This document shows, in pieces, positions 1 to 64,000 of a stretch of DNA of 64,000 nucleotides. The notes below the pieces were generated by a model that made no database searches, was not told where the DNA came from, and was given only the letters and a program-made list of their open reading frames with translations. The stretch's first letter is position 1; each line of letters starts with the position of its first letter. Source of the DNA: Thermanaerovibrio acidaminovorans DSM 6589 (GTDB taxonomy: Bacteria; Synergistota; Synergistia; Synergistales; Synergistaceae); NCBI RefSeq assembly GCF_000024905.1, contig NC_013522.1:1736001-1800000 (forward strand). The letters are read 5' to 3'. The position numbers and the translations under genes were made by a program.

Positions 1-852
1 GGGCTTCACCACCTGCTCCGGCGCCCTGGGGGCCACCGGAGGCTTGGGAGACTCCTTGGGGGCCTCCTTGGGAACCTCCTTCTGGTTATCGGTCCCGGCG
101 GGGACCTCGACCACCCCCGGCTCCTGGACCTGCCCCCCGCCGCTACCCTGGGCGGAGACCCTAAGGGACACGCTGCTGCCCGGCGGCACCTTGGCCCCCA
201 CCCGGGGAGCGTGGGACACCACCACCCCTTCCGGGAACGCCTGGGTCTTGACCCGGGCCGCCACCGCCGCCTTCAACCCCATCTGGGAAAGCATCAGCAT
301 CGCCTGGTCCACCGGCTGGCCCACCAGGTCCGGGATCTCCACCAGGTCCTCCCCGTCCCTCCCATGGCTCACCAGGAGGCTCACCGACGCGGTGGTGGGC
401 ACGTTGGCCGGCGCCGAGGGGTTCTGGGCTATCACCTTCCCCGCGGGGGTCACCGGGTCCTTAACCTTGAGCACCTCCGACACCGACAGCCCCAGCTCCG
501 AGAGACGCTTCACCGCCTCCCCCATCTCCAGGCCCCTCACGTCCGGCACGGGAACCACCCGGCCCCCACGGCTGGCCTTGAGGATCACCACCTTGCCCCG
601 CTCCACCGACTCCCCCGGGTCCGGCCACTGGGAGATCACCACCCCCTGAGGCTGGGAGGAGTCCACCTCGTCAACCTTGGCCAGCATGCCAAGCTCCTTC
701 AGCCTGGCCACCGCATCGGTCACCTGAAGGCCTATCAGCGACGGCACCTGGACCTCCGGCCGCTCGAAGAACACCAGCTTCAACGCCATGTAGGCGGAGC
801 CCACTATCACCAAAAGGGACAGAACCACCCCTAACTTGAAGAAACGGCCCAT
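1..852 (-). CDS. PASTA-domain membrane protein, 3' end beyond window
   Basis: The open frame runs from ATG at 852 to the window edge (284 codons, no stop). It has a short cytoplasmic start, one membrane segment (about residues 6-24), then three PASTA repeats at about 34-99, 101-166 and 170-237, with typical phrases such as VPSLIGLQVTDAVARL and VPDVRGLEMGEAVKRL. A Pro/Lys/Glu-rich tail follows. PASTA repeats bind muropeptides or cell-wall precursors in PrkC kinases and PBPs. No kinase domain precedes the membrane segment, so this is a PASTA-only, probably periplasm-facing protein. It starts 13 bases after rsmB, which suggests co-transcription. In Firmicutes the PASTA kinase PrkC often sits near rsmB, so it occupies a comparable position without the kinase. 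Function unknown beyond probable envelope binding. Confidence 0.88.
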   Translation of the reverse strand, partial: MGRFFKLGVVLSLLVIVGSAYMALKLVFFERPEVQVPSLIGLQVTDAVARLKELGMLAKVDEVDSSQPQGVVISQWPDPGESVERGKVVILKASRGGRVVPVPDVRGLEMGEAVKRLSELGLSVSEVLKVKDPVTPAGKVIAQNPSAPANVPTTASVSLLVSHGRDGEDLVEIPDLVGQPVDQAMLMLSQMGLKAAVAARVKTQAFPEGVVVSHAPRVGAKVPPGSSVSLRVSAQGSGGGQVQEPGVVEVPAGTDNQKEVPKEAPKESPKPPVAPRAPEQVVKP

Positions 853-865
853 GAACACCCCTCCG

Positions 866-2179
866 CTATCCTCGCCGGTAGAGAACCGCACAGTAGAACC
901 CGTCCACCCAGGGCAGCCCGGGCCATATGTAGGTGCCGAAAGGACGACCCCGCACGAAAAGCCTGCCCTCCGCCCCTATAGGCTCCTCCACCACCTGGGG
1001 GTTCCGGGAGAGAACATCCCCCACCACCCGCTCGTTCTCCTCCCGGAAGAGGCTGCAGGTGGAGTATATGACCCGGCCACCCTTGGGAATCAGCCCGCAG
1101 GCCCGCTCCAGGAGCCTCACCTGCAGGGACGAGAGAGCCTCCAGGTCCTCCGGGGCAACCCGCCACTTTCCCTCCGGGTGCCTCCCCCAGGTGCCGCTGC
1201 CGCTGCAGGGGGCGTCCAGCATCACCAGCGAGGGCTCCGATAGGGGCTCCAGCTCCAGCGCATCGCCGCACCTCACCACCCCACGGCCCCCAAGGGACCT
1301 CCTCTCCAGGTCCCCCTGGGCCGCCCGGGTCCTGCCAAAGGACTTGTCCCAGCACTCCAACTCCACGTCCTTAAGCAGCGTGAGTAGCGCCGCCCCCTTG
1401 AGTCCACGGCCGGAGCACATGTCCAGCACCGGTCCGCCCCTCCACAGGGCGGAGGCCCACTTCACGATCCACATGGAGGACTCGGACATGGGGGTCAGCG
1501 TCCCGTCACCGTAGCCCGGCACCTCCGGCGGGAAGCCGTAGGAGCAGGTGCGGATGGAGCAATCCAGCCCCCCCTCCCAGGATCGGATCCCGCCGCGCCC
1601 CATGGCCTCCAGAGCGCTGGCCCGGCGGGAGGGATCCACGAAGAACGACGTATACCGCCGCATACCCAAAAGGCGCACCAGCTCCCGGGCCCGCTGGGTC
1701 CCCATCTGGTCCCTGAACAGGTTCGCCGCCCAGGCGGGCAGCCCATGGTAGAGCGCCAGGTCCCTCATGTCCGAGCTCCTGGACAGCCTCTCCAGGAACT
1801 GGGCCCCCTCCCGCTCGATCCGCTTGAGCACCGCCACCAGGATGGGCACCTGGTCCTCCGCCCCCTCCGCCTTCAGACACTGGCTCAGCCCCCCGTAGAG
1901 GGGGCCCGGGCGGAAGTTGCGAAGCTCCATCAGCGCCGCGGCTCCTATGATCAGCCCATCCCGGGTCACCGGCTTCAACTCCTTGAAGGGCCTTTTGAGC
2001 CGCCTCTCCACCATATTCCGCCAAAGGCTCCGGCGCCTCAACGCCCCGTAGACCAGCAGGGACGCCAACCGCCGGTCCTCGGGGGACATGCCCTCCGAAA
2101 CGATCCTCAGGGCCTCGGAGGCGAACGCCCCCTTGGCCACCTCCTTCCAAACCCGCAAGGAAGCCTCTATTCCCCTCAC
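866..2179 (-). CDS. rsmB: RsmB-type 16S rRNA (cytosine-5) methyltransferase
   Basis: 437 aa, GTG start. The N-terminal part (about 1-130) is a NusB-like RNA-binding helical domain. The C-terminal part is a Rossmann-fold m5C methyltransferase. The SAM-binding motif is VLDMCSGRGLKG near residue 250. The two cysteines of RNA m5C enzymes are both present: the PC of LDAPCSGSGTWGRHPEGKW (about 320) and the TC of STCSLFREENE (about 372). RsmB methylates C967 of 16S rRNA in E. coli; the same role is inferred here. It lies between a YugP-like protease and the PASTA gene, all on one strand, resembling the translation and cell-wall clusters of Firmicutes. Length is normal for the family. Confidence 0.93.
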   Translation of the reverse strand: MRGIEASLRVWKEVAKGAFASEALRIVSEGMSPEDRRLASLLVYGALRRRSLWRNMVERRLKRPFKELKPVTRDGLIIGAAALMELRNFRPGPLYGGLSQCLKAEGAEDQVPILVAVLKRIEREGAQFLERLSRSSDMRDLALYHGLPAWAANLFRDQMGTQRARELVRLLGMRRYTSFFVDPSRRASALEAMGRGGIRSWEGGLDCSIRTCSYGFPPEVPGYGDGTLTPMSESSMWIVKWASALWRGGPVLDMCSGRGLKGAALLTLLKDVELECWDKSFGRTRAAQGDLERRSLGGRGVVRCGDALELEPLSEPSLVMLDAPCSGSGTWGRHPEGKWRVAPEDLEALSSLQVRLLERACGLIPKGGRVIYSTCSLFREENERVVGDVLSRNPQVVEEPIGAEGRLFVRGRPFGTYIWPGLPWVDGFYCAVLYRRG

Positions 2180-2213
2180 GATATCAACACCCGCACGTTC
2201 CCATCTCCTCCAC

Positions 2214-2229
2214 GGGGGTCAGACCCCCA
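2214..2229. other. Perfect short inverted repeat between YugP and rsmB
   Basis: An inverted repeat of the form GGGGGTC-A-GACCCCC lies in the 149-base gap between the two minus-strand genes. No T-run follows on either side, so it may be an attenuating or RNA-stabilising hairpin rather than a full terminator. The rest of the gap shows no gene. Confidence 0.45.
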
Positions 2230-2328
2230 TATGTTGAACCTCACCCATGTCAAAGTCCGGACCAAAAAACAGGCCCGCGGGGAGCGAACCCCACGAGCCT
2301 AATGATAACCCAACTTCCCCAAAGGGGC

Positions 2329-3024
2329 CTAATCGTCCCGTCCCCCGATGACCCCCCGCAGAAGGAACAGCCTAAAGAGCTGGGACAGGGCCATCACCGT
2401 GGCGGCCACGTAGGTCCACGCCGCCGCGTCCAGCACCGCCTTGGCCCCCCTTATCTCGTCCGGCGCCAGGTACCCGGTGTCCGCCAGGAGCCGCAACGCC
2501 CGGCGGGAGGCGTCGAACTCCACCGGCAACGTAACCAGATGGAACCCAACCACCCCAAGGAAGAACAGGATCCCCAGGTCCATCATCACCCCGGACCTGA
2601 AGAGGAACCCGATGAAGAACAGGGGCAACGCCGCCATGGACCCTATGTTCACCACCGGAACTATGGAGTTCCTGATCCTGAGGGGGGAGTACCCCTCCAG
2701 GTCCTGCACCGCATGACCCACCTCGTGGGCCGCCACGCCTATGGCGGCTATGCTGTAGTTGCCCCACACGCTGTCCGAGAGCCGGAGCACCTTCGACCTG
2801 GGATCGTAATGGTCCGACAGGTTCCCGGGCACCCGCTCCACCGGCACCCTGAGGCCGAACATGGACAGCAACCGCTCCGCCACCATCTCCGCGGTGACCC
2901 CCTTCCGGGCCCAAACGGCGGAGTAGCGGGCGTAGGTGGACTGCACCCGCATCTGGGCCCACATCCCCAACGCAACGGCGGGGATCAGTATCAAGAACGT
3001 GGGATCGAACATGGGATAGAACAC
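2329..3024 (-). CDS. YugP-family membrane zinc metallopeptidase
   Basis: 231 aa. GTG start with a strong ribosome site (GAGGAGGTGA) about 7 bases upstream. It has an N-terminal membrane segment (about 9-24), then a soluble part with the HEVGH zinc motif at residues 100-104. Two or three further membrane segments follow (about 120-165). The conserved EFDASRRA segment matches the Pfam Zn_peptidase_2 (YugP) family and may supply the third metal ligand. Probably a membrane-embedded, cytoplasm-facing protease; its substrates are unknown. In many Firmicutes this gene neighbours fmt and rsmB, which fits the order here. Confidence 0.9.
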   Translation of the reverse strand: MFYPMFDPTFLILIPAVALGMWAQMRVQSTYARYSAVWARKGVTAEMVAERLLSMFGLRVPVERVPGNLSDHYDPRSKVLRLSDSVWGNYSIAAIGVAAHEVGHAVQDLEGYSPLRIRNSIVPVVNIGSMAALPLFFIGFLFRSGVMMDLGILFFLGVVGFHLVTLPVEFDASRRALRLLADTGYLAPDEIRGAKAVLDAAAWTYVAATVMALSQLFRLFLLRGVIGGRDD

Positions 3025-3150
3025 CGTAAGTCACCTCCTCGATCTATTCACACGGGCCTTCCCCTCCAGGACGCCATGATACACGAGGAGGGGCGATCCC
3101 CTCCTCGGTAGTGTAGCCTATCTTAGCCAAAAGAGCAAGATTGGTCAGGA

Positions 3151-4290
3151 TCAGCGGCGGTAGAAATCCGCCATGGCGGCCACCACCGCCTCCTGCTCCT
3201 CCGGGGTGAGCTCCGGGAACATGGGCAACGCCAGCACCTCCCGGGTCAGCATCTCGCTCACCGGGAAGTCCCCCTCCTTGTAGCCCAGGTAGCGGAAGCA
3301 GGGCTGCAGGTGCAACGACAGGGGATAGTAGACCCGGGTGGTGATCCCCCGCTCCGCCAGGAAGGACTGGAGGGCGTCCCGGTCCTTGGCCCTCACCACG
3401 TACTGGTGGAACACGTGCCGGTTCCCCTCCGCCTCCACCGGCGGGGTGACCCACTCCAGCAGGTCCTTGGCGGCGAAGAGCATCCGGTACCTCTCCGCTA
3501 TGGCCCGCCGCTCCTCGTTCCACTCCTCCGCGTGCCTCAGCCTAACCCGAAGGATCGCCGCCTGGATCTCGTCCAGCCGGCTGTTGAGCCCCACCTCGTC
3601 GTGGAAGTAGGTGGAGGTGGAGCCGTGGACCCGAAGGGACCTGAGCCTGCCCGCCAGCCCCTCGTCACCGGTGGCCACCAGGCCCCCGTCCCCGTAGCAC
3701 CCCAGGTTCTTGGTGGGGAAGAAGGAGAAGCAGGATATGTCCCCCACCGCCCCTCCCCGGAGCAGCTCCCCGTCAACCCGCCTCACCGCCCCGAAGGACT
3801 GGGCGCAGTCCTCGATCAGGCTTATGCCCCGCTCCTTCAGGGGGCCTCGGATCTGCTCCAGGGGGCACATCTGGCCGAAGATGTGCACCGGGAGCACCGC
3901 CTTGGTCTTGTCGGTGACCGCGTCCATCACCATGTCCATCCTCATGTTGTAGGTGTCGGGCTCCACGTCCACGTAGACCGCCCGGGCACCCAGACGGGAT
4001 ATGCAGCTGGTGCTGGCGAAGAAGGTAAACGGGGTGGTTATAACCTCGTCCCCGGGGCCAACCCCGATGGCCATCAACGCCAAAAGCAACGCGTCGCTGC
4101 CGGAGGCGCACCCTATGGCGTGATCCACCCCAAGGTACGAGGCGAACTCCCCCTCGAAGGCCTTCACCTCCGGTCCAAGGATGAAGTGCTGACCCTCCAG
4201 GACCCCCTCCAGCGCCCGGAGGACCTCCCACTTCACCCGCTGATAGTTCCTCTTTAGATCGAACGACGGTATGGAAGACAACCCGATCAT
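3151..4290 (-). CDS. DegT/DnrJ/EryC1/StrS family PLP aminotransferase
   Basis: 379 aa from the ATG at 4290, which has GAGAAGGGGA just upstream; a longer frame to 4353 lacks a ribosome site and family similarity. The fold-type I pattern is clear: CASGSDALLLAL near the start, DVEPDTYNM, the IEDCAQSFGA segment with the PLP-contacting Asp, and the FFPTKNLGCYGDGG segment with the Schiff-base lysine. This family aminates keto-sugar nucleotides (for example 4-keto-6-deoxy sugars) for surface glycans. No sugar-nucleotide pathway gene is adjacent. The upstream GntR gene on the same strand may regulate it. The exact sugar cannot be told from sequence. Confidence 0.9.
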   Translation of the reverse strand: MIGLSSIPSFDLKRNYQRVKWEVLRALEGVLEGQHFILGPEVKAFEGEFASYLGVDHAIGCASGSDALLLALMAIGVGPGDEVITTPFTFFASTSCISRLGARAVYVDVEPDTYNMRMDMVMDAVTDKTKAVLPVHIFGQMCPLEQIRGPLKERGISLIEDCAQSFGAVRRVDGELLRGGAVGDISCFSFFPTKNLGCYGDGGLVATGDEGLAGRLRSLRVHGSTSTYFHDEVGLNSRLDEIQAAILRVRLRHAEEWNEERRAIAERYRMLFAAKDLLEWVTPPVEAEGNRHVFHQYVVRAKDRDALQSFLAERGITTRVYYPLSLHLQPCFRYLGYKEGDFPVSEMLTREVLALPMFPELTPEEQEAVVAAMADFYRR

Positions 4291-4374
4291 TCCCCTTCTC
4301 CAAAAAGATTTGACCCACCGGGTCATTTTAGTTATCCCCGGCGGGTCGCGCAACGTGGCCTTTTTAACTTTTAA

Positions 4375-5052
4375 CTATCTCCCCCCCGTCTCCCCGGAGA
4401 AGAGGCTCCCCTTGGACAGGCGGATGTGGTTCCTCATCCTCTCCACCGCCAGCTCCTCGTCCCGGGCCTTCAGGGCCTCGATTATGGACCGGTGCTCCCC
4501 CACGCTGGGGTTGCTCTCCACTATGTAGAAGGGATCGTAGAAGACTATGTAGACGTTGGTCCTGGCCAAGATGTTCTCCACGTACTCCTTCAGCACCCGG
4601 TTCCCCGCCGCATCGGTGATTATCCGGTGAAACGCCTCGTTCACCTCCAGGTACCTCTCCAGGTTCCGCTCCTCGAAGGCCCGCTCCTCCTCCAGGATGC
4701 ACTCCTCAAGACGCCTCATGTGCCGGTCCGTCACCCGGGGACAGGCAAGCCGGATGGCCAGACACTCCAGCTCCTCCCTGACCACGTAGGCGTCCTCCAT
4801 CTCCTTCCGGCTGGGGGACGCCACCCGGGCCCCGCTGTTGGGAATTATGAGCACCAAACCCTCGCTGGCCAGGCGACGCAACGCCTCCCTCACCGGTGTC
4901 CTGCTCACCTTGAGCCTACTGGCTATGGCCACCTCGGGCAGACGGGTCCCGGAGGTTATCCGCTTGGTTATTATCTCCCTGCGCAGAGTAGAATAGACAT
5001 AGTCCGCCGAGGTGGTGTACAGTGTAGCCTGATGGGTCAACGACTCTTCCAT
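4375..5052 (-). CDS. GntR-family (FadR/FCD-type) transcriptional regulator
   Basis: 225 aa. The N-terminal winged helix (about 15-80) contains SRLKVSRTPVREALRRL, the typical GntR recognition-helix region. The C-terminal helical FCD domain (about 90-215) keeps the metal or effector ligands, seen as the NEAFHRII and SVGEHRSII histidine contexts. Ligands of such regulators are usually small carboxylates or amino-acid derivatives. It is divergent from the aminotransferase at 5171. The 118-base gap holds a good minus-strand promoter and a perfect palindrome, so autoregulation and control of the divergent gene are likely but inferred. Confidence 0.92.
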   Translation of the reverse strand: MEESLTHQATLYTTSADYVYSTLRREIITKRITSGTRLPEVAIASRLKVSRTPVREALRRLASEGLVLIIPNSGARVASPSRKEMEDAYVVREELECLAIRLACPRVTDRHMRRLEECILEEERAFEERNLERYLEVNEAFHRIITDAAGNRVLKEYVENILARTNVYIVFYDPFYIVESNPSVGEHRSIIEALKARDEELAVERMRNHIRLSKGSLFSGETGGR

Positions 5053-5078
5053 GGGCGCCCCTCCTAAAGGGGATTTCT

Positions 5079-5095
5079 AAATATAAACTATATTT
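5079..5095. promoter_or_regulatory. Candidate GntR operator (perfect palindrome)
   Basis: AAATATA-AAC-TATATTT is a perfect 7+3+7 inverted repeat in a GC-rich genome. It lies just downstream of the predicted gntR promoter, between two divergent genes, where a repressor site would be expected. Assignment to the neighbouring GntR protein is inference. Confidence 0.55.
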
Positions 5096-5098
5096 GAC

Positions 5099-5127
5099 AT
5101 TGTAGCGCTTTTCTCTCCCGTACACAA
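5099..5127 (-). promoter_or_regulatory. Predicted sigma-70 promoter of the GntR gene
   Basis: On the minus strand TTGTGT (5122-5127) and TACAAT (5099-5104) are separated by 17 bases. The start codon at 5052 lies about 45 bases downstream, and the palindrome 5079-5095 lies between them. On the plus strand TTGACA (5094-5099) could be the -35 of the divergent gene, but no good -10 follows. Confidence 0.55.
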
Positions 5128-5170
5128 GACCCGCCCGGGATCCCAAATTAAACGATTGGAGGTGTTACCC

Positions 5171-6370
5171 TTGATCCATCCGGAGGAACTGGCAAATAGC
5201 TTCCCGATCCACAGTTCCCCCCTGGTGGAGTACATCCGCCTGGGCCTGGAGAACCGGGCCCTGCCGCTCACTTCCGGGCAGCCATCCCTGGACGCCATGG
5301 ACGTGGACCTGATCTCCCGGTGCTCCGCCCGGGGCATCGCGGAGAATCCGAGGGCCCTGCTCTACGGCAGCAACCGGGGCCTGGGGGCCCTTAGGCAACA
5401 GGTGCTCGCCTGGCAGGCGTCCCTAGGCATAGCCCCCCGGGAGGCCACGGAGGCCCACATCATGATGACCCTGGGGTCCCAGTACGGCTTCCACCTCCTC
5501 TGCCAGGCGATGCTCCAAGGGGGGGACCCGGTGGCCTTCGACGCCCCCTGCTACCCGGACACCTGGTGCACCCTCCTGAGACACCGGGCCAGGCTGGTCC
5601 CCATCCCGGTGGACCAGGACGGCATGGACCTGGACAGGCTGGAGGAACACCTGAGGACCAAGGGGCCCGTCAAGATGGTCTACACCATCCTCAACCACCA
5701 GAACCCCTCAGGCTGCTCCATGAGCCCCCAGCGCCAGGCCCGACTCATGGACCTGGCCGATAGGTACCGCTTCCTGGTGGCGGTGGACGACCCCTACCGG
5801 CTCCTCGACCTGGACCCGGTGGACCGGAACTGCCGGGCGGAGATTCCCCAGCTGGGCTTCGAGACCGGACTGGTGGTCTACCTGGGCTCCTTCTCCAAGA
5901 TCCTCTCCCCCGGGATCCGGCTGGGCTGGCTCATGGGCCACCCAAGCCTGGTGGAGGGATTGGCGAAGCTCCAGGAGATGACCATGATATCCCTCCCCGC
6001 CGCGGACTCCGCCTTGGCCCTCCAGTTCCTCAAGGAGGGCCACATGGGACCCCAGCTGGAAAGGGTCCGATCCTTCCTCCGGGTCCGCCGGCAGGCCCTG
6101 GCGGAGGGGCTATCGTCCCAGGGCCTCACCTTCCACTCCCCCAAGGGAGGGTGCTTCCTCAACCTGCCGGTGGAGGGCGCATCGGAGGTGGCCCTCAGGC
6201 TCGTAAAGGACAAGAAGGTGGCCACCGTGCCCGAACGGGCCTTCTGGCCCAACGTGGAGGGGGCCAGGGACTCCTTCCTCCGGCTCTCCTACTCCTGGTG
6301 CTCCCCGGAGGAGCTCACGGAGGCGGCGGAGCGCATCGGCGAGACCCTGCGGGAGATGGACCGGGCATGA
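5171..6370 (+). CDS. Class I/II PLP-dependent aminotransferase (LysN/AroH-like)
   Basis: 399 aa from TTG at 5171, preceded by GGAGGTG with 6-base spacing; an earlier TTG at 5156 overlaps that ribosome site and is less likely. Fold-type I features: YGSNRGLGALRQQ, TLGSQYGFHLL, the VAVDDPYRLLD aspartate region, and SFSKILSPGIRLGW with the PLP lysine. The closest architecture is the catalytic part of MocR-like or 2-aminoadipate aminotransferases, without a DNA-binding domain. Substrate is not clear; aromatic or branched amino acids or aminoadipate are typical. Its stop overlaps the start of the small membrane-protein gene, so the two are translationally coupled. Confidence 0.9.
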   Translation: MIHPEELANSFPIHSSPLVEYIRLGLENRALPLTSGQPSLDAMDVDLISRCSARGIAENPRALLYGSNRGLGALRQQVLAWQASLGIAPREATEAHIMMTLGSQYGFHLLCQAMLQGGDPVAFDAPCYPDTWCTLLRHRARLVPIPVDQDGMDLDRLEEHLRTKGPVKMVYTILNHQNPSGCSMSPQRQARLMDLADRYRFLVAVDDPYRLLDLDPVDRNCRAEIPQLGFETGLVVYLGSFSKILSPGIRLGWLMGHPSLVEGLAKLQEMTMISLPAADSALALQFLKEGHMGPQLERVRSFLRVRRQALAEGLSSQGLTFHSPKGGCFLNLPVEGASEVALRLVKDKKVATVPERAFWPNVEGARDSFLRLSYSWCSPEELTEAAERIGETLREMDRA

Positions 6371-7044
6371 ACCTGCGGCTCCTGGTCCTGATCCTCTCGA
6401 TCGGTAGCGTCACCGCCTACGGATACGCCCTGGGGGGCCTCATGGCCTACGTGGTCTCCGGCAGGCCCAACTGGCCCTACATGATCTGGGGTCTGGCGGG
6501 GGGGACGATGTGCGCCCTGCTGGCCCTGCGGCTCTGGAGGATCTACATCAAGGACCTGACCTCTCAGCCCCCAGAGGGCCAGGGCCCTACGCCTTAACGT
6601 ACCCGGGTGGTGCCTGGCCGCCACGGCGCACTCCTTGGCGGGACGGTTACACACCAGACACCGCCTCTCCGGTAGCCCCACCTGGCCCCTCTTGAGGGAC
6701 CTCAAGGGGTCCGAGCCGGCGAACACGTCCAGGTCCAGGAGCCTCCCGAAGGGGAGGGCCTCCTCCAGGGCGGCGCAACGGGCCTTCACCTCCAACGGGT
6801 CCGCCTCCGCCGCCACCAGCACCTGGGCCCCCAGGGAGTCCACCCCCGCCCACAGCTCCCGGTGACCGATCCCCCTGAGGGCCTCACCAACCGCCCACCG
6901 GAGGACCTTGAGGTCCCCGGGCAGCCTCTTGGGCCAGCCGGGGACGTTGAGCCCCCCGTGAACCAGCGCCCAGGGCCCCGCGAAGCCCTTCCTTAGACGT
7001 AGCCGCCCCTCCCGGGCGGCCAGGACCGCCTCAAGGGGCCTCAC
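6289..7044 (-). CDS. citX: CitX-like apo-citrate lyase phosphoribosyl-dephospho-CoA transferase
   Basis: CitX attaches the 2'-(5''-phosphoribosyl)-3'-dephospho-CoA prosthetic group to the citrate lyase acyl-carrier subunit. The core (residues 1 to about 148) carries the family motifs FGRLLDLDVF (103-113 region) and RRCLVCNRPAKEC (about 128-139), followed by AARHH. Family members are about 170-185 aa. Here the frame continues to 251 aa through sequence antisense to the small membrane-protein gene, and residues beyond about 155 look like antisense translation (runs of Gln, Pro, His). A one-base shift near 6605 would end the gene at about 6594. Either the tail is real but unconserved, or there is a frameshift. 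The start overlaps the MocR stop by 4 bases. Confidence 0.82.
   Translation of the reverse strand: MRPLEAVLAAREGRLRLRKGFAGPWALVHGGLNVPGWPKRLPGDLKVLRWAVGEALRGIGHRELWAGVDSLGAQVLVAAEADPLEVKARCAALEEALPFGRLLDLDVFAGSDPLRSLKRGQVGLPERRCLVCNRPAKECAVAARHHPGTLRRRALALWGLRGQVLDVDPPEPQGQQGAHRPPRQTPDHVGPVGPAGDHVGHEAPQGVSVGGDATDREDQDQEPQVHARSISRRVSPMRSAASVSSSGEHQE
6367..6597 (+). CDS. Small two-helix membrane protein of unknown function
   Basis: 76 aa. ATG overlaps the TGA of the aminotransferase (ATGA). Two hydrophobic segments are visible, about residues 4-30 (LRLLVLILSIGSVTAYGYAL) and 38-57 (MIWGLAGGTMCALLALRL), followed by a polar tail ending in proline-rich residues. No family was recognised. The position suggests co-expression with the aminotransferase, perhaps as a subunit or anchor, but this is speculation. 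It lies opposite the 3' extension of the citX frame; the hydrophobic pattern makes this plus-strand reading the more convincing of the two in the overlap. Confidence 0.6.
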   Translation: MNLRLLVLILSIGSVTAYGYALGGLMAYVVSGRPNWPYMIWGLAGGTMCALLALRLWRIYIKDLTSQPPEGQGPTP

Positions 7045-8348
7045 GACAGACGCTCCACCAGGCCCCTCAGCTCCCCCGCCGCCCGCCGCAGCTCCTCCGG
7101 CGGGGCGGAGAGGACAGACAGCCGCACCCCCATCACCCGCTCCCCCCGGGGGGAGAACCGGGACCCGGGTGAGACCCGAAGCCCAAGCCTCAGCGCCTCC
7201 CTGGCGAACTCATCCCCATCCACCGACAGGTCAAGCCAGGCGAAGATGCCCCCCTCGGGCATCTGGATCCCCAATGGGGAGCAGAGGGCCTCCATCCTGC
7301 AACGCACCGCCCCCCGGTTGGCCTCCAGGATGGGCTCCACCTCCCAGGAGTCCATTAGGCCCAGGGCTATCCGCTGGGACAGGAGGGGTGCGGGGCCGAA
7401 CAGGGGCTCCTTTACCCTGAGCACCGCCTCCGCCGCCCACCCAGGACATACGAGGTAGCCCAGCTTCATGGGCAGGAACAGCCCCTTGGAGAGGGAGCCC
7501 ACGTAGAGCACCTGGTCTGAGCCCTCCATGGCCTTGAGGGCCGGGACGCTCTCGGGGCCGTACCGCAGCTCCCCGTAGGTGTCGTCCTCCAGGACCTTGA
7601 ACCCCTGGCGGTGGCTCATCTCCAGCACCGCCCGCCTCTCCGGGGCCTTCATGGTCCGGCCGGTTGGGTTATGGAAGCTGGGCACCAGGTAGACCCCGTC
7701 CTCCACCCCCGCCCCTGCCAGGTCCTCCACCCGGGCGAAGGGGACCACATGAAGCCCCAGAAGGCCCGCCTGGACGAAGGCGTAGGGGTATGTGAGACGC
7801 TCCACCCACAGGCGCCTCACCCCCGCCTCCTTCAGGGCCCAGAGGCAGAGGGATAGCCCCTCCCTGCCACCGGAGGTGACCACCACGTCCCCCTCCCGGG
7901 AGGCGATCCCCCGCCGGGCGGAGTACCTGGAAAGGGATGCCCTCAGCCCCCACAGGCCCGCCACGTCCCCATCGCTGGGGGCCTGGTCCCCAAGGGCCCA
8001 GCGGACCGCCCGCCCCATGGGGTGCCGGAGCACCAGCTCCCCCATGGGCTCGTCGGAGCCCAGGTCCAGCACCTCCTCGCAACCCCGCCGCTGGGGGGAG
8101 GAGCGGGACAGGGGGGCCACGAAGACCCCCCTCCTGGGGGACAGGCACAGAAGACCCTCCGCCTCCAGCTCGCAGTAGGCCTCCTCCACGGTGCTCCTGC
8201 TCACCGAGAGCCCCTGGGCCATCTGCCGGTAGGAGGGCAACCGCTCCCCCGGCGGCAGGGCACCGGATAGAATGAGCCGCCTCAGGTGCCCGCTCAGCTG
8301 CCGGTGAAGGGGCACCTGGGACGTCCGATCCAGGGGCACCTCCAGCAT
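7041..8348 (-). CDS. MocR/PdxR-type regulator: GntR helix-turn-helix fused to aminotransferase domain
   Basis: 435 aa. Residues 1-75 form a GntR winged helix (LPSYRQMAQGLSVSRSTVEEAYCELEAEGLL). A linker leads into a fold-type I aminotransferase-like domain with VTSGGREGLSLCL, VPSFHNPTGRTM, VLEDDTYGELRYG and the lysine in VGSLSKGLFLPMKLGYL. MocR proteins use PLP or a PLP-amine adduct as effector. It lies inside a minus-strand cluster between citC (start overlaps citC stop) and citX (4-base overlap), so it is likely co-transcribed and may regulate the cluster. The effector is unknown. Confidence 0.92.
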   Translation of the reverse strand: MLEVPLDRTSQVPLHRQLSGHLRRLILSGALPPGERLPSYRQMAQGLSVSRSTVEEAYCELEAEGLLCLSPRRGVFVAPLSRSSPQRRGCEEVLDLGSDEPMGELVLRHPMGRAVRWALGDQAPSDGDVAGLWGLRASLSRYSARRGIASREGDVVVTSGGREGLSLCLWALKEAGVRRLWVERLTYPYAFVQAGLLGLHVVPFARVEDLAGAGVEDGVYLVPSFHNPTGRTMKAPERRAVLEMSHRQGFKVLEDDTYGELRYGPESVPALKAMEGSDQVLYVGSLSKGLFLPMKLGYLVCPGWAAEAVLRVKEPLFGPAPLLSQRIALGLMDSWEVEPILEANRGAVRCRMEALCSPLGIQMPEGGIFAWLDLSVDGDEFAREALRLGLRVSPGSRFSPRGERVMGVRLSVLSAPPEELRRAAGELRGLVERLS

Positions 8349-9391
8349 CAGTGGCCCCCCTTGGAGGACAGGACCCGCTCCCTCAGCCTGTCCCAGTTGT
8401 CCATGATGTACCGGTAGCTGGTGGGGGGGAGCAACGCCTCCAGGCCCCTCGGGTCCCCCTCCGCCATGGCCCGCCGGACCAGGGAGGCGGACACCGCCGA
8501 TCCACCCTCCTCCAGCCGGGGGACCTCCACCACCTGGACCCCGAAACGGGGGAGCACCTCCCTCATGGCCTGGTTGTAAAGGCCGGTGACGGGACAGTAG
8601 GGCTCGGTCCCCACGAAACGGCTCCGGATCCGGAGGGCGGGGACGAAGATCCGGCCGAAGAGGTCCAGGTCCAGCCTGGTCTGGATCCGGATAACCTCCT
8701 CCATGGAGGGGTCCCGGAGGAAGTAGGTGGGGAAGGTGGCGGAGGACACCGCGTAGTCCCCCCCGTCCACCACCGTGACGTTCCCAAGGTCCTCCAGCCC
8801 GAGCCGGACCATCCGGATCCGGTCCTCGAAGGGGAAGGAGGATCTGTCGGACCGGACCACCACCACGAACAGGTGCTCCGACGCGGACGAGGCCCGCTCC
8901 GCCAGGTACCGATGTCCCCGGGTGAAGGGGTTGGCGTTCATCACGATGGCGGAGGACTCCTCCACCCCCACCCTCAGCCTAAGCTCCTCCAGTCCCCTTC
9001 GAAAGTCCTCCGCGTTGGGACGCCCCATCTCCAGGAGCACCGCACCGGGGGAGGAGCCTATCTGGCAGAATCCCAGGGACTCGAACTTGTCCGCCTCGGA
9101 CGGCTTGGTGTAAACGAAGAAGTGCCCCATCCCCCGGGGGCGGGCCCACTCCAGGAGCCGGGACACCGCCTGGGCGGAGAGGCCCATGGAGCGGTACTCC
9201 GGGTCCACCGCCACCATCTTTATGACCTGACCGTCCAGGGACGCGGTGGCCGCCGGACGGCGGTTCATCCGGAGAAGCACCGTCACGTCCGCCCCCTCGA
9301 ACCGCAGCCCCTCGGCGTAGAGGAGGGAAAGGACCTCCTCCGGCACCCCGCTGGCGGGATCCAGGAACTCCGTTTCCACCCCGAAGCTCAT
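8348..9391 (-). CDS. citC: [Citrate (pro-3S)-lyase] ligase (acetate:SH-citrate lyase ligase)
   Basis: 347 aa. CitC acetylates the thiol of the citrate lyase prosthetic group using acetate and ATP, activating the enzyme. The N-terminal GNAT-like region (about 1-140) contains KMVAVDPEYRSMGLSAQAV. The C-terminal nucleotidyltransferase domain begins with IVMNANPFTRGHRYL, the family's HxGH-type motif (here TRGH). Family signatures near the end include EGGSAVSASLVRRAM and SYRYI. The start overlaps the acyl-CoA ligase stop, the stop overlaps the MocR start. No lyase subunit gene (citD, citE, citF) is in the window, so the substrate enzyme must be encoded elsewhere or be atypical. Confidence 0.92.
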   Translation of the reverse strand: MSFGVETEFLDPASGVPEEVLSLLYAEGLRFEGADVTVLLRMNRRPAATASLDGQVIKMVAVDPEYRSMGLSAQAVSRLLEWARPRGMGHFFVYTKPSEADKFESLGFCQIGSSPGAVLLEMGRPNAEDFRRGLEELRLRVGVEESSAIVMNANPFTRGHRYLAERASSASEHLFVVVVRSDRSSFPFEDRIRMVRLGLEDLGNVTVVDGGDYAVSSATFPTYFLRDPSMEEVIRIQTRLDLDLFGRIFVPALRIRSRFVGTEPYCPVTGLYNQAMREVLPRFGVQVVEVPRLEEGGSAVSASLVRRAMAEGDPRGLEALLPPTSYRYIMDNWDRLRERVLSSKGGH

Positions 9392-10836
9392 GGGCCCTTC
9401 AGCTCCTTCTTGATGACCTCCCCTATGCTGGAGCGGGGGAAGTGGTCCACCACCTCCAGCTGACGGGGGACCTTGTAGTGGGGGAGCCTCTCCCGGCAGA
9501 ACTCGGCGATCTCCCTCAGGGTCGGGACTTCCCCGTTCCGGGGGACCACGAAGGCCTTAACCGCCTGGCCGCTCAAGGGGTTGGGGACCCCCACCACCGC
9601 CGCCTCCCGGACCTTGGGGTGCTCCATGAGCACCGCCTCCACCTCCCGGGGATAGACGTTGAAGCCCCCGACTATTATCAGGTCCCCCACCCGGGACTCC
9701 AGCGTAACGTAACCGTCCTGGTCAACCCGCACCAGGTCCTCGGTGTCGAACCAGCCGTCCACGAACCTGCGCCGGTTAAGGGCCTGGTCCCCAAAGTAGC
9801 CTCCGAAGACCGATGGCCCCTTGACGAACAGCCGGCCCGTCTCCCCCGGGCTGGCCTCGGTGCCATCCTCCCGAAGGACCCGGTACTGGACGCCCCGGAG
9901 GAAGGTGCCCACCGTGCCGGGCCGGCGACGGGCCACCGAGGGGTTGACGGTCAGCACCGGCGACGTCTCCGTGAGGCCGTAGCCCTCCAGGACCGGCACC
10001 CCCAGGACCCGCTGGCACCGCTCGTCCAGCCGCCGGGGAAGCCGGTCCCCGCCGGATATGATCACCCTTAGCCCATTGGGAACCGCCCCCTTCCGGGCGA
10101 AGGCCCCCACCAGCATGGAGATCATGATGGGAACCGCCGGCAGGACCGTCACCCCCCCCTTCCGCATGGCGTCCATGGTACCCTCGGGGGGCATGAAGGA
10201 GGACACCATCACCTGGGGGAAGCCGAAGAGCAGGGGCAGCAGCCCGCAGACGGTGAACCCCAGGGCGTGATAGTTGGGCAACGCGTTGAGGAACACGTCG
10301 TCCTCCTCCAGGTCCTCCACGTGCTCCACGCAGGCCTGGGCGTTGTGAAACAGGTTCCCGTGGGTCAGGGGCACCAGCTTGGGCTTGCCGGTGGTGCCCG
10401 AGGTGGCGAATATCACCGCCAGGTCCGGGTCGGTGACGCCGCATCGTCGCCCGGCGAACTCCGGGATCCCCCCATTGTGCTCCAATGTCACCACCGGAAC
10501 CGACCGGTAGCCCACCCGGGAGTCCCCGGAGTCCACCAGGGCGAACAGGTCCAAACCATCCAGCGTCTCCTGATCCAGCCCCTTCCAGTTCAGGGGCACC
10601 ACCGTGCCCCCCGCCATCCAGGCCGCCAGGGACAGGGCCAGGAGGCTCGGCCCGTTGGGAAGGCACAGCCCAAGTCGCATGCCCTCCCCGAAGCCGCTGG
10701 CCTTCAGGGCCCCGTAACACTCCTCCGCTAAGCCCCAAAGGGCCTCCCGGGACCACCAGGCCCCCTGCCACCAAAGGCAGTGTTCCCCGCTCCCCCTGGA
10801 CAGCCTCTCCAGGATCGCATCGTCAAGTCTACGCAC
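9388..10836 (-). CDS. AMP-forming acyl-CoA synthetase-like protein with altered A10 lysine
   Basis: 482 aa. ANL superfamily motifs are clear: IFATSGTTGKPKLVPLTHGN (P-loop), EGYGLTETSPV, GWFDTEDLV, and VGDLIIVGGFNVYPREVE at the hinge. The C-terminal A10 motif, usually GK(I/V)xxxEL with the catalytic lysine, reads RSSIGEVIKKEL. The nucleotide codon is GAG, so the lysine that drives adenylation is glutamate here. The enzyme may have lost or changed the first half-reaction, or a neighbouring lysine may substitute. It overlaps citC by 4 bases and follows the M20 gene after 52 bases, suggesting one operon. Carboxylate substrate unknown. Confidence 0.88.
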   Translation of the reverse strand: MRRLDDAILERLSRGSGEHCLWWQGAWWSREALWGLAEECYGALKASGFGEGMRLGLCLPNGPSLLALSLAAWMAGGTVVPLNWKGLDQETLDGLDLFALVDSGDSRVGYRSVPVVTLEHNGGIPEFAGRRCGVTDPDLAVIFATSGTTGKPKLVPLTHGNLFHNAQACVEHVEDLEEDDVFLNALPNYHALGFTVCGLLPLLFGFPQVMVSSFMPPEGTMDAMRKGGVTVLPAVPIMISMLVGAFARKGAVPNGLRVIISGGDRLPRRLDERCQRVLGVPVLEGYGLTETSPVLTVNPSVARRRPGTVGTFLRGVQYRVLREDGTEASPGETGRLFVKGPSVFGGYFGDQALNRRRFVDGWFDTEDLVRVDQDGYVTLESRVGDLIIVGGFNVYPREVEAVLMEHPKVREAAVVGVPNPLSGQAVKAFVVPRNGEVPTLREIAEFCRERLPHYKVPRQLEVVDHFPRSSIGEVIKKELKGP

Positions 10837-10888
10837 GTCCCATCCTCCAGCGTGTCAGTTATCGTAGAACCCCGCCCGAGCCTCCATC

Positions 10889-12076
10889 TCAGAGGCTGAG
10901 GGCCACGTAAGCCTCCCAGGCGGTCATGAGGGGCATCAGCTCCTCCGGAACGTCGTACCTGGGGTGGTGGAGGCTACACTCCATCCCGGTGCCAAGCAAC
11001 ATCAGGCACGAGGGCACCTCCATGGAGTAGAAGGAGAAGTCCTCCCCGGAGAGGAGGGGCAACTCCATCTGGTGGAGCCCATCGGGGCCGAAGAACCGCC
11101 CCGCCGCGTCCATCACCCGGTCCACCAGGTCCGGGTCGTTGTAGACCGACGGGTAGTTCTTGGCGTACTCCACCGACGCGGAGGCCCTGTAGGCCCGGGC
11201 CATGGCGGGCACCATCTCCTCCAGCCGGGCCTTCAGCCGGTCCCGCACCTCCAAATCGAAGGCCCGAAGGGTGCCCCAAAGGTGGGCCTCGTCGGGGATC
11301 ACGTTGTAGGCATAGCCCGCCTCCATCTGGCCAAAGGAGATCACCGCCACCTTAAGCGGATCCATCTCCCGGGAGATCAGGCTCTGGATACCCAGCACCA
11401 CGTGGGAGGCCACCACAATGGGGTCCACCGCGTCATGGGGGGCCGCCGCATGGCCCCCCACCCCCCGGATCTCCAGGTGGATCCGGTCCGACAGGGCGGT
11501 CATGACCCCCTTGCGGGTCATCAGATGCCCGTACTCCAGGTGAGGCCACATGAGGACCCCCAGCACGAAACCCACGTTGAAACGCTTAAGCAGACCACCC
11601 TCAACCAGGGCCCTGGCGCCCCCCCGCCCCTCCTCGGCGGGCTGGAAGAGGAGCACCACCGGCCGCTTCAGCTCCCCCGCCCTCCGGGAGAGCACCATGG
11701 CGCACCCCAGCAGGGAGGCCATGTGGGCATCGTGCCCGCAGGCGTGCATCACCCCGGGCATGCAGGACGAGAACGGAAGGCCCGTCTCCTCCTCCAAAGG
11801 AAGGGCGTCCATCTCGGACCGGATAACCAGGGCGGGGGCGTCCAGATCCCCCCGGATAACCCCCACCACCGACGTGGGGCTACCGATCCCCCGAACCACC
11901 TGGACCCCCTCCATGGACGAGAGGGCCTGGACCACCCGGCTCGCGGTTATGTTCTCCTCGAAGGCCAGCTCCGGGAACTGATGGAGCTCCCGACGCCAGC
12001 CTATGATGAGCTCCGAAAGGCTCTGGGCCTCAGCCAGCAACTGGGGCCCCAAGGAGCCCATGTCATCCTCCCTCAT
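10889..12076 (-). CDS. M20-family amidohydrolase (aminoacylase/hippurate hydrolase type)
   Basis: 395 aa. ATG at 12076 is preceded by AGGGGGGG. The M20D zinc motifs are present: GVMHACGHDAHMASLLG (HxxxCGHDxH), FQPAEEGRGGARALVEGG with the catalytic glutamate pair, and the C-terminal LLSGEDFSFYS ligand region. A lid domain (about 185-300) interrupts the catalytic domain. Family members hydrolyse N-acyl amino acids or amino-acid conjugates in the cytosol. As first gene of the citC/citX cluster it may supply a carboxylate and an amino acid to the pathway, but no direct link is shown. Confidence 0.93.
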   Translation of the reverse strand: MREDDMGSLGPQLLAEAQSLSELIIGWRRELHQFPELAFEENITASRVVQALSSMEGVQVVRGIGSPTSVVGVIRGDLDAPALVIRSEMDALPLEEETGLPFSSCMPGVMHACGHDAHMASLLGCAMVLSRRAGELKRPVVLLFQPAEEGRGGARALVEGGLLKRFNVGFVLGVLMWPHLEYGHLMTRKGVMTALSDRIHLEIRGVGGHAAAPHDAVDPIVVASHVVLGIQSLISREMDPLKVAVISFGQMEAGYAYNVIPDEAHLWGTLRAFDLEVRDRLKARLEEMVPAMARAYRASASVEYAKNYPSVYNDPDLVDRVMDAAGRFFGPDGLHQMELPLLSGEDFSFYSMEVPSCLMLLGTGMECSLHHPRYDVPEELMPLMTAWEAYVALSL

Positions 12077-12112
12077 CTAACCCCCCCTAAAAAGGAAACC
12101 GCCGGGGCCCGG

Positions 12113-13450
12113 TCAGGACAGCCATCGGCGGACCCGCCCCACGCAGCTCCAAAGCTCCAGCCTCAAGGACGAACAGATCCCCTTGCCGAGGCTCCAGCCG
12201 TCCATCCCCTCCACTCCACCCTTGGGATACTCCACCTGCCAGGCCCCCTCCCTATCCCTGGCCCTCGTAAAGCCCGACCAGGGGCTCCGGATACCGAGGG
12301 CCACATCCCCCTTGTTCAGGAGCGGCCCGTCCTCCAGGGCCCTCACCACCCGGCTCTCCATGGCCCCCTCCCCGTCGAAGGGGACCGAGTCGTAGGGGAG
12401 CAACGATAGGGCCTTCATGACCCCTCCCCGGGACAGGATGGAGCGGCCCATCAGCATGGCCCCTCCCCCGTCGGCCAGCACCGGCCTGGATAGGAAGGCC
12501 CTGGCCAGGGACTCGCAAAGCCCCCGGTTATCCAGCAATTCTAACAGACCCAGGTGGGCCGGGCCATGAGGCACCAGCAGCAGGTCGAACCGGTCCGGCA
12601 GGGCCCCACCCTCCACCGGCACGGGCACCAGGGAGCAGCCCATGGCGGACAGCAGGGCCTCCGCGTTCCCCGATGAGAGCGACAGGGAGTGGTGTTTCAG
12701 CACCGCCACCATGGGACGGGAGGACAGCTCCTGGGGCATCTCCGCCTCCCTCCACTTGGGCTCCTGGGTGGCCAGGGCGCCGAAGGCGGGCCAGAGAAGC
12801 TGGTGCTCCATGGACTGGAGCCGGGCGGACAGGGTCTTGAGCCCCACCGCCAGGGACGGCACCGGGGAGGAGCAGAGCTGGTCCATGGGGGGCATCTCCC
12901 GGAGGAAGTCCCTGGGGAGGTAGCCCAGGCTCATCACTGGACACCGCCTGCCCAGCTCCCGGTCCAGCAACTGGTACTCCCTCGGGTTGGGGACCCCCAC
13001 GAACATGAAGGATACCACCCTCCCCTTGGGCAACGCCTCGAAGACCTTGGCGGACCGGCCGGCGGTGACGAAGGCGGAGGTGTCACCCCCCATCACCGGC
13101 AAGATGGGGCTCTCCAGCGCGTCCACCAGGCGCAGGGTGTGGTCGTCCAACACGAACCGGTCGCCGCGCCCCATCTCCCCCAGGGGACTCAAGACCAGGC
13201 TGAGATCCGACTGCCCGGAGGCGGCCTGGAAGAGGGCCCTAAGCCGGGCCACGTTGCCCAGACAGTCCAGATCCAGGTGGTAACACCGCTGGGAGGTCAG
13301 AAGCTCCAAAAGGCGGATCACCCGCTCGTCCCGGTGGGACGAGAAGAGCCGTATCCGGTAGCCCCGCTGCTTCAGCGCCGCCGCCAAGATGACCCCCACG
13401 GGAACGTATCCGGTGCGCTCCTCCGCTATCACAAGACGAGGTATATCCAT
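12113..13450 (-). CDS. CbiA/CobB-like protein with degenerate ATP and glutaminase sites
   Basis: 445 aa from the ATG at 13450, chosen because the following IPRLVIAEERTGYVPVG aligns with the start of cobyrinate a,c-diamide synthases; the frame extends further to 13513. The order of blocks follows CbiA: N-terminal nucleotide-binding half, a SLVLSPLGEMGRGDRF segment where CbiA has the EGVMGLYDG motif, and a C-terminal class I glutaminase half with VLADGGGAMLMGRSI. The P-loop GK(T/S) is missing and the glutaminase nucleophile cysteine (usually ECGG) is glycine. It is probably not an active amidotransferase. Role unknown; it may bind corrinoids or a partner. Divergent from asnS. Confidence 0.68.
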   Translation of the reverse strand: MDIPRLVIAEERTGYVPVGVILAAALKQRGYRIRLFSSHRDERVIRLLELLTSQRCYHLDLDCLGNVARLRALFQAASGQSDLSLVLSPLGEMGRGDRFVLDDHTLRLVDALESPILPVMGGDTSAFVTAGRSAKVFEALPKGRVVSFMFVGVPNPREYQLLDRELGRRCPVMSLGYLPRDFLREMPPMDQLCSSPVPSLAVGLKTLSARLQSMEHQLLWPAFGALATQEPKWREAEMPQELSSRPMVAVLKHHSLSLSSGNAEALLSAMGCSLVPVPVEGGALPDRFDLLLVPHGPAHLGLLELLDNRGLCESLARAFLSRPVLADGGGAMLMGRSILSRGGVMKALSLLPYDSVPFDGEGAMESRVVRALEDGPLLNKGDVALGIRSPWSGFTRARDREGAWQVEYPKGGVEGMDGWSLGKGICSSLRLELWSCVGRVRRWLS

Positions 13451-13480
13451 CGGTTTCCCCCAGAAAAGAAGTATGGCCCT

Positions 13481-13509
13481 TTGGACCCGGGCCTCCGCTA
13501 GTGTATTAT
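13481..13509 (+). promoter_or_regulatory. Predicted sigma-70 promoter of asnS
   Basis: TTGGAC (13481-13486) and TATTAT (13504-13509) are 17 bases apart, about 50 bases before the asnS start. A perfect TATAAT on the minus strand (plus coordinates 13505-13510) lies across the same bases and probably serves the divergent CbiA-like gene, although its -35 is poor. The two -10 elements overlap, so transcription in the two directions should compete. Confidence 0.6.
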
Positions 13510-13559
13510 ACATTTATATTCCAGACCTAGTGCCAACGGCCAGACGGGAGGTATATCGT

Positions 13560-14867
13560 ATGGAAGCCCCATGGATAAGGATTTGTGAGCTGGCCCCCCA
13601 CGAGGGGAAGAGGGTCACCATAAAGGGTTGGGTCTACAACAAGCGAAGCTCCGGCAAGATCCACTTCCTCCAGGTGAGGGACGGATCCGGGTTCATCCAG
13701 GCGGTGATGGAGAGGAGCTCGGTGAGCGAGGAGCTCTTCGCCGCCGCCAAGAGCCTATGGCTGGAGGCGTCGGTGGAGATAGAGGGGACGGTGCGGCGGG
13801 ACGACCGGGCCCCGTCGGGGTTCGAGCTGGGGGTCACGGACCTCCGGATCGTATCCAACCCAACCCTAGAGTACCCCATATCCAAGAAGGAGCACGGGAT
13901 CGACTTCCTGCTTGACCACAGGCACCTGTGGCTCCGCAGCCGCCGGCAGCGGTGCATCATGGCCATCCGGGACCGGGTTATCCTCTCCTGCAGGAACTTC
14001 CTGCACTCCAAGGGCTTCATGCTGGTGGACAGCCCCATCCTCACGGGCTCCATAGGGGAGGGGGCCGACGGGCTCTTCGAGCTGGACTACTTCGACCTGG
14101 GGAAGGCCTACCTGGCCCAGACGGGACAGCTCTACCTGGAGGCGGCGGCGGCGGCCTACGGCCGGGTCTACTGCTTCGGCCCCACCTTCCGGGCGGAGAA
14201 GTCCAAGACCCGGCGGCACCTCACCGAGTTCTGGATGATCGAGCCCGAGGCGGCCTTCTTCGAGCACCGGGACAACATGGCCCTCCAGGAGGAGATGGTG
14301 TCCCACCTGGTCAAGGAGGTGCTGGAGCACCACGAGAAGGACCTGGTATTCCTGGAGCGGGACGTGGACGCCCTGGCCAGGGCGGTGGACGGCCCCTTCC
14401 ACCACATAACCTACGATGAGGCGGTGAAGCTGCTGCACAAACTGGGCAGCGACATCCCCTACGGGGACGACTTCGGCGGGGACGACGAGACCATGCTGAC
14501 CCAGCAGTTCCAGCGGCCGGTGTTCGTGGAGTGCTACCCCAAGAAGGTGAAGGCCTTCTACATGAAACAGCACCCGGAGAGGGAGGACCTGGTGCTCTGC
14601 GACGACCTGCTAGCCCCGGAGGGCTACGGGGAGATCATCGGCGGCTCCCAGAGGGAGGACGACCTGGACCTGCTGCTCTCCAGCATAAGGGCCCACAACC
14701 TGCCGGAGGAGTCCTACTCCTGGTACCTGGACATCCGGCGCTACGGCTCCTTCCCCCACAGCGGCTTCGGCATGGGGATCGAGCGGGCGGTGGCGTGGAT
14801 ATGCGGCCTTAAGCACATAAGGGAGGCTATACCATGGCCCCGGACGATCTACCGCTTGAACCCCTAG
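13560..14867 (+). CDS. asnS: Asparaginyl-tRNA synthetase
   Basis: 435 aa. ATG at 13560 follows GGGAGGT with 7-base spacing; upstream codons in the same frame cross the promoter and are not coding. The N-terminal OB-fold anticodon-binding domain (about 1-105) includes VTIKGWVYNKRSSGKIHFLQVRDG written in parts as KGWVYNKRSSGK and FLQVRDGSG. The class II catalytic domain has the motif 2 region FRAEKSKTRRHLTEFWMIE and motif 3 GFGMGIERAVAWI. It charges tRNA-Asn with asparagine in the cytosol. Its 3' end overlaps the next gene by 34 bases. Length fits bacterial AsnRS; the similar archaeal-type AspRS is a less likely alternative. Confidence 0.93.
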   Translation: MEAPWIRICELAPHEGKRVTIKGWVYNKRSSGKIHFLQVRDGSGFIQAVMERSSVSEELFAAAKSLWLEASVEIEGTVRRDDRAPSGFELGVTDLRIVSNPTLEYPISKKEHGIDFLLDHRHLWLRSRRQRCIMAIRDRVILSCRNFLHSKGFMLVDSPILTGSIGEGADGLFELDYFDLGKAYLAQTGQLYLEAAAAAYGRVYCFGPTFRAEKSKTRRHLTEFWMIEPEAAFFEHRDNMALQEEMVSHLVKEVLEHHEKDLVFLERDVDALARAVDGPFHHITYDEAVKLLHKLGSDIPYGDDFGGDDETMLTQQFQRPVFVECYPKKVKAFYMKQHPEREDLVLCDDLLAPEGYGEIIGGSQREDDLDLLLSSIRAHNLPEESYSWYLDIRRYGSFPHSGFGMGIERAVAWICGLKHIREAIPWPRTIYRLNP

Positions 14868-16600
14868 AGGGATTTCACCGGTCCGACTTCGTCCGGTTCG
14901 ACCCGGAGGAGTCCTACCGGGACCGGGGGGAGCTGATAGGGGACGGCCGGTGCGGGGGCAAGGCCAAGGGGCTAGCCTTCGCCCGGGCGGCGGTGGAGGC
15001 CTCAACCCTGAGGGACCGGGTGGCCTTCCCCGCCTTCTCCTTCTCGGTCACCACCGAGCCCTTCTTCGACTTCGTGGAGATGAACCGGCTGGACTGGCTC
15101 TACGACGATCCCTCCGGGGCGGACCTGGACCGGCTGGCGGCGGACCTCCAGGTCCCCGCCGGCCTGGAGTGGGACCTCATGAGGATCCTGGAGAGGGCGG
15201 GGGGGCTCCCCCTGGCGGTCCGGTCCAGCTCCCTCCTGGAGGACTCCCTCTCTCTGTCCTTCGCGGGCAAGTACGAGACCTGCTTCGTGGCCTCCGGGAC
15301 CCCGGACCAGCGGGGGCTGGAGGAGCTGAAGCTGTCCATGAAGCGGGTCTGGCTCTCCCTGTTCAACCCCTCCGCCCGGGCCTACCGGGCCAAACATCGG
15401 ATGGGGGACCGGATGGAGGCCATGGGGGTCCTGGTCCAGCCGGTGGTGGGCCGAAGGAGGCAGGACCTCTACTACCCGGAGATATCCGGCACGGTCTTCT
15501 CCCGGGTCTTCCGCCGGCCCACCCCCCGGGTCCGCAAGGAGGACGGGGTCATGCGGATCTGCTTCGGCCTGGGGACCAGGACAGTGGAGCGGGGCAACGC
15601 CCGGGTCTTCTACCTGACCAACCCCAACCTGCGGCCCGAGGGCAACAACCCGGAGCAGGTGGCGGAGTCCAGCCAGGTGGACTTCGACTACATAGACCTG
15701 GCCAAGCGGGCGTTCCTCACCGGGTCGCTCAACCACCTGTTCCTGCCCACCATACTCCGGCACCACCGGAACGCGGGGCACTTCATCGAGAAGTACCACG
15801 ACGGCATGCTGCTCTCCACCATGTCGGAGAGCGATGGCCCCGCAAGGCCCATCTTCACCTTCCACGCCCTCCCCACCAGGTTCAGGGACATGTTCGACCT
15901 GGTCCGGCGGCTCATGGGCCTCATGGAGGCCCGGATGGGGTGCCCGGTGGACATGGAGTTCACCTACGACACCGAGGATGGGATCATGCATCTGCTCCAG
16001 ATGAGGCCCCTGGCCTCCTACGACGAGATGGCCCAGGTAAGGATCCCCCCCCTGGAGGGCAGAACCGTGATCCTCAAGGGGAACCGGATGGTGAGCAACG
16101 GGGAGCTCACCCAGGTGCCCTACCTGGTCTACGTGGACGCGGAGGCCTACATGTCCCACTGGGACCCCCCAAGGGCCGCCGCCGCGGTGGGGGAGATGAA
16201 CCAACACCTCAATGGGCAACGCTACATCCTGGCCGGGCCCGGCCGCTGGGGAAGCACCAACCCCACCCTGGGGGTGCCAGTCTCCTACGCCCAGATATGC
16301 AACTGCTCCTGCCTGGTGGAGCTCAGCCTCCCCTCCTACGGCATGAGCCCCGACCTCTCCTACGGCACCCACTTCTTCCTGGACATGGACAGCGACGGGA
16401 TCCTGTACCTCCCAGTCTTCGAGGGCCAGGACGGCAACTGCTTCAACCGCCAGTGGTTCGCCTCCTCCCCTTTTGAGACCGGGTCCCACCCGGCGGTACG
16501 GCTCTACCAGGGACCCTTCGACGTCCACATGGACGGGGACGGGGAAATAGGGTTGATAACATTGTCCCCCCCTCTAGCTAACCGGGGGGGCATAATCTAA
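14834..16600 (+). CDS. Orphan PEP synthase/PPDK N-terminal (ATP-grasp) domain protein
   Basis: 588 aa. The region around residues 25-200 matches the PPDK/PEP synthase ATP-grasp domain: GGKAKGLAFARA near the start and LAVRSSSLLEDSLSLSFAG with the conserved nucleotide-binding arginine. A later ATP-grasp segment includes PVDMEFTYD and LLQMRPL (about 375-400). The phosphohistidine domain and the PEP-binding TIM barrel of PEP synthase are absent. The C-terminal third (about 410-588) is unrecognised. It probably phosphorylates or binds a partner rather than making PEP alone. It starts inside the end of asnS (34-base overlap), a coupling that makes no obvious metabolic sense. Confidence 0.78.
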   Translation: MAPDDLPLEPLEGFHRSDFVRFDPEESYRDRGELIGDGRCGGKAKGLAFARAAVEASTLRDRVAFPAFSFSVTTEPFFDFVEMNRLDWLYDDPSGADLDRLAADLQVPAGLEWDLMRILERAGGLPLAVRSSSLLEDSLSLSFAGKYETCFVASGTPDQRGLEELKLSMKRVWLSLFNPSARAYRAKHRMGDRMEAMGVLVQPVVGRRRQDLYYPEISGTVFSRVFRRPTPRVRKEDGVMRICFGLGTRTVERGNARVFYLTNPNLRPEGNNPEQVAESSQVDFDYIDLAKRAFLTGSLNHLFLPTILRHHRNAGHFIEKYHDGMLLSTMSESDGPARPIFTFHALPTRFRDMFDLVRRLMGLMEARMGCPVDMEFTYDTEDGIMHLLQMRPLASYDEMAQVRIPPLEGRTVILKGNRMVSNGELTQVPYLVYVDAEAYMSHWDPPRAAAAVGEMNQHLNGQRYILAGPGRWGSTNPTLGVPVSYAQICNCSCLVELSLPSYGMSPDLSYGTHFFLDMDSDGILYLPVFEGQDGNCFNRQWFASSPFETGSHPAVRLYQGPFDVHMDGDGEIGLITLSPPLANRGGII

Positions 16601-16634
16601 AATACTTACGATAACTCTCAAGGGGAGATGAGCC

Positions 16635-17426
16635 ATGAGCCTTTTCAGCACAACGTTGCTTTACGAGAGCCCCACCCACAAGTTCTTCCACCTGGGATGG
16701 GAGGAGCAGGAGGAGGAGGGGTACGTCCAGACCAACCAGTACATGATCCAGGACGGGGACGAGGTGATCCTGCTGGATCCCGGCGGGGCCCACGTGTTCC
16801 CCCGGGTGCTGGCCAACGTGGCAGAGGTGGTGGACCTATCCAAGGTGCGCCACATCTTCTACACCCACCAGGACCCGGACGTCAGCTCCGGGGTCACCCT
16901 GTGGCTCCCCATCGCCGAGAGGGCCAAGGTCTACATATCGGGCCTCTGGACCAGGTTCCTGCCTCACTTCGGCGTCTACGACCAGCGCCGGATCGTGCCC
17001 ATACCCGACGGGGGCGGAACCCTCACCCTCGCATCCGGGACCCAGCTTCAGTTCATCCCCAGCCACTTCCTTCACTCCACCGGATGCTTCTCCCTCTACG
17101 ACCCGGTGAGCCGGATCCTCTTCTCCGGGGACATAGGGGCCGCGGTGTTCCCCCACGGCAAGAGGTACCCGGAGGTGCGGGACTTCGACGGCCACGTGCA
17201 GTACATGGAGGGCTTCCACAAGCGCTACATGGCCTCCAACACCGCGTGCCGCAAGTGGGTGGACATGGTGTCCCGGCTGGACATCGACGTGATCGCCCCC
17301 CAGCACGGGGCGGTGATGAAGGGGGAGGCGGCCAGGCGGTTCCTCAACTGGCTAAAGGACCTGCGCTGCGGGGTGGACATAATCGACAACTTCTACAACG
17401 CCCAGGGCAAGCTCTCTGCCCGCTGA
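16635..17426 (+). CDS. Diiron metallo-beta-lactamase-fold protein (ODP-like oxygen sensor)
   Basis: 263 aa, ATG after GGGGAGATGAGCC. It resembles the beta-lactamase half of flavodiiron proteins without the flavodoxin part. Candidate iron ligands are visible in order: THQDPD (H, D/E, D), the histidine in [16 protein letters not shown] (bridging Asp) and APQHGAV (His). The flavodiiron motif HxExDH reads H-Q-D-P-D-V, so one histidine is missing. The gene ends 16 bases before a soluble chemoreceptor. In Treponema denticola a similar stand-alone diiron protein (ODP) senses oxygen or iron for a soluble chemoreceptor; the same partnership is inferred here. An NO or oxygen reductase role is less likely without flavodoxin. 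Confidence 0.85.
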
Positions 17427-17442
17427 GGGGGGATACTACCCG

Positions 17443-18282
17443 ATGAGCGAGACCCCTAAGGTAATAAAATCCCTGGCGGGATCCCACTTCAGCAGCACCA
17501 TAATGAACTCCTTCATGTCCCAGCTGGACGAGGTGCTGGTCCGTCGGGTCATGGACGTCCAGCGGGAGCTGGGAGAGATCGCCGACAAGTTCCAGTCCCT
17601 GGAGCGCCTCTTCGGCCAGATCGTTCAGGAGTTCGAGCGCAGCAGCCGAGAGGCCCGGGACAACGTGGAGAACATCAACCGGATGAACATCAAGCTGGAG
17701 GAGGAGCTCCGCAAGTCCGGCACCGACATGGAGAGCATGAACTCCGACGTGGCCAAGACGGTGGACTCCACTTTCGAGACCTTGAACTCCTTCCTGGAGA
17801 TCGAGAAGATCGCCAAGGAGATCCAGAAGATCGCCAAGCAGACCAACCTGCTGGCGCTCAACGCCTCCATCGAGGCCGCCCGGGCGGGGGAGCACGGGAA
17901 GGGCTTCGCGGTGGTGGCCCAGGAGGTCCAGAAGCTGGCCATCGAGACCAAGGACGCGTCGGAGAAGATATCCACCCGGGTCTTCTCCATCTCCACCCAG
18001 GTCCAGGGGGCCATGGAGAACGTCCGGCGGGTGAGCGAGATGTTCTCGGTGATCCGATCCTCCCTGACGGGCTTCATGGACTTCCTCTCCACCAACAAGG
18101 ACTTCCTGGGCCGGGTGGACCAGATAATGGAGTCCGCCAGCACCAAGATCTCCGCCGGCGCCACGGAGATGAACCAGTCGGTGAAGGTAATGGAGGAGGC
18201 CACCCTGCGCTTCAAGTCCATGGCGTCCATCATCTCCTCCATCGTGAAGGCCCAGAAGAACCTGAACGACGTGAAGCTATGA
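17443..18282 (+). CDS. Soluble methyl-accepting chemotaxis protein
   Basis: 279 aa with no membrane segment or periplasmic domain. It is almost entirely coiled coil. The signalling hairpin tip is well conserved ([17 protein letters not shown] and [16 protein letters not shown], about residues 126-167). The N-terminal part (1-60) contains a hydrophobic helical stretch that could be a sensing or docking site. It should form cytoplasmic arrays with CheA and CheW, which are not in the window. It is the second gene after the diiron protein, which probably provides the signal. A perfect palindrome after the stop should end the transcript. Confidence 0.92.
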
Positions 18283-18312
18283 GCCAAGGGCCCGGGATCC
18301 CGGGCCCTTGGC
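18283..18312. terminator. Perfect 30-base palindrome between convergent genes
   Basis: GCCAAGGGCCCGGGA and its exact complement form a 15+15 palindrome two bases after the chemoreceptor stop and 23 bases from the manA stop. It can fold from either strand, so it is a probable bidirectional terminator. No U-tract follows on the plus strand, a common feature in this GC-rich window. Confidence 0.7.
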
Positions 18313-18335
18313 ATCTCACCCACTCACGCCCGCGC

Positions 18336-19274
18336 TCACACCCGGACCGCCACGGCGTCGAAGGCCCCCCGCATCTTAACCTCCCCGGGGAGGACCACCA
18401 GGTGATCCCCCGCCGCCACCGGCACCTCGATGTCCCCCAGGACCCATCCGGATCCGCGCGCCACGCTGACGCACAGGGGGCGGGACACCTCCAGGCAAAG
18501 CCCCTGGGGACTCACCCTCAGCTCCTCCACCGTGAAGGGCCCCCCATCCCACAGGGTCCTCCTCCCCCCGGGGGCCTCACCGCCCCTGACCAGATGGAGA
18601 TCCCACTGGGGCACCTTGACCGCCCTCAGGCCCCTCTCCAGGTGCAGCTCCCTGGGCCTCCCATCGGGACCCAGTCGATCATAGTCGTAGAGCCGGTAGG
18701 TGAGGTTGCTGGTCCGCTGCACCTCCAGCACCGTGACACCAGCGGTGAGGGCGTGCACCGTACCGGGGGGGATGAATACAAAGTCCCCCGGGGAGACCTC
18801 CACGGAGCGGAGAAGGAGGTCCCACCGGGAGCCCCTCACCATCTCCTCCAGCTCCCGGCGATCCCCCGCCCGGTGCCCCAGAACTATCCTGGCCCCCGGG
18901 GGGCAGTCAAGCACGTACCACCCCTCGGGCTTCCCCCAGTCCCCCTCCTCCCGGGCCATCCGGTCGTCCGGGTGTACCTGAACCGATAGGTCCTGAAGGG
19001 GGGATATGACCTTAACCATCACCGGGAACCGGTCCCCCCCAAGTCCCCCAAGCCCATGGTGGGACCCCATCAGCTCCCCCAGGGTGAGCCCCCGGAAGGG
19101 GCCCGCCGAGACCCGGCTCCTGCCCTCCGGGTGGTCCGATATGGCCCAGTACTCGCCGGTCCGCTCGGAGGGGATCCGGTAGCCGAAGAGCTCCCGGAGC
19201 CGCTCACCCCCCCATATCATCTCCTTGAAGACCCCCTCCATGGGGAGGATCGTGGACCAACCCACGACGTTCAC
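18336..19274 (-). CDS. manA: Class I mannose-6-phosphate isomerase
   Basis: 312 aa. Type I PMI motifs are all present: ISPLQDLSVQVHPDD (zinc His), GKPEGWYVLDC (zinc Glu region), FIPPGTVHAL (His), and VQRTSNLTYRLYDYDR with the catalytic arginine. It interconverts mannose-6-phosphate and fructose-6-phosphate. GTG start overlaps the EIIA stop (GTGA). As the last gene of the EIIBC-PRD-EIIA operon it suggests that the PTS imports mannose, or a sugar that yields mannose-6-phosphate. Length matches the short Firmicutes-type PMI (about 315 aa). Confidence 0.93.
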   Translation of the reverse strand: MNVVGWSTILPMEGVFKEMIWGGERLRELFGYRIPSERTGEYWAISDHPEGRSRVSAGPFRGLTLGELMGSHHGLGGLGGDRFPVMVKVISPLQDLSVQVHPDDRMAREEGDWGKPEGWYVLDCPPGARIVLGHRAGDRRELEEMVRGSRWDLLLRSVEVSPGDFVFIPPGTVHALTAGVTVLEVQRTSNLTYRLYDYDRLGPDGRPRELHLERGLRAVKVPQWDLHLVRGGEAPGGRRTLWDGGPFTVEELRVSPQGLCLEVSRPLCVSVARGSGWVLGDIEVPVAAGDHLVVLPGEVKMRGAFDAVAVRV

Positions 19275-19720
19275 CCTTCCAGGATCCCCAAAACCTCCTG
19301 CGGTGAGGATGCCCCCAAGAGGGACCTCCTCACCGCATCGTCCACAAGGCGTCGGCTCAGGACCTGGAGGATCTTGAGGTGCTCGTTCACCGCCCCCTCC
19401 TCGGGGACCCCTATCATGAAGACCAGGTGGGCCATCTCCCCGTCCAGGCTGTCCCAGTCAACCCCCCCGGGGCTGCGCCCGAAGGCCACGAAGGGGCTGA
19501 TCACATGGCGGCACTTGCCGTGGGGGATGGCTATCCCCATGCCCACCCAGGTGCTGCCCTGGGCCTCCCGATCCCGAAGGGCCTCCATGTAGCCCCCCAG
19601 GTCCTCCAATAGGCCCGCCCCCTTCACCAGGGACGCCAGCTCCTCCATGACCTCATCCTTCGTCCTTCCCCGGAGCTCCAGCTTAACCAGCTCCGGGGGC
19701 ATCAGCTCCCGCACGTTCAA
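19271..19720 (-). CDS. PTS fructose-type EIIA component
   Basis: 149 aa, covering one EIIA(Fru/Mtl) domain. The phosphorylated histidine is in VGMGIAIPHGKCRHV (about residue 63-70). It receives phosphate from HPr and passes it to the cysteine of the EIIB domain in the neighbouring EIIBC. It is encoded between the PRD regulator (start overlaps its stop) and manA, so it is co-translated with both. Homology to the nitrogen PTS protein PtsN exists, but the operon context argues for a sugar transporter role. Confidence 0.9.
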   Translation of the reverse strand: MNVRELMPPELVKLELRGRTKDEVMEELASLVKGAGLLEDLGGYMEALRDREAQGSTWVGMGIAIPHGKCRHVISPFVAFGRSPGGVDWDSLDGEMAHLVFMIGVPEEGAVNEHLKILQVLSRRLVDDAVRRSLLGASSPQEVLGILEG

Positions 19721-21657
19721 TTCAATCCACCTCGCATCGAATCTAAGATCTCCTCCCTGGTCCCGGCGAACATCATGCGCCTCAGGGTCTGTCCGTCCTC
19801 AGAAAGCCTGGCCAACTCCCCAAATAGCCCCCTGACCAGGCCCGGATCCGAGGATCTCAGGGCCATCATGAACACCATCCGGACCTCCTCCTCCCCCCAC
19901 AGTACGGGGCGGCGGGGCCTCATCAGGGCGATGGAGTCCCGGATCACCCGACGGGGGCTGCCATGGGGTATGGCCACCCCCCCGCCTATGCAGGTGGAGG
20001 ACTTCCTTTCCCTCTCCAAAGCGGCCCCCCCGTAGTCCTCGTCCACCGCTCCAGTCTCCGCCATCCTGGCGGAGAGGAAGCATATGATATCCCATCGATC
20101 CCCCAGGTCCTCCCCCAGGAAGATCAGGTCGGAGGACAGCATGGACCGGAGGATCGGATACCCTCCCGCGGGACGGCCGGGGGAGGAGGAGACCTTGCAC
20201 AGCAGCAGGTCCTCCACGCTTCTCATCTCCTCGTCCCTGAGGAGCGGGGTCACCACTATGTGCTGACAATCCAGATAAGCGGGGAGGGGGACGGTACTTA
20301 TCACCAGCCGGACTCGATCCTCTAGTACCACCTTCAGATCCTCCAGGGATCCCGCCCCGATGACCCTCACTCCCGGGAAGGCGGAGGAGACCTTGGCCTC
20401 CATCAGACGGAGTATCCCCACCCCCTGGGGACAGAACACCGCCGCTCGGACCTCCTCTTCCATGCCCCGAAGACGCTCCAACGCCGCCTGGACGTGGAGC
20501 ACCACGTAGCCCACCTCGTCCTCTGGGAGGTTGATACCCATATCCTCCTGGACCCTGGCGGCCCCCTCCAGACCCACTTCGAAGGAGTAGCAAAAGGCTC
20601 TCTTGATCTGTCCCAGGATGGGGTTGCTAGAGGGGAAGCCGCATCGAAGGCGGTTGATGGAGGTGGACAGGTGCCCCGACAGGTCCGCCAAAAGCTGGGG
20701 GTCCTCCTGAAGCCTCCGGTCCAGGGATCGGGCGAAGTGGTCCAGGAGGATCCGGGCCACCGCCTCCGCATCCCTGGCAAGCTCTTTCTCCCCCGGACAA
20801 CCAAGCCGCCTGGAGCTCATCACGTGCATGGCCAGGTATTCCACCTCTCCCGGTGGCATGGTGACCCCCAAACCTTCCTCCACCCACCTGGCCATCAGGC
20901 GGGCCGCCTCCATCTCCCGGCGGCCCTCAAGCCCCTCATCCCGGCAGATCTCCAGCGCTCCCCCGGTCCGGACCCGCTTTATGGACACCGCCAGGTGGAC
21001 CGTAAGGCCCAGCACCGCCTCCCCGGTGAGGCGCACCTGGGCCATCTCCAGCGCCCTCCTCACCCGGGCCTCCAGGAAAGACATCTCCCCGGGATGAAAT
21101 ATGGGATCCTCCATGGAAACCCGCCCCCGGAGGAAGTCATCGAAGCCATGGGATCCCAGGGAGAGCCAGAAGAGCCGGGACAGGGCCAGCCGAAGGGCCC
21201 CCTCCTCCCCCTCGATCCAGAGCCCCACGTTGGGCCGGCGGACCAGCCGGATCCGGTGCCCCGCCAGCCACGCCTCCGCCCTGTCCAGGGCCGCCGAGAT
21301 GGCCCCCCGGCCGGCGCCGGTGGCCTCCATGACCCTGGCCATCGTAACCGGGCAACGTCGGGGAAGGAGGAACCGGAGCACCCTTAGGTCCAGCTCCTCC
21401 AGGGGACGGTCCCTAGCACCCCCCAGGTCCCGGATCAGGCGCCCCACCTGGGACCGGTCCCCCAGGAGGGCCACCCCCCTACCGGGGCGGCGGTCCAGGA
21501 TGAGGCCGTAGCGGTCCCTCAGCGGCCCCTCCAGCTCCCTCACGTGGTTCCTCAGGGTCCGCTCGGAACAGCCCAGCCGCTGGGCCAGGTCCGAAAGGGG
21601 GGTGTAGTCCCTGGCCTCCGCCAGGAGCTTGAGAAGCCTGCGATGCCTCAAGTTCAA
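19717..21657 (-). CDS. PRD-containing PTS-controlled transcriptional activator (ManR/MtlR type)
   Basis: 646 aa. TTG start preceded by GGGAGGTGAGGGG. Domains in order: helix-turn-helix (about 1-60, SDLAQRLGCSERTLRNHVREL), a second DNA-binding module (about 90-155), PRD1 (about 195-290, histidines in LTVHLAVSIKRV and LAMHVMSS), PRD2 (about 305-400, LSGHLSTSINRL and VVLHVQAALERL), an EIIB-like domain (about 410-490, VFCPQGVGILR) and EIIA-like domain (about 500-645, GVAIPHGSPRR). Phosphorylation by HPr and by the EIIB of the transporter sets its activity. It probably activates the EIIBC operon in which it lies. Confidence 0.93.
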   Translation of the reverse strand: MNLRHRRLLKLLAEARDYTPLSDLAQRLGCSERTLRNHVRELEGPLRDRYGLILDRRPGRGVALLGDRSQVGRLIRDLGGARDRPLEELDLRVLRFLLPRRCPVTMARVMEATGAGRGAISAALDRAEAWLAGHRIRLVRRPNVGLWIEGEEGALRLALSRLFWLSLGSHGFDDFLRGRVSMEDPIFHPGEMSFLEARVRRALEMAQVRLTGEAVLGLTVHLAVSIKRVRTGGALEICRDEGLEGRREMEAARLMARWVEEGLGVTMPPGEVEYLAMHVMSSRRLGCPGEKELARDAEAVARILLDHFARSLDRRLQEDPQLLADLSGHLSTSINRLRCGFPSSNPILGQIKRAFCYSFEVGLEGAARVQEDMGINLPEDEVGYVVLHVQAALERLRGMEEEVRAAVFCPQGVGILRLMEAKVSSAFPGVRVIGAGSLEDLKVVLEDRVRLVISTVPLPAYLDCQHIVVTPLLRDEEMRSVEDLLLCKVSSSPGRPAGGYPILRSMLSSDLIFLGEDLGDRWDIICFLSARMAETGAVDEDYGGAALERERKSSTCIGGGVAIPHGSPRRVIRDSIALMRPRRPVLWGEEEVRMVFMMALRSSDPGLVRGLFGELARLSEDGQTLRRMMFAGTREEILDSMRGGLN

Positions 21658-21693
21658 CCCCTCACCTCCCGGCCCCGCATATCCCTCTCGGGG

Positions 21694-23088
21694 CTACTGC
21701 CGGCCCTTGAGCAGGTTCACCATGAGGGCGGTCACCGCCACCCCCACCGCCACGGCGGCGAAGAACATGGGGACGTTGTCCACCGCCTGGAGAACCGCCA
21801 CTATGGGGCCTCCGTGGGGCACGTGGTCCGTCACCCCGCTTAGCATGGCCACCACCGCCCCCACCATGGACCCCACCATTATGCTGGGTATAACCCGTAG
21901 GGGGTCCCTGGCGGCGAAGGGGATTGCCCCCTCGGTTATGCCCACCAGCCCCATGGCGAAGGCCGCCTTCCCTGCCTCCACCTCCTCGGAGGAGTACCGG
22001 GACCGGGCCAGCATGGTGGCCACCCCTAGCCCCAAGGGGGGCACGCATATGGCCACCGCGATGGGGCCCATCACCTCCGGGTGTCCCTCGGCTATCATGG
22101 CGGCACCGAACATGAAGGCCACCTTGTTGACCGGACCTCCCATGTCGAAGGCTATCATGGCCCCAAGGACCATGGCCAGGATAACCTTACTTGAGCCCTG
22201 CATGCCGTTGAGGAAGGCGGTGAGCCCCTCCATGACACCCGCTATGGGCCTTCCGATGACGAATATGAACAGGGCGGAGACCGCCAGGGAGCCCAGGATG
22301 GGTATCACCAGGATGGGCATCACCGGCTGGATCATCCTGGGCACCCGGAGCCCCTTTATGAAGCGCACCACGTAGCCCGCCACGAAACCCGCCACTATGC
22401 CCCCAATGAAGCCGGTGCCGGCGGCACTGCCGAAGAAGGACCCATTGGCCGCCACGTAGCCCCCCACCATGCCAGGGGCCAAGCCGGGCCGGTCCGCTAT
22501 GCTGTAGGCGATGAAACCCGATAGGATGGGGACCATGAAGGTGAAGCTGGCCACCCCCACTTGAAGGATGGTGTTCCACATGGAACCCTGGGGGATCACC
22601 AGCCCCTTGGGGGTGGGCTCACCACCAAGGGCCAGGGAGAGGGCGATCAGGAGCCCCCCCACCACCACGAAGGGGATCATGTAGGAGACCCCGTTCATCA
22701 GGTTCTGGTAGATGGGGGATTTGACCTCCGCCCGGGTGGCCAGCTTGGGTCCCTGGACCTCCGACGACGGCCCCTCCAGGACCGGCACGTCCCCCCGCTC
22801 GAAGCGCTCGATCAGCTGGTCCGCCAACTTGATGCCATCCGCCACCGAGACCTCCAGGACCCGCTTGCCCACGAACCGGTCCTTGTCCACCCCCTTGCCG
22901 GCGGCTATTATGACCCCCTCCGCCTGCCGGATCTCCTCGTCGGTGAGCCGGTTCTCCACCCCTATGGATCCCTGGGTCTCCACCTTGATCTGGTGCCCCC
23001 GGGCCTGCGCCGCCTTGGTCAGCTTCTCCGCCGCCATGTAGGTATGGGCTATGCCGGTGGGACAGGACGTGACCGCCACTAACCTCAT
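21694..23088 (-). CDS. PTS fructose/mannose-type EIIBC permease
   Basis: 464 aa from ATG at 23088 with GGGGAGGTG six bases upstream; the GTG at 23097 overlaps that site. EIIB occupies about 1-100 with the phosphocysteine in [16 protein letters not shown] linker leads to EIIC (about 125-460) with about nine membrane segments and the family segments GVSYMIPFVVVGG and FDMGGPVNKVAFMFG. No EIIA is fused; it is supplied by the gene at 19271. The sugar enters as a phosphate ester, and manA downstream points to mannose. Distinct from the second fructose system at 62306. Confidence 0.94.
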   Translation of the reverse strand: MRLVAVTSCPTGIAHTYMAAEKLTKAAQARGHQIKVETQGSIGVENRLTDEEIRQAEGVIIAAGKGVDKDRFVGKRVLEVSVADGIKLADQLIERFERGDVPVLEGPSSEVQGPKLATRAEVKSPIYQNLMNGVSYMIPFVVVGGLLIALSLALGGEPTPKGLVIPQGSMWNTILQVGVASFTFMVPILSGFIAYSIADRPGLAPGMVGGYVAANGSFFGSAAGTGFIGGIVAGFVAGYVVRFIKGLRVPRMIQPVMPILVIPILGSLAVSALFIFVIGRPIAGVMEGLTAFLNGMQGSSKVILAMVLGAMIAFDMGGPVNKVAFMFGAAMIAEGHPEVMGPIAVAICVPPLGLGVATMLARSRYSSEEVEAGKAAFAMGLVGITEGAIPFAARDPLRVIPSIMVGSMVGAVVAMLSGVTDHVPHGGPIVAVLQAVDNVPMFFAAVAVGVAVTALMVNLLKGRQ

Positions 23089-23198
23089 GAAGAACACCTC
23101 CCCTTGGATGCCTTGGAACCGCTACGGGGATCTTAGCCCCCAATGGGAGGTCAAATGCGCATCGCAGGTTCCGGATGGGCGGCAATTTGCGGGGACGA
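23089..23198 (-). promoter_or_regulatory. Leader region of the EIIBC-manA operon
   Basis: This 110-base gap separates the anchored unknown protein from the PTS operon and must hold the PTS promoter if it is independently transcribed. On the minus strand a TTGACC lies near 23155, but its best -10 (TAAGAT) is only 13 bases away, so no confident promoter is called. The strong ribosome site of EIIBC is at its end. Confidence 0.3.
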
Positions 23199-24245
23199 TC
23201 AACGATCCCCCAGGAGGAGCCTCCCGTCCCCCCGGGAGGGGGAGTGGACCCTAAGGATCAGCCGTCCGGGGGAGAGGTCGGATATGACCTCCCCGATAGT
23301 CCCCCCCAGGGCGCCCCCAAGGGCCTCCACCCCTTTGGAATCCAGAACAAGCGACAGGGGCTCCCTGGGGGCGGGGGCATCCTTGAGCTCCTTGGGGATC
23401 TCGAGGGGCTCGCCTCCCCTCAGATACCCCCTTCCCTCCACGAAGAGGTCCCATCCCCGGTCCGACAGGAGCAGCATGACCCGTCTGCCCTGGGGGGCGC
23501 CGGCGCCGAAGGCCCCCCAGACGTCCCCCACCTCCGGGGCCAGGGAGGGAATGAGCCGGGCCAGCTTGGGAGCCATGGGACCATCCAGGGCCAGAAAGCC
23601 ATGGAGGGAGCCACTCCCCTCCATGGGCGGGGCAATGAGGTTCCGCTGCTTGAAGGGGCCCAGGAACCTCTCCAGCGGGGCGTGGAACGAGAAGCCCAGC
23701 TCACCCTCATGGTTCACCGACCAGGAGATCTCCCCCCGCTCACCGGTGGCCAGCCGGAAGATCAGCACGTCATCCCCTTTGGTCCTGCGCTGGTGGTCCA
23801 TCCTGACCGATGGGTCTATGAAGGCCTCCTGGATCCGGTCCAGGGCGAATTCGCTGGGGCCGAAGGCCCAGAGGGGCAGGGGCACCTTGCTGAGCAGCCT
23901 AAGATGGACCCCCGGGATCTCCAGGTTGGACAGCTCCCGGGCGTTGCCCCGGGAGGCCTGGAAGAGGCCCATCACGTGCCCGTCCTCCAGAACGATGGCG
24001 CACCGCCCCATATAGGGGAGGATTGGCTCCAGCCGCCACAACTCCTTGGGCATGAACCGCCATAGCCCCCAGTCCGCCAGCTGCCGGGCCGCCCGCGAGC
24101 CGTCCTTGAGCCCCACCACCACCCCCCGAGTCCTGGGGAGCATCCGGATCGGGTCCACCGTGACCAGGGCCTTGAAGGCCCACCAGCTCACCAGCCCCAG
24201 CAGGGGCAGCACCACCCAAAGGCTCTTCCGCACCGAGTACCTCAT
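23199..24245 (-). CDS. Membrane-anchored protein of unknown function
   Basis: 348 aa from ATG at 24245, preceded by GGAGGAGG with 7-base spacing and overlapping the ZnuB stop (ATGA); upstream codons in the same frame are antisense-like and rejected. A single N-terminal membrane segment (SLWVVLPLLGLVSWWAF, about 7-24) is followed by a soluble, mostly beta-rich domain outside the membrane. No metal-binding histidine cluster or known fold was recognised, so it does not look like a ZnuA substrate-binding protein. Its position as third gene after znuC and znuB suggests a function tied to that transporter or to envelope maintenance. Confidence 0.7.
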   Translation of the reverse strand: MRYSVRKSLWVVLPLLGLVSWWAFKALVTVDPIRMLPRTRGVVVGLKDGSRAARQLADWGLWRFMPKELWRLEPILPYMGRCAIVLEDGHVMGLFQASRGNARELSNLEIPGVHLRLLSKVPLPLWAFGPSEFALDRIQEAFIDPSVRMDHQRRTKGDDVLIFRLATGERGEISWSVNHEGELGFSFHAPLERFLGPFKQRNLIAPPMEGSGSLHGFLALDGPMAPKLARLIPSLAPEVGDVWGAFGAGAPQGRRVMLLLSDRGWDLFVEGRGYLRGGEPLEIPKELKDAPAPREPLSLVLDSKGVEALGGALGGTIGEVISDLSPGRLILRVHSPSRGDGRLLLGDR

Positions 24246-25045
24246 GAACCAGACCTCCTCCGTCTCAGGGTCCCCAGGACGGCTCCAAGGCCGAAGGGGA
24301 CGCAGGCCACCAGCACGATGCAGGGCCCGGACGGCAGATCCAGGACCCAGGATCCCCATATGCCCGCCAGGACGCAGGCCAGGCCGTAAAGACACGACAG
24401 GCCCATCATCCCCTTGAGGGACCGGCTCATCCTCTCAACCCCGTAGGGGGGGATGGCCAGTAGGGCCATGCACAGGATGAGCCCCACGGACCTCATGAGC
24501 ACCACCACCGCCAGGGAGGCCAAAACCAGCACGGTGAGCCTCACCCAGAGGGGCCTTATTCCCCTCACCTGGGCGAACTCCTCGTCGTAGGCCACCGCCA
24601 TCAGGTCCGGGTAGACCCTCCAGAGCACCAGGCCGCAGAACAGGGTCAGGACCCCCATGACCCACAGGTCCAGGTCAGAAACGGTGAGCAGGTTGCCGAA
24701 CAGGGGGCTGGACAGGTCCATCCCGTACCCCCCCGCCATGGACACGAAGATGACCCCCAGGGCCATGGCAAGGGACCATAGGGAGGACACCGCCGCGTCC
24801 AGCCTCTCCTGACCACGGGCGTCCAGCCTGGACAGGGCCACCGACGCCCCAAGAGTGGCCATCAGGGCCCCAAGGGAGGGGGAGAACCCCAAAAGGTACG
24901 CCAGCCCCACCCCCCCGTAGGCTATGTGGGACAGCCCCCCAGCCAGGAGGGACATCCTGAAGGTGACCACCACGGGACCCACCAGCCCAGCCATCAGGGC
25001 GGAGACGATCCCCGCCGCCAGGGCGTTAAGAAGCACCGGATCCAC
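24242..25045 (-). CDS. znuB: ABC-3 family metal transporter permease (ZnuB-like)
   Basis: 267 aa with about seven to eight hydrophobic segments and the ABC-3 family phrases SHIAYGGVGLAYLLG and VGLILCMALLAIPP. It would form the homodimeric membrane channel for Zn2+ or Mn2+ import with the ZnuC-like ATPase whose 3' end it overlaps by 20 bases. No substrate-binding lipoprotein (ZnuA) is encoded nearby. Metal choice cannot be told from sequence; zinc is the default for this family. Confidence 0.9.
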   Translation of the reverse strand: MDPVLLNALAAGIVSALMAGLVGPVVVTFRMSLLAGGLSHIAYGGVGLAYLLGFSPSLGALMATLGASVALSRLDARGQERLDAAVSSLWSLAMALGVIFVSMAGGYGMDLSSPLFGNLLTVSDLDLWVMGVLTLFCGLVLWRVYPDLMAVAYDEEFAQVRGIRPLWVRLTVLVLASLAVVVLMRSVGLILCMALLAIPPYGVERMSRSLKGMMGLSCLYGLACVLAGIWGSWVLDLPSGPCIVLVACVPFGLGAVLGTLRRRRSGS

Positions 25046-25808
25046 CGGATCCCTCCTCTCCGTGGGGCCTCAAAACCCGGTGGGGCAACCCGTGGGCCAC
25101 CAGCTCCACCGGACAGGTGCCATAGGCCAGCAAGACCGCCCCGGGATCAACCTCCGGGGCGGGATGATAGTGGAGGGTCCCCCTTACGCAGGCCACGGAG
25201 GTCGCCATGGACGAGATGGCCATTATGTCGTGGCTGGCCACGATGGCGGTGCCACCCCCATCACAGAAGGCCTTCAGCTCCCGGTAGAGCAGCTCCTGGG
25301 ACCCGGGGTCCAGGTTGGCGGTGGGCTCGTCCATAAGGATCAGCCTGGGCCGGGACACGAAGGCCCGGGCTATCAGCACCCGCTGCCTCTGCCCCCCGGA
25401 CAGCTGGCTCATCTTTAGCTCCCCGCAGGAGGCCACCCCGAACCGCTCCATCTCCTCCATGGCCAGCCGACGATCCTCCTCCGTGAGGGGCCGCCAGGGA
25501 TCCTTCCTCCCCAGGGCCACCACGTCCACCGCCCTTATGGGGAAGTGACGACGAACCGAGGTGTCCTGGGGCACGTAGCTCACCTGACGGCTCACCCCGG
25601 GCTCCACCCCCAACACCCGCACATGACCCCTTACGGGACTCAACAGCCCCAACAACACCCGAATGAGGGTGCTCTTGCCCCCCCCGTTGGGACCTATCAG
25701 GGCCAACAGCTCCCCCCTGGCAAGGGAGAGGTCCACCCCCCTCAAGGTCCACTCACCATCGTAGGAGAACCAAAGGTCTTTTACTTCCACATCATATGAC
25801 ATGGTCAT
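25026..25808 (-). CDS. znuC: ABC-3 family metal transporter ATPase (ZnuC-like)
   Basis: 260 aa. Walker A is [12 protein letters not shown], the signature is [15 protein letters not shown], Walker B is [12 protein letters not shown], and the switch histidine lies in IVASHDIMA. It energises the permease encoded immediately downstream. The start is ATG at 25808 or the in-frame ATG at 25802. It begins only 23 bases after the YhaN-like gene, leaving no room for a separate promoter with a Zur box, so transcription may come from upstream. Confidence 0.92.
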
Positions 25809-25831
25809 ATTTTAACACCCATCCGGCGGGG

Positions 25832-28510
25832 CTACCAGGCCCTCATGGCCTGCAGGGCCAGCATGGGGACCCCAAGGGGGGCGTAGCGCTCCGGGTGGCA
25901 GGTGAGGATCAGCACCTGGAGCTCCCGGTGGGACTTGAGCTCCTCCACCGCCGCCTCCAGCCTCCAGCGGTCGGTGGCCATGAGGGCGTCGTCCATCACC
26001 AGCAGCTGATCCTCCAGGGCGGCGAGGCGCAGACCCAGGGCCAGCCGGACCGCGAAGTGGACCTGCTCGATCTCCCCTCCCGATAGGCACCCAAGCTCCA
26101 GCTCCGAATCCACCTCACCGGGGCTGAACCTGGCGGGGGACATCCGGTCCAACACCAGCCTCCCCACCGGCCGGGGGGCCATGCGCCTCAAGATCTCCAT
26201 GGCGGAGACCCCCACCGCGGAGCCTAGACGGATCCACATCTCCTCCTGGCACTCCCGGTGCACCTCCATGAGCAAATCAAGGGCCCTGGCCCTCAGGTCC
26301 TCCTCCGCCAGCTCCCGCCTAAGGTCCTCGATCTCCTCCTCCAGGGAGGCCAGTTGGGAGTAGAGCCCCCGGTTCATCAGGGCCTCCAGCTGCCCCTCCT
26401 CCCGGGCCAGCCGGGACCTGAGCTGGCTCAGCCCCCCCTCCAGATCCTCTCGAGCCTTCGCGGCGGCCCGCAGGTCCCCCTCCGGGTCCCCCAGGTCGGC
26501 CATCCGGCGGGCCAGGTCCTCCTCCAGGGCGGCGGCGAAGTCCAGCTCCCGCTGTAGCTCCCCGAGGCGCCTTGCCAGCTCCTCCCGGGCCTCCATGGAC
26601 AGGAGCTCCTCCCCAAGGGCCCTCAGCTCCTCCTCCAGCCGGCCCCCCCGATCCGCAAGGCCCTTCAGCTCCGCCTCCGTCCGGGACAGCTCCGCGGAGA
26701 GCTCCCGGCAGAGCCCCTCCGCCGCCTCCAGGGCCACAAAGACGTCCCTGGCCTCCCCAGCCTTGGCCTCCTCCTCCGCCGGGTCAGGGGGGCACTGGGC
26801 CCATAGGGGGAACCGGGACAGGATCCGATCCACCTCCTCCCGGGCGGAGGCCAACGAGGCCTCCACGGCCGAGATGTCCGACCCCCTTAGCAGCCCCTCG
26901 AGCCCCTCCTCCAGGTACGCAAGGCGCCCCTCCATCTGCCGCCTCAGGGCGCCAAGGGCCTCCAGCTCCTCCACGCTTCCAACCCGGTGGGCCTCCAGGA
27001 TCCGCGTAAGGCGACCCTGGACCATCTCCAGGTCCTCCCGGATGGAGGCGGAATCGCCCCCGGGGCCCGAGGCCCGGATGAGGCCAAAGCCCTCAAGGAG
27101 GACCTCCACCTCCCTCGTGCCCCTCACGGCAACCCGCTCTCCCGGGGAGGCGGTTAGCTCCACCTTCCCTTCCCCGCGGGTGACCCGCCCCTTGAGGCCA
27201 ACCCGGGGCTCCATCTCCAGGGTTATCATGAACGCCTCCAGCTCGGCCCGGCGGGTCACCACCCGGGTCATCAGCTCCCGGGCCTCCCTTACATCATCGT
27301 CGGAGGGGTGCCTTCGAGCCCCCAGCCGCTCCCTAAGGGACTCCGCCTCCCCCAGGGCCGCCCGGGCGTTCAGCAGGTCCCCCTGGAGCCTGGATATGGT
27401 CTCCCGTAGCTCCAAGAGCCGCCGGGCGTCTCGGGCCTTTTCTTCCATGAGACGGGCCCGGTCCACCCCCTCCCTTGCGGAGGCAAGCTCCGAGCGGGCC
27501 CGGGACAGGCGCTCCTCAAGATCCGCCACCCGGGCCTCAGCCCCGGGCAGATCCAGCTTGACCGCCTGGGCCTCCGCCTCCACTTCCTGGATCCTGCGCT
27601 CCACCCTGGCCCGGCGACTCAGCCGGTCCTTGACCAGCTCCAGCTGGGATGTTAGGGAGTCCCTGCGGGCCCTCACCTGGGTCAGCTCCGACTCCAACCG
27701 CCGGAAACGCTCCGCCCGCTCCCCGCAGGCCGCCTCCTCCTCCCGGACGGAGGCGAGCCGGGCCTCAAGCTCCACCACCTCCGCCGTCAGCTTCGCCACC
27801 CCATCCTGAAGCGCCTCGGACTCCCGGAGATCCGCCTCCATGTCCTCCTTGCGCTTCAGCCTCTCCTCCAACCGGGACCGGAGGACGTGTCTTGGGCTAT
27901 CCGACTTGCGGCTCTCCCTGCCGGTGTCGGTGAAGTACCGGCGGAAATCCCCCTGGAGCCTGTCCTTGAAGGCCCGGCTCACCGGGTCCTGCGCCTGGCT
28001 GGTCACCGCCCGGCGCAGAGCCTCCTCCAGCTGGTCCGACACGGTACCCAGACAGATCCCCCCCTGGGGGATCCAGAGGGCCTGGAGGGCCCCCCAGGAG
28101 GCGGGATCCCAGACCTTGCCCCCCCTCTGCCCCAGTCCCAGGACCTCCAGGGTCCTCGTGACCCCCTGGGGCCCCTCCGCCAGCGGAAGGTACCGGCGGT
28201 CCTCCATCCTCTCCAGAAGACAGGATCCTCCCTTAAGGAAACGCTTGCTGACCCGGTACCTGGTTCCGCCGGCGGAGAACTCCACCGTAACCTCCGGGGA
28301 GAGGTCCCTGCCCCAGGGGACCACGTCTTTAACCTCCTTGGAGGAGGAGTCGTGCCTCCAGAGTAGCCCCGCCCTCAAGGCCTCGAAGAGGCTCGACTTG
28401 CCCGAACCGTTGGGGGCGAAGACCACGCTAACCCCCATTGGCAACCCCTCCAGGGACAGCTCCCCCAGGATGCAACGCCAGTTCCGGACCCGGATGGAGT
28501 GCAGGATCAT
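25832..28510 (-). CDS. YhaN/SbcC-like coiled-coil ATPase
   Basis: 892 aa from ATG at 28510, which overlaps the nuclease stop (ATGA); upstream codons of the same frame are antisense to the nuclease gene. It has an N-terminal ABC half-domain with VVFAPNGSGKSSLFEAL (Walker A), long coiled coils rich in Arg/Glu/Leu (about 190-400 and 530-730), a small globular beta-rich middle part (about 440-520), and a C-terminal half-domain with CLSGGEIEQVHFAVRLAL (signature) and LLVMDDALMATD (Walker B). The CxxC zinc hook of Rad50/SbcC is not visible. With the Mre11-like partner it should process DNA ends, as proposed for Bacillus YhaO-YhaN. Confidence 0.87.
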   Translation of the reverse strand: MILHSIRVRNWRCILGELSLEGLPMGVSVVFAPNGSGKSSLFEALRAGLLWRHDSSSKEVKDVVPWGRDLSPEVTVEFSAGGTRYRVSKRFLKGGSCLLERMEDRRYLPLAEGPQGVTRTLEVLGLGQRGGKVWDPASWGALQALWIPQGGICLGTVSDQLEEALRRAVTSQAQDPVSRAFKDRLQGDFRRYFTDTGRESRKSDSPRHVLRSRLEERLKRKEDMEADLRESEALQDGVAKLTAEVVELEARLASVREEEAACGERAERFRRLESELTQVRARRDSLTSQLELVKDRLSRRARVERRIQEVEAEAQAVKLDLPGAEARVADLEERLSRARSELASAREGVDRARLMEEKARDARRLLELRETISRLQGDLLNARAALGEAESLRERLGARRHPSDDDVREARELMTRVVTRRAELEAFMITLEMEPRVGLKGRVTRGEGKVELTASPGERVAVRGTREVEVLLEGFGLIRASGPGGDSASIREDLEMVQGRLTRILEAHRVGSVEELEALGALRRQMEGRLAYLEEGLEGLLRGSDISAVEASLASAREEVDRILSRFPLWAQCPPDPAEEEAKAGEARDVFVALEAAEGLCRELSAELSRTEAELKGLADRGGRLEEELRALGEELLSMEAREELARRLGELQRELDFAAALEEDLARRMADLGDPEGDLRAAAKAREDLEGGLSQLRSRLAREEGQLEALMNRGLYSQLASLEEEIEDLRRELAEEDLRARALDLLMEVHRECQEEMWIRLGSAVGVSAMEILRRMAPRPVGRLVLDRMSPARFSPGEVDSELELGCLSGGEIEQVHFAVRLALGLRLAALEDQLLVMDDALMATDRWRLEAAVEELKSHRELQVLILTCHPERYAPLGVPMLALQAMRAW

Positions 28511-29592
28511 CCCCTCACCTCCTTCAGGATCCGGTACATCTCGAAGACCGCCCGGTCCCTCACCGCCGGATCCTCCCCCCGATCCAGGAGCCGAAGGGCC
28601 ACCTCCCGAAGCATCCCCTCCGGGAGGAGCTGGATCCACGACCGATCCACCTCCCACGGGTCCTCATGGATCCGGTGCCACAGGAACCGGGCCTCAAGGA
28701 CCTGCCGGATCGCCTCCAGATCATCGAGGCACTGGGGGGACATGTGCCCCCTCAGCGTCAGGTGGATCAGGGTGGAGCCCGGCTCCGGCAGGGCCTCCAG
28801 GCGCCCCTTCAGCCCCTCCAGGGACTTAGGACCCAACAGGGTCTCCTCCATCCGGACCCACTCGAGACGCCCGGTGGGGATCACCTGGATACTGGGTGGG
28901 GAACCCGCCTCCACCTCCACCAGCAACACGTTGCCGCTGTCCCTCTCACCGAAGGAGGTGGGCTCCGGCGTGCCGGAGTAGGCCATCCTCACCGCCCCCG
29001 TCCGGTCCTGGAAGGTTCCGGTGGAGTGCCAGTGGCCCAGCGCCAGGTAGTCCAGTCCGCACCGCTCCGCCGCGTCCCGGGGGATCGGATGGTCCCAGGG
29101 GGAGACGTTTGGCCCCTCCACGGAGCCGTGGGCCACCCCGATCCTGGGTAGCCCCGCCCCCTCCCGGGGGATCCAGCCGGTGGGGTCCTGGTTGGACTCC
29201 TTGGACGCAACCGGACAGGGGTAGAGAACGCACCCCGGGGCCGCCACCGGAGCGGCCCGACGCAGCACCGTCACGTTCCCCGGGGAGGCGAAGCCCCGGT
29301 GGTCCCACACGGCCCCGGGGACAAGGGGGTCGTGGTTCCCCGGTAGCAGGTAGACCGGGCAGGGGGAGCGGGAAAGCAGGTCCAGGAGCCGTTGCACCAG
29401 GACCCGGTCCACCCGGTTGTCCTCGAACACGTCCCCCGCCACCAGCAGGAAGTCCGCGCATCGCTTCCGGGCGACCTCCAGGATCCGCCGGACCGCTTCC
29501 AGCCGCTCCCGCCGGACCGTTTCCGCCGCGGAGCCCACCTGGACGGCCCTCATCCCCACCTGCCAGTCCGCGGTGTGGATAAACCTTACCAA
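28507..29592 (-). CDS. Mre11/SbcD-like (YhaO-type) metallophosphoesterase nuclease
   Basis: 361 aa from TTG at 29592, which has GGAGGTGG five bases upstream and places the family start FIHTADWQVG at residue 4; a longer frame to 29634 lacks support. Two-metal phosphoesterase motifs: HTADWQVG (DxH region, with Trp-Gln in place of the usual LH), LVAGDVFEDNRV (GDxxD-like), LLPGNHDPLV (GNHD), VAHGSVEG and LGHWH. The partner ATPase is encoded next with a 4-base overlap. Together they form an Rad50/Mre11-type DNA repair complex. The aspartate-Trp-Gln change in motif I is common in this subfamily. Confidence 0.88.
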   Translation of the reverse strand: MVRFIHTADWQVGMRAVQVGSAAETVRRERLEAVRRILEVARKRCADFLLVAGDVFEDNRVDRVLVQRLLDLLSRSPCPVYLLPGNHDPLVPGAVWDHRGFASPGNVTVLRRAAPVAAPGCVLYPCPVASKESNQDPTGWIPREGAGLPRIGVAHGSVEGPNVSPWDHPIPRDAAERCGLDYLALGHWHSTGTFQDRTGAVRMAYSGTPEPTSFGERDSGNVLLVEVEAGSPPSIQVIPTGRLEWVRMEETLLGPKSLEGLKGRLEALPEPGSTLIHLTLRGHMSPQCLDDLEAIRQVLEARFLWHRIHEDPWEVDRSWIQLLPEGMLREVALRLLDRGEDPAVRDRAVFEMYRILKEVRG

Positions 29593-29637
29593 AGCCCCAC
29601 CTCCATCGTACCCCCGGGGTACACGGGGATCCATCCG

Positions 29638-30639
29638 TCACAGGTCTCCCTGGGCCCCCGGACGGCTCGGCAACCGGCCCAGCCCCTTGGCCCGCTTGGC
29701 CCGGTACATCCTTCGGTCCGCCTCCATGAGAACCCCGTCCAGATCCGGGCTCGACACGTCCACCTGCACCACCCCGTGGGAGAGGCCCACCACGGGGAGC
29801 TCCCGGCGCACCTGCTCCTCCAGCCGGGCCATGACCCCCTCCGCCTCCTCCTCCCCCACCCCCACCAGGATCAGGAGGAACTCGTCCCCACCAACCCGGA
29901 ACGGGTAGTCCACCTGCCGGCGGGTACACCCCTCCAGGAGCCGGGCGAACTCCGCAAGCACCCGGTCCCCCTCCAGGTGTCCCAGCGAGTCGTTCACCTG
30001 CTTGAACCCGTCCAGGTCCATTGAGACCAGCGTCAGCCTCGTCCCGTACCGGCGGGACCGGGCCACCTCCCGGGGGAAGACCTCGGAAAGGTACCGGCGG
30101 TTGTAGAGCCCCGTCAGGTGGTCCCTTATGGCCATCTCCTGAAGGCGCTGGTTGAGCTCCTCCAGCTGGCGGTTCTTCTTGGCCAGCTCCCGCTGGGCGT
30201 TGGCCAGCTCGTTGTTAAGCTCGCTTATCCGGTTCAGCATCTCGTCCTGGGAGGGGGCCCGCCGGGCGGAGGCCTCCTTGGCCATGGCCCTCAGGTAGTT
30301 GGCCTGCTCGTTGTTCACCCGGCCCAGCTCCTCCATCAGGTCCAGCTCCCCGTCCCCCCGGCTGACCGCCAGGACGATCCGGTCCCCCGCCCTCATCCCG
30401 GAGAGGAAAAGCCTGACCTCCCCCTCCTGCGGGAGGACCATCTCCACGTCCCGCTGGAGAACCACCCCCTGGGCCAGCACCTCCAACAAGAAGCGCCAGA
30501 ACTTGACCGACTCGTCCCGGCTGACCAGGGACGCAAAGTTGCCATCCCCCTGGAACCGACCGAGCCCCAGGGGATCCGACAGGACCTCCACCAGGTTACC
30601 CTGCAGGTCCAGCTCGAAGACGCTGCTCTCCATCCTCAT
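29638..30639 (-). CDS. GGDEF diguanylate cyclase with N-terminal PAS-like domain
   Basis: 333 aa from ATG at 30639, overlapping the stop of the B12-sensor gene (ATGA); an ATG at 30633 is an alternative. Residues about 1-100 look like a small PAS-type domain. A heptad-rich linker follows (about 120-170, NELANAQRELAKKNRQLEEL). The GGDEF domain (about 170-325) has an intact active site FRVGGDEFLL and the RxxD inhibitory site (RQVD) five residues before it, so it should make c-di-GMP with product inhibition. Translational coupling to the B12-binding protein implies a shared signalling pathway. Confidence 0.93.
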   Translation of the reverse strand: MRMESSVFELDLQGNLVEVLSDPLGLGRFQGDGNFASLVSRDESVKFWRFLLEVLAQGVVLQRDVEMVLPQEGEVRLFLSGMRAGDRIVLAVSRGDGELDLMEELGRVNNEQANYLRAMAKEASARRAPSQDEMLNRISELNNELANAQRELAKKNRQLEELNQRLQEMAIRDHLTGLYNRRYLSEVFPREVARSRRYGTRLTLVSMDLDGFKQVNDSLGHLEGDRVLAEFARLLEGCTRRQVDYPFRVGGDEFLLILVGVGEEEAEGVMARLEEQVRRELPVVGLSHGVVQVDVSSPDLDGVLMEADRRMYRAKRAKGLGRLPSRPGAQGDL

Positions 30640-31655
30640 CCCCCCAAGAAGGCCTCTACATCGTCCACCCACCTGGCCCCCAGGTCCGCCCCCACTTTCC
30701 GCCACAGCTCCGGGTCCATGGAGAAGGGCCGGCCCCCCACGATCACCTTCACGTCCCCCGTCCGGGGGTCCTCCTTTATGGCCCTAACCATCTCCCTCAA
30801 GGGAACCAGGTGGATACCGAGGGTGGCGGAAAGGAGCACCGCCGAGGCGCCCCGCTGGTGGGCGTAGCGGATCAGGTCCTGCACCGGGGTGTTGGCCCCC
30901 AGGTAGTGGGTGTCGTAGCCGTCCATCTCCAGCAGGTCGCACACCATCCGGATCCCGATCTCGTGCAGCTCCCCGCTGACGCAGGCCCCCACCAGGGTGA
31001 TCCCCCTGGGGCTCCGGGCGGCCTTGAAAACCAGGGGGTAGAGGTAGGACATGATCAGCTGGGTGGAGGCGGTGAAGTAGTGCTCCTGGGCCACGGACAC
31101 CACCCCCGCCTGCCAGAGGACCCCCACCCGGTGGAGGGCCTCCTGAAACAGGTACACGTACAGGTCCCTTACGCCAACCCCCCGGGATACCAGCCGGTTC
31201 ACCAGCCCCAGGGCCTGGTCCCTCCGGGCCTCCAGCAGGAGGGAGGTGTATAGCTCCATCTCCTCCCTGAGGGGGTTCGGTGGGGGCTGGTCCTGGGGGG
31301 AGGGGCCGCCGGACAGGACATCCAGGACGGCATGCAGCATGGATAGACCCATCCTATGGGACCTCTCGTCCAGCAGGGGGCTCACCCCCTCCCAGGTGGA
31401 CCGAAGGGACGCCTCGAGACACCCAAGGGGGATCTTGAGCCCCGCGAAGAGGTCCCTGGCCCACTTCACGTAGTCCAAGAACAGCGGGGGAGACTCCATG
31501 ACCAGGGAGTGGACGAAGAAGGCCACGTGGCAACGCAGGTCCTCCCGGCACTTGGCCAGACCCCGCTCATCCAGCCCACCCATGTCCCAACGGCTGGCCA
31601 GGTCATCGAAGGCCCGCTCGAACGCCCGCTCAACCAGATCATCCCGATACTCCAA
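30636..31655 (-). CDS. Cobalamin-binding sensor protein (CarH/LitR-type B12 domain)
   Basis: 339 aa, soluble. The N-terminal helical part (about 1-125) resembles RsbR-type sensor domains. Residues about 130-215 form a helical B12-cap domain with W181, followed nine residues later by E191-H192, the W-x9-EH pattern of the photoreceptors CarH and LitR. The Rossmann-like B12-binding domain (about 217-335) contains E229-L-H231-E-I-G234, the ExHxxG variant of the base-off/His-on motif, and IVGGRPF near the end. No methyltransferase or mutase partner is adjacent. The downstream diguanylate cyclase suggests that cobalamin state (light, redox or supply) controls c-di-GMP. A corrinoid carrier protein is the alternative. 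Confidence 0.85.
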   Translation of the reverse strand: MEYRDDLVERAFERAFDDLASRWDMGGLDERGLAKCREDLRCHVAFFVHSLVMESPPLFLDYVKWARDLFAGLKIPLGCLEASLRSTWEGVSPLLDERSHRMGLSMLHAVLDVLSGGPSPQDQPPPNPLREEMELYTSLLLEARRDQALGLVNRLVSRGVGVRDLYVYLFQEALHRVGVLWQAGVVSVAQEHYFTASTQLIMSYLYPLVFKAARSPRGITLVGACVSGELHEIGIRMVCDLLEMDGYDTHYLGANTPVQDLIRYAHQRGASAVLLSATLGIHLVPLREMVRAIKEDPRTGDVKVIVGGRPFSMDPELWRKVGADLGARWVDDVEAFLGG

Positions 31656-31723
31656 CCGATCACCCCCCGCAGGATCCCTGACGATGTTTTATTATATCTT
31701 CAGAGCGGGCAAAGCCTTGGGGG

Positions 31724-34642
31724 GTGTCTGAGCTGGGGGCAACGGCCAAGAGGTACGTGCGGATCGGGGACGTGGCGGAGGACTTACAGGCACTGCACCG
31801 CCTGGGGTTCACCTTCCTGGTGCCCTCCAGGGCGGACCAGGGGATCCTGATGGACCTGCTGCTGGGGGAGGCCAGCGCCTTGAGGGACCGGCCCCGGATC
31901 GTCCGGTGGGACGGGCTCTACCAGATGCTCCTCCGGGAGGCCCACAGGTCCCGAGTGGAGCACCACCTGCCCACCCGGCGGATCGACCCCTCGGACCGGT
32001 ACGTGATAGCCCGCTGGGCCCTGTCCCGTAGCAGGACCGAGGGGTCCCCCCCCATGGCCTTCGACCCCAAGTTTCCCCATCTGGCGGCGTCCCAGATGGT
32101 GGAGCTCCTCAGGGAGGAGGTGACCGAGGAGCACCTGCGTCTGGCCATGGGCTGCGGGGACTGCGGCACCTGTCCGGCGGACTCGGCGGAGGCCCTTCTG
32201 TGCGCCACCTACCGGCACTTCACCGGCTACCTGGAGGCCAACCGGCTCATGGACGAGGCCCAGCTGCCCACCATGACCTCCCGGCTGTTGCGCCTGATGG
32301 GCTCCCCGAACCTGAGGCTGGCCCTGGTGGGGTTCCTGTCCTTCACCCACGGGCAGCTGAACCTGGTTAGGCTGCTGAGGGAGCTGGGGTGCGAGCTGTG
32401 CCTCCTGATCCCCTGGGTGAACCTGGAGGGGGTTCCGGACTGCGCCCTCCAGATGGGGATAGATGCCGCCATGGCCCCCCATTCCCCCCCTCCATCGTGC
32501 CAGGCGCTCCTGGGGCTGGACCCTCACCACCAGTACGAGGCCCTGGCCAGGGAGCTGGCCCTCCTGGGGAGCCCCCACTGCAGGCTGGACTTCAGCGGCC
32601 CCCTGGACCAGGTGGCCATATCGGTGCCGGAGGAGGACCTGAGGCGGGTCCGGTGGGAGCTCACCCGGCACGATGTCCCCTTCTGGATCCAGGGGGGGAC
32701 GTCCCTGTCGGAGTCCCTGGCCTTCCGGGTCCTCATGCTGGCCCTGAACGCCGCCCGGTCCCGGTGGGCCTTCCGGCCCACATTGAGGCTCCTCTCCGCC
32801 CTGCACCCCCGCCAGGTGCGCAGTGAGGTCATCTCAACCAGGCCAAGGGGCAGGGACCAGTGGCTGGAGGCCCTCAAGGGGCCTCTCCGGGAGGCCTTCG
32901 AGTCCATCTCCCGCCGGGCAGACAGCTTCCTGGAGCCCCCGGGGCTAACCCCCGGGGAGGCCATGGACCAGGCCCAGGGGATCATGGAGGCGGTGGACCT
33001 GTTCCAGCTGGCCCGGGGTCTCCAGGACAGGCCCCACATGGACTGGACGATAAGGGCCATGGGCTCCGCCCTGGAGGAGGCCCAGAAGCGCCGCTTCGCC
33101 CTCTCCAGGGGGCAGGACCTGGGGGAGGCCTTCCGGGAGAGACTGGACGGGCAGGAGGCGATCCAGTTCCTGGCCGCCTGGGGGGCCTCATCGTACACCG
33201 CCCAGGAGCAGCCCCTCCAGGGGGCGGTTAGGGTCTACCGGGGAAATCCGCCGGTGCTGGCGGACCACCGGTGCCTCATCCTGTGCGGCGCCGACCAGTC
33301 CCGCTGGCCCGGCAAGCTCAGGGAGAGCGCCACGTTGGGGGAGGAGAGCCGCCGCCGGCTGAATCGGACCGACTGGGCCTCCCAGGGCCTCAACCCCACC
33401 CACCTGGTGGAGATCCACGAGCGGCGCGCCGAGAAGGAGGCCCTCTTCTTCCGGCTGGCCCTCACCGCCCGGGACCTGCTGGTCTTGAGCAGGCCGGTCA
33501 ACGACCGGGAGGGGCGCCCGACCTCCAAGAGCCCCTTCGAGGGGAGCCTACACCGGGTGGGCATCCGGGAGCCGGTGCCCATGAACCCCACCCCGAGCCT
33601 CCTGGATTCACCCCCAATCCGGGGGATCCACCTGGAGAACCCGTGGGATCCCCCCAGGAGGACCGGCCCCCTGGAGCTCCTGGCGGACCGGGTCCAGCTG
33701 CCCACCAAGGTGAGGCTGAGCCAGCTGGACACCTTCAGCCAGTGCCCCTTCGCCTTCGCCTGCGAGGCCATTCTGGAGCTCAAGATCCAGGACCGGGACC
33801 CCGCATCCAGCGTGAGCCTGAGCACCCTGGCCCACCACGGCCTGCAGCTCCTGGGGGAGGCCCTGTCCAAGGGCGCCACCCCGGTGGTGGAACGGTGCCT
33901 CCTGGAGGCCATGGAGGGAAGCGGGGTGGACCTCAACGCCCCCAGGTTCATGCGGCAGCGGGCGCTGCTGTCGGACCTGCTGGACCGGTGTCTTCAATGG
34001 CTGTACGCCAGGCGCGAGGGCCTCAAGGATCGGCTGATCGATACCCTGTGGGAGGTGGAGCTGCCCCCCATCCGGCGAACCAACCTGGTGACCTCCGGCC
34101 GGGCGGACATGGTGGACCTGATCCGGCTGGAGGGCCAGCAGGTCGGGGCCTTCATCGTGGACTTCAAGTGGGGAAACTCCGATGGCTACTCCCACTCCCT
34201 TCAGCCCGGGGCCTACTCCCTGGCCATCCAGGAGTCCCATGTCCTGGGGGATAGGGTGGACGTCCAGGTGCTGGGGTGCGGGATCGTATCCTTCCGGGAG
34301 ATGCTAAACCAACGCCGTTTCCGCAGGAAAGAGGTGGGCCGGGGCTCCCATGGGGGCCGCAAGGGTTTCCTGGAGAACTGCTACTGGCTGATACCGAACG
34401 GGGCCAAAGCGGAGGTTGACGGGAAGAAGGGGAGGCTGGGGGACCTGGATCTGGCGTTGAAGCTGGCGGGGAGGGCCCTGGACGAGCTGGACTCCGCCCT
34501 GGGGAAGGGGGTCTTCGCCGCCGACTACGGATCGAAGCGGTGCGACCGGTGTCAGTACCAGGGGCTCTGCCGCAGGCTGGAGGAGGGCCGGTGGCTCTCC
34601 CGGGAGGACCTATCGGAGGAGGAGACGGATGAGAGGGATTGA
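31724..34642 (+). CDS. addB: AddB-like subunit of helicase-nuclease (Fe-S PD-(D/E)XK nuclease)
   Basis: 972 aa, GTG start. The N-terminal two thirds is an inactivated helicase-like region in which I see no Walker A motif. The C-terminal nuclease (about 660-960) has the sequence VRLSQLDTFSQCPFAF with the first cluster cysteine, the catalytic region AFIVDFKWGNSDGY (D-x-K), QPGAYSLA, and a final CDRCQYQGLC (C-x2-C-x5-C). The four cysteines match the 4Fe-4S clamp of Bacillus AddB. With AddA it resects double-strand breaks for RecA. It overlaps addA by 14 bases. Confidence 0.9.
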   Translation: MSELGATAKRYVRIGDVAEDLQALHRLGFTFLVPSRADQGILMDLLLGEASALRDRPRIVRWDGLYQMLLREAHRSRVEHHLPTRRIDPSDRYVIARWALSRSRTEGSPPMAFDPKFPHLAASQMVELLREEVTEEHLRLAMGCGDCGTCPADSAEALLCATYRHFTGYLEANRLMDEAQLPTMTSRLLRLMGSPNLRLALVGFLSFTHGQLNLVRLLRELGCELCLLIPWVNLEGVPDCALQMGIDAAMAPHSPPPSCQALLGLDPHHQYEALARELALLGSPHCRLDFSGPLDQVAISVPEEDLRRVRWELTRHDVPFWIQGGTSLSESLAFRVLMLALNAARSRWAFRPTLRLLSALHPRQVRSEVISTRPRGRDQWLEALKGPLREAFESISRRADSFLEPPGLTPGEAMDQAQGIMEAVDLFQLARGLQDRPHMDWTIRAMGSALEEAQKRRFALSRGQDLGEAFRERLDGQEAIQFLAAWGASSYTAQEQPLQGAVRVYRGNPPVLADHRCLILCGADQSRWPGKLRESATLGEESRRRLNRTDWASQGLNPTHLVEIHERRAEKEALFFRLALTARDLLVLSRPVNDREGRPTSKSPFEGSLHRVGIREPVPMNPTPSLLDSPPIRGIHLENPWDPPRRTGPLELLADRVQLPTKVRLSQLDTFSQCPFAFACEAILELKIQDRDPASSVSLSTLAHHGLQLLGEALSKGATPVVERCLLEAMEGSGVDLNAPRFMRQRALLSDLLDRCLQWLYARREGLKDRLIDTLWEVELPPIRRTNLVTSGRADMVDLIRLEGQQVGAFIVDFKWGNSDGYSHSLQPGAYSLAIQESHVLGDRVDVQVLGCGIVSFREMLNQRRFRRKEVGRGSHGGRKGFLENCYWLIPNGAKAEVDGKKGRLGDLDLALKLAGRALDELDSALGKGVFAADYGSKRCDRCQYQGLCRRLEEGRWLSREDLSEEETDERD

Positions 34643-37600
34643 CGGGAGGCTTCGGGAGATCCTGGAGGCCAACTACTCCCCGGACCAGCTGAGGGCGGTG
34701 ACCTCCACCGGGCCGGTGACGGTTGTCAAGGCCGGGGCCGGGACCGGCAAGACCCACACTCTGAGCGGCCGGGTGGCGTACCTGATGGCCACCCAGGAGG
34801 GGCTGGAGCTGGACCAGGTGGCGGTGCTCACCTTCACCGAGAAGGCCGCCCAGGAGATGGGGGAGCGGATCCGGGACATCCTCCTACATTGGGGGAGGGA
34901 GCTGAAGATGCCCCGCCTGGAGGAGGCCTCCCGCCGGGTGGGGGAGGCTTACATATCCACCATCCACTCCTTCGCCCTCCGGCTCATAAGGGAGAACCCG
35001 GCGGAGGCCAAGCTGCCGGTGGACGCCTCGGTGGCCCCCCGGTGCTCCACCGACGAGTTCCGGGCGGAGCTGGCAATGGCCTTCGACGAGATGGACCTCC
35101 GGTGGTTCACCTCCCGGTTGCCGCAGGACTGGGTACCCTTGGCGCAGGAGGCCCTTTCGTCCGGCTGGGCGGTGGAGATGGTGAACCGCATGGGTCCCGA
35201 GGAGCTGGCAGGCCTCTGCCTTGAGGCCTCGGACACCCTGGGGGCCACCGGGCGGCTGGGGCCCAAGGACCTGTGGGACCTCACGGTCACTCGGGAGGAC
35301 CTGAAGCGGCTGGTCCGGGATCTCCTGGGCACCATGCGGGACTGGCTCCATCAGGTGGGGCAGGCGATCCACCACCTCGGCTCCGTGGCGGACCTTCCGA
35401 AGGGGGAGCTACCCCAGTTGCTGGAGGAGATCCGGCGGGAGGATCCCGCCCTTGAGGAGCTCCTGGAGGCGGTGGAGATGGGGCTGGGGCTCCAGGAGGT
35501 GAACCTCAACAAGACGGGGTATAGGTCCGTCAAGGAGGAGCTGCACCAGGCGGTGGAGGAGATGGGGCTTCCATGGGTGGTCCCCTCGGATAAAAACGGG
35601 CCCTTCAGCGTCTTCAAAAAGAAGGTCAAGGAGAGGCTCTCCACCCTGACGGGGCTCTGCCACCTGGACCTGTCGGGCCAGGGGGAGGTCAGGCTGTGGC
35701 GGGAGCTCAACCGGCTGGTGGCCCTGGGCTGGCAGGCCTTCGACCACATGAGGCTCTCCTCCGGGCAGCTCTCCTTCCAGGACCTGATCTCCACCGCCTG
35801 CGGCCTTTTGGAGGGGGAGGGGCCGTCCCCCTTCAAGCACGTGCTGATCGACGAGTTCCAGGACACCGACGGGGTCCAGTTCAGGCTGGCGGAAGCGCTG
35901 ATGAGGCGGGGGGCCCACCTGTTCGTGGTGGGGGACCTTAAGCAATCCATCTACCGGTTCCGGAACGCGGACCTGTCCCTGTTCGACAAGGTCATCCGGC
36001 TAGCCCCCGTGGTGGTGAGCCTGGCAGAGTCCCGGCGGAGCACCCCACAGGTGATAGACCTGGTGAACCGCATCTTCGGCTCCGCCTTCGCCCATGGGAT
36101 AGACCCCTCCACCTCCGAGGAGTACGAGCCCCTGAGGCCCCTCACGGAGGACCGGTCCGACCCGCTCCCTGTGGTGGTCACCCCCGATGAGGGGGCCCAG
36201 TCCAAGGGGGAGGTCCTCCGGTCCGCCTGCGCCAGCCTGGCCAAGGAGTTCCTCAGGATGCACCGGGAAGGGCACCCGGTGAGGGACCGGGAGGGGACTC
36301 GCCCCTGCCGCTGGTCCGACTTCGCCGTCCTGGTCCCCACCAGGGGCAGCTACCAGGCGGTGTCCGCCGCATTGGAGGATCTTAACATCCCTCACGCCCT
36401 CTGCTCCTCCATGGATTTCGCCTCCCGGTTCGAGAGCCGGGACCTGGAGGCCCTGGTGGCGGCCCTGGGGGGGGACCGGTCACCGCTGGGGGCCCTCAAG
36501 GTGGCCATGAGCCCCCTATTCGGCCAGCGGATGTACCACCTGCGGCAGTCGGAGGTGGGGTCCCTGGCCAAGGCGGGGGGGGAGGTGATCTCCTCCCTCT
36601 CCCCCATCTCCGACGCCGCCGGGGCCTCCTGGGCGTTGGACCACCTGTTCAAACCCCTCCACTGGCTCTCCAACGTTAGGGGGCAGGACCGGACCCGGGT
36701 GCTGCTCAACCTGCGCCACGCCCGGGAGCTGCTCATGGAGTACGAGGCCCACATGGGGCCCGGCGCCCAAGGGGCTGGGGAGTACCTGACCCAGGCCCTG
36801 GGGAATCGGGTGGAGGAGCCGGAGATCCCCCCGGACGACGCGGTGCGGGTCATGACGGTCCACGCCGCCAAGGGGCTCGAGTTCCCCATCACCGCAGTGC
36901 TCCTCAAGCCCTCCCAAAGGGGCGGCAACGGGGATCGGTACCGGATCTCCCGGCGGTTGCTGGCGGTCCCCTCCTCCAGCCTGGTGGAAGACGCGGCGGG
37001 GGAAGAGGGGGTGCTGGCCAAGGCTAGCTCCCTGCTGGAGGAGTCGGCGGAGGCTTGGGAGTCCCTCCGGCTCTTCTACGTGGCCTGCACTCGGGCCCGG
37101 GACCGGCTGATCCTGGTGATGCCCGATGGGAAAGACCGGTGGGGCCAGGAGGTGACCCGGGCCCTGGGGGAGGATGCAGTAAGGTCCCTCAGGATCGAGA
37201 CGCCCCCCCAGGCCCCGGTGGAGCGGGGGGCTGAATCGGGCATTGGGACCCAGCCGGTGGACGCCCCATCCAGGGCGCCAGCCCTGGTGCAGATGTCCGC
37301 CACCTCCTACAGCCTCTTCAAGTTCTGCCCCGCCGCCTACCGGATGACTTTCCGGCAGGGGCTGGACCCCAAGTGGGGGGGGGACTTCGTCCACCGGGGC
37401 CCCGGGGGGGCCGACCTGGGGACCCTGGCCCACTGGATAATGAGCCGCTGGGACGGGGATCCGGACACGATCCGGGGGGCCATACTCCGGGAGGAGGTGC
37501 CCCAGGAGGTGCTGATGGCCCTGGAGGACCCGGGCCTTCCGGAGCTGATGGGGTGGCTCCGGGACTTCGCCCGCTCCCCCCTGGGGGAGCGTTTCCGGGA

Positions 37601-38006
37601 CCTCCTCCGGCGGGGGGCCGGAAGGGAGGTTCCGTTCCGGGTCACCATCCAGGGGGGCTTCAGGATGGTGGGGGCCATGGACCTATACCTGGACGACCCA
37701 TCCGGGCCGGTGATCCGGGACTACAAGATAACCCACCAGGACAACCCGATCCAGGAGCTCTACCGGCACCAGATGCTCTTCTACGGCCTGGCGGTGCGTC
37801 GCATAACCCGCAGGGACCCGGACATGGCCATATGGCGCCTCAGGCCCCAGGAGGGCTCCTTCGAGGAGATACCGGTGGAGACCCCGGACTGGGATCGAAT
37901 GGAGGAGGAACTGCTACAGGTGGCCCGAAAGGCCGCCAGCGGCCCCTTCGACGGTAACCCGGGTAGATGTCCCGGATGTCCGTGGAAGATGAGTTGCGCC
38001 AGGTAA
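34629..38006 (+). CDS. addA: AddA-like UvrD-family helicase-nuclease with its own 4-Cys motif
   Basis: 1125 aa. Superfamily 1A helicase motifs are intact: VVKAGAGTGKTHTLSG (I), HVLIDEFQDTDGVQ (II), GDLKQSIYRFRNAD (III), VMTVHAAKGLEFPI (V) and FYVACTRARDRL (VI). The C-terminal nuclease (about 890-1120) has MVGAMDLYLDD and VIRDYKITHQ (catalytic D and K). It also carries FKFCPAAYRMTF and ends in CPGCPWKMSC, a second C-x2-C-x5-C pattern like that of AddB. Classical Bacillus AddA lacks this cluster motif. It acts with AddB in end resection. Confidence 0.92.
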   Translation: MRGIDGRLREILEANYSPDQLRAVTSTGPVTVVKAGAGTGKTHTLSGRVAYLMATQEGLELDQVAVLTFTEKAAQEMGERIRDILLHWGRELKMPRLEEASRRVGEAYISTIHSFALRLIRENPAEAKLPVDASVAPRCSTDEFRAELAMAFDEMDLRWFTSRLPQDWVPLAQEALSSGWAVEMVNRMGPEELAGLCLEASDTLGATGRLGPKDLWDLTVTREDLKRLVRDLLGTMRDWLHQVGQAIHHLGSVADLPKGELPQLLEEIRREDPALEELLEAVEMGLGLQEVNLNKTGYRSVKEELHQAVEEMGLPWVVPSDKNGPFSVFKKKVKERLSTLTGLCHLDLSGQGEVRLWRELNRLVALGWQAFDHMRLSSGQLSFQDLISTACGLLEGEGPSPFKHVLIDEFQDTDGVQFRLAEALMRRGAHLFVVGDLKQSIYRFRNADLSLFDKVIRLAPVVVSLAESRRSTPQVIDLVNRIFGSAFAHGIDPSTSEEYEPLRPLTEDRSDPLPVVVTPDEGAQSKGEVLRSACASLAKEFLRMHREGHPVRDREGTRPCRWSDFAVLVPTRGSYQAVSAALEDLNIPHALCSSMDFASRFESRDLEALVAALGGDRSPLGALKVAMSPLFGQRMYHLRQSEVGSLAKAGGEVISSLSPISDAAGASWALDHLFKPLHWLSNVRGQDRTRVLLNLRHARELLMEYEAHMGPGAQGAGEYLTQALGNRVEEPEIPPDDAVRVMTVHAAKGLEFPITAVLLKPSQRGGNGDRYRISRRLLAVPSSSLVEDAAGEEGVLAKASSLLEESAEAWESLRLFYVACTRARDRLILVMPDGKDRWGQEVTRALGEDAVRSLRIETPPQAPVERGAESGIGTQPVDAPSRAPALVQMSATSYSLFKFCPAAYRMTFRQGLDPKWGGDFVHRGPGGADLGTLAHWIMSRWDGDPDTIRGAILREEVPQEVLMALEDPGLPELMGWLRDFARSPLGERFRDLLRRGAGREVPFRVTIQGGFRMVGAMDLYLDDPSGPVIRDYKITHQDNPIQELYRHQMLFYGLAVRRITRRDPDMAIWRLRPQEGSFEEIPVETPDWDRMEEELLQVARKAASGPFDGNPGRCPGCPWKMSCAR

Positions 38007-38009
38007 AAA

Positions 38010-38027
38010 ATCGTAGGATAATACGAT
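38010..38027. other. Short inverted repeat before the PAS-GGDEF-HD-GYP gene
   Basis: ATCGTA-GGATAA-TACGAT is a perfect 6+6+6 inverted repeat three bases after the addA stop codon. It may be a small operator for the next gene or a weak hairpin. The surrounding 42-base gap is AT-rich relative to the genes and contains the only space for a promoter of the gene at 38049. Confidence 0.4.
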
Positions 38028-38048
38028 GAATATTGGGCACCTAAGCCG

Positions 38049-39803
38049 ATGGGGGGAGAGGTCTTGGATGCACTGAACCTTATGCTGGGGTTCGAGGACT
38101 ACGTGTTCGTCATGGACTCGAGCGGCAAGGTGGTCATGTCGTCCCCCAAGGCCTGGGGGCTCCTCAAGGGCAAGCAAAACATAAGGGACGTGATACCCGC
38201 GGGCTACTGGGCGCGGCTCAGGACCCTTATGGGCTCCCCCAAGGGCCCCTACCCTCCCATGGACATCCCCCTCATATCCGGCCCGGTGGAGATCCCCACC
38301 GAGGGTCTCCTGGGTCGCACCTCCGACGGGGGAAGGGACCTCTTCGTGCTCACCTGCCGGGACATAAGCCGGGTTAGGGCGGCGGAGGAGACGCTGGAGA
38401 AGAGCGAGGAGCGGTATCACACCATCTTCGACCACTCCCCCCTGGGGATAGTGCACATAAACCACGACGGGATCATCACCGACATGAACGAGCACTTCCT
38501 GCAGATAATGGGCACCACCCGAGAGAGGCTCATTGGGCTCAACGTGATAGACCACATGCAGGACCCGTGGATGAAGAAGGCCATAATGCAGGCCCTATCG
38601 GGCACCACCGGCACCTATGAGGGGCGCTACACCCCCTTCTCGGGCAACAGGACCTGCTGGATAAAGGCCCAGTTCCGCCCCATGACCTCCAGGAAGGGCA
38701 CGTTCCTGGGGGTGGTGGGGGTGGTGGAGGACATATCCGAGCGCCGGGAGGCGGAGGAGCAGATCCGGTTCCTCAACATGCACGATCCCCTCACCGGGCT
38801 CCTGAACCGCCGGTGCTTCGACGAGGAGCTGAAGCGGCTGGACACCCCGGAGCACCTGCCCCTGTGCCTCATCATGGGGGACGTGAACGGTCTCAAGCTG
38901 GCCAACGACGCCTTCGGCCACCCGGAGGGGGACCTGCTGCTCAACACCATAGCCAAGATCCTCCGGGAGAGCGGGCGCCCCGGGGACCTCATCTTCCGCT
39001 GGGGAGGGGACGAGTTCATCCTCCTGCTCCCCCGGACCGGGGTGGAGAGGGCGGTGGACCGGGTCAACCGGATCCACCACATGTGCCAGTCCTGGAAGGG
39101 ACAGGGGCTGGTGCGGCCCAGCATATCCCTTGGCTTCGGCGTGAAGGAGCACCCGGACGAGGACTGGCGGGATGCCATGCTCAAGACGGCGGAGGACCAG
39201 ATGTACAAGATGAAGATGCGGGAGGGCCGCCGGGCCCGGCTCCGCATCCTGGCCCACCTGGAGGACCGGCTCCACCGGGCCTTCGGGGGCGACATGGGGC
39301 GCCACGTGGACAGGCTCCTCAAGCTATGCCCCCTGGTGGAGGAGGCCCTGTGCCTCGGGGAGGAGGACCGGAAGAACCTGAAGCTCCTCTGCTCCTACCA
39401 CGACATAGGGATCATCTCCTCCAAGGAGCTGATGGACATGCCGTCCCCCATGGACCACGACGCCATCGCCCTGGACCAGGACCACCCCATAACGGGCTAC
39501 CGGATCGCCAAGAGCATCCCGGAGCTGCTCCCCGCGGCGGACCTGATCCTGGCCCACCACGAGCGCTGGGACGGCACCGGCTACCCCCAGCACCTGAAGG
39601 GGACCGACATACCCCTGGTGGTCCGGGCCTTTCAGTTGCTGGACCGGTTCGAGGGGCTCACCGGGGACCCGTCCTGCCCGCTGGACACCGTGGAGGCCCT
39701 GTCCATGCTCTCCATGGAGGCGGGGCGGGAGTACGATCCCAACCTGGTAAAGGCCCTCAAGGAACACCTCCTCAAGCTGGACCAGGAGCGGCTCCAGGTC
39801 TGA
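38049..39803 (+). CDS. PAS-GGDEF-HD-GYP dual c-di-GMP enzyme
   Basis: 584 aa. The ATG at 38049 has no clear ribosome site; TTG at 38064 after GGGGGGAG is a possible start. Two PAS domains lie at about 10-115 and 120-240. The GGDEF domain (about 245-400) is intact (FRWGGDEFIL) with an RxxD site (RPGD) five residues upstream. The HD-GYP domain (about 405-575) keeps GRHVDRL, SYHDIGII, DHPITGYRI and HHERWDGTGYP; the usual lysine after HDIG is isoleucine. It may both make and degrade c-di-GMP, with PAS input deciding. Soluble and cytoplasmic. Confidence 0.92.
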   Translation: MGGEVLDALNLMLGFEDYVFVMDSSGKVVMSSPKAWGLLKGKQNIRDVIPAGYWARLRTLMGSPKGPYPPMDIPLISGPVEIPTEGLLGRTSDGGRDLFVLTCRDISRVRAAEETLEKSEERYHTIFDHSPLGIVHINHDGIITDMNEHFLQIMGTTRERLIGLNVIDHMQDPWMKKAIMQALSGTTGTYEGRYTPFSGNRTCWIKAQFRPMTSRKGTFLGVVGVVEDISERREAEEQIRFLNMHDPLTGLLNRRCFDEELKRLDTPEHLPLCLIMGDVNGLKLANDAFGHPEGDLLLNTIAKILRESGRPGDLIFRWGGDEFILLLPRTGVERAVDRVNRIHHMCQSWKGQGLVRPSISLGFGVKEHPDEDWRDAMLKTAEDQMYKMKMREGRRARLRILAHLEDRLHRAFGGDMGRHVDRLLKLCPLVEEALCLGEEDRKNLKLLCSYHDIGIISSKELMDMPSPMDHDAIALDQDHPITGYRIAKSIPELLPAADLILAHHERWDGTGYPQHLKGTDIPLVVRAFQLLDRFEGLTGDPSCPLDTVEALSMLSMEAGREYDPNLVKALKEHLLKLDQERLQV

Positions 39804-39863
39804 TCCCCCGGCGGGGCATTTGATATATAATGCTCCCACGACCTTTGAAGGGGGAAATCGAAC

Positions 39864-40757
39864 ATGAGCGATGACAGGATAGAGGAACTGCTGGAGCGTC
39901 TGTACGACGCCTCCGACGACGATGAGATCCGCTCCATCTCCCGGGAGATCCTCAAGCTGGATCCCACCCACCCCTCCGCCCGGGTGGCCCTCTGGACCCT
40001 GAAGGACGAGGAGGAGGCCCTAAGGTCCGTGGGGGACCTGGAGGAGGCGCTGGACGAGGTAATCAAGCGCATGGGGGGCAGGCCGGAGGGTATCTACGAC
40101 GAGAACCCCCTGACCCCCACCTACGGGGAGGCGCTCATGCACCTGGCGGCGGCCAACCACTCCCTGGAGAGGTACGACAGGGCGGAGGCCTGCGCCAGAG
40201 ACCTGGTGGCCTTCGACCCCGAGGAGGAGGCATTCCCCGGCAGGCTCATCCTATACAGGACCCTGCTGGACAAGGGGGACTGGGACCTGATCCTGGACAC
40301 CTACGACCAGGACGGCATCGACAGCCCCGCGGGGGCCCACGCCAGGGCCATAGCCCTCATCGAGAAGGATGCCCCGGAGGGCGAGATCTGGGAGGCGGTG
40401 CTGGAAGCCTTCTCCCTGGCTCCGGACCTGCCCTTCGTAATCCTGGGCCTGGAGGCCCTGCCGGACGACGAGGAGGGGGAGTACGACCAGACTTTCCACC
40501 AGGCGGCGTACCTGGACGCCCCCTGGAACTCCAGCGACGATCGGCTGGTCTACCTCTACCTCACCGCCCTGCTGGTGGGGGTCCTCACCGGCCGGCTGGA
40601 GATGGACGAGGCGGAGGACCTGGAGGACCTGCTGAGGGAGCACCCCAAGGGGGAGGCATTGCGCCGCCTGATCACCTTCGGGGGCCCCAGGCCCGACGAG
40701 CCGTCCGAGCTGGACCAGTGGGCCATAGGCAAGCTCATGGAGGTCCTGGTGGACTGA
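39864..40757 (+). CDS. Acidic TPR-like repeat protein of unknown function
   Basis: 297 aa, very acidic. Helical hairpins typical of tetratricopeptide repeats are visible, for example ISREILKLDPTHPSARVAL (about 24-42) and YDRAEACARDLVAFDPEEE (about 104-122). It has no membrane segment or catalytic motif. A TATAAT at 39826-39831 is a good -10 for it, though the -35 is weak, and GAAGGGGGAAATC supplies the ribosome site. It may be a scaffold protein. It is the last plus-strand gene before a hairpin that separates it from the convergent kinase operon. Confidence 0.72.
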   Translation: MSDDRIEELLERLYDASDDDEIRSISREILKLDPTHPSARVALWTLKDEEEALRSVGDLEEALDEVIKRMGGRPEGIYDENPLTPTYGEALMHLAAANHSLERYDRAEACARDLVAFDPEEEAFPGRLILYRTLLDKGDWDLILDTYDQDGIDSPAGAHARAIALIEKDAPEGEIWEAVLEAFSLAPDLPFVILGLEALPDDEEGEYDQTFHQAAYLDAPWNSSDDRLVYLYLTALLVGVLTGRLEMDEAEDLEDLLREHPKGEALRRLITFGGPRPDEPSELDQWAIGKLMEVLVD

Positions 40758-40791
40758 GAGACCGGGGCAAACCCAAGCAAAGGGGCTCACC

Positions 40792-40816
40792 GGGGGCGGG
40801 GGACATCCCCGCCCCC
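40792..40816. terminator. Strong GC hairpin between convergent genes
   Basis: GGGGGCGGGG and CCCCGCCCCC form a 10-base-pair stem with a 5-base loop, followed by ATTTA on the plus strand. It lies between the TPR-like gene and the end of the kinase operon and can terminate transcription from the left. Confidence 0.7.
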
Positions 40817-40819
40817 CAT

Positions 40820-41689
40820 TTACGCCCTGCCCCGGGATGCGAAGATGCGATGCCCCACCCGGGCGAACAGGTCGAAGAAGGTCTCCTCCCCCCTCACACC
40901 CTCCAGGGCCTCCCGGCTCACCACCCACAGGTCCACCGGCACCGAGGGGCGCGCCAGGTCCTCCCCGAAGGGGCAAAGCAGCTCCCGGAGGGCCGCCGCC
41001 CGGGCCTCGTCCCGGGTCACCGCCACCCACCAGGTGAGCGAGTCCTGCCCCTCTGCGTCCAGGTCGAACCGGGAACCCATCCGGGCCCTCCTGTCCCGGA
41101 TCCAGCGGTGTGCCATGGCCAGGGCCCGGCAAGCCTCCTCCAATCCCCAACCATCCTCCAGGACCATCAGGAGCCGGTCCGCGTTGGCCAGCGCATCGGG
41201 GCTGTCCTCCCCCTCCAGGTGACTCAGGTAGCTGGCGAAGTCGTACCGGGAGAGCACCAGGAGGTCCAGCTGGAGCTCCCCCTTCCCCGCTTCCCCGGGG
41301 CTCCACCGCACCCTGCCCCCATCCACCCGAAAGGCCAGGTCCGGGGCCTCGAAGGGCAGCGCCGCCCCGGGGACGAACTCCCTCTTGCCCCAGCGGCCCA
41401 CGAAGGCCCCCCGGAGGGCCCACTCCAGCCGGTTCCTCTCCAGCCACCGATCGGGATCCCGGCGGTCCTCCCCGGGCTCCTGGTCCAGGAAGAACTGGCC
41501 CCTCACCTCCCGGAATGCCATGGCACCCCGGGGAGTGAGGCGGAAGGCACCGCCCGGGAGAGGCTCCAGGAGCCCCTCCCGGGTGAGACGGTAAACCCCG
41601 GCGGGGTCCTCCCCGGCCCTCCGGATCAGTTCCAGGTCCCACACCGGATGTCCCCGGTCGAACAAAAGGAGCAGCGACTCCCAGCCCAT
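40820..41689 (-). CDS. Unknown protein with possible winged-helix start, end of kinase operon
   Basis: 289 aa, soluble. The first 70 residues (WDLELIRRAG, VYRLTREGLLEPL, AFRLTPRGAMAF) look like a winged-helix module that might bind DNA or protein. The rest is Arg/Glu/Trp-rich and unrecognised; WWVAVTRDEARAAALREL is part of a helical region near residue 210. No catalytic motif was seen. It begins one base after the stop of the secreted-protein gene, as the last of five coupled genes, so it probably serves the same process as the kinase and phosphatase. Confidence 0.62.
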   Translation of the reverse strand: MGWESLLLLFDRGHPVWDLELIRRAGEDPAGVYRLTREGLLEPLPGGAFRLTPRGAMAFREVRGQFFLDQEPGEDRRDPDRWLERNRLEWALRGAFVGRWGKREFVPGAALPFEAPDLAFRVDGGRVRWSPGEAGKGELQLDLLVLSRYDFASYLSHLEGEDSPDALANADRLLMVLEDGWGLEEACRALAMAHRWIRDRRARMGSRFDLDAEGQDSLTWWVAVTRDEARAAALRELLCPFGEDLARPSVPVDLWVVSREALEGVRGEETFFDLFARVGHRIFASRGRA

Positions 41690-41690
41690 C

Positions 41691-42878
41691 CTACCGCCCC
41701 CCCTTGGGGTGCTTCAGGGAGCTCCCCAGCACCTCCACCTCCCGCCGCCAGGTGCCGCTGGGGTAGGTCCTCTCCACCCGCCCCTCGGGGAGCAGCTTGA
41801 TGACCCGGACCGGGGCGGAGCCGTCCCCTTCAAGCCGCAGGACCACCCGGTCCCGCTGGGGGAACAGCACGTAGGTCCAGCCGGACAGGGACGATACGGG
41901 CCCCCCGTAGGGGGTGCCGTCGGGTCTCAGCACCTTCACCCGAGCCCCGGGCCCCACCGCCGCAAGGCACTGGCCGCTGCCCTTAAGGTACCCCGACACC
42001 AGGGCCTCCGCCGCCGCCCCCTTCTGGAGCATGGCCCCCAGGGCCTCCAGGGCCTGGACGGTGGGCTTGGACCTCCTGCCCAGCTCCTGCCCCGCCTCCA
42101 TGGCCCCCTTGGGCAGGGACGCCATGGCCCAACCCACCGCGGCGGGATCGAAGGCCCCGTTTAGGCCGTAGAGGAACTGCCACTCCGGAGGCAGCTCCGT
42201 CTCCTTCAGGTTCAGGCGGAACCGCACCGGGGTCAGCGCACCCCCCAGGGCGCTGGACCGGAACCCGAGCGACACGGTCACGTCCCCGGACACCACGTCC
42301 CCGGGGAGCACGAAGCCCAGCTCCCGGTGGTCCATGGGGAACACCCGCTCTCCCACCTCCGCCGCCCCGGATAGCCTCACCGCATCCCCCTGGATCCCCA
42401 TGACCATCCCGAGGTCAAGGGAGGGGTGCAGGGGATCATAGGCCTCCACCCGGACCAGCCTTGGCATACCCCGGATCGCCATGGGCACCTGGAGGCTCCG
42501 GGCCTCCACCCGCATCCCCAGGTCGAACTCCCCCCGGAAGACCTCGACTCCCCCCTCCTGGGCCACCACCGCCTCCCGGACGGGGGAAACCTCCATGGGT
42601 CCCCGGTAGGTGTAGGTGATCTCCACCGAGTCCCCCTTGGCCAAGGAGATCTCAAGCGCCTCGCCGGATACCCCCTTGGCGCTCAGGGTGGCATCTCCGC
42701 TGGAGGGGTAGATCACGTAGGTGCCATCCCTTGGGGCCACCAGGACCAGCCGGTTCACCGCCCCGGGCACCGCCGGTATGGCGGGAAGGTAGGACCTGAA
42801 GTCCCCCCAGGCCCACCCGGGCACCAGCAGCCCCAGGGCCAGGGCCAGAAGCCCCGCCCGGATCCTAAGACGTATCAT
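41691..42878 (-). CDS. Secreted beta-rich protein of unknown function
   Basis: 395 aa. A typical Sec signal peptide is present: basic MIRLRIR, hydrophobic LLALALGLLVPG, and a probable cut after AWG (about residue 25). The mature part is mostly beta-strand, with repeated short blocks such as LVLVAPRDGTYVIYPSSG and TYVLFPQRDRVVLRLEG that resemble each other and may be two copies of an extracytoplasmic beta-sandwich. No enzyme motif was seen. ATG overlaps the kinase stop by 4 bases. It could be the extracytoplasmic ligand or sensor for the kinase. Confidence 0.72.
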   Translation of the reverse strand: MIRLRIRAGLLALALGLLVPGWAWGDFRSYLPAIPAVPGAVNRLVLVAPRDGTYVIYPSSGDATLSAKGVSGEALEISLAKGDSVEITYTYRGPMEVSPVREAVVAQEGGVEVFRGEFDLGMRVEARSLQVPMAIRGMPRLVRVEAYDPLHPSLDLGMVMGIQGDAVRLSGAAEVGERVFPMDHRELGFVLPGDVVSGDVTVSLGFRSSALGGALTPVRFRLNLKETELPPEWQFLYGLNGAFDPAAVGWAMASLPKGAMEAGQELGRRSKPTVQALEALGAMLQKGAAAEALVSGYLKGSGQCLAAVGPGARVKVLRPDGTPYGGPVSSLSGWTYVLFPQRDRVVLRLEGDGSAPVRVIKLLPEGRVERTYPSGTWRREVEVLGSSLKHPKGGR

Positions 42879-44260
42879 CTTCCATCACCCTCCTTGTGCT
42901 TCAGGGCCTCCATCAGCTCCGATAGCCCCGGATACAGGGGATCCAGCTTCATCAGGGCCTCCGCCCTCTCCCGGGCCAGGTCAAGCCGGCCCAGCCCGAG
43001 GGCGGACCGGGCGGCGATGAGCAGCGCCCCCCTGGGGTCCCTTAATGACCCCAGGGCCTCCTGGGACCACTTGAGGGCCCCCTCCAGGTCCCCCTCCTGG
43101 AAGAGCCTCCGGGCCTTGGCCAGGGGCTCCTCCGCCGGCGGGGTCTCTGGACCGGGCCTTTGAGCCGGGGGGGCCTCAGGGATCTCCTCCCGCGCATCGC
43201 CCGGATGCTCTCCCTGGTCATCCCCCTGGGGGAACACAAGGGACGGAACCGATCGGTTTATGGACCTCAGCCCCGACTCGATGGCCCTCCTCCCCAGGGC
43301 CGTCAGTGCCCCCAGGGCCAGGAAGAGCCCCAAGAGGGCAGCCAACCCCAGGGTCCTCATGGGGACCGACTGGGCAAGCCCCCTCCCCCGGGATGTCAGA
43401 TCCTCCATCAGGCTCCGGACGTCCCGGTAGCGCCTGTCGGGGTCCAGCTCAAGGGCCTTCAGGATGGCCCTCCTGCCCCTCCTGGGGACCCCGGGGGGGA
43501 ACCTCAGCGCCTCCCCCCGGGTCCTGGCTGCCAGGTCCGGCGGGGGGAAGCCACAGACGCACCGGTAGAGGGTGGCCCCCAGGGCGTAGACGTCCGTCCA
43601 GGGCCCCTGGTGCCCCCCCTCCCCGTACTGCTCCGGCGGGGCGTAGCCGGGCTTGAGGACCGCCGAGGAGCTCAACGTCACCAGGCTGACCCGGGCGGCG
43701 CCGAAGTCGATAAGGGTGCAGCGCCGATCTTTCGAGACCATCACGTTCTCGGGGCTGACATCCCGATGCAGGCATCCCAGGGCGTGCACCCGGTCCAACG
43801 CCTCCATGACGGGGCCCAATAGCTCCAGCGCCTCATCGAGGGGGATCCTGCCCCCTCGCTCTTCCAGAAACTCCCGAAGGGTGCGGCCCTCCACGTAGGT
43901 CATCACCATGTAGGCGGTGCCGTTGGCCCTGAAGTAGTCCCGGACGGAGACTATCCCGTCGATGCCCTGGAGCCTTGCCAGGGTCCTGGCCTCCTCCAGG
44001 AACCGGCCCATGCCCTCCTCGAAGGGCTCCTCCTCCCCGGGGGGGCAGTAGACCGTGCCGTCCGGGGCCCGGAAGGCCAGCCCCATGGGGAAGTACTCCT
44101 TAACCGCCAGCTTCAGCTCCAGCACCCGGTCCCAGGCCACGTAGGTGATACCGAACCCCCCCCGGCCCAGGAGGGATCCGATCCTGTAGCGGTCCATGAG
44201 CACCGATCCCACCGGCAGGCGTATGTCCCGTATGTCCCGGTCCACGACTACCGCCCTCAA
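42875..44260 (-). CDS. Transmembrane Ser/Thr protein kinase with C-terminal TPR-like tail
   Basis: 461 aa. Hanks-type motifs are intact: LGRGGFGITYVAWD (glycine loop), LAVKEYFP (ATP lysine), CLHRDVSPENVMV (HRD loop), LIDFGAARVS (DFG) and a Pro/Glu activation end KPGYAPPEQYGEGG. The kinase domain spans about 20-285, then a membrane segment LGLAALLGLFLALGALTAL (about 310-328), a Pro/Glu-rich linker and a helical tail (about 385-455) resembling one or two TPRs, placed outside the membrane. There are no PASTA repeats. It is preceded by a PP2C phosphatase gene (4-base overlap), the usual antagonistic pair. Confidence 0.93.
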   Translation of the reverse strand: MRAVVVDRDIRDIRLPVGSVLMDRYRIGSLLGRGGFGITYVAWDRVLELKLAVKEYFPMGLAFRAPDGTVYCPPGEEEPFEEGMGRFLEEARTLARLQGIDGIVSVRDYFRANGTAYMVMTYVEGRTLREFLEERGGRIPLDEALELLGPVMEALDRVHALGCLHRDVSPENVMVSKDRRCTLIDFGAARVSLVTLSSSAVLKPGYAPPEQYGEGGHQGPWTDVYALGATLYRCVCGFPPPDLAARTRGEALRFPPGVPRRGRRAILKALELDPDRRYRDVRSLMEDLTSRGRGLAQSVPMRTLGLAALLGLFLALGALTALGRRAIESGLRSINRSVPSLVFPQGDDQGEHPGDAREEIPEAPPAQRPGPETPPAEEPLAKARRLFQEGDLEGALKWSQEALGSLRDPRGALLIAARSALGLGRLDLARERAEALMKLDPLYPGLSELMEALKHKEGDGR

Positions 44261-44943
44261 AGGATCACCAACGCCAGGGTGGCGTTGTCCTGGTAGGGCC
44301 TGCCCTGGGCCTCCACCTCCTGGAGGATCCCCCTGGCATCGCTTCCCCGGGACAGCGCCATGGCGATCCGGTCCTCATGGAGCGACCGGTAGACCCCGTC
44401 GGAAACCACCAGGACCCCCTCCCCTGCCTCCAGCGGTAGCGGCGCCTCCGAGGTAGAGATCTCGGTCAGGTTCTCTATGCCTATGAAGCTGGTTATCATC
44501 TCCCCCGCGGGCCCCGGGACCGGACCGCGCCCCAGGAGGACCATCTCGGAGGACACGTTATGGTCCAGGGAGAGCCTGGAAAGGCGCCCCCCCTTGAAGA
44601 GGTAGACCCGGCAGTCCCCCACGGAGGCCCACTCCAGCGTGCCATCCCTCAGATTCACCGCCGCCACCGCCATGGTGGCCCCGGTCCTGCCCAGGATCCC
44701 CCCCTGGGAGGCCCACCGGTGCACCGCCGCCTGGGCGGCCAGAACCGCATCCAGGGGCGAACCTCCCGCGTCCAGGACCCCCACCGAGGCGGACAGGGCC
44801 CTCTGGGCCGCCTCATCCCCCCGGATCATGCCCCCCATCCCATCCACCACGACGCAGTAAGCCTTATCTCCCCCGGTGCCCACCGCGTAGGCATCCTGCT
44901 GGGTTGGCCTCGAGCCCTGGATCGAGAACCCGTCGATCCTCAG
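44257..44943 (-). CDS. PP2C-type Ser/Thr phosphatase, probable CTG start
   Basis: 228 aa if it starts at CTG 44943. PP2C metal-binding residues are all present: PTQQDAYAVG (the RxxxQD block at residues 12-17), VVVDGMGG, VLVVSDGVYRSL, and QDNATLALVIL. The first conventional start (GTG at 44883) would remove the first aspartate block. An in-frame stop lies only two codons upstream of the CTG, so no ATG, GTG or TTG can restore it. The CTG overlaps the TGA of the UPF0182 gene (CTGA), and GGGGGGTG lies about 7 bases before it. It should dephosphorylate targets of the kinase encoded next. Confidence 0.88.
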   Translation of the reverse strand: MRIDGFSIQGSRPTQQDAYAVGTGGDKAYCVVVDGMGGMIRGDEAAQRALSASVGVLDAGGSPLDAVLAAQAAVHRWASQGGILGRTGATMAVAAVNLRDGTLEWASVGDCRVYLFKGGRLSRLSLDHNVSSEMVLLGRGPVPGPAGEMITSFIGIENLTEISTSEAPLPLEAGEGVLVVSDGVYRSLHEDRIAMALSRGSDARGILQEVEAQGRPYQDNATLALVIL

Positions 44944-47621
44944 GGGACATCACCCCCCGCCATCCGCTCCCTCATGGTCCTCATTACCTCCTCCAGCTCA
45001 GCCATGGCCCTTCCGTAGGCGGCGAAGTCGTAGTCCTTTAGGGCCTCCCTCCCCCTCTCCAGGGCACCCAGGGCCCGCTCCACCAGCTGGGACAGGTCAC
45101 CCTCCCCCCCGGAGGGCCCGGCAGGGGGCTCCGGGGCCTTGGTCTTGGCGGGGCCTAACAGGCGGTCCGCCGCCTCCTCCAGCGTCTCCCCCCAGGCCAC
45201 GTCCCCACCGGAGGATAGCACCACCCGCTTCAGCTCCGGCAGCTCCCCCGTCTCCGCCTTGAGGTATATGGGCTGCACGTAGAGGATGGACCTGCCCATG
45301 GGGAGCACCAACAGGTCCCCCCGGAACACGTCGGAGCCCCGCTGGCTCCAGAGGGACAGCTGGGCGGATATCTCCGGGTTCTGGTCTATCAGGGCCTCCA
45401 CCTGGGTGGGGCCGAATAGCAGGCTCCGCTTGGGGTACTTGTAGACCAGCAGCTGACCGTACCGGTCCCGGTCGCACCGGGCGGCCATCCACCCCACCAT
45501 GTTGCTCCTCCCGGCGGGCATGAAGGGCAGCATCAGCACGAACTCCCTGCCGGCCCCCTCCCCCAGGTCCACCGTTACGTAGTTGGGCCCGGTGGGACGC
45601 CGGGCCTCCTCGGAGGACACCTGCCACAGGTCCTCCCGGTTGTAGAAGGTGTTCGGGTCCTCCATGTGATAGAGCCCCATGGCGTAGGCCTGCACCTCGA
45701 AGAGGTCCTTGGGGTACCGGAGGTGGTCCCTCAGGTCCCGGGGCATCTCGGATATGTCCGAGAAGAGCCCCGGGAAGATCCGCCGGTAGGGGACTATCGA
45801 CGGATCGTCCATGGCGTAGAACCGGACCGTGCCGTCGTAGGCGTCCACCGTCACCTTAACGCTGTTCCTCAGGTAGTTGACCCTCATCTCCCTGCCCCCG
45901 ATCCGGGCGGTCACCGGCCTTGAGTAGGGGAAGCGGGAGCTGGCCACGTAACCGTCCATCATCCAGACTATCCGGCCCCGGTGGACCACCGGGTACGGGT
46001 CCGAGTCGAACAGGAGGAAGGGGGCGATGCGACCCACCATGGCATTTATGTTCCTATTAAACAAAATCCTACTCTCATTAGTCAAGGCGCTGGTGAAGAG
46101 GATCTCCAGGTCCTTGAGGCGCAGTGCGAAGGCAAGCCGCCTGAGGGGGGAGCCGACGGGCACCCCTCCGGAGCCCTGGTAGGTGCTTCTCACGTTGGAG
46201 TCCCCGCTGGGGTAGTCGAACTCCTTGACCTTGGTCCTCACCAGGGCGTAGGGGTAGTCCATCTCGCCGAAGTAGACCTGGGGGACCGAGATGGAGATCA
46301 GGTCCGATGCGGGGGGGATGTCCCTCACGATCAGGTTGGGCAGCCCCCCGGGTTGCACCTGGTTTACCAGGTTCATCACCAGCCCGTAGCCGTGGGTGAA
46401 CTCCAGGTGCCGGTTCACCCAGGTCTGGCTTCGGAGCTTCCGGTGGTCCAGCTCCCGGACGGAGAGCATCACCTGCCGCTGCTCGCCCCGCAGATTGTAC
46501 CGGTCCACGTCCACCTGGATGAACTCGTAGTAGGACCGGATCTCCTGGAGCTGCTTGTAGGTCCGAAGCAGGGGCTCGTAGTCCCAGAGCCTCACGTCCC
46601 CCATGCCCCGGCGGAGCTCCTCCCCGGTGACATGGGGGGTCGGGTCCGTCTGGACCGTCCTGGCGGAGTCGATGCCGTAGCCCCTCCGGGTCATCCGGAT
46701 GTGGGACTCTATGTAGGGCCGCTCCAGCTGGAACTCGTTGGGGCGCACCACCAGCTGGTCCACCAGGGGGGGGAGTCCCCCCCGGGCCGCGAAGAGGGCA
46801 AGCAGGGCCACGGCGGACAGTTTGAGCCCCCGGAGGGACATGCGCCCCGCCATGATCCAGACCCCCATAGCCAGCAGGAGGGCGATGTTGAGGATCGATA
46901 TGGGGAGAGCCACCCTGGCCTGGGCGAAGGAGGCCCCGTAGACCACCCGGCCGGGGAAGCCCACCATCCCAAGGAGGTCCAGCCACATCCGGGCGGCCAG
47001 GAGGATGGGCAGGGCCCCCGAGAGCCCCCGAAGGGCCAGGAGGCCCTGGGGGGATATGCCCCGGTCCCTAAGCCGAAGGAGCGACAGGATCCCGCCCATG
47101 AACCAGGTTCTCCACCCTAGCCCCACCAGCCCCCTTAGGGCCGGCAGGACGAACACGTAGAAGCCCGCGTCCAGGCCGAAGAGGGGGTCCCTCACCCCCA
47201 GGGGCTCGAAGGCCAAGGCCACGGGCAGCTTGAGCCATAGGGAGGCCCCCTCCCGCCCCACCAGGGCGGCGGGGAGCAGGGCCAGCATCAACCGGCGCCT
47301 GGGAGGCATGGACCCCAGGGAGGCCCAGAGGAACGGCAGGGAAACCAAGGTCCCCAGGCAGAAACCCAGGACCTTAAGGAGCACCCGCCGCAGGAAGACC
47401 CCCTGGAGATCCAGGGACCGGAACCACCAAAGCTCGGTGAGGAACCAGGGGAGGGCCAGGAGGGACAGCAGGAGGAGAAGCCCCAGCAGGAGGAGAGCCC
47501 GCCTCCCCCGGGGCCTCAGGGCCTCCCTGCCCATCCGCTCCAGGTCCGGGAGGTCGTAGTTGGACCCCTCCCCCTCTATCCACTTCCCCCCGCCGAAGGG
47601 CCAAAAGTCACCTAACTTCAA
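44940..47621 (-). CDS. UPF0182 family large membrane protein
   Basis: 893 aa from TTG at 47621, which has GGGGGTG six bases upstream; TTG at 47645 is an alternative. About seven or eight membrane segments lie in the first 330 residues, followed by a large extracytoplasmic domain (about 340-800) with the family signature ESRILFNRNINAMV and FLLFDSDPYPV, and a short helical tail after 810. The family (COG1615) occurs in many bacteria and has no established function. As first gene of an operon with PP2C and a kinase, it may be a target or sensor of phosphorylation control. Confidence 0.9.
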   Translation of the reverse strand: MKLGDFWPFGGGKWIEGEGSNYDLPDLERMGREALRPRGRRALLLLGLLLLLSLLALPWFLTELWWFRSLDLQGVFLRRVLLKVLGFCLGTLVSLPFLWASLGSMPPRRRLMLALLPAALVGREGASLWLKLPVALAFEPLGVRDPLFGLDAGFYVFVLPALRGLVGLGWRTWFMGGILSLLRLRDRGISPQGLLALRGLSGALPILLAARMWLDLLGMVGFPGRVVYGASFAQARVALPISILNIALLLAMGVWIMAGRMSLRGLKLSAVALLALFAARGGLPPLVDQLVVRPNEFQLERPYIESHIRMTRRGYGIDSARTVQTDPTPHVTGEELRRGMGDVRLWDYEPLLRTYKQLQEIRSYYEFIQVDVDRYNLRGEQRQVMLSVRELDHRKLRSQTWVNRHLEFTHGYGLVMNLVNQVQPGGLPNLIVRDIPPASDLISISVPQVYFGEMDYPYALVRTKVKEFDYPSGDSNVRSTYQGSGGVPVGSPLRRLAFALRLKDLEILFTSALTNESRILFNRNINAMVGRIAPFLLFDSDPYPVVHRGRIVWMMDGYVASSRFPYSRPVTARIGGREMRVNYLRNSVKVTVDAYDGTVRFYAMDDPSIVPYRRIFPGLFSDISEMPRDLRDHLRYPKDLFEVQAYAMGLYHMEDPNTFYNREDLWQVSSEEARRPTGPNYVTVDLGEGAGREFVLMLPFMPAGRSNMVGWMAARCDRDRYGQLLVYKYPKRSLLFGPTQVEALIDQNPEISAQLSLWSQRGSDVFRGDLLVLPMGRSILYVQPIYLKAETGELPELKRVVLSSGGDVAWGETLEEAADRLLGPAKTKAPEPPAGPSGGEGDLSQLVERALGALERGREALKDYDFAAYGRAMAELEEVMRTMRERMAGGDVP
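46056..46085 (-). promoter_or_regulatory. Possible internal promoter inside the UPF0182 gene
   Basis: On the minus strand TTGACT (46080-46085) and TTTAAT (46056-46061) are 18 bases apart in an AT-rich patch unlike the surrounding codons. It would drive the phosphatase and kinase genes downstream. The patch encodes a conserved motif of the family, so protein constraint is an alternative explanation for its existence, though not for its AT-rich codons. Confidence 0.4.
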
Positions 47622-47675
47622 GATCCACACCCCCAAATGCGGCAAAGATTCAGCCTCGATGTGCTATCATGGGCC

Positions 47676-47704
47676 TAAAGTCCCGAAGGGGGAACGGCCG
47701 ATAA
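47676..47704 (+). promoter_or_regulatory. Possible sigma-28 (FliA/SigD) promoter
   Basis: TAAAG (47676-47680) and GCCGATAA (47697-47704) match the -35 and -10 elements of flagellar sigma-28 promoters. The gap between TAAA and GCCGATAA is 17 bases, slightly above the usual 14-16. The start codon of the coiled-coil gene is about 48 bases downstream. Two small hairpins (GTCC-CACA-GGAC and AAGG-ATA-CCTT) lie in the leader. Confidence 0.45.
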
Positions 47705-47751
47705 ACGATTGTCCCACAGGACATAAGGATACCTTAAGAGGGGGATGTTTG

Positions 47752-49188
47752 GTGGAAAAGGGGCCGCTCAGGTACGTTCTGGATAGATACAAGGGAGTCC
47801 AGGGGGTGGTGGCCCCCGCATCGGAGCTCACGTCCATCAGCTCCGAGATGGAGCGCCTCCGGGGATCCGAGGACGTGGAGGACCGGAAGGCCTACAGGAC
47901 CCTGTGGCTCAAGGCCTCGGGGCTCTACTTGGATCTGGTCTGGGGTCTGGTGGAGGCCAAGATAGATGCCTCCAAGGAGCCTCCGGAGGCCCTGGCCTTC
48001 TCCACCGAGGAGAGGCTCATCGTGGACTTCGGACATCTCGGGGATGGGATCACCGAGCACAACCCCCACTTCGAACGGGAGCTGGAGGCGGAGGCCCAGC
48101 TGGACATATACCAGTACATGCGGCTCACCGACTACCTGGCGGAGACCTACGCTCTCCTCTTTGGTAAGCCCTACCAGGGCCCCAGGGGGAGCTGCGGGAT
48201 GGAGGAAAAGATCCAGCGTTTCGCGGAAGAGCTGTCCAACCTGGAGCGCCGGCGGCGGATGGCGGTGAGCACCGTGCTGTCCCGGTGCAGTTCCCTATCC
48301 GACGAGGAGGTGCAGGGGATCCTCACCGATCTGGAAGAGAACCTGATGATCCACACGGAGTTCCAGCTGAGGACCCGGCGGATCCGGGAGGCCCAGGGTA
48401 GCGAGATGGAGCGCTACATGGAGCAGAACAAGCGCTACGAGATCGCCGAGCGGGATCTGATGAGGTGCCTTGGGCAGGCCAACCGGGACGTGCACGAGTT
48501 CGGGGACGGGGAGATGAGCAAGGTGCTGGCCCTGCACGACAGGACCAAGTTCCTGGCCAACCTGCAGGTGCACCTTAGGAACGAGGAGCAGCGGTGGAGA
48601 ACCCGAGTGGAGCTCTTCCAGCGCAAGTTCAAGGGCAAGGGGACCCCGGCCCTCAAGGGGGAGCTGAGGGACGGGCTGAACCGGAAGAAGGAGTTCATGA
48701 CCCTGGCGTCCCGGATAGCCCGGATGGACACCTCCCCCCTGAACACCGAGCCCTCCCAACCCCCCATAGGGCTCAGGATGGCGGGGGAGATAATGATGGA
48801 GCTGACCCCCCTGGATCCGGACCTGCTTAGGGTGCCTCGGGTGCGCATGTACGGCATCCCCCGGGTGATGCTGACCCCCGGCAGGGGCCTTGGGGTCTAC
48901 GACTGGACCGACAACTCCCTCATAATCCCCCAGTTCTCCCCCTACGGGGGGCACCACAAGAGCTTCTGCTACGCCCTGGCGGCCTTCCGGTGGGACAACG
49001 ACGAGGACAGGACCCTCAAGGACTCCTACGGGCTCATAAAGGAGAACCGGGACAAGGGGATAAGGGCGCTGCAGGAGTCCTTCTCCCAGGACTACTTCAT
49101 ATGGATGACCAAGGAACGCAAGGGCTATCGGGTGCTGCCCAAGGAAACCTCCAAGTGGTTCCGGGTCCACTTCAAGAAGCCCGAGTAG
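47752..49188 (+). CDS. Coiled-coil protein of unknown function
   Basis: 478 aa from GTG at 47752 (ribosome site GAGGGGG, 7-base spacing); TTG at 47749 is possible. The frame is open far upstream across the promoter region, but that part is antisense to UPF0182. The middle (about 145-320) is strongly helical and charged (EEKIQRFAEELSNLERRRR, RYEIAERDLMRCLGQANRD), followed by a more globular C-terminal part (about 345-478) with GYRVLPKETSKWFRVHFK near its end. No membrane segment or catalytic motif. The sigma-28-like promoter hints at a chemotaxis or motility link. The family was not recognised. Confidence 0.72.
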   Translation: MEKGPLRYVLDRYKGVQGVVAPASELTSISSEMERLRGSEDVEDRKAYRTLWLKASGLYLDLVWGLVEAKIDASKEPPEALAFSTEERLIVDFGHLGDGITEHNPHFERELEAEAQLDIYQYMRLTDYLAETYALLFGKPYQGPRGSCGMEEKIQRFAEELSNLERRRRMAVSTVLSRCSSLSDEEVQGILTDLEENLMIHTEFQLRTRRIREAQGSEMERYMEQNKRYEIAERDLMRCLGQANRDVHEFGDGEMSKVLALHDRTKFLANLQVHLRNEEQRWRTRVELFQRKFKGKGTPALKGELRDGLNRKKEFMTLASRIARMDTSPLNTEPSQPPIGLRMAGEIMMELTPLDPDLLRVPRVRMYGIPRVMLTPGRGLGVYDWTDNSLIIPQFSPYGGHHKSFCYALAAFRWDNDEDRTLKDSYGLIKENRDKGIRALQESFSQDYFIWMTKERKGYRVLPKETSKWFRVHFKKPE

Positions 49189-49197
49189 TCCCCCCCT

Positions 49198-49230
49198 GAC
49201 AGAGGGCCCCCCCGGGGCCCTCGTTCTGTC
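49198..49230 (+). terminator. Hairpin terminator after the coiled-coil gene
   Basis: GACAGAGGGCCC pairs with GGGCCCTC and CTGTC across a 3-base loop region, with a small bulge (gtt). It lies 9 bases after the stop codon. Followed by CCCTT rather than a long T-run. Confidence 0.6.
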
Positions 49231-49232
49231 CC

Positions 49233-49260
49233 TTGGAGGGGGGATTCGATCCGTTACAAT
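49233..49260 (+). promoter_or_regulatory. Predicted sigma-70 promoter of the class V aminotransferase gene
   Basis: TTGGAG (49233-49238) and TACAAT (49255-49260) with a 16-base spacer lie directly after the terminator and 30 bases before the start codon. Confidence 0.6.
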
Positions 49261-49290
49261 GGGGTGAAAAAAACACGGAGGTGTTGCCGC

Positions 49291-50376
49291 ATGGAGAGGT
49301 ATCCGGTTGGGATGGTTCCAGGTCCGGTGCGCTGTCCCTGGGAGGTGCTGGAGGCGTACCGGGGCGAGTACGGAAGCCCGGACCTGGAGGAGGAGTTCGC
49401 CGCCCTCTACCGGCACTGTCAGGGGCGCATAGGGGCCCTTCTCAACTCGAAGGGAACGGTGGTCATCCAGAGCGGCGAGGGGATGCTGGCCCTCTGGGGG
49501 GCCCTGAAGAGCGTGATGGCGCCGGGGGACAGGCTACTGGCGGTCTCCGCCGGGGTATTCGGCAGCGGCTTCGCCCAGATGGGGCTATCACTGGGACTCG
49601 AGGTACGGTCGGTGGACTTCCCCTTCAACTCCGTGCCGGACCCGGAGGTGGTGCGGCGACACGCCCTGGAGTTCGCCCCACGGATGATCACCCTGGTCCA
49701 CTGCGAGACCCCCAGCGGGACCCTTTGCACCCTCAAGCCCTTCGGTGAGATCGCCCGGGAGGTGGACGCCCTTCTCTGCGTGGACGCGGTGTCCAGCGCC
49801 TTTGGGGCCCATCTGGACCTGGAGGAGGCCCAGGTGGACCTGGGGCTGATAGGCAGCCAGAAGTGTCTCTCCATGCCGCCGGACCTGGCCATAACGGTGG
49901 TGAGCCCCCGGGCCGCCAGGGCCATAAGGCAGAGGGGCTACCAGGGGTACGACGCCCTGATGCCCTTCCTCTCCAGCCCGGAGCCGGGGGCCTTCCCCTA
50001 CACCCACAACTGGCGGGCCCTCATGGCCCTGAGTGCCTCTCTGGAGCTCATCGAGGCGGAGGGGTTGGAGCGGGTGACGGCCCGGCACCTCCGGTGCTCC
50101 AGGCTCTGCGTGGAGGGGCTGGAGGAGATGGGGATCGAGATCTTCCCCGAGAGGAGGGAGTACTCGTCCCCCACGGTCACCGCCGCCCTGGTGCCCCAGG
50201 GGATCGCCTGGTCCGAGCTGGACCGGCGCCTGAGGGCCATGGGGGTGGTGCTGGGGGGGAGCTACGGCCCCCTGGCGGGCAAGGTCTTCCGCATAGGGCA
50301 CATGGGGAACCAGGCCAGGGAGCACCTGGTCCAGCGGGCCCTGGACGCCCTCCAGGAGGCCCTCTGCGGCCTCTAG
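49291..50376 (+). CDS. Class V aminotransferase (alanine-glyoxylate/serine-pyruvate type)
   Basis: 361 aa from ATG at 49291 with GGAGGTG eight bases upstream; the frame extends to 49264 without support. The family start PVGMVPGPVRCPWEVL and the Schiff-base lysine in LGLIGSQKCLSMPPDLA are clear, as is VDAVSSAFGAHLDL with the PLP-binding aspartate. Such enzymes transaminate glyoxylate or hydroxypyruvate with alanine or serine, or purine-breakdown products (PucG). The stop codon shares CTAG with the stop of the convergent glycosyltransferase gene. Exact substrate unknown. Confidence 0.9.
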   Translation: MERYPVGMVPGPVRCPWEVLEAYRGEYGSPDLEEEFAALYRHCQGRIGALLNSKGTVVIQSGEGMLALWGALKSVMAPGDRLLAVSAGVFGSGFAQMGLSLGLEVRSVDFPFNSVPDPEVVRRHALEFAPRMITLVHCETPSGTLCTLKPFGEIAREVDALLCVDAVSSAFGAHLDLEEAQVDLGLIGSQKCLSMPPDLAITVVSPRAARAIRQRGYQGYDALMPFLSSPEPGAFPYTHNWRALMALSASLELIEAEGLERVTARHLRCSRLCVEGLEEMGIEIFPERREYSSPTVTAALVPQGIAWSELDRRLRAMGVVLGGSYGPLAGKVFRIGHMGNQAREHLVQRALDALQEALCGL

Positions 50377-51365
50377 GCCTCAACCTGACGGACGGCCTCC
50401 ATGACCGCCCTGAGGACCTCGTGGGGATCGATGGCCCCCATGACGGCCCCGGAGTCCGATGCGGCCTCCAGCTCCCGGTAGGAGTCCACCGCCCGGGGGG
50501 ATATGATGGACCAGAGCATGGGCCCCACGTGTCCCCCCACCCTCTCCGGGTCCCTGACGGAGAAGAGCCCCACCCGGCGGGTGCCTATGGGGCGGGCCAT
50601 GTGCAAAGGCCCCGTGTCCCCCCCCACCACGCAGAGGGCCATCTCCTCCAGGGCTATCAGGTCCAAAAGGTCGATCCGGTCCACCAGGTTAACAAGCCCT
50701 GTGGTCTCCCCCAGGGAGTCCTCCACCAAGCGGGCCGCCTGGGCCTCCTCAGGACCGTTGCCGGCGAGCACCACCCTCAGCCCATGACGGATCAGCATCC
50801 CAGCAAGCTCCGCCCACCTCTCCGGAGGCCAGGTCTTGTAGGGCTTGCTGGTACCCACCGCGCACAGGACGAACCCGCCGTCACCCACCAGGCGCCCCAT
50901 GGCCTCGAGCCGCTCCGGGGCCCCGTAGAGAACCTTCCCCGACGGGGCGGAGATCCCCCAGGCGGATCGGGCCTCATCCAGGGTGCGGTTGAAGGCCCAG
51001 GGCAACCGCCGGTGGGAGCCTATCCTTACGCCTATACGGGAGAACAGGGCCATGAGGTCCGTCCTGTCCCCCCTATGAAGGCTGTACATGAACCGGAAGC
51101 CCCCATCCCTTATGCGGCCCACCAGCTCCCAGAGGGCCCGGGGGCTCCGGCGCCGGTGATCCTCCAGGCTTATCACCCCGTCCACGTAGGGCTGGGAGGC
51201 CAGCATCTCCCGGTAGTGATGGATGCAGAGCCACCACAGCTCCAGTTCCGGGAACCGCTCCTTCAGCGCCTTGGCCTCGTAGGCGGCCAGGATCACGTCC
51301 CCCAGGGAGCTGAAGCGCACGAACAGGAGCCGGTCGCCCCCCTGGGGCATCGGAAGGCTCCTCAT
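50373..51365 (-). CDS. Family 9 glycosyltransferase (heptosyltransferase)
   Basis: 330 aa from ATG at 51365, overlapping the hldE stop (ATGA); the longer frame to 51923 is antisense-like before this point. GT9 motifs: LFVRFSSLGDVILA at the N terminus, VGTSKPYKTWPPERWAEL in the middle, and VVGGDTGPLHMARPIG near residue 240, the donor-binding DTGPxH motif. It should add ADP-heptose to the lipid A-core oligosaccharide on the inner face of the cytoplasmic membrane. It is the last gene of the heptose operon. Confidence 0.9.
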   Translation of the reverse strand: MRSLPMPQGGDRLLFVRFSSLGDVILAAYEAKALKERFPELELWWLCIHHYREMLASQPYVDGVISLEDHRRRSPRALWELVGRIRDGGFRFMYSLHRGDRTDLMALFSRIGVRIGSHRRLPWAFNRTLDEARSAWGISAPSGKVLYGAPERLEAMGRLVGDGGFVLCAVGTSKPYKTWPPERWAELAGMLIRHGLRVVLAGNGPEEAQAARLVEDSLGETTGLVNLVDRIDLLDLIALEEMALCVVGGDTGPLHMARPIGTRRVGLFSVRDPERVGGHVGPMLWSIISPRAVDSYRELEAASDSGAVMGAIDPHEVLRAVMEAVRQVEA

Positions 51366-52801
51366 GACCGGATCCTCTCTATGATGCGGGTGGTGCTGAG
51401 CCCCTCGAGGAGCGGCACCACCTCCACCCTGCCGCCCCAGGAGAGAACCTCCCGGTGCCCCACTATGTCGCAGGGCCGGTAGTCCCCCCCCTTGACCAGC
51501 ACCTGGGGACGGATGGCCCTTATGATCTCCAGCGGGGTGTCCTGGTGGAAGATCACCACCCCATCCACGTCCTCCAGGGCGCACAGCACCTCCGCCCTCA
51601 GCTCCTCCGGGTTGACCGGCCGGTTGGGGCCCTTGAGACGCCTCACCGACTGGTCGGAGTTGAGACCCACGATGAGCCGGTCCCCCATGGCCCTGGCGGA
51701 CCTTATGCACCTCACGTGCCCCGCGTGGAGCACGTCGAAGCAGCCGTTGGTGAAGACCACCGTCTGCCCACCCCTCCGCCAGGTCTCCGCCAGCTGGACC
51801 GCCTCCGCCAGGGAGAGGAGCTTCCCGCCCCCCCGGAGGGACAGCATGGACAACAGGTCCTCCCGGGTGACCGCGTAGGTCCCCTCCCGGCCCACCGCAT
51901 AGCCCCCCGCCCGGTTGGCCCACAGGGCGGCCTCCACCATGTCCGCACCGGCCCCGTAGAGGGCGGCGAAGACCGCCACCGCCGTGTCCCCCGCGCCGGT
52001 CACGTCGTAGACCTCCCGGGCGGTTGAACGGTGGTGATGGGCCCCCCGGGGGCCCACCAGGCTCAGCCCCATCTCCGACCGGGTCACCATGATGAAGTCC
52101 ACCCCGAAGCGCTCCAGGGCCTGACGGGCGGCCTCCTCCACCGGCCCGTCCTGGTTGGGGACCTCTCTACCCAGGGCTATGCCCAGCTCCTTCAGGTTGG
52201 GGGTCACCAGGAAGGCCCCCCGGTACCTCTCCCAGTCGGCCCCCTTGGGGTCCACCACCACCGGCACCCCCATGCCCCGGAGGCGGGATATGGCGGCGCC
52301 GCACACCGCAGGGGTGCAGACCCCCTTGGCGTAGTCGGATATGACCGCCACCCGGGGGTGAGCCCCCAGGGCTTCCTCCAGGGCGGCCAGGAGCCGGTCC
52401 TGGTGGGGGGACGGCAGGGCCCCCGTCTCCTCCCGGTCCACCCGGATCAGCTGGTGGCGGTGGGCCACCACCCGGGTCTTGGTGGTGGTGGGCCGCTCGG
52501 TCCTTATGCCCCCAAAGGATATCCCCTCCCGGGAGAGCAGGTCCTCCATGAGGGTCCCGTGGGGGTCGTCCCCCAGGGAGCCCAGGACGGTGACCCGACA
52601 GCCCAGCCGGGCCATGTTCCTGGCCACGTTGCACGCCCCCCCAAGGGTGAACCGCTCCTCCTCGAAGTGGACCACCGGCACCGGCGCCTCGGGGGATATG
52701 CGCTCCACCCGGCCCCTTATGACCCGGTCCAGCATCAGGTCCCCCAGGACCAGGACGTTCAGCCCCGAGCAGCCCTCGATTGCCTTCAGGGTGCCTAGCA
52801 T
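51362..52801 (-). CDS. hldE: Bifunctional heptose-7-phosphate kinase / heptose-1-phosphate adenylyltransferase
   Basis: 479 aa. The N-terminal ribokinase-like kinase (about 1-320) has FTLGGACNVARNMARLG and the catalytic DVTGAGDTAVAVFAAL. The C-terminal nucleotidyltransferase (about 335-475) has VFTNGCFDVLHAGHVRCI with the HxGH motif and GLNSDQSVRRLKG. It makes D-glycero-beta-D-manno-heptose 1,7-bisphosphate from the 7-phosphate and later ADP-heptose from the 1-phosphate. GmhA and GmhB, the enzymes acting before and between these steps, are encoded just upstream. The final epimerase HldD is not in the window. Confidence 0.95.
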   Translation of the reverse strand: MLGTLKAIEGCSGLNVLVLGDLMLDRVIRGRVERISPEAPVPVVHFEEERFTLGGACNVARNMARLGCRVTVLGSLGDDPHGTLMEDLLSREGISFGGIRTERPTTTKTRVVAHRHQLIRVDREETGALPSPHQDRLLAALEEALGAHPRVAVISDYAKGVCTPAVCGAAISRLRGMGVPVVVDPKGADWERYRGAFLVTPNLKELGIALGREVPNQDGPVEEAARQALERFGVDFIMVTRSEMGLSLVGPRGAHHHRSTAREVYDVTGAGDTAVAVFAALYGAGADMVEAALWANRAGGYAVGREGTYAVTREDLLSMLSLRGGGKLLSLAEAVQLAETWRRGGQTVVFTNGCFDVLHAGHVRCIRSARAMGDRLIVGLNSDQSVRRLKGPNRPVNPEELRAEVLCALEDVDGVVIFHQDTPLEIIRAIRPQVLVKGGDYRPCDIVGHREVLSWGGRVEVVPLLEGLSTTRIIERIRS

Positions 52802-53382
52802 GCCCCATCACCCCCGAAGAGCAGGTCCTCCACCAGGAAGCACAGGGCGTGCTCCAACGCCAGGTGCACGTTCTGGATAACCGCCGTGTCGGAGTCCTCC
52901 ACCTCCAGGGCCAGGTCCGCCATGGAGGCGATGGCCCCCCCGGACCTGGTCAGGGCTATGGTGGATATCCCCATGGACCGGGCCTCCTCCAGGGCCAGGA
53001 CCACGTTCCGGGAGGAGCCCCCGGTGCTTATCCCCATGAGCACGTCCCCCCTCAAGCCCAGGGCCCGGACCTGCCTGGAGAAGACCAGATCGAAGGAGTA
53101 GTCGTTGGAGCAGGCGGTGAGGAACGACGTATCGGTGGTGAGCGCCAGGGCCCCCATGGGGGGCCGTTCCAGCCGCTTGGACAGCCGGCAGGTGAACTCC
53201 GCCGCCACGTGCTGGCAGTCCGCGGCGCTGCCGCCGTTGCCGCACAACATGAGCTTTCCCCCTCCCCGGATGGATGAGGCCACCATCCGCGCCGCCCTGG
53301 ACAGGAGCTCCAGCCCCTCCCCGCCGGCCCAGCGCTCCAGGGCCCTGGCGGTGGCCCGAAGCTGCTCCGATACGTCCATCAT
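52795..53382 (-). CDS. gmhA: Phosphoheptose isomerase
   Basis: 195 aa from ATG at 53382, which overlaps the gmhB stop (ATGATG). The SIS-fold motifs are LMLCGNGGSAADCQHVAAEF (about 44-63), LTTDTSFLTACSNDY, and GDVLMGISTGGSSRNVV. It converts sedoheptulose-7-phosphate to D-glycero-D-manno-heptose-7-phosphate, the first step of the pathway. Overlaps hldE by 7 bases. Length matches E. coli GmhA. Confidence 0.95.
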   Translation of the reverse strand: MMDVSEQLRATARALERWAGGEGLELLSRAARMVASSIRGGGKLMLCGNGGSAADCQHVAAEFTCRLSKRLERPPMGALALTTDTSFLTACSNDYSFDLVFSRQVRALGLRGDVLMGISTGGSSRNVVLALEEARSMGISTIALTRSGGAIASMADLALEVEDSDTAVIQNVHLALEHALCFLVEDLLFGGDGAC

Positions 53383-53909
53383 GAACTCAACCCCTCGATA
53401 TCCAGAATGATCCTCGCCGCCCCCATGAGGTCCGGCGCGGCGGGGAACCCGTCCACCGGACAGGCCCCCTCCCCTACAAGTATCCCCCGGGAGCCCACCC
53501 GGATGGCCAGCCCAAGGTCCGACATCTTGTCCCCCACCACCCAGGAGGAACCCAGGTCTATGTGGAGCTCCTCCGCCGCCTTGAGGGCCATGCCCCCGTT
53601 GGGCTTCCTGCACTGACAACCCTCCCAGGGGGCGTGGGGACAGTGATAGTAGCCATCCAGCCGGACCCCATGGGCGGCCAGGAGCTCCTCCATCCTGCGG
53701 CGAACCGCCTCGTGGGCCTCGGCGGAGAAGAGGCCCCGGCCTATGCCCGACTGGTTGGTGACCACCACCAGGAGGAACCCCGCGTCCCGGAGGAGCCCCA
53801 GCGCCCGGGGGACCAGGGGCAACAGCTCCACCTGGGCGGGATCCCCCACGTAGCCCAGGTCCCTCATTATCACCCCGTCCCGATCCAGGAGCACCGCCCG
53901 GCTAGGCAC
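53379..53909 (-). CDS. gmhB: Heptose 1,7-bisphosphate 7-phosphatase
   Basis: 176 aa from GTG at 53909, which has GGGGAGGG six bases upstream and puts the catalytic LLDRDGVIM at residue 7; an ATG at 53942 and a longer frame are less likely. HAD-family motifs: LDRDGVI, VVVTNQSGIGRG, and VVGDKMSDLGLA. The zinc loop CPHAPWEGCQCRKPNGG (CxH...CxC) is characteristic of GmhB. It removes the 7-phosphate before adenylylation by HldE. Overlaps the upstream glycosyltransferase by 8 bases. Confidence 0.94.
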   Translation of the reverse strand: MPSRAVLLDRDGVIMRDLGYVGDPAQVELLPLVPRALGLLRDAGFLLVVVTNQSGIGRGLFSAEAHEAVRRRMEELLAAHGVRLDGYYHCPHAPWEGCQCRKPNGGMALKAAEELHIDLGSSWVVGDKMSDLGLAIRVGSRGILVGEGACPVDGFPAAPDLMGAARIILDIEGLSS

Positions 53910-54870
53910 CGCCGAACCCTCCCCTAAGGAGCCGCTCCGCCGCATCGATCGCGTCATCCACCGGGATGGATCCCATGGCCTCCTCGAAGGACCGGGCCCC
54001 CTCCCGGGGGAGCAGGCTCTCGTGGGGGGTGCACCAGGGGCCGTACCGGAGGGCCAGGTCCCCATGGGAGTAGAGCCCCACCGTGGGGGTGCCGGCGGCG
54101 CTGGCCAGGTGCACCGGCCCGGTGTCGTTGGAGACCATCAGGGAAGCCCGCCTCAGCACCGCTCCCAGGACCTCCAGGGACGGGCAGGACCTGAGGTCGA
54201 TCCCCGCGGAGCCGAGCCCGTCCAGGATCCGCTGGGCCATCTCCACCTCGTCAGGAAGCTTGCCGGTCACCGCCACCCTAAGCCCCATCCGGGCCAGGTG
54301 CAGGGCCAGCCGGGCGAAGTTCTCCTCCGGCCAGCGCTTGGGGGGGAAGCTGCCCCCGGGGTTCAGCACCACGAACCGCCCCTCCCCCACCAGACGCTCC
54401 GCCGCCTCCTCCGCCGCCTGGGAGATGTGAAAGCGCATGTTCCTGGTCCGGATCGGAACCCCGATGGAGGCCATGCAGATGAGGTTCCGCTCCGCCTCGT
54501 GAACCGTCTTGGGAAGCCTCAGCTCCTTAAGCCCCCAGAGGGGGGCGTACCTGGCGCCGCTGAACAGGGGGTTCAGGCCGGACCTCAGGTCCACTATCAG
54601 GTCCGGTCTGAAGGCCCTGATCCTGGATATGACATTGAGGCGCCCCCAAAGGCCCGGGTAGTCCCGTTGCCTGTGGTAGACCTCCACCTCCTGCCACATG
54701 GGGTCGTGCCTCACCGCCTCCACCGCCCGGGGGCCCACCATTATCTTGAAGTGGGCCCCGGGGAGGAAGAGCCTGAGGTTCCAAAGGGCCCCGGAGGCCA
54801 GCAGCATGTCCCCCAGGCACGAAAGCCCTATCACCAGCACCCTGTCCACTTTCTCGGGGTCGACCCTCAT
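53902..54870 (-). CDS. Family 9 glycosyltransferase (heptosyltransferase)
   Basis: 322 aa. GT9 motifs: VLVIGLSCLGDMLLASGAL at the N terminus, LNPGGSFPPKRWPEENFARL in the hinge region, and VSNDTGPVHLASAAG (about 245-260). First gene of the heptose operon, before gmhB. It differs clearly from the second GT9 protein at 50373, so the two probably add successive heptoses (HepI and HepII roles), but which is which is not decidable here. Confidence 0.9.
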   Translation of the reverse strand: MRVDPEKVDRVLVIGLSCLGDMLLASGALWNLRLFLPGAHFKIMVGPRAVEAVRHDPMWQEVEVYHRQRDYPGLWGRLNVISRIRAFRPDLIVDLRSGLNPLFSGARYAPLWGLKELRLPKTVHEAERNLICMASIGVPIRTRNMRFHISQAAEEAAERLVGEGRFVVLNPGGSFPPKRWPEENFARLALHLARMGLRVAVTGKLPDEVEMAQRILDGLGSAGIDLRSCPSLEVLGAVLRRASLMVSNDTGPVHLASAAGTPTVGLYSHGDLALRYGPWCTPHESLLPREGARSFEEAMGSIPVDDAIDAAERLLRGGFGGA

Positions 54871-54904
54871 GACCGAACCTTCCCTTCGATGGTTTGAAGC
54901 CCGC

Positions 54905-55591
54905 CTATTCTATCACCCAAGGGGGGGCCGCCCCCAGTTGATCCAGCCGGTCCGCCAGGTCCTTGGGGGTGTTGACCCCCAGGAAGGACCGCCGGTACGG
55001 CAGGTACCGGAGGGACTCCTCCTCCACCACGGTGACCTCCACCTGGTGGTAGAAGCCCTTGAGGCGCCTCTCCCCCCTGGAGATCGCATCATCCACCGCG
55101 GGAAGGCATCCGGTGGAGTAGAAGGCGTGCAACGGCTCCAGGAAGCCCCCCAGCCTGGCGCAGATCACCATGGACCGGCTCTCCATGAGGCTCCACATCT
55201 TACGGACCACCGCGTGCTGGACCAGGGGCATGTCGCACCCCACCGCGAAGGCCCAGCCGGAGCGGGCCTCCGCCAGGGCGGATCTTAGCCCCTCCAGGGG
55301 CCCCAGCGCCTCGGACCGGTCCACCGCCACCCGGATCGGGACACCGCCTGGTGCGGCGGGGGGAAGCAGCCCCGAAAGGGGCCCCACGTCCCTGGGCCCC
55401 ACGGACATTATCACCTCCCTGAACCAGGGGGCCATCCGCTGAAGCATCACCTCCCACAGGAAGCGGCCCCCCACGGAGAGGAAGAGCTTGTTGCCCCCCA
55501 TCCGGGTGCCCCGCCCTCCGCCCAGGATCACCAGCGACGCGTCCATGTGGGCCCCGGGCTCGACCCGGGGGATACATCGTCTCATCCTCAT
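54905..55591 (-). CDS. mobA: MobA-like nucleotidyltransferase
   Basis: 228 aa from ATG at 55591 with AAGGAGGAG and GGAGGAG upstream; ATG 55585 is also possible. The typical MobA start LVILGGGRGTRMGGNKLFL lies at about residues 20-38, with GPLEGLRSALAEA and the metal aspartate in VGCDMPLVQ. MobA joins GMP to molybdopterin to make the guanine dinucleotide cofactor for Mo/W enzymes such as formate dehydrogenase. No other moco gene is nearby, and the neighbour is the heptose operon, so a sugar-1-phosphate transferase role is an alternative. Confidence 0.8.
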   Translation of the reverse strand: MRMRRCIPRVEPGAHMDASLVILGGGRGTRMGGNKLFLSVGGRFLWEVMLQRMAPWFREVIMSVGPRDVGPLSGLLPPAAPGGVPIRVAVDRSEALGPLEGLRSALAEARSGWAFAVGCDMPLVQHAVVRKMWSLMESRSMVICARLGGFLEPLHAFYSTGCLPAVDDAISRGERRLKGFYHQVEVTVVEEESLRYLPYRRSFLGVNTPKDLADRLDQLGAAPPWVIE

Positions 55592-55640
55592 CTCCTCCGC
55601 TCCTCCTTGACCCAGAGGATGATAGCACCTGAAGGCCCCG

Positions 55641-55669
55641 TTGACCCCGGGGCCCGGATGGTGTATGTA
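55641..55669 (+). promoter_or_regulatory. Predicted sigma-70 promoter of the thiamine operon
   Basis: TTGACC (55641-55646) and TATGTA (55664-55669) are 17 bases apart, about 40 bases before the TPP riboswitch. The two divergent start codons (mobA and thiD) are 283 bases apart; this promoter, the riboswitch and a terminator fill that space. Confidence 0.55.
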
Positions 55670-55711
55670 TGGGGTGACCGCCCAGGGCGGGAGGAAAATT
55701 TAATATGCGTT

Positions 55712-55798
55712 TCCGGGGGAGCCCCACGGGGGGCTGAGAGGAAGGGTGGCCTTCGACCCCAAGTACCTGATCCGGGTAATGCCGGCGTAGGGAGGGAA
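55712..55798 (+). ncRNA. TPP (THI-box) riboswitch
   Basis: The conserved blocks are in order: GGGGAGCCCCACGGGGGGC, then CTGAGAGGAAGGG, GACCCCAAGTACCTGATCC, and GGGTAATGCCGGCGTAGGGA. These match the pyrimidine-binding CUGAGA and the pyrophosphate-binding ACCUGAUC...UAAUxCCxGCGxAGGGA of thiamine pyrophosphate aptamers. It precedes a strong terminator and thiD-thiM-thiE-thiW, so TPP should shut the operon off by premature termination. Confidence 0.95.
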
Positions 55799-55818
55799 GC
55801 GGCGGGCGCGCGCATTAG

Positions 55819-55859
55819 ACCGGCGCTCCGGGGGCCCCCCGGGGCGCCGGTTCGATTTT
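55819..55859 (+). terminator. Intrinsic terminator of the TPP riboswitch (attenuator)
   Basis: ACCGGCGCTCCGGGG pairs fully with CCCCGGGGCGCCGGT (15 pairs, one G-U, 3-base loop), followed by TCGATTTT. It lies between the aptamer and thiD, the classic arrangement for transcription attenuation. Confidence 0.85.
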
Positions 55860-55874
55860 GAGGGGGGATGAGAT

Positions 55875-56690
55875 TTGTACAGGGGTGTTGCCATGACCAT
55901 CGCGGGGAGCGACTCCGGCGGTGGGGCGGGGATCCAGGCGGATCTCAAGACCTTCATGGGGCTTAACGTCTTCGGCGTCTCGGCGGTTACCGCGGTTACC
56001 GCCCAGAACTCCATGGGGGTGTACCACGTGGAGAACCTTTCGGTCCGGTCCGTGAGGGAGCAGATCCGGTGCCTCCTCTCGGACTTTCCGGTCCGGGCGG
56101 TGAAGATAGGCATGCTGTCCACCGGGGAGATCATGGAGGCGGTGGCGGAGGAGCTCTCCTCCTACCCGGGGCCGGTGGTGCTGGACCCGGTGATGGTGTC
56201 CCAGAGCGGGCACAGCCTGATGGACTCGGGGGCCGAGCGGGCCATGCGGGAGAGACTGCTTCCCCTGGCGTCATTGGTGACCCCGAACCTGCCCGAGGCG
56301 GAGCGGCTGCTGGGCCTTCCGCCGGGATCCATAGCCACCAAGGGGGACATGCTGGACGCGGCGAACAGGCTGCTGGAGGCGGGGTGCCGGGGGGTTCTCC
56401 TCAAGGGGGGGCACCTTCCAGGGGATGACATCTTCGACGTGCTCATATGCGGCGCCGAGGAGGTGCTATTCGAGGACCGGCGGATCCCGGGGGGCAACGA
56501 CCACGGAACGGGCTGCACGCTGAGCAGCGCCATAGCGGCGGAGCTGGCCGCCGGGGAGGACCTGAAGACCGCGGTGACCCGGGGCAGGGAGTTCGTGAGG
56601 AGGGGCATGGAGACGGGGGTCAGGCTCGGGAGAGGGCACGGGTGCCTGTACCACCGGGCCCCGGCCCCCTGGGTGGGTGACGGGGCTTGA
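55875..56690 (+). CDS. thiD: Hydroxymethylpyrimidine (phosphate) kinase
   Basis: 271 aa from TTG at 55875 after GAGGGGGG; ATG at 55893 is an alternative start. The ribokinase-fold ThiD start [19 protein letters not shown] is followed by [15 protein letters not shown] and [11 protein letters not shown]; the C-terminal anion hole is [19 protein letters not shown] with the catalytic aspartate region. It phosphorylates HMP and HMP-P to the pyrophosphate for thiamine phosphate synthesis. First gene under the TPP riboswitch; its stop overlaps the thiM start (TTGA). Confidence 0.95.
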
Positions 56691-57481
56691 GGGTCTCCCA
56701 CCTGGCATCGGAGGTGGCCCGGCTATCCCCTCTGGTCTATCACGTCACCAACTGGGTGTCGGGCCCCCTCAGCGCCCGGGTCTGTTACGCCCTGGGGGGC
56801 AGGGCGCTGATGACCACCCATCCGGAGGAGGCCCTGGAGGCGGCCCGGATGTCCCAGGCGCTGCTGCTCAACCTGGGGACCCCCACGGAGGACCGGGTCG
56901 TGTCCATCCGGCGGGCTCTGGACGGGGCGGGGGATCGGCCGGCGCTGTTGGATCCGGTGGGGGTCGGGTCCTTCCCTGGGCGCCTGGACCTGGCTATGGA
57001 GATCCTCTCCCGGGGGATCTCGATCCTCAAGGGGAACGGGGCGGAGATCTCCGCCCTGCTTGGGGAGGGGAAGGGACAGCGGGGGGTGGACTCGGACCTG
57101 CCGGGACCGCCCCTTGGGGTCCGGAGGCTGGCGGAGGACCACCGGTGTTGCGCGGTCATGACCGGGGAGGAGGACCACGTGGCCCTAGGGGTGAGCTGGG
57201 GGCTGGTGAGGCTCCGGGGGAGGGAGGTTCGAGGGGCGGTGCCGGTGCCCGGGCTTGGATGCGCCCTGGGTAGCGCCATGGCCTGCGCCCTGGGGGTGGG
57301 GGCGGACCCCTTCTCCGCCGCCCTGTGGGGCTGCGCCCTCTTCAAGGGGGCCCTCCGGAGGGCCCTTGGGGCCTGCTGTGGCCCCGGCAGCCTGGTGGAG
57401 GCCCTCATAGACCAGCTACACCGGGCCAGGACCGGGGAGCTGGATGGGGAGAACGTGGAGGTGATCCGGGCAGATGGATGA
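56687..57481 (+). CDS. thiM: Hydroxyethylthiazole kinase
   Basis: 264 aa, TTG start overlapping the thiD stop. ThiM features: LVYHVTNWVSGPLSARVCYALGG as separate blocks VYHVTNWV and ARVCYALGG, LLLNLGTPTEDRV, ILKGNGAEISALLG, and the anion-hole PGLGCALGSAMAC. It phosphorylates the salvaged thiazole THZ. The family's usual C-terminal GTGC reads GLGC, which keeps the cysteine. It overlaps thiE by 8 bases. Confidence 0.93.
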   Translation: MRVSHLASEVARLSPLVYHVTNWVSGPLSARVCYALGGRALMTTHPEEALEAARMSQALLLNLGTPTEDRVVSIRRALDGAGDRPALLDPVGVGSFPGRLDLAMEILSRGISILKGNGAEISALLGEGKGQRGVDSDLPGPPLGVRRLAEDHRCCAVMTGEEDHVALGVSWGLVRLRGREVRGAVPVPGLGCALGSAMACALGVGADPFSAALWGCALFKGALRRALGACCGPGSLVEALIDQLHRARTGELDGENVEVIRADG

Positions 57482-58136
57482 TCGGTGGCTTAGGGAGGCT
57501 CTCCAGGTCTACGGGATCCTGGACTCGTCCCTGGGGGACGAGGGGGAGCTGATCGCTCTGGCGGAGATGGCCATTGGGTCCGGGGTAACCGCCCTTCAGC
57601 TCCGGTGCAAGGGCTGGGACGGGGGGAGGACCTACCGTCTGGCCCGGGAGCTGGCCAGGAGGTGCGCCTCCGAGGGGGTCCTGTTCATAGTGAACGACCG
57701 GCTGGACGTGGCCCTGGCCTCCGGGGCCCGGGGGGTCCACCTGGGGGCTTCGGACCTGCCGGTGGAGGCGGCCCGCCGGGTTGCCGGGGAGGACTTCGTG
57801 ATCGGCGGCACCGCCAGGACGCTGGAGCGGGGGCTGGAGCTTCAGGCGGCGGGGGCCTCTTACCTGGGCTGCGGGGCCGCATTCCAGTCCGGAACCAAGG
57901 AGGACACGGTGGTGATAGGACCCCATGGGATAGGCGTCATAGCCCGGGGGGTGTCCATACCCTGCGTTGCCATAGGGGGCATAGGGGAGCACAACCTGGA
58001 ACGGCTGAGGGGGTCCAATGTGGCGGGGATCGCCATGTGCGGTGCCCTGTTCCGGCGGGACCCGGGCCGGATGGGGGACCTGTGCGGGGCGGTGAGGAGG
58101 ACGATCGAGGATGGAGGTGGTCCGGTTGGAGGATAG
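57474..58136 (+). CDS. thiE: Thiamine-phosphate synthase
   Basis: 220 aa TIM barrel. Motifs: TALQLRCKGWDGG (usually QLRxK), LFIVNDRLDVALASGARGVHLG written as IVNDRLDVALA and GVHLGASDLP, and GGTARTLERG. It couples HMP-PP and THZ-P to thiamine monophosphate. It lies between thiM and thiW with overlaps on both sides. With ThiD and ThiM this makes a salvage route; no thiC or thiG is in the window. Confidence 0.95.
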   Translation: MDDRWLREALQVYGILDSSLGDEGELIALAEMAIGSGVTALQLRCKGWDGGRTYRLARELARRCASEGVLFIVNDRLDVALASGARGVHLGASDLPVEAARRVAGEDFVIGGTARTLERGLELQAAGASYLGCGAAFQSGTKEDTVVIGPHGIGVIARGVSIPCVAIGGIGEHNLERLRGSNVAGIAMCGALFRRDPGRMGDLCGAVRRTIEDGGGPVGG

Positions 58137-58647
58137 GAGCCTGGCGCTTAGGAGGCTTGCGTTGGCGGGGGCGCTCTGCGCCCTGGGGGTGGTCATGTCC
58201 CCCCTGTCGTTCCCCGTGGGGCCCGCCAAGTGCTATCCCTTTCAGCACGCATTGAACGTGGTGGCGGGCTACTTTTTGGGCCCCTGGTACGGGGCGGGGT
58301 GCGCCCTGGTGACGAGCCTGATCAGGATATCACTGGGGACCGGCACCCTCTTCGCCCTCCCGGGGAGCATCCCCGGGGCCCTGCTGGCGGGGTTGGCAGC
58401 CCGGGCGATCAGGGGGCACCTGGTCCCCGCCCTGGGGGAGGTGATGGGCACCTGCCTGGTGGGGGCCTACCTGGCCTCCGCCCTGGTGGGGCCCATGATG
58501 GGCAGGTCCGTATCGTTCCAGTTCCTCCTGTCCGCCTTCGCTATCAGCTCCGTGCCGGGGGCGGCGCTGGGAGCCCTGGCGGTGAGGCTGAGCCATGGCC
58601 GAGTCCTGGGGCTGGTCGGGGGGCGGTTGAGCGACAACCTAAAGTAA
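58126..58647 (+). CDS. thiW: ThiW, substrate-binding (S) component of an ECF-type thiazole transporter
   Basis: 173 aa from TTG at 58126 (GGAGGTG six bases upstream); ATG at 58111 is an alternative. It has five or six membrane segments and the ThiW family pattern CYPFQHALNVVAGYFLGPWYG and ISLGTGTLFALPGSIPGALL in parts. ThiW is encoded in TPP-regulated operons and is believed to import the thiazole precursor via the ECF energising module, which is not in the window. Last gene of the operon, consistent with ThiM using imported thiazole. Confidence 0.92.
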   Translation: MEDRSLALRRLALAGALCALGVVMSPLSFPVGPAKCYPFQHALNVVAGYFLGPWYGAGCALVTSLIRISLGTGTLFALPGSIPGALLAGLAARAIRGHLVPALGEVMGTCLVGAYLASALVGPMMGRSVSFQFLLSAFAISSVPGAALGALAVRLSHGRVLGLVGGRLSDNLK

Positions 58648-58655
58648 GCTATACT
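58627..58655 (+). promoter_or_regulatory. Predicted sigma-70 promoter of the radical SAM gene
   Basis: TTGAGC (58627-58632) and TATACT (58650-58655) with a 17-base spacer span the 3' end of thiW. The start codon is 26 bases downstream. Confidence 0.65.
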
Positions 58656-58669
58656 GACGCAAAGCTTAC
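58644..58669. promoter_or_regulatory. Inverted repeat over the radical SAM promoter (candidate operator)
   Basis: GTAAGCT (58644-58650) and AGCTTAC (58663-58669) are perfect complements separated by 12 bases. The -10 element lies between and overlaps the left arm, as for a repressor site. An RNA hairpin role is less likely because half of it is upstream of the start of transcription. Confidence 0.5.
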
Positions 58670-58680
58670 AGAAGGGGGGC

Positions 58681-59835
58681 ATGGCGGTGGATCTGATGGG
58701 AAGGCTGAGGGTCCTTGGGGACTCTGCCCGGTTCGACGCCTCCTGCGCCCCCTTCAGGGAGAGGGCCCTTGGTGTCCTGCCCGGGGTGGTCTGGGCCAAC
58801 CGTTGCCGGGTCCTCAAGGTGCTCATGAGCAACCGGTGCGGCTACGACTGTGCCTACTGTGTGAACCGGGCCAGCTCCCCGGTGGATCGGGCCCAGATGG
58901 AGCCCCGGGAGCTGGCGGACCTGTTCGCCTCCCTGTGGCGCAGGGGGTTGGTGCAGGGGATCTTCCTCAGCTCCGCGGTGGTGGGCTCCCCGGACGGGAC
59001 CATGGAGAGGATGATCCGGGCGCTTGAGATCATCCGGCGGGAGCATCGATTCGGGGGCTACGTGCACGCCAAGGTGATCCCCGGGTCGTCGTTTGGCCTG
59101 ATCCGGCAGATGTGCCTCCTGGCGGACCGGGTGAGCGTGAACCTGGAGGTCCCCTCCGAGGAGGGGTTGAGGGCCCTGGCCCCCCAGAAGGAGGGCAGCG
59201 CCATCCTGGCCCCCATGGGGAGGGTGGCGTCCCTCCTGGAGGAGATGGGGAGCTCGGGACATCTGAAGGGGGGGCACACCACCCAGATGATCCTGGGGGC
59301 CACGGAGGACCCGGACCGGGAGGTCCTCAAGGTCTCCAGCGCCCTATACCGCCGATTCAGGCTGAGGCGGGTCTACTACTCGTCCTACGTCCCCGTGTCG
59401 GAGGACCCAAGGCTTCCCCGGAGGGACCCGGACAGGCTACGGGAGGTCCGGATCTACCAGGCGGACTTCCTGATGAGGCAGTACGGGATGAGCTACCGGG
59501 AGATCCTGGGGGACCGGCAACAGCTGGACCGCCGGCTGGACCCCAAGGCCTCCTGGGCGCTCAGGAACGTCCACCGGTTCCCGGTGGACCTGAACTCCGC
59601 GGAGGCGGAGGAGATCCTGATGGTGCCCGGCATAGGTCCCAAGGGGGTCAGGGCCATCCTGGAGGCCCGCCGGAGGGGCAGGCTTCGGATCGAGGATCTT
59701 GGGTCCCTGGGGCTCCGGGTGGGCAGGATAAGGCACTTCGTCACCTGCGACGGCCACCGGCCCCGGCTTCTCGAGTCATCCCATCTGGAGGAGCTCCTTT
59801 CCGCTCCCCCACGGCAGGCGAGCCTCTTCCAATAA
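58681..59835 (+). CDS. Radical SAM protein with C-terminal helix-hairpin-helix (putative DNA repair)
   Basis: 384 aa. ATG follows AGAAGGGGGGC. The 4Fe-4S motif is MSNRCGYDCAYCVNR (C-x3-C-x2-C) near residue 53. The SAM barrel occupies about 45-290. A helix-hairpin-helix motif (VPGIGPKGVRAILEARRRG, about 316-334) ends the protein, as in DNA-binding proteins. This is the radical SAM family usually encoded next to a uracil-DNA glycosylase-like partner and called a DNA modification/repair protein. No such partner is in the window. Its chemistry is not established. Confidence 0.88.
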   Translation: MAVDLMGRLRVLGDSARFDASCAPFRERALGVLPGVVWANRCRVLKVLMSNRCGYDCAYCVNRASSPVDRAQMEPRELADLFASLWRRGLVQGIFLSSAVVGSPDGTMERMIRALEIIRREHRFGGYVHAKVIPGSSFGLIRQMCLLADRVSVNLEVPSEEGLRALAPQKEGSAILAPMGRVASLLEEMGSSGHLKGGHTTQMILGATEDPDREVLKVSSALYRRFRLRRVYYSSYVPVSEDPRLPRRDPDRLREVRIYQADFLMRQYGMSYREILGDRQQLDRRLDPKASWALRNVHRFPVDLNSAEAEEILMVPGIGPKGVRAILEARRRGRLRIEDLGSLGLRVGRIRHFVTCDGHRPRLLESSHLEELLSAPPRQASLFQ

Positions 59836-59894
59836 GACGCATAGCCCCATGGGATAGGGTCCAGGACCCTAGGATAAAGGGCATGATAGAGGAC

Positions 59895-59925
59895 CGCGGG
59901 GCCCCGAGGGGCCCCGCGTGCTTTA
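59895..59925 (+). terminator. Terminator after the radical SAM gene
   Basis: CGCGGGGCCCC and GGGGCCCCGCG flank a 2-base loop (11-base-pair stem), followed by TGCTTT. It lies 60 bases after the stop codon. A smaller hairpin (AGGGTCC-AGG..ACCCT) lies at about 59857-59872. The 269-base gap to the next gene holds these and the fru promoter, but no gene. Confidence 0.7.
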
Positions 59926-60025
59926 CCCAAAAGATCAAGGATGATCAATGCCATTGACCTCTCTGGAGCCCCTGGGCTAGATCCGGGTCTCCATGTCTGG
60001 ATGACCGAAAGTTCAGCCCGCCCCC

Positions 60026-60053
60026 TTGCGCTGCCCGCTAGATCCGCTAAAAT
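60026..60053 (+). promoter_or_regulatory. Predicted sigma-70 promoter of the fru operon
   Basis: TTGCGC (60026-60031) and TAAAAT (60048-60053) are separated by 16 bases. Transcription would begin near 60060, just before the repeated operator motif. Confidence 0.5.
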
Positions 60054-60063
60054 AAGCAAAACT

Positions 60064-60088
60064 GATCATATCCAATCAACTTCGATCA
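60064..60088 (+). promoter_or_regulatory. Three 10-base-phased GATCA/AATCA repeats (candidate FruR operator)
   Basis: GATCA at 60064, AATCA at 60074 and GATCA at 60084 are spaced exactly 10 bases, one helical turn, immediately downstream of the promoter. Two more GATCA copies lie at 59933 and 59943, again 10 bases apart and about 130 bases upstream. DeoR-family repressors bind such repeated half-sites and can loop DNA. The regulator is encoded next. Confidence 0.6.
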
Positions 60089-60104
60089 AAAAAGGGGGGA
60101 TCTC

Positions 60105-60875
60105 ATGCTCCCGGAGGAGAGACGATCGGCGATCCTGGCGCTGGTGGGCCAGGGGATATCCTCGGTGCCCCAGATAGCCCATCGGGTTGGGGCCTCGGAG
60201 GCCACGGTGAGGCGGGATCTGGCGCACCTGGAGGAACGGGGGCTTCTACGCCGGACACATGGGGGGGCGTTGCCGGTGGGCTACGGGGCGGAGCCGTCCT
60301 TCAAGGAGAAGCGGGTCAGGAACCTGGAGGAGAAGCGGGCCATAGGGACCGCCTCCGCCGGGCTGGTGGAGGACGGGGAGCGGGTCCTGATCGACGCGGG
60401 GACCACCACGATGGAGCTGGCCCGGGGCCTATTGGGGCGTCGGATAACGGTGGCCACCAACTCGCTGGACGTGGCCCAGGTGTTCATGAACGACCCGGTG
60501 GTGGAGCTCTGGGTCATAGGGGGTGTGATGAGGAAGTCCCCCCGGTCCCTGGTGGGGTTCCTGGCGGACATGGGGCTGGAGGCCCTTCGGTTCGACGTGG
60601 CCTTCATAGGCGCCAACGGGGTGAGCGCCCCCTTCGGGGCCAGCACCCCGAACCCGGAGGAGGCCAGGACCAAGGCCCTCATGATCCGGTCCGCCGCCCG
60701 GGGATACCTGCTGGTGGACCACTCCAAGCTAGGGCGGGACAGCGCCTGCCGGATGTTTCCCCTGGAGGAGCTGACCGGCCTGGTGACCGACTGGGGGGCG
60801 GATGATGAGGAGGTGAGGGCCCTCTCCCGGGTGGTGAAGGTGCTGAGGGCCGGGGAGGACGGAAGATGGCTATAG
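60105..60875 (+). CDS. fruR: DeoR-family repressor of the fructose operon
   Basis: 256 aa. ATG after AAAAAAGGGGGG. The DeoR helix-turn-helix is at about 5-60 (VPQIAHRVGASEATVRRDL, then RRTHGGAL). The sugar-phosphate-binding domain (about 75-235) contains LIDAGTTTMELA and VDHSKLGRDS, the typical effector-site motifs. The inducer in fructose operons of this kind is fructose-1-phosphate (or fructose-1,6-bisphosphate). It overlaps fruK by 10 bases and probably represses its own operon from the repeats at 60064-60088. Confidence 0.92.
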   Translation: MLPEERRSAILALVGQGISSVPQIAHRVGASEATVRRDLAHLEERGLLRRTHGGALPVGYGAEPSFKEKRVRNLEEKRAIGTASAGLVEDGERVLIDAGTTTMELARGLLGRRITVATNSLDVAQVFMNDPVVELWVIGGVMRKSPRSLVGFLADMGLEALRFDVAFIGANGVSAPFGASTPNPEEARTKALMIRSAARGYLLVDHSKLGRDSACRMFPLEELTGLVTDWGADDEEVRALSRVVKVLRAGEDGRWL

Positions 60876-61798
60876 CCACCGTGACGCTGAACCCCGCCAA
60901 GGACAGGACCGTGTTCCTCCGGAAGTTCCGCCCCGGCCAGGTTAACCGGGCGGAGGGGGAGCACCTGGCCCCGGGGGGCAAGGGGATAAACGTGGCCTCC
61001 TTCCTGGGGGACTACGGGGTCCGGGAGGTCTACGCCCTGGGGCTCATCGGGGAGGAGGACATGGGGCTCTTCCGGTCCGCCATGGAGGCCCGGGGAGTGG
61101 GACACATGTTCACCCCCCTGCCCGGGCGGGTCCGGGAGAACATAAAGCTCTCGGACCTGGCGGAGATGACGGTGACGGACGTGAACCTGCCGGGGCCCCG
61201 GTGGGATCCGTCCCACCTGGAGGCCCTCATGGGGGACCTCAAGAGGTGCCCGTGCCGGGTGGTGGTCATCTCCGGGAGCCTCCCCCCCGGCTGCCCGGAG
61301 GACACGGTGGCCCGGCTGGTGGAGGAGTCAAAGCGTATGGGGCGCTTGACCATAGTTGACACAAGCGGGGAGCCTTTGAGGCTGGCGCTGGAGGCGGTGC
61401 CCCACGGGGTGAAGCCCAACCTGGCGGAGCTGTCCGAGGTGCTCCGCCTGCCAGAGGGACCGGAGGGGATCCTCCAGGGGGTCCGGCGCCTCAGGGAGAT
61501 GGGGATAGGACTCGTGGCCCTCTCCCTGGGGGCGGATGGGGCGGTGCTCTCCTCCCCCCAAGGGACGGTGTTGGTCCGGCCCCCCAAGGTGACGCCGATC
61601 ACCACCGTGGGGGCCGGGGACGCCATGGTGGCCGCCATGGCCTTGGGGATCCACTCCTCCATGGAGCTGTGGGAGACCGCCCGGCTGGCCTGCGCCTTCT
61701 CCCTATGTGCGATCACCCGGATAGAGGAGCCAAGGGTTGAACCCTCCGCAGTGAGGGATTTCATGGACAAGATCCGGATATCGGAGGTGGAAGGATGA
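60866..61798 (+). CDS. fruK: 1-phosphofructokinase
   Basis: 310 aa of the PfkB/ribokinase fold. The start ATVTLNPAKDRTVFL, LAPGGKGINVASFLGDYG and the catalytic VGAGDAMVAAMALG (C-terminal) are typical of FruK/LacC enzymes. It phosphorylates fructose-1-phosphate to fructose-1,6-bisphosphate with ATP. The operon order fruR-fruK-EIIA-EIIBC supports FruK over tagatose-6-phosphate kinase. Its stop overlaps the EIIA start (ATGA). Confidence 0.94.
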   Translation: MAIATVTLNPAKDRTVFLRKFRPGQVNRAEGEHLAPGGKGINVASFLGDYGVREVYALGLIGEEDMGLFRSAMEARGVGHMFTPLPGRVRENIKLSDLAEMTVTDVNLPGPRWDPSHLEALMGDLKRCPCRVVVISGSLPPGCPEDTVARLVEESKRMGRLTIVDTSGEPLRLALEAVPHGVKPNLAELSEVLRLPEGPEGILQGVRRLREMGIGLVALSLGADGAVLSSPQGTVLVRPPKVTPITTVGAGDAMVAAMALGIHSSMELWETARLACAFSLCAITRIEEPRVEPSAVRDFMDKIRISEVEG

Positions 61799-62259
61799 TC
61801 GGGGAGCTCATGGGACCCAACGGGATCATATTGGATCTGGAGGTCCGGGAGAAGGAGCGGGTGTTGAGGACCCTGGCGGAGGGATTGAGGGCCGACGGGG
61901 CGGTGAGCGATGTGGAGGAGTTCCTCGCCCACGTGGCCCAGAGGGAGGCCCAGGGGACCACATCGGTGGGGCACGGGCTGGCCATTCCCCACGCCAAGTC
62001 GAGCGCGGTGGTGAGGCCCGCCCTTGCCATGGGCCGCACCCGGGAGGAGATCCAGGAGGAGGCCCTGGACGGGACCAGGCCCAGGCTCTTCTTCATGATC
62101 GCCGTCCCCCAGGGGGACGACTCCTCCCACCTTAAGGTGCTGTCCAGCCTGGCCAGGCTTGTGATGCACCAAGAGGTCCGGGAGGGGCTTCTGAGCGCCA
62201 AGGACCCGGAGGAGGTGAGGAGGATCATATCCGAGGCGGAAGGGCTGATAAGCGGCTGA
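61795..62259 (+). CDS. fruB: PTS fructose EIIA component
   Basis: 154 aa, one EIIA(Fru) domain. The phosphohistidine is in [15 protein letters not shown] (about residue 65). It differs from the EIIA at 19271 and belongs to the fru operon by position (4-base overlap with fruK). It transfers phosphate from HPr to the EIIB domain of the permease 46 bases downstream. The symbol fruB is used loosely, since it is not fused to an HPr domain. Confidence 0.9.
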
Positions 62260-62305
62260 TATCCCCGGGGAGACCCGGGCATCCTTGCGACAGGAGGTGT
62301 ACGTG

Positions 62306-63676
62306 ATGGCTAAGATAGTGGCGGTTACGTCCTGTCCCACCGGCATAGCTCACACCTACATGGCGGCGGAGGCGCTGAAGCTGGCGGCGGAGGGGATGGG
62401 GCACCAGGTTAAGGTGGAGACCCGGGGATCCGGGGGGGCAGAGAACCAGCTAACCCAAGAGGACATCTCCCAGGCGGAGCTGGTAATAATAGCGGCGGAC
62501 ACCAAGGTTGAACGGGACCGATTCAGGGGCAAGCGGGTCTACACCACATCCACCGCGGAGGCCATAAGGGACGCCCGGGGCCTCATCGAACGGGCCCTGG
62601 CGGAGGCCCCGGTGGAGGGGGGCGCCGACGCCCCCAAGGCGGCGGAGCCATCCGGCCCCTCGGCCTCCAAGGCCAAGGGGGCCTACAAGCACCTGATGAC
62701 CGGGGTGTCCTACATGATACCCCTGGTGGTGGCCGGGGGGCTATCGATAGCCCTGTCGTTCGCCTTCGGCATAAAGGCCTTCGAGCAGGAAGGGACCCTG
62801 GCCTGGGCGCTGATGAAGGTCGGCGGCGGCTCCGCCTTCGCCCTCATGGTGCCCGTGCTGTCCGCCTACATGGCCTACTCCATCGCTGACCGGCCCGGGC
62901 TTGCGCCGGGCTTCATCGGCGGCATGCTGGCCAGCCAGCTTGGGGCCGGGTTCCTGGGGGGCATCGCCTCCGGGTTCATCGGGGGCTACAGCGCCCTCCT
63001 CATATCCAGCAACGTCAAGCTCCCCAGGAACCTTCAGGGGCTGATGCCGGTGCTCATCATACCCCTGGGAGCCTCCCTTCTTACCGGGCTCATGATGATC
63101 TACGTGGTGGGATCCCCGGTGAAGGCCCTCATGGACTGGACCACCGCCACCTTGAGCGGGATGAGCTCCTCCAACGCGGCCATCCTGGGGCTCCTGCTGG
63201 GGGCCATGATGGCCTTCGACATGGGGGGCCCAATAAACAAGGCGGCCTACACCTTCGCGGTGGGGCTACTGGGCAGCGGCACCTTCGAGCCCATGGCGGC
63301 GGTGATGGCGGCGGGGATGACCCCCCCGCTGGGGATCGCCCTGGCCAGCCTCCTGGCCCCGGGCAAATTCTCCCCCGAGGAACGGGAGGCCGCCAAGGCG
63401 GCGGGAGTTCTTGGCATATCCTTCATAACCGAGGGGGCCATTCCCTTCGCCGCCGGGGACCCAATCCGGGTGATCCCCGCTATAATGGCGGGCTCCGCCC
63501 TAACCGGCGCCATGTCCATGGCGTTCCACTGCACGCTCCGGGCCCCCCACGGGGGGATCTTCGTCCTTCCCATACCCGGAGCGGTGGGGAACCTGGGGCT
63601 CTACGCCCTATCCATCGCCGCCGGCACCGCCCTTACCGCGGCGCTCCTGGCGGCCCTCAAGCGTCCCCAGGGCTAG
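62306..63676 (+). CDS. fruA: PTS fructose EIIBC permease
   Basis: 456 aa from ATG at 62306 with AGGAGGTG six bases upstream; an earlier in-frame start at 62285 overlaps it. EIIB (about 1-100) has [15 protein letters not shown] with the phosphocysteine. EIIC (about 130-455) has about nine membrane segments, including [14 protein letters not shown] and [17 protein letters not shown]. It imports fructose as fructose-1-phosphate for FruK. It shares the same architecture and much of the EIIB and EIIC signature sequence with the EIIBC at 21694, so the two are paralogues. Confidence 0.94.
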
Positions 63677-63720
63677 GCTTTTAGGGCCCGGGCGGACTTC
63701 TCCCCCCGGGCCCTAAAAGC
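63677..63720. terminator. Bidirectional terminator between fruA and cobS
   Basis: GCTTTTAGGGCCCGGG (63677-63692) and its exact complement (63705-63720) form a 16-base-pair stem with a 12-base loop. The flanking A and T runs give U-tracts in both directions. It separates two convergent genes. Confidence 0.9.
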
Positions 63721-63729
63721 CACGGTGGC

Positions 63730-63999
63730 TCACATGGGAAGCCACAGGGCCCCCAGGAGGGGGGCCATTATGGCCTCGCAGGCCACCTCCACCGCCCCCA
63801 GCACGTCCCCGTTGACCCCCCCCAGACGGGAGTTCATCCACCGGGCGCACCCGACCCCCAAGAGGACAGCAATAGACGGGCCGCAAACCAGCACCACCGG
63901 GCCCAGCACCGGAAGGGCCAGAAGTCCCCACGTGGCGCCCAGGGCCAGGTGGGCCACCCCAAGACGCCCCACGAAGACCTTCCCAAGCCCCGACTCCCA
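63730..63999 (-). CDS. cobS: CobS (adenosylcobinamide-GDP ribazoletransferase), 5' end beyond window
   Basis: The last 89 codons of a minus-strand gene enter from the right edge. It is hydrophobic, with the CobS C-terminal signature SRLGGVNGDVLGAVEVACEA, the segment around the metal-binding GDxxGA motif, and a final hydrophobic helix. CobS joins adenosylcobinamide-GDP to alpha-ribazole (phosphate) at the membrane in the last stage of cobalamin assembly. This indicates corrinoid synthesis or salvage, relevant to the B12-sensor at 30636. Confidence 0.85.
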   Translation of the reverse strand, partial: WESGLGKVFVGRLGVAHLALGATWGLLALPVLGPVVLVCGPSIAVLLGVGCARWMNSRLGGVNGDVLGAVEVACEAIMAPLLGALWLPM

Positions 64000-64000
64000 G

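Follow-up and report, generated by a model that had tools for sequence, protein, structure and literature searches.

A five-gene operon of Thermanaerovibrio acidaminovorans with a Ser/Thr kinase/PP2C pair inside a conserved UPF0182-secreted protein pair: a probable lineage-specific signalling unit

Introduction

The signals sensed by bacterial Ser/Thr kinases are a long-standing question, usually complicated by the presence of several kinases per genome. Pairs of a kinase with a PP2C have been described before, as have operons in which a kinase is encoded together with envelope proteins. Among the latter is the GlnH-GlnX-PknG operon of Actinobacteria, where the gene of a Ser/Thr kinase stands with those of a periplasmic and a multi-pass membrane protein, and in which GlnX is proposed to contact the TPR domain of PknG on behalf of GlnH (PMC8546545, PMC9769921). 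Other described arrangements are the PpkA-PppA-Fha1 pathway of Pseudomonas with TagQRST, the PASTA kinase/Stp pairs (PknB, Stk1) and the FHA-VWA-PP2C-kinase clusters found in other Synergistota.

The operon described here belongs to Thermanaerovibrio acidaminovorans, whose strain Su883T is a Gram-negative anaerobe of the Synergistota (PMC3035242), and it encodes a UPF0182 membrane protein, a PP2C-type phosphatase, a Hanks-type kinase, a secreted protein (SEC) and a soluble protein (UNK). By analogy, the best model of how such an operon may work is GlnH-GlnX-PknG, from which it nevertheless differs in several respects. SEC and UPF0182 do not resemble GlnH, which is a solute-binding lipoprotein, or GlnX, which has four TM segments; only glnX and glnH are reported alongside pknG in its conserved operon, whereas the operon of T. 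acidaminovorans includes a PP2C; and unlike PknG, its kinase has a TM segment of its own with the TPR-like part outside. Moreover, PknG is described as acting via the FHA substrates OdhI and GarA, whereas the genome of T. acidaminovorans lacks FHA proteins. The Pseudomonas pathway likewise has a transmembrane PpkA-type kinase, a paired PP2C and envelope proteins encoded upstream, but there is no FHA substrate here, neither UPF0182 nor SEC has been described as a Tag protein, and nothing seen ties the operon to a type VI system. The PASTA kinase/Stp pairs share the single-TM kinase and the PP2C partner; however, the T. acidaminovorans kinase reaches 148 bits with the PASTA kinase model NF033483, whose cut-off is 450, and its PP2C 69 bits with the Stp1 model, whose cut-off is 230. 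The closest kinases, about 43-52% identical over the kinase domain, are those of the Synergistota clusters, with which the operon has the paired PP2C in common. The annotated clusters carry FHA and VWA proteins and, at locus L163, Sel1 repeats on the kinase, whereas the present operon is devoid of FHA. What is new here is thus the set of partners, namely UPF0182, SEC and the winged-helix protein UNK, together with the lack of FHA.

Results and Discussion

The five genes were located on the minus strand of a window of 64,000 nucleotides, the whole stretch of DNA analysed, within the single contig of 1,848,474 bp that makes up the T. acidaminovorans genome; all coordinates below are positions in this window on the minus strand. 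Their order from 5' to 3' is UPF0182, PP2C, kinase, SEC and UNK, and all five reading frames were confirmed by a sequence check. Adjacent genes overlap by 4 bases at the UPF0182/PP2C (CTGA), PP2C/kinase (TTGA) and kinase/SEC (ATGA) junctions, and SEC and UNK are 1 base apart (TAG-G-ATG), so that the tight spacing proposed in an earlier reading from sequence only was recovered at all four junctions. Two of these depend on CTG or TTG starts, TTG being the start codon of both UPF0182 and the kinase. The overlap of PP2C with UPF0182 requires a CTG start at 44943; the first ATG, GTG or TTG in this frame is GTG 44883, and starting there drops the N-terminal R..QD motif, which makes the PP2C start the weakest point of the operon layout. 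As these genes do not overlap in the relatives, where 6-100 bp separate them, the exact overlaps are particular to T. acidaminovorans while the gene order is not.

The kinase (42875..44260; 461 aa from TTG; Pkinase 98 bits) carries the motifs GRGGFG, VKEYF, HRD, DFG and PPE, among them the glycine loop, the catalytic lysine and an APE-like motif. The phosphatase (44257..44943; 228 aa from CTG, or from the alternative GTG 44883; PP2C_2 42 bits) has R..QD, DGMGG, GD, SDG and DN, the R motif only if CTG 44943 is the start. With catalytic motifs intact in both, the kinase/phosphatase pair is complete, as had been proposed. A single transmembrane segment of the kinase at residues 304-322 (43295..43351; hydropathy 2.3), kept in four orthologues, is followed by a tail of 139 residues, within which residues ~365-445 (42926..43168) form a TPR-like stretch according to weak TPR_2/TPR_14 matches and the alignment of the four orthologues. 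Predicted topology shows the kinase spanning the membrane once with this tail in the periplasm. The tail had been said to lack PASTA repeats, and indeed no PASTA match was obtained, the TPR-like stretch being found instead. Within the T. acidaminovorans genome the kinase is the sole match to the Pkinase profile (PF00069) and the phosphatase the sole match to PP2C_2. The status of sole kinase is shown for this genome only, because in the three other genomes carrying the operon (G174, G175 and G124) one kinase match each was counted with the T. acidaminovorans kinase as query and not with the Pkinase profile. An anti-phage kinase was also considered and rejected, as the PADLOC matches to PD-T4-6/Mad6 are generic kinase-domain matches with no partner genes.

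The kinases of the four operons form one supported clade (98/91) within the Synergistota, sister to 16 other Synergistota kinases. The annotated sister-clade cluster at L163 consists of FHA, VWA-FHA, FHA, PP2C (32% identical to that of T. acidaminovorans) and the kinase, the partly annotated one at L168 has VWA-FHA, and several other sister-clade loci have similar ORFs and a PP2C match beside the kinase. None of the related kinase clusters covered has UPF0182, SEC or UNK beside the kinase, and outside the Synergistota UPF0182 was not found in 10 genomes holding related kinases. FHA proteins are present in all 16 sister-clade genomes, and no FHA protein (PF00498) was detected in T. acidaminovorans or in the other three operon genomes.

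The first gene (44940..47621) encodes a UPF0182 protein of 893 aa from TTG, assigned by Pfam and its AlphaFold2 model, with a full-length match to PF03699 (769.6 bits against a cut-off of 27, E 4e-231). In the model (pLDDT 84), about seven long N-terminal helices occupy the membrane region at residues ~39-285 (46767..47507; delineated by hydropathy and model helices), and they are followed by an extracytoplasmic beta-rich domain of ~570 aa and a C-terminal helical hairpin. The fold had no match in the PDB at E<=0.001, the best having E 0.043 with negligible TM-scores. The protein is a full-length but divergent member, and Thermanaerovibrio UPF0182 stands on a long branch (length 1.19) in the UPF0182 tree, which is consistent with a changed role. 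UPF0182 was present in 92 of 188 Synergistota genomes. For the class to which an uncultured Clostridia bacterium belongs, 341 genomes were sampled and 131 had it. At 50 sampled UPF0182 loci from Clostridia, some places being counted twice and 30 of the 50 covered only to flanks of ~1.5 kb, no kinase, PP2C, SEC or UNK occurred within the stretches read, and UPF0182 is thus as a rule without a kinase beside it; its contexts in Clostridia include genes for seryl-tRNA synthetase or a 3H-domain regulator. In Leptospirillum, UPF0182 has been reported in the context of spermidine genes (PMC7231039), which were not among the annotated UPF0182-adjacent genes of our analysis. The open-licence literature naming UPF0182, as represented chiefly by titles and abstracts, yielded no link to a kinase.

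SEC (41691..42878; 395 aa) starts with a predicted Sec signal peptide at residues 1-25 (42804..42878), supported by hydropathy with the cleavage site placed by inspection, and its signal-peptide-like N terminus has no lipobox cysteine. The protein has a beta-rich part at the N terminus (~1-185) and a conserved part at the C terminus (~228-395). As no known family was found for it in Pfam, NCBIfam, PHROGs or PDB sequences, SEC is, judged by its sequence, a new family. In a family of Synergistota other than the Synergistaceae (f10), both of its regions are present inside secreted proteins of ~1100 residues that are encoded away from UPF0182.

A profile search detected SEC in 47 of 188 Synergistota genomes. 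Among the 31 Synergistaceae holding both genes, 27 have SEC on the same strand 0.4-3.4 kb downstream of UPF0182, and in most of these SEC is directly downstream or one small membrane gene away. In two of the four unlinked cases (G173 and G125) UPF0182 lies close to the end of a contig, and six Synergistaceae carry SEC without UPF0182. UPF0182 and SEC therefore constitute a conserved operonic pair, adjacent in relatives as the proposed system demanded of its parts, and predicted topology shows UPF0182 in the inner membrane and SEC in the periplasm. The linked pair usually occurs without a kinase, most Synergistaceae having UPF0182-SEC only; in the four operon genomes kinase and PP2C sit between the two genes, inside the pair.

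The last gene, UNK (40820..41689; 289 aa), encodes a soluble winged-helix protein according to its AlphaFold2 model (pLDDT 90.9) and fold matches. Residues 1-70 (41480..41689) gave MarR-type Foldseek matches (prob 0.93-1.00 over about 66-74 columns), and weak HTH_45/HemN_C matches were seen in members of the family; the winged helix that had been suggested as possible is thus supported by the model. Pfam, NCBIfam and further sequence searches returned no known family. Neither SEC nor UNK has accordingly turned out to be a well-known family with an unrelated role. The C-terminal alpha/beta domain of UNK had as its only convincing fold matches two viral models (E about 3e-6, TM about 0.5), among them gp146 of phage G (Foldseek E 3.5e-6, TM 0.51-0.54, rmsd 7.5), a replication-relaxation protein (Replic_Relax, PF13814). 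As the UNK family had no Pfam match to Replic_Relax and hhalign of the UNK alignment with gp146 gave 0.1% probability, the likeness is at most one of fold. In the family alignment, five Asp and one Arg residue towards the C terminus are invariant and may mark a site. Members of the family were found in 102 of the 188 Synergistota genomes, mostly as a solo gene with no conserved neighbour among 20 loci, and it co-occurs with UPF0182 above chance (odds ratio 4.5, phylogeny being ignored).

The same five genes in the same order were found in only four of 188 Synergistota genomes, namely three of Thermanaerovibrio (T. acidaminovorans, G174 and G175) and G124 of another genus, in which an extra small membrane gene lies between UPF0182 and PP2C; this gene is called DUF5684-like from a Pfam match that is below the cut-off and was made on its relative at L088. 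Compared with T. acidaminovorans, the other three have kinase domains 60-73% and UPF0182 proteins 48-61% identical, and retention of the order in four genomes of two genera at these identities indicates an arrangement beyond chance. The proposal that the five genes make up one system therefore stands for the genus and one other genus, where the operon is conserved, and fails at the level of the phylum, where the set is rarely adjacent. The five genes are two units, a widespread UPF0182+SEC core and the kinase/PP2C pair. As the operon members are split in the UPF0182 tree, the kinase pair may have been inserted into UPF0182-SEC in these lineages, or it may be ancestral to the family and lost in the others.

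Taken as a whole, the operon is probably a lineage-specific signalling unit with a putative signal and output. We assign a probability of roughly 0.4 to the reading that a reversible Ser/Thr kinase/PP2C switch is wired to an envelope UPF0182-SEC module, with UNK as a possible output. SEC and the UPF0182 ectodomain would form a periplasmic complex contacting the kinase tail, an envelope change or ligand would alter kinase activity, and the cytoplasmic PP2C would reset the phosphorylation. Since FHA readers are missing, other proteins must be the targets of the kinase, and UNK is the obvious candidate; it would replace the FHA readers as a phosphorylated or phosphorylation-dependent output, possibly acting on DNA. 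As the sequence-only reading had it, the signal may come from UPF0182 or SEC, and UNK may be the output. In favour of this reading are the gene order kept in two genera, the place of kinase and PP2C inside the UPF0182-SEC pair, their single-copy status and intact motifs, the single TM segment and TPR-like tail, the lack of FHA in the operon genomes as opposed to the sister clade, the winged helix of UNK and the long UPF0182 branch. Against such coupling count the lower conservation of the kinase tail than of the kinase domain (40/121 against 167/276 identities to G124), the UPF0182 tree, where both operon lineages lie at the base of the Synergistaceae and not in one clade, and the gap of 73-100 bp before UNK in two of the operon species. 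UNK, besides, is not associated with strong kinase matches (odds ratio 1.0), and the presence of UPF0182-SEC and of UNK without this kinase in most genomes implies that each has functions of its own.

Much of the same evidence bears on two further explanations, each of which we regard as somewhat less likely than coupling. The genes may share expression only, the sole kinase and phosphatase acting globally without a dedicated pathway, as would suit an UNK that is solo in most of the phylum and independent of kinases across genomes, and overlaps that are expected in a compact genome with a coding density of 94% (PMC3035242). Against it count that the arrangement is kept across two genera though the kinase domains are only about 60% identical, and that kinase and PP2C sit inside an otherwise conserved UPF0182-SEC pair. 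The direction could also be the reverse, with UPF0182-SEC as an envelope machine and client of a kinase/PP2C pair that senses otherwise, through its tail or internally, and phosphorylates UPF0182-SEC and other targets. UPF0182-SEC is indeed the wider unit that exists without the kinase, the kinase pair having been either gained in the operon lineage or lost elsewhere; yet the models place the whole of SEC and nearly all of the non-membrane part of UPF0182 outside the cytoplasm, leaving few cytoplasmic sites for phosphorylation on UPF0182, namely an N terminus of ~37 residues and loops. A PpkA/PppA-type threonine phosphorylation pathway in control of secretion machinery, like the one that governs the type VI system of Pseudomonas, has two points in its favour. 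The PP2C is paired with the kinase, and the best PDB relative of the kinase domain is PpkA, with 172 bits over residues 21-286 and about 103 for the next bacterial kinase. It is very improbable nonetheless, as the genome has no FHA protein, whereas Fha1 is the substrate of PpkA/PppA (PMC12133291), and the operon has no type VI gene.

The coupling of the switch to UPF0182-SEC, which we prefer, has a stronger form that is doubtful, in which UPF0182 and its periplasmic partner SEC would be the receptor of a new envelope-sensing class with the FHA reader replaced by a winged-helix regulator; if true, this would be the first function for UPF0182. The pairing with SEC itself offers a concrete starting point for working out what this widespread family does. 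Besides, one deletion would be enough to abolish all the Hanks-kinase signalling detected in T. acidaminovorans, and the operon partners of its sole detected kinase and PP2C_2 protein name candidate inputs and outputs.

As regards the boundaries of the operon, no sigma-70-like promoter was matched by consensus. Behind the stop codon of UNK, a strong double hairpin (40766..40816; MFE -39.2 kcal/mol, z -3.74) is likely to be its end, in common with the convergent gene at 39864-40757.

In many Synergistaceae, a third secreted protein of about 250 residues (L088:12338-13096; also at loci L101, L104, L090 and L106, among others) was encoded downstream of SEC, the secreted protein of the operon, the gene order being UPF0182, DUF5684-like, the C-terminal form of SEC and the ~250-residue protein; the two members tested matched no Pfam family. 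In the Synergistota family f10, both conserved SEC regions lie within the C-terminal half of secreted proteins of about 1100 residues (loci L193, L194, L195, L196, L197, L198 and L204), which carry N-terminal to them a region of about 480 residues not assigned to a family.

Immediately upstream of UPF0182 in the non-Thermanaerovibrio genome G124, on the same strand and separated by 11 bp, is the gene for a 1015-residue protein (L084:15971-19015) for which no Pfam match was found. Among the Clostridia loci L246-L252, one group has smc and ftsY-like SRP GTPase genes immediately upstream of UPF0182, and in others UPF0182 adjoins a 3H-domain regulator or seryl-tRNA synthetase gene.

The predicted fold of the replication-relaxation (Replic_Relax) protein gp146 of Bacillus phage G (L255:63-884) resembles that of the Synergistota-wide family of UNK, the predicted winged-helix protein of the operon, which hints that the two may have a common winged-helix plus alpha/beta architecture.
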